DNA of 22,392 nt from positions 1-22,392 of the IMG/VR virus record IMGVR_UViG_3300024344_000139. One strand, written 5' to 3'. Positions 1 through 22,392 of this stretch are shown in pieces (the first letter of the stretch is position 1; each line of letters starts with the position of its first letter). Below the pieces are notes generated by a model. It worked only from the letters and a program-made list of their open reading frames with translations. It was not told the origin of the DNA and did not search any database. The position numbers and the translations under genes are program-made. The DNA comes from a virus.

Positions 1-276
1 AGGTTCGTTTTTATTTGTAGGAAGTGTGTCTTGAACTAATAATACCTTAACTATTTTTCCTAATGTTTCAAAATCTTCGTATTTAGTGTGCATATCCCAA
101 TCTGTCATATCTGCTTTTACATTACTAGATTTATTTTGTTTATCTCCAGTATTAATAATAATGTCCAAAAGTTTATTGTGTAAAGGTTGAATATACTCTT
201 CATCCATTTTTAATAAATTATGTATTTTTATACCTACTAAATGATCAAACATTTCTTTATTCCAACCATATTTCAT
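1..276 (-). CDS. Partial protein, N-terminal 92 codons; possible 2OG-Fe(II) oxygenase-like phage protein
   Basis: Reading leftward from the ATG at 276-274 the frame stays open to the window edge, so only the N-terminal 92 residues are present. The start overlaps the stop of the upstream gene as ATGA and has a GGAG ribosome-binding site about 7 bases ahead. The visible part holds SNVKADMTDWDMH near residues 55-67, followed by a hydrophobic helix. I recall this kind of segment, with an Asn-Val-x-Ala-x-Met-Thr-x-Trp pattern, in front of the catalytic jelly-roll of marine-phage 2OG-Fe(II) oxygenase-like proteins. That link is from memory. The iron-binding HxD...H residues would lie outside the window, so the function cannot be confirmed. 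It is the promoter-distal gene of the leftward operon seen here. Confidence 0.6.
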   Translation of the reverse strand, partial: MKYGWNKEMFDHLVGIKIHNLLKMDEEYIQPLHNKLLDIIINTGDKQNKSSNVKADMTDWDMHTKYEDFETLGKIVKVLLVQDTLPTNKNEP

Positions 277-449
277 TCTTCTTCTCCAAAGTGATTGTGC
301 ATTGAGTTAATTCCCAAGTTATAGATCATTTCCTCGTGAAATTCCTTTAACGCCTTTTCCATTTCTTTTTTTGGTTCAGATAAAATATTCATTATTCTAT
401 CTGCCACATAGTGCATACACACTCTGCTATCTTGTTGTTCGTATTTCAT
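273..449 (-). CDS. Small acidic hypothetical protein, 58 aa
   Basis: This is a 58-residue protein of unknown function. A start 7 codons upstream (ending at 470) is possible. The ATG at 449 is preferred because it forms an ATGA overlap with the upstream gene's stop and has GGGAG about 7 bases before it. The sequence is charged and probably helical (KKEMEKALKEFHEEM), with one His-rich patch near the C-terminus (HNHFGEEE). It has no membrane segment or recognisable motif. The last codons, GGA GAA GAA GAA, double as the ribosome-binding site of the next gene. It sits in the leftward operon and is presumably co-translated with its neighbours. Confidence 0.65.
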   Translation of the reverse strand: MKYEQQDSRVCMHYVADRIMNILSEPKKEMEKALKEFHEEMIYNLGINSMHNHFGEEE

Positions 450-724
450 TTTATTTCTCCCTCGTTCCATTCCTCGTTAAAATGTTCTTCAGCCATTTGG
501 TAAGCAAGGTCATCATCTGTTGCCCCTTGCCATTTATCTAACCACTCCTTTAATGATTTACAATTTTCTATATCAGCAGTAGATTCTTTAAAACCTATAG
601 CACTATCGCAACGATTTACAAATTCGCTAACAGTATATTCTAAAAAATCTTTTTTCATTTCTTTTAATTCTTTTACTGTGTGATTATAAAAATTATGCAC
701 ACTACAATCAAATTCATTACTCAT
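446..724 (-). CDS. Hypothetical acidic protein, 92 aa
   Basis: This is a 92-residue acidic, helix-rich protein with no family I recognise. It has ATGA overlaps at both ends and an AAGGAG ribosome-binding site 7 bases before the ATG. Visible features are a KELKEMKKDFLEY helix, a Cys at residue 7, and a C-terminal tract rich in Trp, Glu and Asp (EEHFNEEWNEGEIK). The terminal GEIK codons contain the ribosome-binding site for the gene below. The strict start/stop coupling and the short intergenic distances argue that it is a real translated gene. Small acidic phage proteins of this sort often bind host proteins, but nothing here shows a target. Confidence 0.7.
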   Translation of the reverse strand: MSNEFDCSVHNFYNHTVKELKEMKKDFLEYTVSEFVNRCDSAIGFKESTADIENCKSLKEWLDKWQGATDDDLAYQMAEEHFNEEWNEGEIK

Positions 725-966
725 TTTATTTCTCCTTTTTGTTCTAGATCCGCGTCAACATCTTGACAAGCATTTTGATAACAGGCATCTTCGTCCCACA
801 TATCCGAAGTATCTTTATAAATACTTTGTCCTTTTGGATTAAATACCTCATATCCATAAGTTCCTCGTCCTTCAAATTGTTCATCAAAATTTCTATCTTC
901 ATAATCCATTTCTGGAGTTTGTTCCCAAATTTTTATTGTATAACTTTTTTCTTTAAAAGTTTTCAT
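721..966 (-). CDS. Hypothetical acidic protein, 81 aa
   Basis: This is an 81-residue, strongly acidic protein of unknown function. The N-terminal stretch (KEKSYTIKIWEQ) looks like a beta strand. A central FEGRGTYGYEVFNPKG segment resembles a small beta-hairpin. The C-terminal half, with two Cys (DACYQNACQD), is acidic. This layout resembles the small phage proteins that pair a strand-turn-strand with an acidic helix, but no named domain is assigned. The start overlaps the upstream stop as ATGA and has AGAAGGA about 8 bases ahead. Its own C-terminal KGEIK codons form the next ribosome-binding site. Confidence 0.7.
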   Translation of the reverse strand: MKTFKEKSYTIKIWEQTPEMDYEDRNFDEQFEGRGTYGYEVFNPKGQSIYKDTSDMWDEDACYQNACQDVDADLEQKGEIK

Positions 967-1124
967 CTTTCAAATCCTTCTGTTATATCAACCACATCGA
1001 TTTCAACGTTTTCAAATTTGTCTGTGTCGATAATTGGTCTTAATGCTTTATCAATTAAATAAGAAATATCCGCTTCTCTTAAATCTGTATCTGGTATGTC
1101 TAATCTAATACTGAAACTTGTCAT
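963..1124 (-). CDS. Hypothetical protein, 53 aa
   Basis: This is a 53-residue protein of unknown function. Longer starts exist at 1163 and 1136, but they run into the upstream gene. The ATG at 1124 lies 2 bases after the upstream TAG and has GGTGG about 6 bases before it. The chosen protein has an alternating strand pattern (SFSIRLDIPDTD), a helix (YLIDKALRPII) and a second strand (NVEIDVVDI), which suggests a compact alpha/beta fold. It is the only junction in this operon without an ATGA overlap. The final GFER codons (GGA TTT GAA AGA) carry the ribosome-binding site of the following gene. Confidence 0.6.
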   Translation of the reverse strand: MTSFSIRLDIPDTDLREADISYLIDKALRPIIDTDKFENVEIDVVDITEGFER

Positions 1125-1126
1125 TT

Positions 1127-1597
1127 CTACCACCATTCTGGTTGTGATCTGCCCTTTTCCCATTTAGCGAAAGTTTTTTCGCCTTTATAATAATTACGAT
1201 AGGCAGTTACGTAATCATTGTCCTTATATTCATTTGGCATACATTGAGGAGGTTCTTTAAAAAACCCATCTGGTATATCATTTATATAATTATTATCTAA
1301 AATATTTTGTATAATTTTAAATGACTTATGTTTTTTCTTAAATCTATATTCATATTCATTATTAATCCATAATGCATTTCCTAAAGCCCAACTAAAACAA
1401 TCACGATTAAATCCTACCCATTTTGTCATAGGGTGGTTTGAATAAGCTGGTTTATATAATTCTTCTATTCTATCTGTATAATTTTGAACAGCAGTCGATA
1501 ACATTTGCGCTGATTCCAGTAGCATTTTAGGTATATGCTTATCACACAAATATTGCGCTGAAAAACTTGGTGTTTTATCTAAAAAAAATATGTTCAT
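1127..1597 (-). CDS. Phage pyrimidine-dimer glycosylase-like family protein, 156 aa
   Basis: This 156-residue protein belongs to a conserved phage family that starts MNIFFLD, continues with a CDKHIPKMLLESAQ helix and ends in AYRNYY-x-EKxxFAKWEKG-x-x-PEWW. I recall it as hypothetical or 'pyrimidine dimer DNA glycosylase' in cyanophage and other marine phage genomes. The distant similarity is to the T4 endonuclease V type helical fold, which would nick DNA at UV-induced pyrimidine dimers. The His and Lys in CDKHIxKM and the NHPMTKW and PPQCMPxEYK segments are the conserved positions I can see. The biochemical role is inferred from family labels, not shown. A UV-repair gene would suit a surface-ocean phage. 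The ribosome-binding site is AGAAAGGA, overlapping the end of the small upstream gene. Confidence 0.75.
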   Translation of the reverse strand: MNIFFLDKTPSFSAQYLCDKHIPKMLLESAQMLSTAVQNYTDRIEELYKPAYSNHPMTKWVGFNRDCFSWALGNALWINNEYEYRFKKKHKSFKIIQNILDNNYINDIPDGFFKEPPQCMPNEYKDNDYVTAYRNYYKGEKTFAKWEKGRSQPEWW

Positions 1598-1728
1598 TTT
1601 TCAAATCCTTTCTGCATTAATTCTTCTAACTTTCTTTTCCACATAGCTTTATACACTAAATCATCTGTAATGCTATGATAAATTGTCCACAAATTAGAAA
1701 CCCGCCTCCAAAATAATTCTTCAGTCAT
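1594..1728 (-). CDS. Small hypothetical protein, 44 aa
   Basis: This small gene was found by reading the gap between two longer genes on the minus strand. It runs from the ATG at 1728 to the TGA at 1594-1596, giving 44 residues. It is Trp- and Lys-rich, with two helix-like segments (MTEELFWRRVSNLW and YKAMWKRKLEELMQK). Both ends form ATGA overlaps with the neighbouring genes, and AGGGGAATTAAA precedes the start. That exact fit between two genes, with its own ribosome-binding site, is the main evidence that it is translated. No family is recognised. Basic and aromatic residues could mean nucleic-acid or protein binding, but this is speculative. Confidence 0.6.
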   Translation of the reverse strand: MTEELFWRRVSNLWTIYHSITDDLVYKAMWKRKLEELMQKGFEK

Positions 1729-2009
1729 TTTAATTCCCCTATTCCGATTGTGTTATCATCAATCATTTCTTCTGTTGGTGTTCTTCTTACAACTATCTTC
1801 CACTTATAAGCTAACTTGGTAAGTGATTTAGCAAATCGCCAAAGCTGTCGGCAATCCTCATTACCAAGATACTTTATATCTTCTTCAAGATCAGTCCACA
1901 TAGCAGCCGCACTCAGATCATTAAAAGAAGGATTAAGATTAAGATGAAAAAACAACTTACCTTTATCATCATAAATTTTTAATGTGTTTTTTTCATAGTT
2001 AAATGTCAT
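1725..2009 (-). CDS. Hypothetical protein, 94 aa, first gene of leftward operon
   Basis: This is a 94-residue protein of unknown function and the promoter-proximal gene of the leftward operon. It begins with a beta-rich stretch (NTLKIYDDKGKLFFHLNL), followed by helical segments containing AAAMWTDLEEDIKYLG and RQLWRFAKSLTKLAYKWK. The start has AGAAAGGAATAAA ahead of it. A leftward promoter lies about 25-50 bases upstream. The C-terminal GELK codons (GGG GAA TTA AAA) serve as ribosome-binding site for the 44-aa gene below. No catalytic motif is visible. Confidence 0.7.
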   Translation of the reverse strand: MTFNYEKNTLKIYDDKGKLFFHLNLNPSFNDLSAAAMWTDLEEDIKYLGNEDCRQLWRFAKSLTKLAYKWKIVVRRTPTEEMIDDNTIGIGELK

Positions 2010-2033
2010 TTTATTCCTTTCTTTAACTTATCT

Positions 2034-2061
2034 TATATAATCCCATTAATTTATAAGTCAA
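2034..2061 (-). promoter_or_regulatory. Leftward promoter of the minus-strand operon
   Basis: Read on the minus strand, a -35-like TTGACT (2061-2056) and a -10-like TATATA (2039-2034) are separated by 16 bases. They lie about 25 bases ahead of the ribosome-binding site of the first leftward gene. The spacer contains TTAATGGGA, the element that recurs at the plus-strand promoters. An inverted repeat, CTTATA/TATAAG, spans 2032-2057. The location in the divergent gap between the two gene blocks fits a promoter. Start-site data are not available. Confidence 0.55.
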
Positions 2062-2074
2062 TAGAAAAAATAAC

Positions 2075-2107
2075 TTGATTTTTATTTTATCCTAATTATA
2101 TGGGAAT
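2075..2107 (+). promoter_or_regulatory. Rightward promoter-like segment before the GP88-family gene
   Basis: TTGATT (2075-2080) is followed after 16 bases by TATATG (2097-2102). An imperfect dyad, ATCC...GGGAAT, spans the -10 region. An AGAAAGGA ribosome-binding site and the ATG at 2124 follow. It lies back-to-back with the leftward promoter, so one short gap could control both gene blocks. Confidence 0.5.
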
Positions 2108-2123
2108 AATAGAAAGGATAATT

Positions 2124-2834
2124 ATGAGAAAGTTAAAATTTATTAAATCAAAAAAACTTTTAAATATTGATAATAACGCCAAAACAGTAAAAGGTCAAAA
2201 ATATGGATATTTAACAGCTATTCTCTATCTTGCGCCTAATAATCAAAGCGGTTTTAATGTTTGCCCTCAAGCCTCAAAAGGTTGTAAAAAAGCGTGTTTA
2301 TATACAGCTGGACTTGGCGCATTTAGTAGCGTGCAAAAAGGCAGAATAAATAAAACAAGGTGGTATATTCAAGAAAGGGAAACATTTTTAAATCAGATTA
2401 GAAAAGAAATTAAATCATTTATAGTAAAAGCTGAAAGTAGAAATTTAATTCCTTGTGTAAGATTAAATGGAACGTCTGATCTATCTTGGGAAAAAACAGG
2501 ATTAATGAAGGAATTTAAAAATATTACTTTTTATGATTATAGTAAAATCTATAAAAGAGCTTTATCTTATGTTAATGGGAAATTGCCAAGTAATTATCAT
2601 ATCACATATTCATTAAATGAAGATAATAAAAAAGAAGCATTTAATATTTTAAAAAAAGGCGGAAATATATCAGCGGTGTTTAGAAAATCACTACCAAAAA
2701 AATACAAAGGATATAAAGTTATAAACGCTGACGACAGCGATTTGAGATTTCTTGACGGAAATAATGTTATTGCAGGACTTTTAGCAAAAGGAAAAGCAAA
2801 GAAAGATTATTCTGGTTTTGTGCTTGACAATTAA
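2124..2834 (+). CDS. GP88-family phage protein with Cys-rich motif, 236 aa
   Basis: This 236-residue protein fits the phage GP88 family (named after mycobacteriophage gene product 88). Members share an N-terminal KGxKYGYLTAILYLAP block (about residues 23-38), a Cys-rich NVCPQASKGCKKACLYTAG block (46-63), VRLNGTSDLSWE (112-123), FYDYSK (136-141), and DSDLRFLD near 204-211. The three Cys (47, 54, 58) form CX6CX3C, which could bind a metal or an iron-sulfur cluster. That is inference, and no activity is known to me for the family. The ATG at 2124 is chosen over the ATG at 2100 because AGAAAGGA sits 5 bases upstream and the extra N-terminal residues would be encoded by the promoter dyad. It is the first gene of the rightward block. 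Confidence 0.8.
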   Translation: MRKLKFIKSKKLLNIDNNAKTVKGQKYGYLTAILYLAPNNQSGFNVCPQASKGCKKACLYTAGLGAFSSVQKGRINKTRWYIQERETFLNQIRKEIKSFIVKAESRNLIPCVRLNGTSDLSWEKTGLMKEFKNITFYDYSKIYKRALSYVNGKLPSNYHITYSLNEDNKKEAFNILKKGGNISAVFRKSLPKKYKGYKVINADDSDLRFLDGNNVIAGLLAKGKAKKDYSGFVLDN

Positions 2835-2858
2835 TATATCTTATATTAATGGGATATA
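2835..2858 (+). promoter_or_regulatory. Promoter/operator dyad upstream of the 189-aa gene
   Basis: TATATC (2835-2840) and GATATA (2853-2858) form an inverted repeat around a 12-base centre. The right part is TATATTAATGGGATA, the motif shared by the other cassette starts. AGAAAGG follows 14 bases later. A TATATT -10 candidate is present, but a -35 at proper spacing is weak, so the promoter call rests on the shared motif. Confidence 0.45.
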
Positions 2859-2881
2859 AATTATAAAAAGAAAGGAAAATT

Positions 2882-3451
2882 ATGGCTGAAATGAAAGTAT
2901 ATCAAAGAGACCATTTTAGAAGTAAAATAAATGAACTTTTAAATCCCGAAATAGAAAAAGAGGAAATGTTGTTATCTTCTACTATTGCGGATATGACCGA
3001 ATCAGCGGAAAAAAATCTAGCTAAAAAGATTGGCGCTGATACAATTATAACTGATTTAGAGAAAGCTGAGCAAGAACTTGAAAAAGCTCAAAACAAGGCA
3101 AAAACTTTTTTCAGGCGTGTTTCAAGAAAAAAAGTGTCTTATAAAAAATCTTTAGACTATCATTTTGATCGTAATGAAAGGTCAAACGATATTACTCCTA
3201 AAAAATGTAAAGAACAAATCAGAACTTGGGCTGAAAAACTGGCTGAAAAAGAAGCTGAAAAACTTCCTATTGGAAAGCGTATATCATATTTAAGGGCGGT
3301 TAAAACTAACGCCAATGATAGCGTTATGGAAGCTCACGTTGGTTCAGATTTAAAAGATTTGTTAGGCGATATATTAAAACCGCTTGGCTTGACTTGGCAA
3401 CGTCCACTTCCAGCGATTGCGCCACCTTCTGAAGATAGACCAGAAGACTAA
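2882..3451 (+). CDS. Hypothetical coiled-coil protein, 189 aa
   Basis: This is a 189-residue charged protein I do not recognise. Residues about 15-80 are strongly helical with heptad-like spacing (LEKAEQELEKAQNKAKTFF), a probable coiled coil. The middle is basic (RRVSRKKVSYKKS), followed by a second helical stretch (WAEKLAEKEAEKLP). The C-terminus is Pro-rich and probably flexible. The pattern suggests an oligomeric, possibly nucleic-acid-binding protein. It has its own promoter-like dyad and AGAAAGG site upstream, and another dyad directly after its stop, so it looks like a single-gene cassette. Confidence 0.7.
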   Translation: MAEMKVYQRDHFRSKINELLNPEIEKEEMLLSSTIADMTESAEKNLAKKIGADTIITDLEKAEQELEKAQNKAKTFFRRVSRKKVSYKKSLDYHFDRNERSNDITPKKCKEQIRTWAEKLAEKEAEKLPIGKRISYLRAVKTNANDSVMEAHVGSDLKDLLGDILKPLGLTWQRPLPAIAPPSEDRPED

Positions 3452-3463
3452 AATTTATTTCCT

Positions 3464-3495
3464 TGACACTATCTCAATATAATGGGATAGTGTCA
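3464..3495 (+). promoter_or_regulatory. Perfect 10-bp inverted repeat with embedded -10, upstream of the 70-aa gene
   Basis: TGACACTATC (3464-3473) is matched by GATAGTGTCA (3486-3495) around a 12-base centre containing TATAAT (3478-3483) and ATGGGA. It could act as an operator over a promoter, or as an RNA hairpin. AGAAAGG follows 6 bases later. It is the strongest member of the family of dyads at cassette starts. Confidence 0.55.
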
Positions 3496-3517
3496 TTTTT
3501 AGAAAGGAAAAAATAAA

Positions 3518-3730
3518 ATGTTAGATATAAAAATTGATACTTCTAATTCTTCTGAATTTAATGATGATGACCATTTTTATTTTTGTTTAATAGATTTATT
3601 AGAAGAATGGAATGAAACAGTAGAACCTAAAGAAATGGCAACAAATGACGCTGGATTTGATTCAGATAGATTTACTGAATTAATGGAAATATTGCATAGA
3701 AAGGTGGGCTTAAAATGGGCGATAGAGTAA
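3518..3730 (+). CDS. Small acidic hypothetical protein, 70 aa
   Basis: This is a 70-residue acidic protein of unknown function. It is dominated by Asp, Glu and aromatic residues (FNDDDHFYFCLIDLLEEWNE) and ends in a helix (RFTELMEILHRKVGLKWAIE). The start has AGAAAGG about 11 bases upstream. It overlaps the next gene by 16 bases, and its late codons contain AGAAAGGTGG, the ribosome-binding site of that gene. It leads a three-gene cassette running to the nuclease gene. Confidence 0.65.
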   Translation: MLDIKIDTSNSSEFNDDDHFYFCLIDLLEEWNETVEPKEMATNDAGFDSDRFTELMEILHRKVGLKWAIE

Positions 3731-4146
3731 GTATATCTTTTAGAGATACAGACAATGACGAAAGCATAATATTATTTCATCATTGGGGAGGTGTTAATTT
3801 TCCCAAAGTAGCTTTTGATTGGTTCAAAGACTATAAAAAGAAAATTGATAAAACAGCAAAGAGTAATGTTTCAACGCCAATTACTAGATTTGATTGTAAT
3901 AATGTTATGGTTCAATTTGTCCAATGGTTAGGTCAATGTAGTCATTATAGGGAATGTATTGGTTTTGAAAAAGATGAAAATAAAAACTCAATTTATGATA
4001 AACCTTTATATAGTGATTATCAAATATCTAGTAGTTTGTATTTTGGGAAAGATACAAACGAAGGTGATAATTCAGATAATGGGCATTATACTATTTATAC
4101 GAAAAAATGCGAATTGATAGATGATAGAGGTCAATCAATTAAATGA
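3715..4146 (+). CDS. Hypothetical protein, 143 aa
   Basis: This 143-residue protein starts MGDRVSISF and soon has SIILFHHWGG, a strand followed by a His-His-Trp-Gly-Gly turn. Later parts are mixed alpha/beta with several Cys (FDCNNV, GQCSHYRECIG). I have seen comparable openings (GDRxxIxF...LFxHWGG) in unannotated phage and bacterial proteins but cannot name a domain. The double His might bind metal; this is inference. AGAAAGG precedes the start, inside the end of the 70-aa gene. Its TGA overlaps the nuclease ATG as ATGA, so the two are probably translated together. Confidence 0.7.
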   Translation: MGDRVSISFRDTDNDESIILFHHWGGVNFPKVAFDWFKDYKKKIDKTAKSNVSTPITRFDCNNVMVQFVQWLGQCSHYRECIGFEKDENKNSIYDKPLYSDYQISSSLYFGKDTNEGDNSDNGHYTIYTKKCELIDDRGQSIK

Positions 4147-4526
4147 CAACTAAACCAGAAACAATCTTTGGGCGTGATATAATGAAAAATATCAACGCCC
4201 ATTGGACTAGAATTGAAAATAGAGGTGGCGGCGGTGTGCCAGATTTATATGGAATTAAGAATGGAGTGTCAATTTGGCTTGAATTAAAGTGTATTAAAAA
4301 AAATTCAATAAGTATCTCTCCATTACAAATTTCTTGGAATTACAAGCACTTTCAAGAAAATGGGAAAAATTATTATATAGTTAAAGATACGTGGTCAAAG
4401 GTTCTTAAATTGTATAGCGGAGATAAGGGAAGAGAAATCAAGGAACAAGGGTTCAAATGTCCTTGTTCCTTGGAACTTGTGCCTCCGACCGATTATCAAG
4501 CATTAAGTATATTTTTATTTAGTTGA
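4143..4526 (+). CDS. VRR-NUC-like PD-(D/E)XK nuclease, 127 aa
   Basis: The core of a PD-(D/E)XK nuclease is clear: an N-terminal Glu (E6) before a helix, GGGGVPDLYG (residues 28-37) with the active Asp (D34), then WLELKC (45-50) with the Glu-x-Lys pair (E47, K49), and a following helix with SPLQISW (Q62). This spacing matches VRR-NUC and Holliday-junction-resolvase-like phage nucleases, which cut DNA in a metal-dependent way. In phages such small enzymes serve in recombination, replication fork or branch resolution, or host DNA breakdown. Which of these applies is not shown. It overlaps the upstream gene as ATGA. The C-terminal part (KCPCSLELVPPTDYQ) is variable in the family. Confidence 0.8.
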   Translation: MTTKPETIFGRDIMKNINAHWTRIENRGGGGVPDLYGIKNGVSIWLELKCIKKNSISISPLQISWNYKHFQENGKNYYIVKDTWSKVLKLYSGDKGREIKEQGFKCPCSLELVPPTDYQALSIFLFS

Positions 4527-4549
4527 TTTATATTTTTATATGTCCTATA
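4512..4549 (+). repeat. 38-bp direct repeat, copy 1 (promoter segment)
   Basis: This 38-base segment is identical to 5028-5065. It contains the -35 TTGATT, a complete 17-base spacer and the first four bases of the -10. The copies diverge right after TCCTATA. A perfect match of this length in intergenic DNA implies recent duplication or strong constraint. Confidence 0.9.
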
Positions 4550-4561
4550 TTAATAGGACAT
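4523..4561 (+). promoter_or_regulatory. Promoter with operator-like dyad upstream of the 68-aa gene
   Basis: TTGATT (4523-4528), a 17-base spacer and TATATT (4546-4551) make a good sigma-70-type promoter. ATGTCCTAT/ATAGGACAT (4540-4548 and 4553-4561) is a perfect 9-bp inverted repeat centred on the -10, as expected of a repressor or activator site. AGAAAGG follows at about 4568. No terminator is visible between the nuclease stop and this promoter. Confidence 0.65.
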
Positions 4562-4581
4562 TTTAAAAGAAAGGTGTAAAA

Positions 4582-4788
4582 ATGAAAAGTGAAAGTAGAA
4601 TATTATTTGAATATCCAGAATATCAAGTTGAGATAGAATGGAATGGTTCAGCAACGTTTAATGTTTTTAATAGTGGTAAAAATGTTAATTGCTTTACTGA
4701 TTATTCAGCGAAGACAATGGAACAAGCTCAAGTTATTGCTGATGAATGGTTAGAGGAACAAGTGGAGGATGAAAAAAGATATGCCTGA
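4582..4788 (+). CDS. Small hypothetical protein, 68 aa
   Basis: This 68-residue protein has a strand-rich N-terminal half (ILFEYPEYQVEIEWNGSATFNVFNSG) and a C-terminal acidic helix (TMEQAQVIADEWLEEQVEDEKR). That beta-meander plus helix layout is common among small phage proteins, but no family is identified. AGAAAGGTG stands 7 bases before the ATG. It is the first gene of a two-gene cassette between the two copies of the 38-bp promoter repeat. Confidence 0.7.
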   Translation: MKSESRILFEYPEYQVEIEWNGSATFNVFNSGKNVNCFTDYSAKTMEQAQVIADEWLEEQVEDEKRYA

Positions 4789-4972
4789 TTTAAGAATAAA
4801 ACCAAATTTAGAAAATGGAGATTTGAAACAATCAGATTTATTTTCTGATAATCAAATAGACAGTGATGAAGTATTAATGATTGATTGGGATGAGATGAAC
4901 GACAACCCACAACAATTAATTAATATTCTTACTAGGAGGAACGCTTATCATAACAGAAAGGATAATGAATAG
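4781..4972 (+). CDS. Small acidic hypothetical protein, 63 aa
   Basis: This 63-residue protein of unknown function contains an acidic stretch (SDEVLMIDWDEMNDNPQQ) and a basic C-terminus (LTRRNAYHNRKDNE). Two starts are possible. The ATG at 4769 lies directly against GGAGG, which is too close for that site. The ATG at 4781 is 12 bases from it and overlaps the upstream stop region, so 4781 is preferred with reservation; the longer form would have 67 residues. The gene is followed by a strong terminator, so it ends its cassette. Confidence 0.55.
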   Translation: MPDLRIKPNLENGDLKQSDLFSDNQIDSDEVLMIDWDEMNDNPQQLINILTRRNAYHNRKDNE

Positions 4973-5000
4973 TCTTTATATTTTTATAAGTTCCTTCGAT

Positions 5001-5032
5001 AAGGGGTATTCAAATCTGAATACCCCTTTTTT
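5001..5032 (+). terminator. Rho-independent terminator
   Basis: AAGGGGTATTC and GAATACCCCTT form an 11-bp stem with a 6-base loop (5012-5017), followed by six T (5027-5032). It closes the two-gene cassette and stands immediately before the second 38-bp promoter repeat, giving a terminator-promoter boundary. Confidence 0.9.
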
Positions 5033-5065
5033 ATTTAGTTGATTTATATTTTTATATGTCCTATA
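5028..5065 (+). repeat. 38-bp direct repeat, copy 2 (promoter segment)
   Basis: This segment is identical to 4512-4549. Its first bases are part of the T tract of the preceding terminator. It holds the -35 and the spacer of the promoter for the zinc-ribbon/DUF2958 cassette. Confidence 0.9.
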
Positions 5066-5074
5066 AATATAGGA
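5039..5074 (+). promoter_or_regulatory. Promoter with operator-like dyad upstream of the zinc-ribbon gene
   Basis: TTGATT (5039-5044), a 17-base spacer and TATAAA (5062-5067) form the promoter. TCCTATA/TATAGGA (5059-5065 and 5068-5074) is a 7-bp inverted repeat over the -10, a shorter version of the dyad at 4540-4561. AGAAAGG follows 5 bases after the dyad. Confidence 0.65.
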
Positions 5075-5091
5075 TAATAGAAAGGAAAACT

Positions 5092-5310
5092 ATGAAAATT
5101 GATAGAATAATAACTGATGAAGAAGAACAAAATTATTGTTTAAGTTGTAATTATTTGTCATATGACTATGGGGAGGTTGAGCCAGACAATCCACACTTTA
5201 TAAAAAGTGAGGGTTTGCCAGAAGGACAAGCACAAGTAGTTTGTCCTAATTGTATGAGTATTGCATATGTAATTGCAAGCGATGAAGAAATAGAAAGGAA
5301 AACAAAATGA
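5092..5310 (+). CDS. Zinc-ribbon-like protein, 72 aa
   Basis: This 72-residue protein has two CxxC pairs, C16-L-S-C19 and C51-P-N-C54, a typical four-Cys zinc ribbon with a 31-residue insert. The C-terminal end is acidic then basic (SDEEIERKTK). Such ribbons bind nucleic acid or protein; the partner here is unknown. The ATG at 5092 is used, not the one at 5056, because AGAAAGG lies 9 bases upstream and codons from 5056 would run through the promoter dyad. Its last codons (GAA AGG AAA ACA AAA) include the ribosome-binding site of the DUF2958 gene, which starts as ATGA at its stop. Confidence 0.75.
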   Translation: MKIDRIITDEEEQNYCLSCNYLSYDYGEVEPDNPHFIKSEGLPEGQAQVVCPNCMSIAYVIASDEEIERKTK

Positions 5311-5600
5311 AACTATTAACAAAGGAAATTGAAGAGCGATTTAAAAAAATTGGCTCTCAAGAAAATATTGAAGACCCTGAAATAGTCGCTAAGTTTTTTG
5401 ATCCAACTGGTTCTTGGACTTGGTATGCTACAGAATATGACCACGATACAAAAACTTTTTTTGGTTTGGTTGATGGTTATGAAAAAGAATTTGGTTATTT
5501 TTCTTTGGAAGAGTTAGAGTCTGTAAAAGGTTCTTTTGGTCTTGGTATTGAAAGGGATAGATATTTTGGCTTTGATAAGAAAATATCAAACGTTCAATAA
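5307..5600 (+). CDS. DUF2958 domain protein, 97 aa
   Basis: The whole protein matches the DUF2958 pattern: MKLLTKEIEERFKKIGSQ at the N-terminus, then KFFDPTGSWTWYATEYD (about residues 29-45), FFGLVDGYEKEFGYFSL (51-67), and a SVKGSFGLGIERDRYF end. The family occurs in phages, plasmids and mobile elements, often near anti-restriction or conjugation genes. Its function is not known to me. The length (97 aa) is normal for the domain. It overlaps the zinc-ribbon gene as ATGA and is followed by a long hairpin, so the two genes form one cassette. Confidence 0.85.
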   Translation: MKLLTKEIEERFKKIGSQENIEDPEIVAKFFDPTGSWTWYATEYDHDTKTFFGLVDGYEKEFGYFSLEELESVKGSFGLGIERDRYFGFDKKISNVQ

Positions 5601-5644
5601 TTAACCTTGTTTCGTGGTCCGAGTTCTGATAGACTCGGACCACG
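5596..5644 (+). other. AATAATTAACCTTG element plus 12-bp perfect hairpin
   Basis: The 14-base AATAATTAACCTTG (5596-5609) overlaps the stop of the DUF2958 gene. Four bases on, CGTGGTCCGAGT (5613-5624) and ACTCGGACCACG (5633-5644) form a perfect 12-bp stem with an 8-base loop. There is no T tract, so it is not a classical terminator. The ribosome-binding site of the next gene lies outside the stem. An RNA-processing or 3'-end stabilising structure is possible. The same 14 bases precede another hairpin at 6537-6568. Confidence 0.7.
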
Positions 5645-5663
5645 ATTAATAGAAAGGAACAAA

Positions 5664-5951
5664 ATGACTAGAAAACATTATACTATTGAACCTGCCAACA
5701 ACTCATATGGTGACGAAAATGCTGTAGTTGTTTATGGTTGGGGTGTTTATGCTCAAAGCAGCGTTCTTGCCGGTCAACAATCAAAAAAATATATGGATAA
5801 ATATGGTTCTGTTGAATTGGCTTTAAAAGATTATCCTAATGCGGAAGTTTTGGAGCATATCGCTGAGACGGGTAATACTTTTGATCATCTACCTGATACT
5901 GAGATGAATGCTTATGAGGAGGAGAACTATTTTTATGGTGATGACGAATAA
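5664..5951 (+). CDS. Hypothetical protein, 95 aa
   Basis: This 95-residue acidic protein contains AVVVYGWGVYAQSSVLAGQQ (about residues 20-39), a strand then a Ser/Gly-rich turn and helix, followed by LKDYPNAEVLE and an acidic tail (NAYEEENYFYGDDE). I do not recognise a named family. The ATG at 5664 is chosen because AGAAAGGAAC is 6 bases upstream; a longer frame from 5607 would translate the GC-rich hairpin. No clear promoter lies between the hairpin and the gene, so it may be read from the upstream promoter. A strong terminator follows. Confidence 0.7.
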   Translation: MTRKHYTIEPANNSYGDENAVVVYGWGVYAQSSVLAGQQSKKYMDKYGSVELALKDYPNAEVLEHIAETGNTFDHLPDTEMNAYEEENYFYGDDE

Positions 5952-5974
5952 CTAATTATTATTCAATATCCAAG

Positions 5975-6002
5975 AACCCCGCTCAATGTAGCGGGGTTTT
6001 TT
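5975..6002 (+). terminator. Rho-independent terminator
   Basis: AACCCCGCT (5975-5983) and AGCGGGGTT (5990-5998) form a 9-bp stem with a 6-base loop, ending in six T (5997-6002). It ends the cassette of the 95-aa gene. The 130 bases after it are A+T-rich low-complexity DNA (ATT repeats) leading to the next promoter-like region. Confidence 0.9.
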
Positions 6003-6074
6003 ATAACCTGAACAATAAAGGCGGCCCAGTGATTATATTTCCATTATTTATTATTATTATTCTATTATTTTTAT

Positions 6075-6116
6075 TTGATATCATTCGTTTATTATTATAA
6101 AGTATTTTAATACTTT
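6075..6116 (+). promoter_or_regulatory. Weak promoter-like segment and 8-bp inverted repeat before the 131-aa gene
   Basis: TTGATA (6075-6080) and TATAAA (6096-6101) are 15 bases apart, shorter than ideal. AAAGTATT/AATACTTT (6099-6106 and 6109-6116) is a perfect inverted repeat with a different sequence from the TCC...GGA dyads. AGAAAGG follows at about 6120. Position after a terminator supports a promoter here. Confidence 0.4.
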
Positions 6117-6132
6117 AACAGAAAGGAATAAT

Positions 6133-6528
6133 ATGCCATTAGTAGCACATTTTGAAGAAATCAAAGATTATAAGAATCTTTGTTATCTTAAGTCCAAAGA
6201 TAAAAAGGGGAAGACTGTTTATGAATTAAGTCCCATTACTTTTTATTTAAGGTCTAATTGTCTCAGTGTTGGAATCTGGGAACTAACAGAAAAAAACTAT
6301 AAGGAGTTTTATTATCGTTGCATCTTTCAGGATACATTAAGGGGAATTAAACCTTTTTATAATAAAGATGATCACAATGAAACTTACTCGATTACCCTTG
6401 AACAAGTGAAAGAGCATATCGGTTTACGAGTTGATCGATATCGTTACTGGTTAAATGAAATGACCAGATCCCAATTCTTATCCAAAGAATATAAATCGTT
6501 TAAGGAACAATTAAAAAGAGACGAATAA
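6133..6528 (+). CDS. Hypothetical protein, 131 aa, just upstream of the terminase region
   Basis: This 131-residue protein starts MPLVAHFEEIKDYKNLCYL and is mixed alpha/beta, with a basic C-terminal helical part (HIGLRVDRYRYWLNEMTRSQF). No family is recognised. Its place directly before the large terminase gene would suit a small terminase subunit. However, I see no helix-turn-helix or coiled-coil oligomerisation layout, and a promoter and structured gap separate it from terL, so I do not call it that. AGAAAGGAATA precedes the ATG. The stop is followed at once by the AATAATTAACCTTG element. Confidence 0.7.
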   Translation: MPLVAHFEEIKDYKNLCYLKSKDKKGKTVYELSPITFYLRSNCLSVGIWELTEKNYKEFYYRCIFQDTLRGIKPFYNKDDHNETYSITLEQVKEHIGLRVDRYRYWLNEMTRSQFLSKEYKSFKEQLKRDE

Positions 6529-6581
6529 TTAACCTTGCGTCCAGGTACATGCAATATGTCCTGGACGCCAGCTGCAGCTGG
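6524..6581 (+). other. AATAATTAACCTTG element, bulged hairpin and 14-bp palindrome
   Basis: After AATAATTAACCTTG (6524-6537), GCGTCCAGG (6537-6545) pairs with CCTGGACGC (6560-6568), and ACAT/ATGT (6547-6550 and 6556-6559) extends the stem past a single bulged T. Then CCAGCTGCAGCTGG (6568-6581) is a perfect 14-bp palindrome. No T tract follows. The block lies between the early cassettes and terL. A packaging-site, processing or termination role is possible but not shown. Confidence 0.7.
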
Positions 6582-6589
6582 CCCATTAA

Positions 6590-6616
6590 CCCCACCCCCC
6601 TAACCCCCTAACCCCC
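6590..6616 (-). other. Four-tract G-quadruplex motif
   Basis: On the minus strand the sequence reads G5-TTA-G5-TTA-G6-T-G4, four G tracts with 3, 3 and 1-base loops. This satisfies the usual G-quadruplex rule. On the plus strand it is C4-A-C6-TAA-C5-TAA-C5, a telomere-like CCCCCTAA repeat. It is a strong outlier in this A+T-rich intergenic setting, 148 bases before the terL ATG. Confidence 0.75.
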
Positions 6617-6725
6617 TAAATAATAAAGAAGCTACAGTTTTTTTTCTAGCTCCGGCCCTGTTTGACAGAAACGCACGCCCTAAAATCTATACCACCCCTA
6701 AATAATATATTGGGACCCCTATTTC

Positions 6726-6754
6726 TTGATTATCCCATAAAAATAATATATAAA
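6726..6754 (+). promoter_or_regulatory. Promoter immediately before terL
   Basis: TTGATT (6726-6731), a 17-base spacer and TATAAA (6749-6754) match the early cassette promoters at 4523 and 5039. The -10 ends 9 bases before the terL ATG at 6764, so a transcript from it would have almost no leader. ATCCCAT lies in the spacer. The gap 6617-6725 shows nothing else clear. Confidence 0.5.
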
Positions 6755-6763
6755 AAATTTGCT

Positions 6764-8200
6764 ATGCATAGTGAAGCCGAATTACAAGAACAGTTAGTAT
6801 TAGAGCACATAAAAAAATTAAATGAAGCGGAAAAAAATTTTATTCCTTTTGTTCGACATGTGTGGCCTGATTTCATATCTGGGTACCATCATCGAAAAAT
6901 TGCAGAAAAATTTGAAGCAATTAAGGATAAAAAAATAAAGCGTCTGATTGTCAATATGCCTCCAAGGCATACGAAGTCAGAATTTGCTTCCTTCCTATTT
7001 CCGTCGTGGCTCGTGGGCAATAATCCTCAATTGAAGATTATTCAAACTACTCATAACACAGAGCTAGCTGTTCGTTTCGGCCGTAAAATGAAAAATCTTA
7101 TCGACAGTCCAATCTATCAACAAGTTTTTAATGAAGTCGCGATATCCGCGGACAGTAAAGCAGCTGGCCGTTGGGAAACAAACAAAGGCGGCGAGTATTT
7201 TGCAGCGGGCGTTGGTTCAAGTATCACGGGCCGTGGTGCAGATTTATTGATTATTGATGATCCGCATTCGGAACAAGATGCACTATCCGAAACGGCATTT
7301 GATAATGCCTATGAATGGTATACCTCCGGTCCAAGACAACGTCTACAGCCAGGAGGAAGCATTGTCATTGTTATGACACGTTGGTCCGTGAAAGATTTAA
7401 CAGGCAGATTGATTGACGCGCAAGCAAAAGAGCCTAAAGCAGATCAGTGGGAGGTTATAGAATTTCCAGCCATATTACCAAGTCAAAAACCTATTTGGCC
7501 GGAGTACTGGGACATTGATTCGTTGACCGCGACCAAGGCTTCACTGACCGAACAGAAATGGCAAGCACAGTGGCAGCAAAATCCAACAGCAGAAGAGGGC
7601 AGTATCATCAAGCGTGAATGGTGGAATAAGTGGGAAGAAAAAGAAATACCTGATCTGATACACGTCATACAAAGTTATGATACGGCGTTTAGTAAAAAAG
7701 AAACGGCCGATTACAGCGCCATCACCACGTGGGGTATTTTTACACCGCCTAACAAAGCAAGTCCGCATATTATATTAATGGACGCAGAAAAAGGAAGATG
7801 GGAGTTTACAGAGTTAAAAAAGCGTGCTATGGAGAAGTATAAGTATTGGGAGCCGGAAACAGTGATTGTGGAAGCAAAAGCCTCTGGACTTCCTTTAACA
7901 GATGAGTTAAGATCAACTGGAATTCCCGTTGTGAATTACACCCCGAGTAGGGGACAAGATAAACACGTTCGGGTAAATTCCGTGGCACCGATGTTCGAGG
8001 CCGGTCAAGTATGGTATCCGGACGAGCGTTGGGCAGAAGAGGTGATAGAGGAGTGTGCGGCTTTTCCTTTTGGCGACCATGATGACTATGTGGATTCAAC
8101 CACGCAAGCATTACTGCGTTACCGCCAAGGCAACTTCATACAACTCCCCGATGACTACTACGACGAACCACGGAACAGGGAACAAATGGAGTATTACTAA
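6764..8200 (+). CDS. terL: Terminase large subunit, 478 aa
   Basis: This is the ATP-driven DNA packaging motor, which moves phage DNA into the prohead and cuts it. The ATPase half has Walker A NMPPRHTKSEF (about residues 64-74), the QTTHNTELAV adenine/coupling region, Walker B DLLIIDDPH (160-168) and the VIVMTRWS coupling motif. The nuclease half has the RNase H-like acidic set: QSYDTAF (D306), VIVEAKASG (E370) and GDHDDYVDS (about 437-445). Length is normal for the family. The ATG at 6764 is used. The only longer frame begins with a TTG at 6662, without a ribosome-binding site, and would add 34 untypical residues. Even the ATG has no clear ribosome-binding site. The gene is visibly richer in G+C than the early region. 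Confidence 0.95.
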   Translation: MHSEAELQEQLVLEHIKKLNEAEKNFIPFVRHVWPDFISGYHHRKIAEKFEAIKDKKIKRLIVNMPPRHTKSEFASFLFPSWLVGNNPQLKIIQTTHNTELAVRFGRKMKNLIDSPIYQQVFNEVAISADSKAAGRWETNKGGEYFAAGVGSSITGRGADLLIIDDPHSEQDALSETAFDNAYEWYTSGPRQRLQPGGSIVIVMTRWSVKDLTGRLIDAQAKEPKADQWEVIEFPAILPSQKPIWPEYWDIDSLTATKASLTEQKWQAQWQQNPTAEEGSIIKREWWNKWEEKEIPDLIHVIQSYDTAFSKKETADYSAITTWGIFTPPNKASPHIILMDAEKGRWEFTELKKRAMEKYKYWEPETVIVEAKASGLPLTDELRSTGIPVVNYTPSRGQDKHVRVNSVAPMFEAGQVWYPDERWAEEVIEECAAFPFGDHDDYVDSTTQALLRYRQGNFIQLPDDYYDEPRNREQMEYY

Positions 8201-8290
8201 ATGAGTTTAAACAGTTACCAGTCAGCCTCAATCGCACGCACCCCTGACTGGGTTAGCCGAGTGGCGGCGCAAGCCGCCTTATCGGCGTAG
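8201..8290 (+). CDS. Possible 29-aa ORF between terL and the 454-aa gene
   Basis: An ATG directly after the terL TAA opens a 29-codon frame ending at the TAG at 8288-8290, with GGAG about 11 bases ahead of the start. The peptide contains DWVSRVAAQAALSA, a possible amphipathic helix. Caution is needed because the same 90 bases hold two hairpins. One is CCAGTCAG/CTGACTGG (8218-8225 and 8244-8251). The other is GGCGGC-GCAA-GCCGCC (8263-8278), with a GNRA loop. The segment is very G+C-rich (40 of 60 bases in 8221-8280), so it may instead be an RNA or regulatory structure. Confidence 0.35.
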   Translation: MSLNSYQSASIARTPDWVSRVAAQAALSA

Positions 8291-8298
8291 GAAATATT

Positions 8299-9663
8299 AT
8301 GGCAAGAGATGATAGAGTAGCACAATTAATAGATCTATTAAGAGACGCAATTTCATCTGGTGATGATGATTTGGCGCAAGTAGTCAGGTCTGATTTGTTT
8401 AAAGAATTTGGATTGGAAATGAATAAAGGTGGCATTGCTTCTTTTTATGCAAATGGTGGTAAAGTAAAAATACCGCAATTATCAACAGACGTAGCAAACA
8501 TCACTGATGTTTATGAAGCAATAGATGATCCATCTTATGTACGAGACACAACAAGAATAGATAATTTACGAAGAGGATCTAAAGTTACAAGAAAAATGGG
8601 TTATGATAAAATATTTGAAACATTTGAAAAAAAAGGAATTAATCGAGCAACCATTAAAAAATTTAAAAACATTCCTAAGATTGCAGATTTTGATAATGCA
8701 AAAGATTTTAGTAATGCATTAAAAAAATTTAGAGAGACAGCTTTTAAAGGATTAACTGATAAGCAAATTAATACAATTCGAAGTTCTGGATTTTTATCAA
8801 ATTATGCAAAAGATGTAAGAAGTGCTTTACCAGATTTTGGTAAAGGGGCTAGTAGAAGAATGATTAATACAGCATTAAATGAAATGTATGATTATGTTTT
8901 TATGACACCAGAATCAGCTGTTGGTGTTAGAAAACCTAAAATACAATCTAAAATTTATACACAAATACGCGAAACAGGTAGAAACACTTTAAATAAAGCA
9001 CAGCAACTTAATTTAGATTATGCCTTATCACAAGTGGATAAATTATTTAAATCTGGTAACGTGGCAAAAGCAGGTAAAATGTTAGCAGCTATTTCTACAA
9101 TGGTTGCCAAAGGTGTTTTCGCAAGAGTGCCTGGAATAGATTTACTTATTACATCAGAAATGGGCAGTGGTGAATTACCAGAAGAAGGAACACCGGAATA
9201 TGAAGAACTTATGCAAAGTATAGAACAAAAAAACCAAGGAGGAATGATGAACATAGATTATATGACAAGACCACTTGGCTATGCTAATGGTGGTTTTGAA
9301 GATCGTATGGAAAGACTAGAACGAGAAATGATGGACACGGAAATGGAAAGAAGACAAGACATGGCAACAGGTGATCCAGAAATGGAAAGAGACAGCACCT
9401 ATGGAACTATAACAGACGATAATATTATTAATATTGCGTTGCAAATAGCTCGTGAACAAGGAAATACATCTGATGAAAATATTAATTTAATTATAGATCA
9501 GTTATCAGCGATTACTCCTTCTTTCGAAGAAACCATGAGAAAAGAAACAGGATATATTGTACCTAAAGGATTATCATCTCTTAAAGAAAAATTAGATGTT
9601 TTTTTAGGTTTGAGATCTGATCCTATGTTAAGAAGAGATGTGGGATTTGAAAGAGTAAAATAA
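8299..9663 (+). CDS. Uncharacterised 454-aa protein between terL and portal
   Basis: This protein has no fold I can name. The N-terminus (about 1-40) is helical and acidic, followed by MNKGGIASFYANGGKV (41-56). A long basic, Lys-rich helical middle (about 70-270) leads to KMLAAISTMVAKGVF and a second Gly-rich motif, MMNIDYMTRPLGYANGG (about 316-332). The next part is acidic and Met/Glu/Arg-rich (DRMERLEREMMDTEMERRQD), and the last 90 residues are helical. The repeated YANGG motif recalls linear motifs in unannotated marine-phage proteins. Its place between terL and portal suggests a head-assembly, portal-vertex or injected protein; that is inference. AGGAAATATT precedes the start. Base composition drops sharply in G+C from terL. 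Confidence 0.8.
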   Translation: MARDDRVAQLIDLLRDAISSGDDDLAQVVRSDLFKEFGLEMNKGGIASFYANGGKVKIPQLSTDVANITDVYEAIDDPSYVRDTTRIDNLRRGSKVTRKMGYDKIFETFEKKGINRATIKKFKNIPKIADFDNAKDFSNALKKFRETAFKGLTDKQINTIRSSGFLSNYAKDVRSALPDFGKGASRRMINTALNEMYDYVFMTPESAVGVRKPKIQSKIYTQIRETGRNTLNKAQQLNLDYALSQVDKLFKSGNVAKAGKMLAAISTMVAKGVFARVPGIDLLITSEMGSGELPEEGTPEYEELMQSIEQKNQGGMMNIDYMTRPLGYANGGFEDRMERLEREMMDTEMERRQDMATGDPEMERDSTYGTITDDNIINIALQIAREQGNTSDENINLIIDQLSAITPSFEETMRKETGYIVPKGLSSLKEKLDVFLGLRSDPMLRRDVGFERVK

Positions 9664-9971
9664 TGGCTGTTAAAAATATATTTGATTTAACACGACCAAG
9701 TTATCTAGATGTTCTAGAAGGCGATGTTCACTATGGACCGGATAGAGTTTTTGCAAGTCAACTTCCAACAATAAAACAACCACGAAAAGGACTTGGATCA
9801 TTATTTTCAGGTTCTGCGCAAGCAGCTGAAATGGGTGAAGAAGAAGATCTTATGAGTGCTGTGCTTCGAATGAAAATGATTTCTGGATTATTAAATCTTG
9901 GTGAACCTGTGCCTGATAATGATGATGAATTAATCATGAAATATATTGAATTGATAGGAGACCCTAGATAA
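9663..9971 (+). CDS. Hypothetical protein, 102 aa, upstream of portal
   Basis: This 102-residue protein starts inside the stop of the 454-aa gene (TAATG) and ends 2 bases before the portal start, so the three are one translational block. Residues 1-35 (IFDLTRPSYLDVLEGDVHYGPDRVF) look extended. A basic QPRKGLGSLFSGSAQAAE segment (about 39-56) follows, then acidic helices (LMSAVLRMKMISGLLNLG). The SAQAAE tract looks like a small-residue proteolytic site, but the stretch before it is too short for a signal peptide. No known family is recognised. A minor virion or assembly role is plausible from context. Confidence 0.7.
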   Translation: MAVKNIFDLTRPSYLDVLEGDVHYGPDRVFASQLPTIKQPRKGLGSLFSGSAQAAEMGEEEDLMSAVLRMKMISGLLNLGEPVPDNDDELIMKYIELIGDPR

Positions 9972-9973
9972 CA

Positions 9974-12385
9974 ATGGCTATTGAAAAAGAAAACGAATTA
10001 ATTGATTTAAATATTGAACCAAATTCAGAAACAGAAATATCTGTTCCAGGTGGTAATGAAAATACTATTATGTTGGACGATGGTTCAGCAATTGTTAACC
10101 CAGCGGAAGATACATCTGAACAGGGTGCGTTTAACGCAAACTTGGCAGAACTTATTCCTGAAGATGAATTAGAATCATTAGCGGGTGGACTTGTTGGTGA
10201 TTATCAATACGATAAAGATGCTCGTAGTGAATGGTTAAAATCATACACAGATGGTTTAGATTTACTTGGATTTAAATATGAAGATAGAACAAAACCATTT
10301 GCCGGTGCAACCGGAGTTACACATCCATTACTAGCAGAAACAGTAACACAATTTCAAGCACAAGCATATAAAGAATTACTTCCACCAGAAGGACCGGTAA
10401 GAACACAAATTGTTGGAGAGATTACGCCGGAAGTGGAAGAACAATCTCAACGTGTTAAAGAATTTATGAATTATCAAATATCTTACGTCATGGAAGAATA
10501 TGACCAAGAACTTGATCAAATGTTATTTCATTTACCTCTTTCCGGAAGTTCTTTCCGTAAAGTATATTATGATGGTGTTAGAGGAAGAGCTGTTTCTAAG
10601 TTTGTTCCTGCAGAAGACGTAGTTATTCCTTATGTTTCAACTGACATGGAATCATGTGAACGTATAACTCATGTTGTAAAAATAATGGGTAATGATTTAC
10701 GTAAAAAACAAGTCGGTGGTATGTACCGTGATATTGATATATCAATGCAACCAATTGACAAAAACGATGCGAGGAATAAATACGATGAACTATCAGGAGC
10801 GGAAGAAACAGCTAATTCAGAAGAAATTGTTTTATTGGAATTTCATTGCGATTTGGACATACCAGGTTTCGAAGATAAAGATTCGCAAACAGGTGAAACA
10901 ACTGGTATTAAACTTCCGTATGTCGTTACTATCGATGAAGGATCTGGAAAAGTTTTATCCATTTATCGTAACTACAAAGAACAAGACCCTCTTCGTAAAA
11001 AAATACAATATTTTGTACACTACAAGTTTTTGCCTGGTTTGGGTTTTTATGGCTTTGGTCTTATCCACATGCTCGGGGGCTTATCAAGAACAGCTACATC
11101 AGCCCTCCGTCAACTTATCGACGCTGGTACGTTGTCCAATCTCCCTGCCGGATTTAAAGCGAGAGGGCTGCGAGTTCGCGACGACGATCAACCCCTCCAA
11201 CCGGGAGAGTTCAGGGATGTAGATGCACCGGGAGGCGCGATCCGCGAATCCTTGATGTTGATACCTTACAAAGAGCCTAGTCAAACATTGTTTGCACTTT
11301 TAGGTTTTGTTGTTGAAGCGGGAACACGTTTTGCAGCGATTGCTGATAACAAAATGGGTGAAGGTTCACAAGCAAATCCAGTGGGCACAACAATGGCCAT
11401 AATGGAACGTGGCACGAAAGTAATGAACGCCATACATAAACGTTTACATTACGCACAAAAAGTTGAATTTAAATTATTGGCACAAGTATTATCGGAAACT
11501 ATGCCTGCTGAGTACCCTTATGCTGTACGTGGCGGTAATAGAATTATTAAACAACAAGACTTTGATGAACGTGTGGACATACTTCCCGTTTCTGATCCAA
11601 ACATTTTTTCTATGGCGCAGCGAGTTACGTTAGCGCAAACACAATTACAAATGGCGGTATCAAATCCTCAAATGCACAACATGCATGAAGCATTCAGACG
11701 AATGTATCAAGCATTAGGTGTTAGAGATATAGATATGATACTTCCTCCTCCCCAGCAGCCGCAACCAGAAGATCCTGGGATGGAAAATTCAAAATCTTTG
11801 CAAATGATGAAACTACAAGCTTTTCCTGGACAGGATCATGCGGCTCACATAGATGCACACCAAGCATTTATGAGTTCATTTTTAGTGGCAAATAATCCAC
11901 CAACAATGGGTATTTTGCAATCACATATTTCAGAACACATATCATTACTTGCACGAGAAGAAATTGAAGCTAAAAATGCACAAGTTATGCAGGAACAAGC
12001 GCAACAATTTGGTGGTCAAATACCTCCAGAACTAATGCAGCAATTCCAAATGCAAAATGAAAAGGAAATTGCAGCAAGAATTGTGCAATTAACACAAGAA
12101 TTGGTAGCAGAAGAACAAGAATATCTTGGTCAAAAAGATTCTGATCCATTAATTGATTTAAAACAACAAGAATTAAATCTTCGAGCGCAAGAAATTACAC
12201 AAAGAAACGAAATGGATGAGAAAAAACTTGACTTAGATGCAGAAAAACTTAATTTTGAAGGTGAAAAACTACAACAAAAAGATAAAATGGACAAAGAAAA
12301 GATCCAAAGTCAAGAAGACATTGCAGAATTGCGTTCTGAAACAACTTTAGCTCAATCTAGAAAAAGAAACAATGACAATAATTAA
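9974..12385 (+). CDS. Portal (head-tail connector) protein, 803 aa
   Basis: This forms the dodecameric ring through which DNA enters and leaves the capsid. The recognisable portal core includes FKYEDRTKPFAGATGVTHPL (about 97-116), FQAQAYKELLPPEGPVRTQI, LPLSGSSFRKVYYDG and RTATSALRQLIDAGTLSNLP, typical of marine podovirus-like portals. The C-terminal 200 residues are Gln/Glu/Lys-rich and probably coiled coil (AQQFGGQIPPELMQQFQ and following), making it longer than minimal portals; similar tails form the barrel in P22-type portals. It follows the 102-aa gene after 2 bases. Residues about 376-426 are encoded by a patch of much higher G+C. The end overlaps the next start by 14 bases. Confidence 0.92.
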   Translation: MAIEKENELIDLNIEPNSETEISVPGGNENTIMLDDGSAIVNPAEDTSEQGAFNANLAELIPEDELESLAGGLVGDYQYDKDARSEWLKSYTDGLDLLGFKYEDRTKPFAGATGVTHPLLAETVTQFQAQAYKELLPPEGPVRTQIVGEITPEVEEQSQRVKEFMNYQISYVMEEYDQELDQMLFHLPLSGSSFRKVYYDGVRGRAVSKFVPAEDVVIPYVSTDMESCERITHVVKIMGNDLRKKQVGGMYRDIDISMQPIDKNDARNKYDELSGAEETANSEEIVLLEFHCDLDIPGFEDKDSQTGETTGIKLPYVVTIDEGSGKVLSIYRNYKEQDPLRKKIQYFVHYKFLPGLGFYGFGLIHMLGGLSRTATSALRQLIDAGTLSNLPAGFKARGLRVRDDDQPLQPGEFRDVDAPGGAIRESLMLIPYKEPSQTLFALLGFVVEAGTRFAAIADNKMGEGSQANPVGTTMAIMERGTKVMNAIHKRLHYAQKVEFKLLAQVLSETMPAEYPYAVRGGNRIIKQQDFDERVDILPVSDPNIFSMAQRVTLAQTQLQMAVSNPQMHNMHEAFRRMYQALGVRDIDMILPPPQQPQPEDPGMENSKSLQMMKLQAFPGQDHAAHIDAHQAFMSSFLVANNPPTMGILQSHISEHISLLAREEIEAKNAQVMQEQAQQFGGQIPPELMQQFQMQNEKEIAARIVQLTQELVAEEQEYLGQKDSDPLIDLKQQELNLRAQEITQRNEMDEKKLDLDAEKLNFEGEKLQQKDKMDKEKIQSQEDIAELRSETTLAQSRKRNNDNN

Positions 12386-12611
12386 AAAAATTGATAAAAG
12401 ACCTTCACAAAATATGGTTTTAGACGATGTTCTTAATTTTGCGGAAAAGTATAAAGCTGATCCAATGGTTGTGAGTGCTTGTTTAATGATTGTAGCAAGA
12501 AATATTTATTTAAATATTCTTGGACCAGATCAAACAGCGGATATGTTACATTTATTTGCTGAAGGAGTAGAAAATTCAGTGTATGATATAAAAAAAGAGA
12601 CAATACACTAA
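12372..12611 (+). CDS. Hypothetical protein, 79 aa
   Basis: This 79-residue helical protein overlaps the portal C-terminus by 14 bases and ends in a TAATG overlap with the Cys-rich gene. It contains DDVLNFAEKYKADPMVVSA and a hydrophobic run (CLMIVARNIYLNILG), perhaps packed in a helical bundle and not a true membrane segment. The family is not recognised. Position and coupling place it in the structural operon. Confidence 0.65.
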   Translation: MTIIKKIDKRPSQNMVLDDVLNFAEKYKADPMVVSACLMIVARNIYLNILGPDQTADMLHLFAEGVENSVYDIKKETIH

Positions 12612-12793
12612 TGTCTCTTTGCATACATTGTGAACATGAATGTCATCATGGGGATGGTGGCAAATGTTCGTCTTGTAATTGCTTAAATTGTGAGCACGAT
12701 ATACAAGAAGCGGTTAATAAACTTGAAAAAGTTTTGAAAACTGAAGAAAAAGTGGTTGAATTTGAATCTGATATAAATTTAACCGAACATTAG
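12611..12793 (+). CDS. Small Cys-rich, probably zinc-binding protein, 60 aa
   Basis: Seven Cys (4, 7, 11, 19, 22, 24, 27) and several His (6, 9, 12, 13, 29) are packed in the first 29 residues: CIHCEHECHH, GGKCSSCNC and LNCEHD. This could hold one or two zinc ions in a miniature cluster. The remaining residues form an acidic helix (LEKVLKTEEKVVEFESD). The start lies in the preceding stop (TAATG). I know of no named family. A role as an assembly chaperone or a host-interaction factor would be speculation. Confidence 0.7.
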   Translation: MSLCIHCEHECHHGDGGKCSSCNCLNCEHDIQEAVNKLEKVLKTEEKVVEFESDINLTEH

Positions 12794-12801
12794 GAGGATA
12801 T

Positions 12802-12939
12802 ATGAAACTAATTAAAGATTTATGGGCGCACTTAAAGGAGTGGTCGGATTGGTCAATGAAAGATTGGATCAAGGCCGGCATCGTGTGTGTTGTTGTTCTA
12901 TTTGTCGTTTACAAAATGACAGGTGGGGGAGCAGCTTAG
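12802..12939 (+). CDS. Single-span small membrane protein, 45 aa
   Basis: A strong AGGAGG site 5 bases before the ATG marks this gene. The 45-residue product has a Trp- and Lys-rich amphipathic N-terminal part (MKLIKDLWAHLKEWSDWSMKD, cytoplasmic by charge) and one transmembrane helix (AGIVCVVVLFVVYKM, about residues 25-39). It ends in a short TGGGAA tail. Its position directly before the holin-like gene suggests a role in lysis or membrane disturbance, for example as a small holin partner. This is inferred from location and topology only. Confidence 0.65.
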   Translation: MKLIKDLWAHLKEWSDWSMKDWIKAGIVCVVVLFVVYKMTGGGAA

Positions 12940-12942
12940 CCC

Positions 12943-13335
12943 ATGTTGGGACTTTTATTAAAACCTTTACTCGGCGTCGCTGGTGACGCCGTTAAAGGCT
13001 TCGTTGATACGAAGAAAGCTAAAGCTCAATTAAAACTTACGGAAGTTCAAGCGGCAACTAAGTTAAAACAAGACCAAATAGCCGGTAAAATTTCGTGGGA
13101 GGCATCAGCCGTAGACCAAATGAAAGGGTCGTGGAAAGACGAACTAATTTTAATTTGTCTACTTGGGCCTGCCGTTTTAGTATTTTTTCCCGGAATGACA
13201 GAGCATGTTGAGAGAGGGTTTGTTGCACTTCAGCAACTCCCGGATTATTATAAACACCTCTTATACATCGCCTGCTCAGCTAGCTTCGGCATCAAAGCCG
13301 GAAAAGGTGCAATGGGATTAATTAAGAAAAAATAA
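12943..13335 (+). CDS. Holin-like protein (GTA-type 3-TM holin family), 130 aa
   Basis: The protein resembles the three-transmembrane holin family known from gene transfer agents and alphaproteobacterial phages. It has an N-terminal small-residue helix (LGLLLKPLLGVAGDAVKGF), a charged helical linker (about 22-60) and the GSWKDELILICLLGPAVLVFFPG span (about 62-84). A LPDYYKHLLYIACSASFGIKAG span follows (about 99-120), then a basic tail. Holins open the inner membrane at lysis, but no endolysin is in this window. It starts 3 bases after the small membrane gene. The family assignment is from memory of the W-K-D-E and LPxYY patterns. Confidence 0.65.
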   Translation: MLGLLLKPLLGVAGDAVKGFVDTKKAKAQLKLTEVQAATKLKQDQIAGKISWEASAVDQMKGSWKDELILICLLGPAVLVFFPGMTEHVERGFVALQQLPDYYKHLLYIACSASFGIKAGKGAMGLIKKK

Positions 13336-13505
13336 TGGTTAATAAACAATACAGATGGTTTTTAACTAAACGTAACAGGGCTATGAAAAAAAATACTCCT
13401 GTTGCGAAAGATGATAATGATTTTTATACTCATATGAAAAAAGAACAAGAACTTTTAGATATGTCTATGAAAGAATCTTTGAGACAAAAAGAAGAAAGAA
13501 AGTGA
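13335..13505 (+). CDS. Small basic protein, 56 aa
   Basis: The ATG shares its A with the TAA of the holin-like gene, and the TGA overlaps the GTG start of the next gene (GTGA). The 56-residue product is strongly basic at the N-terminus (NKQYRWFLTKRNRAMKKN) and ends in a charged helix with EESLRQKEERK-like character. It is read only by close inspection of the gap between two genes. Tight coupling on both sides supports translation. No function is assigned. Confidence 0.6.
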   Translation: MVNKQYRWFLTKRNRAMKKNTPVAKDDNDFYTHMKKEQELLDMSMKESLRQKEERK

Positions 13506-13726
13506 TTACACCACAAAGATTAACAGCGTGGAGAATTTTTCCAAGGTTATTAATAACTCTTTATGGGTTTGCTTTTTATAGAACGACAGAATGGTTTATG
13601 GCTTTACCTGATCCAACAAATGCTCAATCGGCTTTTGTGTCAGTAATTGTAGGAGCAGGGGCAGCATGGTTTGGTCTCTATGTGGGAGGTACCAGACAAG
13701 CAACACCAAAATCTGAAGAGGAATAA
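13502..13726 (+). CDS. Two-span membrane protein, 74 aa
   Basis: The GTG start at 13502 overlaps the preceding TGA. Two transmembrane helices are visible: RLLITLYGFAFYRTTEWFM (about 15-33) and AFVSVIVGAGAAWFGLYVG (about 44-62), joined by a short ALPDPTNAQS loop. A charged tail follows. I recall closely similar proteins (ITPQRLxAWRIFPRL...LPDPT) in many marine phages without assigned function. The size and topology are holin-like or lysis-helper-like, in line with the two preceding membrane genes. Confidence 0.75.
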   Translation: MITPQRLTAWRIFPRLLITLYGFAFYRTTEWFMALPDPTNAQSAFVSVIVGAGAAWFGLYVGGTRQATPKSEEE

Positions 13727-13948
13727 ATGGATGAAGTACGATTAGCAGAAAGAATATTTAAAATTATTAGGACTAGACAAACTCAAATCAATGAGATAAT
13801 AACTAGTAATCAAGTTAAAGATTGGAATGATTATCAAAATCATTTAGGTCAACTTGAAACATTAAATTATATTGAACAGGAACTCTCGGACCTGCTAAAA
13901 AAACAGGAGCTAGACAATGAATCTAATTTTACCGAAACACGTCGCTGA
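13727..13948 (+). CDS. Small helical protein, 73 aa
   Basis: This gene starts immediately after the preceding TAA. The 73-residue product is helical with hydrophobic heptads (VRLAERIFKIIRTRQ, LETLNYIEQELSDLLKKQ), a likely coiled coil or helical hairpin. Similar short proteins (DEVRLAERxFK...QxELSDLL) occur next to the same membrane gene in related marine phages, as I recall, without known function. The last 32 bases overlap the co-chaperonin gene. Confidence 0.7.
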   Translation: MDEVRLAERIFKIIRTRQTQINEIITSNQVKDWNDYQNHLGQLETLNYIEQELSDLLKKQELDNESNFTETRR

Positions 13949-14348
13949 GAGACGTGTAAAAGAAATAAACGACAATAAAAAGAAAAAAGAAAAAGATATT
14001 CCTGAAGCATCAAAACTACCTAAACCAACAGGTTGGCGTATTTTAGTATTACCTCATCGTGGAAAAGGAAAAACAAAAGGTGGTGTTTTGCTTTCCGACA
14101 AAACGGTTGAAGAAACACAAATTGCAACAAACGTTGGTCTTGTTTTGGAAGTTGGACCTGATGCTTATAACGATAAGGAACGTTTTCCAAATGGTCCTTG
14201 GTGTAAGAAGAAAGATTGGGTAATATTTGCCCGTTACGCTGGTTCACGCTTAAACATTGAAGGCGGGGAATTGCGCATTTTAAATGACGATGAAATTTTA
14301 GGAACAACTGATGATCCTGAAAGTATTTTATCGCCAGTAACCCATTAA
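13917..14348 (+). CDS. GroES-like (Cpn10) co-chaperonin, 143 aa
   Basis: Residues about 37-130 fit a Cpn10 barrel: PTGWRILVLPHRGKGKTKGG, then VLLSDKTVEETQIATNVGLVLEVG in sequence, WVIFARYAGSRLNIEGGELRIL and NDDEIL. The GKGKTKGGVLLSDKTVEE loop (about 49-66) corresponds to the GroES mobile loop; its GGVLL takes the place of the GroEL-contacting GGIVL. The insert with GPWCKKKDWV is typical of phage versions. It would pair with host GroEL to fold the capsid protein, as T4 Gp31 does. Its position just before scaffold and capsid genes agrees. The N-terminal 35 residues, Lys-rich, are an extension beyond the domain. Confidence 0.85.
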   Translation: MNLILPKHVAERRVKEINDNKKKKEKDIPEASKLPKPTGWRILVLPHRGKGKTKGGVLLSDKTVEETQIATNVGLVLEVGPDAYNDKERFPNGPWCKKKDWVIFARYAGSRLNIEGGELRILNDDEILGTTDDPESILSPVTH

Positions 14349-14363
14349 CATGGAGAGGAACCC

Positions 14364-15290
14364 ATGCCCGAAGCACAATCAAAAGATCCTTTAATAGAAC
14401 TGGATACATCCGGCGCATCAGTAGATGTTGAATTAAAAGAGGATAAAAATTCTGTTGTTGAAGTTAAAGAAGAAACTAAAGAAACTAAAACAACGGAGAA
14501 AGTAGAAGAGACAGAAGATAAAAAAGATGAACGCGAAGAATATAGTGAAGGCGTTAAGAAACGTATTGATCGTTTAACATACAAAATACGTGAAGCAGAA
14601 CGTCAAAAAGAAGAAGCTATAAAATTTGCTCAACAAATTAAAAATGAAAACGAAAATCTTCAAGATAAGTTTGATAAACTAGATGATGGTTATGTCAATG
14701 AATTCACTGGTCGTGTTAAATCACAATTAGAGTCTGCAAAAATACAGTTAAAAGATGCTGTAGCAAAAGGCGACGTTGAAGCTCAAGTTGCAGCAAATCA
14801 AGCGTTAGCTAAACTCGCTATTGAAGAAGAACGTATAAAAGCGACAGAAGAACAACGAAAAAAATATGAAGAATCGTTAAAAAGTACTGGACAAATAGGT
14901 GATCAACCTGTACAAAATACAGTACAACCACCTAAACCCGATCCGAAGGCCGAACAATGGGCACAGAAGAACGAATGGTTTGGGAAAGATGAAGCGATGA
15001 CATATGCTTCGTTTGGTATTCACAAAAAACTTGTGGAGGAAGAAGGATTCAACCCTACAAGTGATGATTACTACGAAGAAATTGACAAACGCATTCGTAA
15101 TGAGTTTCCCCATAAGTTTAACGATGGAGGGGATGTTCAAGGAAGTAACAAGCCCGTTCAGACTGTTGCTTCTGCTACAAGAACAACAAGATCTGGACGC
15201 AATACAGTGAGACTCACACCGTCACAAGTAGCAATAGCTAAAAAATTAGGTGTGCCACTTGAAGAATATGCGAAATACGTGAAGGAGTAG
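14364..15290 (+). CDS. Capsid scaffolding protein, 308 aa
   Basis: This is the internal scaffold that guides prohead assembly and is later removed. The N-terminal 65 residues are extremely acidic and Lys/Glu/Thr-rich. A long charged coiled coil runs over about 63-170 (RIDRLTYKIREAERQKEEAI). A Pro-rich linker (QPPKPDPKAEQW) follows, then a WFGKDEAMTYASFGIHKKLV segment, and a basic C-terminal helix (TPSQVAIAKKLGVPLEEYAK) of the kind that docks on the capsid protein. The GGAGAGG ribosome-binding site and position upstream of the major capsid gene support the call. No protease domain is visible. Confidence 0.85.
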   Translation: MPEAQSKDPLIELDTSGASVDVELKEDKNSVVEVKEETKETKTTEKVEETEDKKDEREEYSEGVKKRIDRLTYKIREAERQKEEAIKFAQQIKNENENLQDKFDKLDDGYVNEFTGRVKSQLESAKIQLKDAVAKGDVEAQVAANQALAKLAIEEERIKATEEQRKKYEESLKSTGQIGDQPVQNTVQPPKPDPKAEQWAQKNEWFGKDEAMTYASFGIHKKLVEEEGFNPTSDDYYEEIDKRIRNEFPHKFNDGGDVQGSNKPVQTVASATRTTRSGRNTVRLTPSQVAIAKKLGVPLEEYAKYVKE

Positions 15291-15294
15291 GCAT

Positions 15295-15756
15295 ATGAAT
15301 AAAATAAATGAAACGAAGACTCCACGCGCTGCCCTTTCTAGAGACAAAACGACTCGAAGGAAACCATGGGCACCACCGTCATCTCTAGACGCGCCACCTG
15401 CACCCGATGGGTACAAATATAGGTGGATACGTGCTGAGACCTTAGGACAAGCAGATGTTAAAAACTTAACTGCTAGACTAAGAGAAGGTTTTGAGCTTGT
15501 AAGAGCTGATGCCGACAGTCAGTATCCAACGATACAGGAAGGTAAATATCAAGGCGTTATTGGGGTTGGGGGATTATTACTGGCCAAGATTCCGGAAGAA
15601 ATCGTGGAAGAACGTATGGCTTATTTTGCGCAAAAAACGCAAGATAGGAATGACGCAATAGAAAACGATCTATTGAAGGAACAACATCCCAGTATGCCAA
15701 TCAGTAAACCTGAAAGGCAAAGTCGTGTAACCTTCGGTGGCAACAGAAAAACTTAA
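15295..15756 (+). CDS. Conserved head-region protein, 153 aa
   Basis: This 153-residue protein lies between scaffold and capsid genes and carries the pattern YKYRWIRAETLGQADVKNLT, LREGFELVRAD, GVIGVGGLLLAKIPEEIVEERMAYF. I recall this from the same position in many marine phages, where it is usually 'hypothetical'. The N-terminus is basic and Pro-rich (RRKPWAPPSSLDAPPAPDG), probably flexible. The start follows AAGGAG by 7 bases. A virion or assembly role is inferred from synteny; no enzymatic motif is visible. Confidence 0.75.
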   Translation: MNKINETKTPRAALSRDKTTRRKPWAPPSSLDAPPAPDGYKYRWIRAETLGQADVKNLTARLREGFELVRADADSQYPTIQEGKYQGVIGVGGLLLAKIPEEIVEERMAYFAQKTQDRNDAIENDLLKEQHPSMPISKPERQSRVTFGGNRKT

Positions 15757-15767
15757 TTTTTTAGGTT

Positions 15768-15803
15768 ATTCTCCATCGAATTAAAAATAATAATATGGAG
15801 GAT
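15768..15803 (+). promoter_or_regulatory. Potential ribosome-binding-site-masking RNA helix
   Basis: ATTCTCCAT (15768-15776) can pair with ATGGAGGAT (15795-15803) over nine positions, with one G-U pair and an 18-base A/T loop. The right strand contains the GGAGG ribosome-binding site of the gene starting at 15811, so the helix would hide it. The loop contains no competing structure I can see. Confidence 0.45.
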
Positions 15804-15810
15804 TATTCCA

Positions 15811-16389
15811 ATGGCAAATAAAGATGCAGCTTTCGGGTTCAGACCCGTAAGTCACTTATCCGGCGGAACGATTCGTACAAGAGAATACTCTATTGCAGCT
15901 AACTACGGACAAAACATTTTCCGTGGTCAACCAGTTCTTGCAGTGACAGCTGGTGGCATTGAACGTGCTACTGACTCATCTGGAACAGTTGGTTTAATTG
16001 TTGGAGTATTTAGTGGTTGCTTTTATACTGATCCAACTACATCAAAACCTACATTTGCTAAATATTATCCAGCAAGCACAAATGCTTCTGATATAGTAGC
16101 TTATGTATGGGATGACCCACAAATTGTATTTGAGGTTCAACATGATGGAACGGGAACAGCAGCAATGAACTTTGGAGGTTTTGACGCAGTCGGACTTTCT
16201 GGTAGTACTGCTACTGGAAATTCTACAGCTGAGTTAGATACCACTTCAGTAACTACTTCTGGAAACTGGGTGCAAATTGGCATCTCTAAAGATCCAGAAA
16301 ATAGTGACACTAGTTCAGCTAACTGTAATGCGTATGTAATACCAAACGTTGGCGAACACTCTTACTTACTAGCAGCAACATTAGGTTAA
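15811..16389 (+). CDS. Head decoration-like structural protein, 192 aa
   Basis: This 192-residue protein begins MANKDAAFGFRPVSHLSGG and continues with REYSIAANYGQNIFRGQPV, GLIVGVFSGCFYTDP and VWDDPQIVFEVQHDG. The conserved layout is one I recall immediately upstream of capsid genes in many marine and alphaproteobacterial phages. It is all-beta in appearance, small-residue-rich and without charged clusters, as expected of a capsid-surface or capsid-stabilising protein. Its exact role is inferred. The GGAGG site may be masked by an upstream RNA helix. It lies 10 bases before the major capsid gene, so stoichiometric expression is likely. Confidence 0.75.
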   Translation: MANKDAAFGFRPVSHLSGGTIRTREYSIAANYGQNIFRGQPVLAVTAGGIERATDSSGTVGLIVGVFSGCFYTDPTTSKPTFAKYYPASTNASDIVAYVWDDPQIVFEVQHDGTGTAAMNFGGFDAVGLSGSTATGNSTAELDTTSVTTSGNWVQIGISKDPENSDTSSANCNAYVIPNVGEHSYLLAATLG

Positions 16390-16399
16390 GGAGTCTTAA

Positions 16400-17305
16400 A
16401 TGGCAATTTCTAGATCACAACTGGTCAAAGAACTCGAACCTGGCCTTAATGCGCTGTTTGGTTTGGAGTACGACCGTTACGACAATCAGCACGCAGAAAT
16501 TTTCGATACTGAAAATTCTGATCGTGCTTTCGAAGAAGAAGTAATGCTATCAGGTTTCGGGAATGCTCAAGTAAAACCAGAAGGAAGTATGGTCAGTTAT
16601 GACGAAGCTTCTGAAAGTTTCACTGCGAGATACACTCACGAAACCCTAGCACTTGCTTTCTCAATTACTGAAGAAGCAGTAGAGGACAACCTTTACGACA
16701 AAATCAGTTCTCGTTATACTAAAGCACTAGCACGTTCTATGATGAACGCTAAGCAAGTAAAAGCAGCAAACGTTTTAAACAACGGATTTAGCAGCTCTTA
16801 CACAGGTGGAGACGGAGTAGAATTATTTTCTACTGCCCATCCAACTACTGGCGGAAATGTTAAGAATGAGCTATCAACTGCTGCGGATCTTAACGAAACA
16901 TCTCTAGAGCAAGCTCTAATTGATATTGCTGGAATTACCGATGACAGAGGAATGAAAGTTGCTCTCAACGGCATGAAAATGATTATTCCGGTAAATCTTC
17001 AATTTACAGCTGAGAGACTTTTAAAGTCGCAACTGAGACCAGCTACTGCTGATAATGATATCAATGCTAATAAGAGTATGGGAATGATACCGCAAGGGTA
17101 TGTAGTTAATAATTATTTAACTGATACTGATGCGTTCTTTATCAAAACCGATGCTCCTAACGGCTTGAAGCATTTCCAAAGAACACCTGTTTCCACTAAA
17201 ATGGAAGGTGACTTTGAGACTGGTAACGTTAGATACAAAGCTCGAGAAAGATACAGCTTCGGCTGGTCTGACTGGAGAGGTATCTTCGGATCACCAGGTG
17301 CTTAA
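16400..17305 (+). CDS. Major capsid protein (HK97 fold), 301 aa
   Basis: This 301-residue protein has the layout of marine-phage major capsid proteins of the HK97 fold. It has an N-terminal helix (RSQLVKELEPGLNALFGLEYDRY), a FEEEVMLSGFGNAQVKPEGS strand region (E-loop/N-arm) and LALAFSITEEAVEDNLYDKI with the long spine helix (about 88-125). An axial-domain region follows (ALIDIAGITDDRGMKVALNG...MIIPVNLQ), with PNGLKHFQRTP near 250 and a C-terminal YSFGWSDWRGIFGS strand. The codons include many G/C-ending ones, as in highly expressed genes. AAGGAG lies ahead, and a terminator-like hairpin follows directly. No N-terminal cleaved delta domain is visible, consistent with a separate scaffold. Confidence 0.9.
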   Translation: MAISRSQLVKELEPGLNALFGLEYDRYDNQHAEIFDTENSDRAFEEEVMLSGFGNAQVKPEGSMVSYDEASESFTARYTHETLALAFSITEEAVEDNLYDKISSRYTKALARSMMNAKQVKAANVLNNGFSSSYTGGDGVELFSTAHPTTGGNVKNELSTAADLNETSLEQALIDIAGITDDRGMKVALNGMKMIIPVNLQFTAERLLKSQLRPATADNDINANKSMGMIPQGYVVNNYLTDTDAFFIKTDAPNGLKHFQRTPVSTKMEGDFETGNVRYKARERYSFGWSDWRGIFGSPGA

Positions 17306-17314
17306 TTGATTACC

Positions 17315-17337
17315 ATGGGGCGGCTCGTCCGCCCCAT
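17315..17337 (+). terminator. Hairpin after the major capsid gene (leaky terminator-like)
   Basis: ATGGGGCGG (17315-17323) and CCGCCCCAT (17329-17337) make a perfect 9-bp G+C-rich stem with a CTCGT loop, followed only by TTTATA. The short T run suggests partial termination or 3'-end protection of capsid mRNA. The remaining 90 bases to the next gene hold CTAGTATTAACTAG (an inverted repeat) and repeated AGACTG, with no promoter I can identify. Confidence 0.65.
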
Positions 17338-17428
17338 TTATACCTAGTATTAACTAGTTATACAGACTGACTAGGCAGACGATATAGAGACTGTGTAACG
17401 ATAGGTCTATATGACCGAGGAAAAAATT

Positions 17429-18343
17429 ATGGCTAATACAAGTTTTACGGGTCCAGTAAGATCCAAAAATAATTATAAATTATACAGTACTACTGCTTCA
17501 ACAGGTGTTGAGCATAATAGAACTGTAGGCGATACTGCAAAAGATGCAAGACGTTATTACTTAGAAGAATGGTTTGCAAGACGACCAGGACTAAATGCTA
17601 ACTTAGACCAAGCAGCTACAACTGAAGTTCAAAGAACTTTAAGTTATGACTTTGAAGCACTTGGAACTAACATAACATCCGCTTTAATTACATTCGGTGC
17701 TACTACAGGTGGAATTCTAGCAACAACTGCTGGAGCAGATGAAGATCAAGCAATTATTGCACCTCATTTAGATAATGATGGAACAGCAGATACTGGAGCA
17801 ATTACAGCTTGGAGTGGTGTTCAATGGGGAACTGAAAATGAAGTGCATTGGGAATGTTCAATTATGCTACCAGCACTTGATAACCAAAAAGTTTGGGCAG
17901 GATTAAAATTAACTAATGATCAATTAATTGCAACTGATGATGATCAAGCATATTTTAAATATCAAACTGATGCTACTAACTCAGAAGCATTTACTGATTA
18001 TGCTGTTTGGCATTTTGTTCATAGTATTGGAGGCACTGATTATATCACTGCATTACCAGTAACTGTTGCAGCAAACACACCGTATCATTTAAAAATAGAA
18101 ATAGACAGCGATAGAAAAGCTACTATTTTTATAAATGGTATACAATATAATGTTGCTAATACAGCAGGGTCAACTGGTGGTACAACTGCTACAGCAGTAC
18201 AACCATCAACAGCAGCTACTAAAACAGCAGCTTTAACTGACGATGTGGATTTCATTCCATATGTTGGAATTGAAGCTGGTGCGAGTGCTGCAGAAGCAGT
18301 AAACGTTCATCATGTTTGCATGAGCAGAAACGTATACGAATAA
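17429..18343 (+). CDS. Virion protein with probable concanavalin-like domain, 304 aa
   Basis: This 304-residue protein starts MANTSFTGPVRSKNNYKLY, an opening I recall in proteins after the capsid gene in marine phages. The middle (about 65-290) is beta-rich with NEVHWECSIMLPALDNQKVWAG (in two parts), TPYHLKIEIDSDRKATIFINGIQY and a terminal FIPYVGIEAG segment. This is the strand pattern of a LamG/concanavalin-like jelly roll, suggesting surface binding, possibly to glycans. The Thr/Ala-rich loop near 250-275 is likely exposed. The ATG at 17429 is chosen because GAGGAAAAAATT precedes it; a start at 17411 would add 6 residues. Decoration or head-fibre function is inferred. Confidence 0.7.
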   Translation: MANTSFTGPVRSKNNYKLYSTTASTGVEHNRTVGDTAKDARRYYLEEWFARRPGLNANLDQAATTEVQRTLSYDFEALGTNITSALITFGATTGGILATTAGADEDQAIIAPHLDNDGTADTGAITAWSGVQWGTENEVHWECSIMLPALDNQKVWAGLKLTNDQLIATDDDQAYFKYQTDATNSEAFTDYAVWHFVHSIGGTDYITALPVTVAANTPYHLKIEIDSDRKATIFINGIQYNVANTAGSTGGTTATAVQPSTAATKTAALTDDVDFIPYVGIEAGASAAEAVNVHHVCMSRNVYE

Positions 18344-18355
18344 AATAAATAAATA

Positions 18356-18373
18356 GTGGGGCTTCGGCCCCAC
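18356..18373 (+). terminator. UUCG-tetraloop hairpin between virion genes
   Basis: GTGGGGC and GCCCCAC form a 7-bp stem closed by a C(TTCG)G tetraloop, one of the most stable RNA loops. Only AGTTCTT follows, so termination would be weak. Partial termination or mRNA-end protection between the 304-aa and 139-aa genes is likely. Confidence 0.65.
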
Positions 18374-18395
18374 AGTTCTTGATTAAGGAGGGAAC

Positions 18396-18815
18396 ATGGC
18401 AGATACAGTTACAGGACCGACGATCCTACAACAAAACGATAATCGCGTCACAATCAAAATAGTCAATCAATCAGATGGAACAGGTGCAACAACAGTTTTT
18501 GGTGATGTATCAGCAATGGATGCTAGAGAAGATGGAACTTCTGTAGCACACTTAGCTTTACTTAGAATTTGGTTTTCTTGTCAAGGCGGTGATGGAGGAG
18601 ACTCATATGCACGTTTAGATGAAGAAGATTCAGATGGAGATATTCCTATAATTGGATTAACAGGAACAGGATATTGGGACTTTAGAGAATTTGGTGGTAT
18701 ACCAGCAGACAAATCTAGTAATAGTAACCAAAGTGATGTTAATCTTGTGGTTCCAAGTACCGCTGACGCAGCAAATATGTATACAATTGTAGCTGAATTT
18801 CAAAAGATTTATTAA
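18396..18815 (+). CDS. Virion protein, 139 aa
   Basis: This 139-residue, beta-rich acidic protein (VTIKIVNQSDGTGATTVFGDVSAM in two strands, LALLRIWFSCQGGDGGDSYARL, GYWDFREFGG) ends in MYTIVAEFQKIY. It has the look of a small virion surface protein. Comparable proteins follow the capsid block in related marine phages, as I recall, without a known role. AAGGAGGG precedes the start. No homologous enzyme motif is visible. Confidence 0.7.
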   Translation: MADTVTGPTILQQNDNRVTIKIVNQSDGTGATTVFGDVSAMDAREDGTSVAHLALLRIWFSCQGGDGGDSYARLDEEDSDGDIPIIGLTGTGYWDFREFGGIPADKSSNSNQSDVNLVVPSTADAANMYTIVAEFQKIY

Positions 18816-18830
18816 CAGGAGAGGCTTTAA

Positions 18831-19499
18831 ATGGCAACTTCAGGAACTAATTCATTTAACCTAGACGTTGATGAAATTATATCAGAAGCTTTTGAAAGAT
18901 GTGGATTACATTCACGATCAGGTTATGATTTAAAATCAGCAAGAAGGTCTTTAAATCTTTTGTTAGCCGAATGGGCTAATAGAGGCATTAACCTATGGAC
19001 GGTTGAGCTACGTACACAAACATTAACAGCAAGTACAACAAGCTATACGCTTGATTCAGATCTTATAGATATTTTAGAAGCTGTTGTTTACAAAGCTTCC
19101 GATACAACAGTAGATATTGAAGTCGATAGAATTAGTCGTGCTGAATATTTAAACATTTCTAAAAAATCAACGGAAGCAACTCCCACACAATATTATTTAT
19201 TAAGAGGACAATCAACTCCAACTTTATACTTATATCCAACGCCTGATGCTGCGGATACTTTTAAATATTGGGGTTTAACAAAAATTCAAGACGCTGGTGA
19301 TTATGAAGATGAATTGGATATTCCAACTCGTTTTCTTCCATGCTTAACAGCAGGAATGGCTTATTATGTATCAATTAAAAAAGCACCAGATAGAACACCA
19401 ATGTTAAAACAAATTTATGATGAAGAATGGCAACGTGCTTCAGAAGAAGATAGACCACGTTCCAGTTTTTATGCTATACCTGAAAGGGGAGTTATCTAA
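18831..19499 (+). CDS. Head-tail adaptor (P22 gp4-like), 222 aa
   Basis: The N-terminus, NLDVDEIISEAFERCGLHSR followed by SGYDLKSARRSLNLLLAEWANRG and INLWTVE, is the hallmark of the phage adaptor family that fills the same place as P22 gp4 below the portal. Then come beta segments (TLTASTTSYTLDSDLIDILEAVV) and a C-terminal LTAGMAYYVSIKKAPDR helix with QIYDEEWQRASEEDRPR. It closes the portal and joins it to the tail. AGGAGAGG precedes the ATG, and the TAATG at its end starts the next gene. Confidence 0.85.
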   Translation: MATSGTNSFNLDVDEIISEAFERCGLHSRSGYDLKSARRSLNLLLAEWANRGINLWTVELRTQTLTASTTSYTLDSDLIDILEAVVYKASDTTVDIEVDRISRAEYLNISKKSTEATPTQYYLLRGQSTPTLYLYPTPDAADTFKYWGLTKIQDAGDYEDELDIPTRFLPCLTAGMAYYVSIKKAPDRTPMLKQIYDEEWQRASEEDRPRSSFYAIPERGVI

Positions 19500-19822
19500 T
19501 GGCACACGCTAAAGGTAAATACGCAAAAGCAATTTCTGATAGAAGTGGGTTAGAATTTCCTTATAAAGAAATGATGAAAGAATGGAATGGTTCTATGGTT
19601 CATAAATCAGAATTTGAAACAAGACACCCTCAAGATGAACCAAGTAAACATGCTGTGGATGCAGAAAGTTTAAGAGATGCAAGGCCGGCTAGAAATGAAC
19701 CAGTTGAAGTCAATGTCGGTGGTGTTGGATTTTTTGATCATAACAATACAATGAAATTAGAAGTGAAAAAACCACCAACGGTTGTTCCAATGATTGGAAC
19801 AGTAACAGTGAGCACATCATGA
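19499..19822 (+). CDS. Conserved virion-associated protein, 107 aa
   Basis: This 107-residue protein begins MAHAKGKYAKAISDRSGLEF and continues PYKEMMKEWNGSMVHKSEFE. I recall this conserved pattern from marine phages, always among head-tail genes and unannotated. The middle contains HPQDEPSKHAVDAESLRDARP, a loop-rich stretch, and the C-terminus is short beta strands (PPTVVPMIGTVTV). The start lies in the stop of the first adaptor (TAATG), and the stop overlaps the second adaptor's ATG, so it is translated with both adaptors. A connector-interface role is plausible. Confidence 0.75.
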   Translation: MAHAKGKYAKAISDRSGLEFPYKEMMKEWNGSMVHKSEFETRHPQDEPSKHAVDAESLRDARPARNEPVEVNVGGVGFFDHNNTMKLEVKKPPTVVPMIGTVTVSTS

Positions 19823-20502
19823 CGACATACGCGAAATTAACAACACAAATTTTAAATTATACTGAAACAAGCACTGATGTTTTATCTTCAACTATTACAG
19901 ATGATTTTATTGAACATACTGAAAATAGAATTTTTAGAAGCATTGATATAGATGCATTTAAATCACATCAATACGCGTCATTAACAGCGAGCACACCTTT
20001 TTTATCACTACCAGGTGGATCTAATCCATCTCCAACATCTTTGGCTACAATTAGAACAGTTCACATTTATCCTGCTTCTGGTACAGCAACAAGGACATTT
20101 TTAGAACAAAGAGATTTAAGTTTTATGAATGAATACTGGCCGAACAGAGCTTCAACATCTACACCAAAATATTGGGCGTGGTGGGATGATAACACAATTT
20201 ATCTTGCGCCAACGCCAGATTCAGCATATAATATAGAATTAGGAATTACTAGATTACCAACAAGACTATCTAGTTCTAACACAACCTCATGGTTGGGAGA
20301 TAATGCTCCGTCAGCATTGCTTTATGGATGTCTTGCAGAAGCCTTCAAATTCTTGAAGGGACCAGCTGAAATGCTGCAATTATATGAACAATCATATCAA
20401 CGTGCCATTCAAGACTTGATGATAGAACAACAAGGAAGGCATAGAAGAGATGAATATATGCAAGGAGCTTTGAGAACTCCTTTGCAATCAAAAAACCCAT
20501 AG
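19819..20502 (+). CDS. Second head-tail adaptor/connector-like protein, 227 aa
   Basis: This 227-residue protein starts MTTYAKLTTQILNYTETSTD, with FIEHTENRIFRSIDIDAFKS, a FLSLPGGSNP turn, TPKYWAWWDDNTIYLAPTPD and a C-terminal LLYGCLAEAFKFLKGPAEML helix. It ends in a basic QGRHRRDEYMQG segment. This resembles the phage adaptor or gp4/gp6-like connector families, in which an N-terminal helical part docks on the ring above and a beta domain follows. It is the second such gene within 1 kb. It overlaps the 107-aa gene by 4 bases (ATGA). Confidence 0.75.
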   Translation: MTTYAKLTTQILNYTETSTDVLSSTITDDFIEHTENRIFRSIDIDAFKSHQYASLTASTPFLSLPGGSNPSPTSLATIRTVHIYPASGTATRTFLEQRDLSFMNEYWPNRASTSTPKYWAWWDDNTIYLAPTPDSAYNIELGITRLPTRLSSSNTTSWLGDNAPSALLYGCLAEAFKFLKGPAEMLQLYEQSYQRAIQDLMIEQQGRHRRDEYMQGALRTPLQSKNP

Positions 20503-20511
20503 GAGGAAAAC

Positions 20512-20943
20512 ATGGCAATAACTCAAGCTGTCGCAACTAGTTTTAAACAAGAAATACTCCAGGAAGGGCATGATTTTACAGCCACGACTGGTGATACGTT
20601 TAAAATTGCATTGTATTCAAGTTCAGCTACTTTAAGTGCTTCAACAACTGCTTATTCCAGCACAAATGAAGTTTCTGATTCAGGAACATACACAGCTGGT
20701 GGTGGTTCACTTACAGCGGTAACTCCAACAACTTCTGGAACTACTGCTATTTGTGATTTTGCCGATATATCATTTACATCAGCAACAATTACAGCTCGTG
20801 GAGCATTAGTTTATAATAGTAGCAATTCAAATAAAGCGGTATGTGTATTGGATTTTGGAGGCGATAAAACGTCAACAAGTGGAACATTTACAATTCAATT
20901 TCCAACAGCAGACGCAAGTAATGCTATACTACGATTAGCGTAA
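20512..20943 (+). CDS. Virion/tail protein, 143 aa
   Basis: This 143-residue protein begins MAITQAVATSFKQEILQEGHDF and continues TGDTFKIALYSSSATLSAST, TYTAGGGSLTAVTPTTSGTT and an ARGALVYN segment. This is the well-known phage structural pattern, common next to tail or fibre genes. It is Ser/Thr/Ala-rich and beta-sandwich-like. Such proteins are found in virions, but the exact location is not established from the sequence. AGGAGG precedes the start, and the fibre gene follows after 10 bases. Confidence 0.8.
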   Translation: MAITQAVATSFKQEILQEGHDFTATTGDTFKIALYSSSATLSASTTAYSSTNEVSDSGTYTAGGGSLTAVTPTTSGTTAICDFADISFTSATITARGALVYNSSNSNKAVCVLDFGGDKTSTSGTFTIQFPTADASNAILRLA

Positions 20944-20953
20944 AGGATAACAA

Positions 20954-22392
20954 ATGGCTCTAGTACTTAATGATAGAGTAAAAGAAACATCAACAACTAC
21001 TGGAACAGGTACCCTTAATCTAAGCGGAGCTGTTTCAGGATTTGAAACGTTTGTTGCAGGGGTTGGTGATGGTAACACAACATATTATGCTATTGTTAAT
21101 CGTGATGCAGATGAATGGGAAGTAGGATTAGGAACAGTTACTGACGCATCTACTGACACATTAGCAAGAACAAGTGTTATTACAAGCTCTAATAGTGATT
21201 CAGCAACTGATTTTAGTGCTGGAACAAAAGACGTATTTGTAACTTTACCAGCAAGCAAAGCAGTTTTTGAAGATAATGGTTCTGATGTTACTTTACCAGA
21301 TGATCTTATTTTAGGATCAGATTCAGCAGTTTTAAAATTTGGTGCTGACTCTGACACAACTTTAACTCATACTGATGGCACAGGTTTAACATTAAATAGT
21401 ACAAACAAATTAACTTTTAGAGATACTGCTTTATATATTAATTCATCTACAGATGGACAATTAGACATTGTTGCAGATACAGAAGTACAAATAGCAGCTA
21501 CAACAATAGACATCAATGGAGCTATTGCAATGGATGGTGCTATAACTGGCGCTACTAATATTACTTTAACTGGTGAACTAGATGCAGCAACTGGTGATTT
21601 TTCTGGAGATGTAGATATTGATGGAACACTAGAAGCTGATGCAATCACTGTCGATGGAACAACATTAGCAGAATTTATCGCTGATACAACAGGAGCAATG
21701 GTTAGTAGTAATACCGAAACAGGTATAACTGTAACTTATCAAGATGGTGATAATACTATAGATTTTGCATTAGCGGCGGCACAAACAACAATTACATCTT
21801 TACTTGCAACAGATATTAAAATTGGTGAAGATGATCAAACCAAAATAGATTTTGAAACAGCAGATGAAATACATTTTTATGCAAACAATACAGAACAAGT
21901 TTATCTTGGTGATAATATATTTGGTCCACAATCAGATAGTGATGTAGATTTAGGTGCTACTGGCGTAAGATGGAAAGATGCTTTTGTAGATTCAATTACA
22001 GTAACTGGTGAAGTTGATGGTGCTAGTTTAGATATTTCTGGTGACGCTGATATAGATGGTACACTTGAAGCAGACGCAATAACTGTAGATGGAACAGCAT
22101 TAGCAACATTTATTAGAGATACAGTTGGAACTAATATGCTTTCTAGTAATACAGAAAGTGGTATTAGTGTAACTTATGATACAACAAATGATAATATAGA
22201 TTTTGCAATATCCGCAGCCCAAACAACAATTACTTCAATTTTAGCAACAGATGTTAAGATTGGAGAAGATGACCAAACGAAAATAGATTTTGAAACTGCT
22301 GACACAATTCATTTTTATGCAGGTAATGAAAATCAATTAATTTTAACAGATGGTGCATTAACACCAGCTAGTAATGCGATTGTCGATTTAGG
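20954..22392 (+). CDS. Tail fibre-like protein, N-terminal 479 codons (partial)
   Basis: The frame is open from the ATG at 20954 to the window end, so the C-terminus is missing. The N-terminal 100 residues (MALVLNDRVKETSTTTGTGT, TYYAIVNRDADEWEVGLGTV, FVTLPASKAVFED) form the attachment domain found in marine-phage fibre or tail proteins. From about residue 200 the protein is low-complexity Asp/Gly/Thr beta structure with 145-residue tandem repeats. Each contains DIDGTLEADAITVDGT, SSNTE, AQTTITS and KIGEDDQTKIDFETAD, which suggests a trimeric fibre shaft with a receptor-binding end beyond the window. AAGGATAACAA precedes the ATG, after a 10-base gap. Confidence 0.85.
   Translation, partial: MALVLNDRVKETSTTTGTGTLNLSGAVSGFETFVAGVGDGNTTYYAIVNRDADEWEVGLGTVTDASTDTLARTSVITSSNSDSATDFSAGTKDVFVTLPASKAVFEDNGSDVTLPDDLILGSDSAVLKFGADSDTTLTHTDGTGLTLNSTNKLTFRDTALYINSSTDGQLDIVADTEVQIAATTIDINGAIAMDGAITGATNITLTGELDAATGDFSGDVDIDGTLEADAITVDGTTLAEFIADTTGAMVSSNTETGITVTYQDGDNTIDFALAAAQTTITSLLATDIKIGEDDQTKIDFETADEIHFYANNTEQVYLGDNIFGPQSDSDVDLGATGVRWKDAFVDSITVTGEVDGASLDISGDADIDGTLEADAITVDGTALATFIRDTVGTNMLSSNTESGISVTYDTTNDNIDFAISAAQTTITSILATDVKIGEDDQTKIDFETADTIHFYAGNENQLILTDGALTPASNAIVDL
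21614..22048 (+). repeat. Fibre repeat unit 1 (435 bp, 145 codons)
   Basis: This unit starts at DIDGTLEADAITVDG (residue 221 of the fibre). It is followed in register by unit 2 from 22049, with the same block order. The DNA differs at many third positions while the protein blocks stay near-identical, so the duplication is not very recent. Confidence 0.8.
22049..22392 (+). repeat. Fibre repeat unit 2 (truncated by window end)
   Basis: The first 344 bases of a second unit are present, starting at residue 366. It retains the DIDGTLEADAITVDG, AQTTITS and KIGEDDQTKIDFETAD blocks, with substitutions such as TTLAEF to TALATF. Confidence 0.75.

Follow-up and report, generated by a model that had tools for sequence, protein, structure and literature searches.

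In SPP1, the late promoters, with an overlapping pac, stand before the terminase genes and no other copy of the promoter was found; one of them, PL1, combines a good -10 with an atypical -35, and late transcription requires an early factor (PMC6316719). In T4 and further phages, CUUCGG hairpins are a common feature of intergenic DNA (PMC8948821), and it is known from bacterial transcript data that clusters of hairpins can serve as terminators (PMC8355165). The SAR11-group phages are among the commonest marine viruses, and little is known of what turns on their late genes. The transcriptome study of HTVC027P gives the timing of its genes, while its main text, as searched, mentions neither promoters nor start sites (PMC12753301).

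The window, i.e. the whole stretch of DNA analysed here, is a 22.4-kb virus record. Its TerL is 61-66% identical to those of HTVC027P, HTVC023P and 023Pt_psg01, and about 35 IMG/VR contigs carry a TerL ~90% identical to it. Because of these identities to the cultured and the IMG/VR phages, we place the window phage, as judged by its TerL, within or adjoining the HTVC023P-type pelagiphages; its putative SAR11 host is assigned through this relationship only. When positions 6400-6900 were compared at the DNA level with phage records no real homolog was found, and the TerL search of genome_contigs returned a single match, on one MAG contig. Rfam gave no match above the gathering score and no tRNAs were found. 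In the window, the rightward late operon opens with terL (6764..8200, plus strand, with its ATG at 6764), no Shine-Dalgarno-like sequence lies 5' of that ATG, and the last gene before the block (6133..6528, plus strand) encodes 131 aa without a family match. The TerS proteins of the HTVC phages gave no significant match when compared against the window, and the ORF at 2882-3451 is not recognisable as a TerS. Elsewhere in the window, positions 1127-1597 of the minus strand match the pyrimidine dimer DNA glycosylase family (PF03013) above the Pfam cut-off, possibly marking a DNA repair gene. A perfect 13-bp hairpin (TCGTGGTCCGAGT/ACTCGGACCACGA, 5612-5645) lies in or adjoining the start of the ORF at 5607-5951, the true start of which may be further downstream. 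A GTGGGGC-TTCG-GCCCCAC hairpin occupies an intergenic gap of the window in the sense orientation (18356-18373), and the cultured HTVC027P has a matching hairpin, GGGGCTTCGGCCCC, likewise intergenic and in sense, at ~36127 of its record.

An earlier note on this DNA had drawn attention to a hairpin, a palindrome and a G-quadruplex motif before terL, at the early/structural boundary, and had considered such a concentration unlikely by chance. All three structures are present and the boundary is correctly placed, with some amendments to their build. The bulged hairpin (6537..6568, plus strand) begins 9 nt past the stop codon and has 9 pairs in its outer stem and 5 in its inner one, with a bulge of one base between the two. 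Its position is terminator-like, without the form of an intrinsic terminator, i.e. a GC-rich stem and then a U-tract: the U-tract is absent 3' of 6568, and an intrinsic terminator scan of 5900-6900 finds none. The palindrome GCCAGCTGCAGCTGGC (6567..6582) has two bases in common with the hairpin and measures 16 bp instead of the 14 bp given before. The G-quadruplex motif GGGGGTTAGGGGGTTAGGGGGGTGGGG runs on the minus strand from 6616 to 6590; it is the sole G3+ quadruplex motif of the window, its G4Hunter score is strong, and all three plus-strand C5+ runs of the window lie inside it. As for chance, when the entire window was shuffled 200 times with its dinucleotides kept, 2 of the shuffles contained any G3+ quadruplex motif. 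A lone palindrome of 16 bp is unremarkable (0.6 expected per shuffled window, with a second real one at 8326-8341). The RNA fold of 6525-6665 has a z of -3.6.

To compare the block among relatives, 40 distinct upstream regions were aligned, and mean pairwise identities were computed among the 23 lineages having a complete terL. Neither the palindrome nor the four G tracts are kept. What is kept, in 40 of 40 relatives, is one C-tract with its flank, the core CCCCTAAAT of box A (CCCCCTAAATA, 6612..6622, plus strand), situated at the last tract of the G motif, a conserved feature that the earlier note had not singled out. One or two more copies occur downstream of this core; in the window these are the conserved middle element TTGACA...GCCCTAAAAT (6662..6686), which is box B in the register of the relatives, and a further copy, CCCCTAAATA (6695..6704), and GGGACCCC (6712..6719) is a variant of a motif, GGGACTCC/GGAGTCCC, that is seen repeatedly in this region of the relatives, all on the plus strand. 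Directly 5' of the terL ATG stands a promoter-like TTGATT - 17 nt - TATAAA with constant spacing (6726..6754, plus strand). Mean identity among the 23 lineages was 100% for the box A core, 87% for the promoter stretch and 69% for the middle element, as against 52% for the four-fold sites of terL and 27% for the hairpin/palindrome slot. By these values the boxes are under selection and the slot is free to change. The -35 and -10 of the window are weak with respect to the sigma70 consensus and are missing from the list of the consensus scan, and since the hexamers returned for the window clade by the automatic -10 search are ambiguous, it is conservation that supports a promoter in this clade.

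The control region is single-copy. In a 52-kb relative the CCCTAAAT box occurs solely before terL, and an extra copy of the box elsewhere was seen in only 2 of 19 long contigs. We had also considered TTGGAGTCCC as a genome-wide regulator site and rejected it, none of nine contigs having more than a single copy. The C-box pair is absent from the cultured HTVC023P and HTVC027P. In 023Pt_psg01 (L084), another direct repeat, GGGCCCACCCACCCC, occurs twice, ~65 bp apart, ~100-200 bp before terL; lying in the equivalent gap, it is possibly a counterpart of the C-boxes.

More distant relatives separate the element from terL. Clades at 65-75% TerL identity carry plus-strand C5+ tracts, ~55-100 bp apart, 5' of the gene with which the rightward operon opens, and in five lineages (L054, L058, L063, L066 and L068) the C-tracts are separated from terL by 0.7-2.1 kb that includes other genes, so that the C-tract element follows the operon start, not terL. 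In L063, L066 and L059 the C-tracts are followed by a perfect TATAAT and by a ribosome-binding site, with a C-tract 46-58 nt before the -10; where this leader is missing, most clades have a C-tract 62-71 nt 5' of the ATG. Were transcription in the latter to begin at the ATG or close to it, the box would for the most part start at about -60 to -70, a usual place for an upstream activator. Among early proteins selected from the 52-kb relative, Pfam searches detected TerS and no transcription activator.

The slot after the last early gene holds an intrinsic terminator in several relatives and hairpin arrays in about half. The window itself has an intrinsic terminator 5' of its last early gene (AACCCCGCT-CAATGT-AGCGGGGTT and TTTT, 5975..5998, plus strand), and in L088, L115 and L117 near-identical terminators stand at the end of the early region, immediately 5' of the block. 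C(UNCG)G tetraloop hairpins in the slot, counted with stems of at least 4 pairs, number 49 in the sense of the rightward RNA and 0 in the opposite one, the independence of these counts being overstated by the relatedness of the copies; a looser UUCG count gives 47 to 0, again in the rightward sense. As RNA, UNCG loops have exceptional stability, and this, together with the one-sided orientation, indicates a role in the rightward RNA. The tally of U-tract terminators by strand is uninformative, as symmetric hairpins score on both strands. The structures of the window are partly shared, in that a CCAGG/CCTGG-stemmed hairpin stands at nearly the same distance in seven lineages, the window included, and a CAGCTGCAG core similar to the window palindrome is seen in three other lineages only. 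Long stacked arrays of differing hairpins were observed 100-900 bp 5' of terL in L095, L101, L094, L116 and others, with hairpins such as CCCCCTTCGGGGG, TACTACATCTAGTAG, TGCGACAAAATGTCGCA and CGCCTGCGGCG stacked in the gap before box A. Perfect DnaA boxes, TGTGGATAA, lie within hairpin arrays at ~-190 and -570 from the anchor in L089, L094, L104, L116 and others, and the 52-kb relative has four of them, two less than 600 bp from the late start.

Considering the conservation, position, single copy and orientation of these elements, we on balance favour the interpretation that the block forms the upstream portion of an early-to-late transcription boundary, consisting of a terminator slot, repeated C-boxes and a late promoter. 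The hairpin and palindrome, in a slot that changes fast and follows the last early gene, would act as RNA, stopping or trimming read-through. The conserved CCCC(C)TAAATA direct repeats would serve for binding, presumably of a late activator of the phage, the downstream box starting ~60-70 nt before the presumed start site, and activation would lead a sigma70-like promoter directly 5' of the first late gene (terL in the window) to fire the operon. A transcription block was among the candidates raised earlier and is the best supported of them, through the terminators and sense hairpins of the relatives and the conserved promoter-like stretch. Against it speak the weak -35 and -10 of the window, the missing U-tract of the window hairpin, the failure to find an activator gene among the selected early proteins, and the absence of the C-box pair from the two cultured phages; a single-copy site would also be suited to packaging.

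The alternative that fares best is a pac site, at which TerS would recognise the C-boxes and headful packaging would begin nearby; it could overlap the late promoter, and we regard it as possible, if rather doubtful. A single copy per genome, adjoining terL, with direct repeats and an invariant core, is what could be expected of a pac, in SPP1 the late promoters 5' of the terminase genes are overlapped by pac (PMC6316719), and related genomes were circularised via terminal overlaps (PMC9599517), as permuted ends would give. However, the element stays with the operon start rather than with terL in several clades, and in the 52-kb relative TerS (Pfam Terminase_2) is encoded 6.7 kb upstream of the anchor. 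The record starts of the cultured HTVC023P and HTVC027P fall on a CDS start, so that these records look rotated by convention and are uninformative on genome ends. One scaffold gap coincides with box B; homopolymers and hairpins can cause such gaps. A somewhat more tentative proposal would join the two functions, with the CCCC(C)TAAATA box pair as an undescribed late-switch element of HTVC023P-type phages, where a phage protein might couple late transcription and the start of packaging at one site.

Termination by Rho, with the C-rich, G-poor RNA past the hairpin serving as a loading site that stops early read-through, seems unlikely. The composition would suit it, with 53 C vs 15 G in 6583-6740 and the largest C-over-G excess of the window in the 100-nt stretch from 6581, as would the C-tracts always being on the RNA-sense strand and a hairpin that has no U-tract, but Rho loading sites require neither an invariant CCCCTAAAT nor a steady distance from the promoter.

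That the G-quadruplex is itself functional, as a block to polymerase on the minus strand, we consider improbable, even though it is the only such motif in the window, with a strong score, and G-tracts on the same strand recur in several clades. Four tracts are present in just 3 of 40 relatives with loops of 1-7, and in 8 of 40 when loops up to 12 are allowed, and the conservation falls on the CCCCTAAAT sequence and not on the number of tracts. In L108 the box is triplicated in a different way (CCCCCCTAG repeats), and L115 and L117, the most like the window in the stretch of the G motif, are yet without the four-tract motif. Because of the sparse occurrence of four tracts with short loops, this triplication and these two lineages, the telomere-like motif is best read as a lineage-specific tandem expansion of box A. 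Judged from the alignments, no parts of the control region are less conserved than the quadruplex and the palindrome. A conspicuous G-quadruplex motif can, as this case shows, arise as a by-product of the tandem expansion of a conserved box.

A replication origin with iterons and hairpins, the replication-related site of the earlier note, is no more credible: there are direct repeats and an AT-rich stretch, and perfect DnaA boxes lie upstream in 14 of 43 relatives, but this distribution is patchy, no GC-skew inflection is seen at the site (the anchor in the 52-kb relative), and DnaA boxes are absent near the site in the window and anywhere in HTVC023P or HTVC027P. Least probable of all is the suggested cos cut with cohesive ends at the block, for which its place adjoining terL and a size and repeats like those of a cos region would speak, since the ends of 80 TerL contigs show no peak there and contigs of 46-52 kb cross the element and extend for more than 13 kb beyond it in both directions, observations that are silent on pac.

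The transcription boundary that we favour can be set beside the known systems. It resembles a lambda-type cos region in having non-coding repeats adjoining the terminase genes, and differs in that the element moves with the operon start instead of those genes and in that fixed ends were not detected. As with the intergenic CUUCGG hairpins of T4 and further phages, C(UUCG)G hairpins are carried by the relatives of the window, on the sense strand only (PMC8948821); the hairpin of the window block, in contrast, has a long loop that is not UNCG, and arrays occur in the relatives only. The clustered-hairpin terminators consist of hairpins just past a stop codon and spaced by less than 15 nt (PMC8355165), an arrangement with which the hairpin and palindrome of the window agree. 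The closest parallel is with PL1/PL2-pac of SPP1, likewise a single-copy control region heading the terminase/late operon (PMC6316719). In SPP1, the first gene is terS and is overlapped by pac, whereas terS of the window phage would lie elsewhere, and the putative binding repeats of the window phage are CCCC(C)TAAATA. For a widespread lineage, these conserved boxes offer a concrete and testable candidate site of late control and perhaps also of packaging; the control region is real and partly conserved, ordinary in kind, and new in its boxes.
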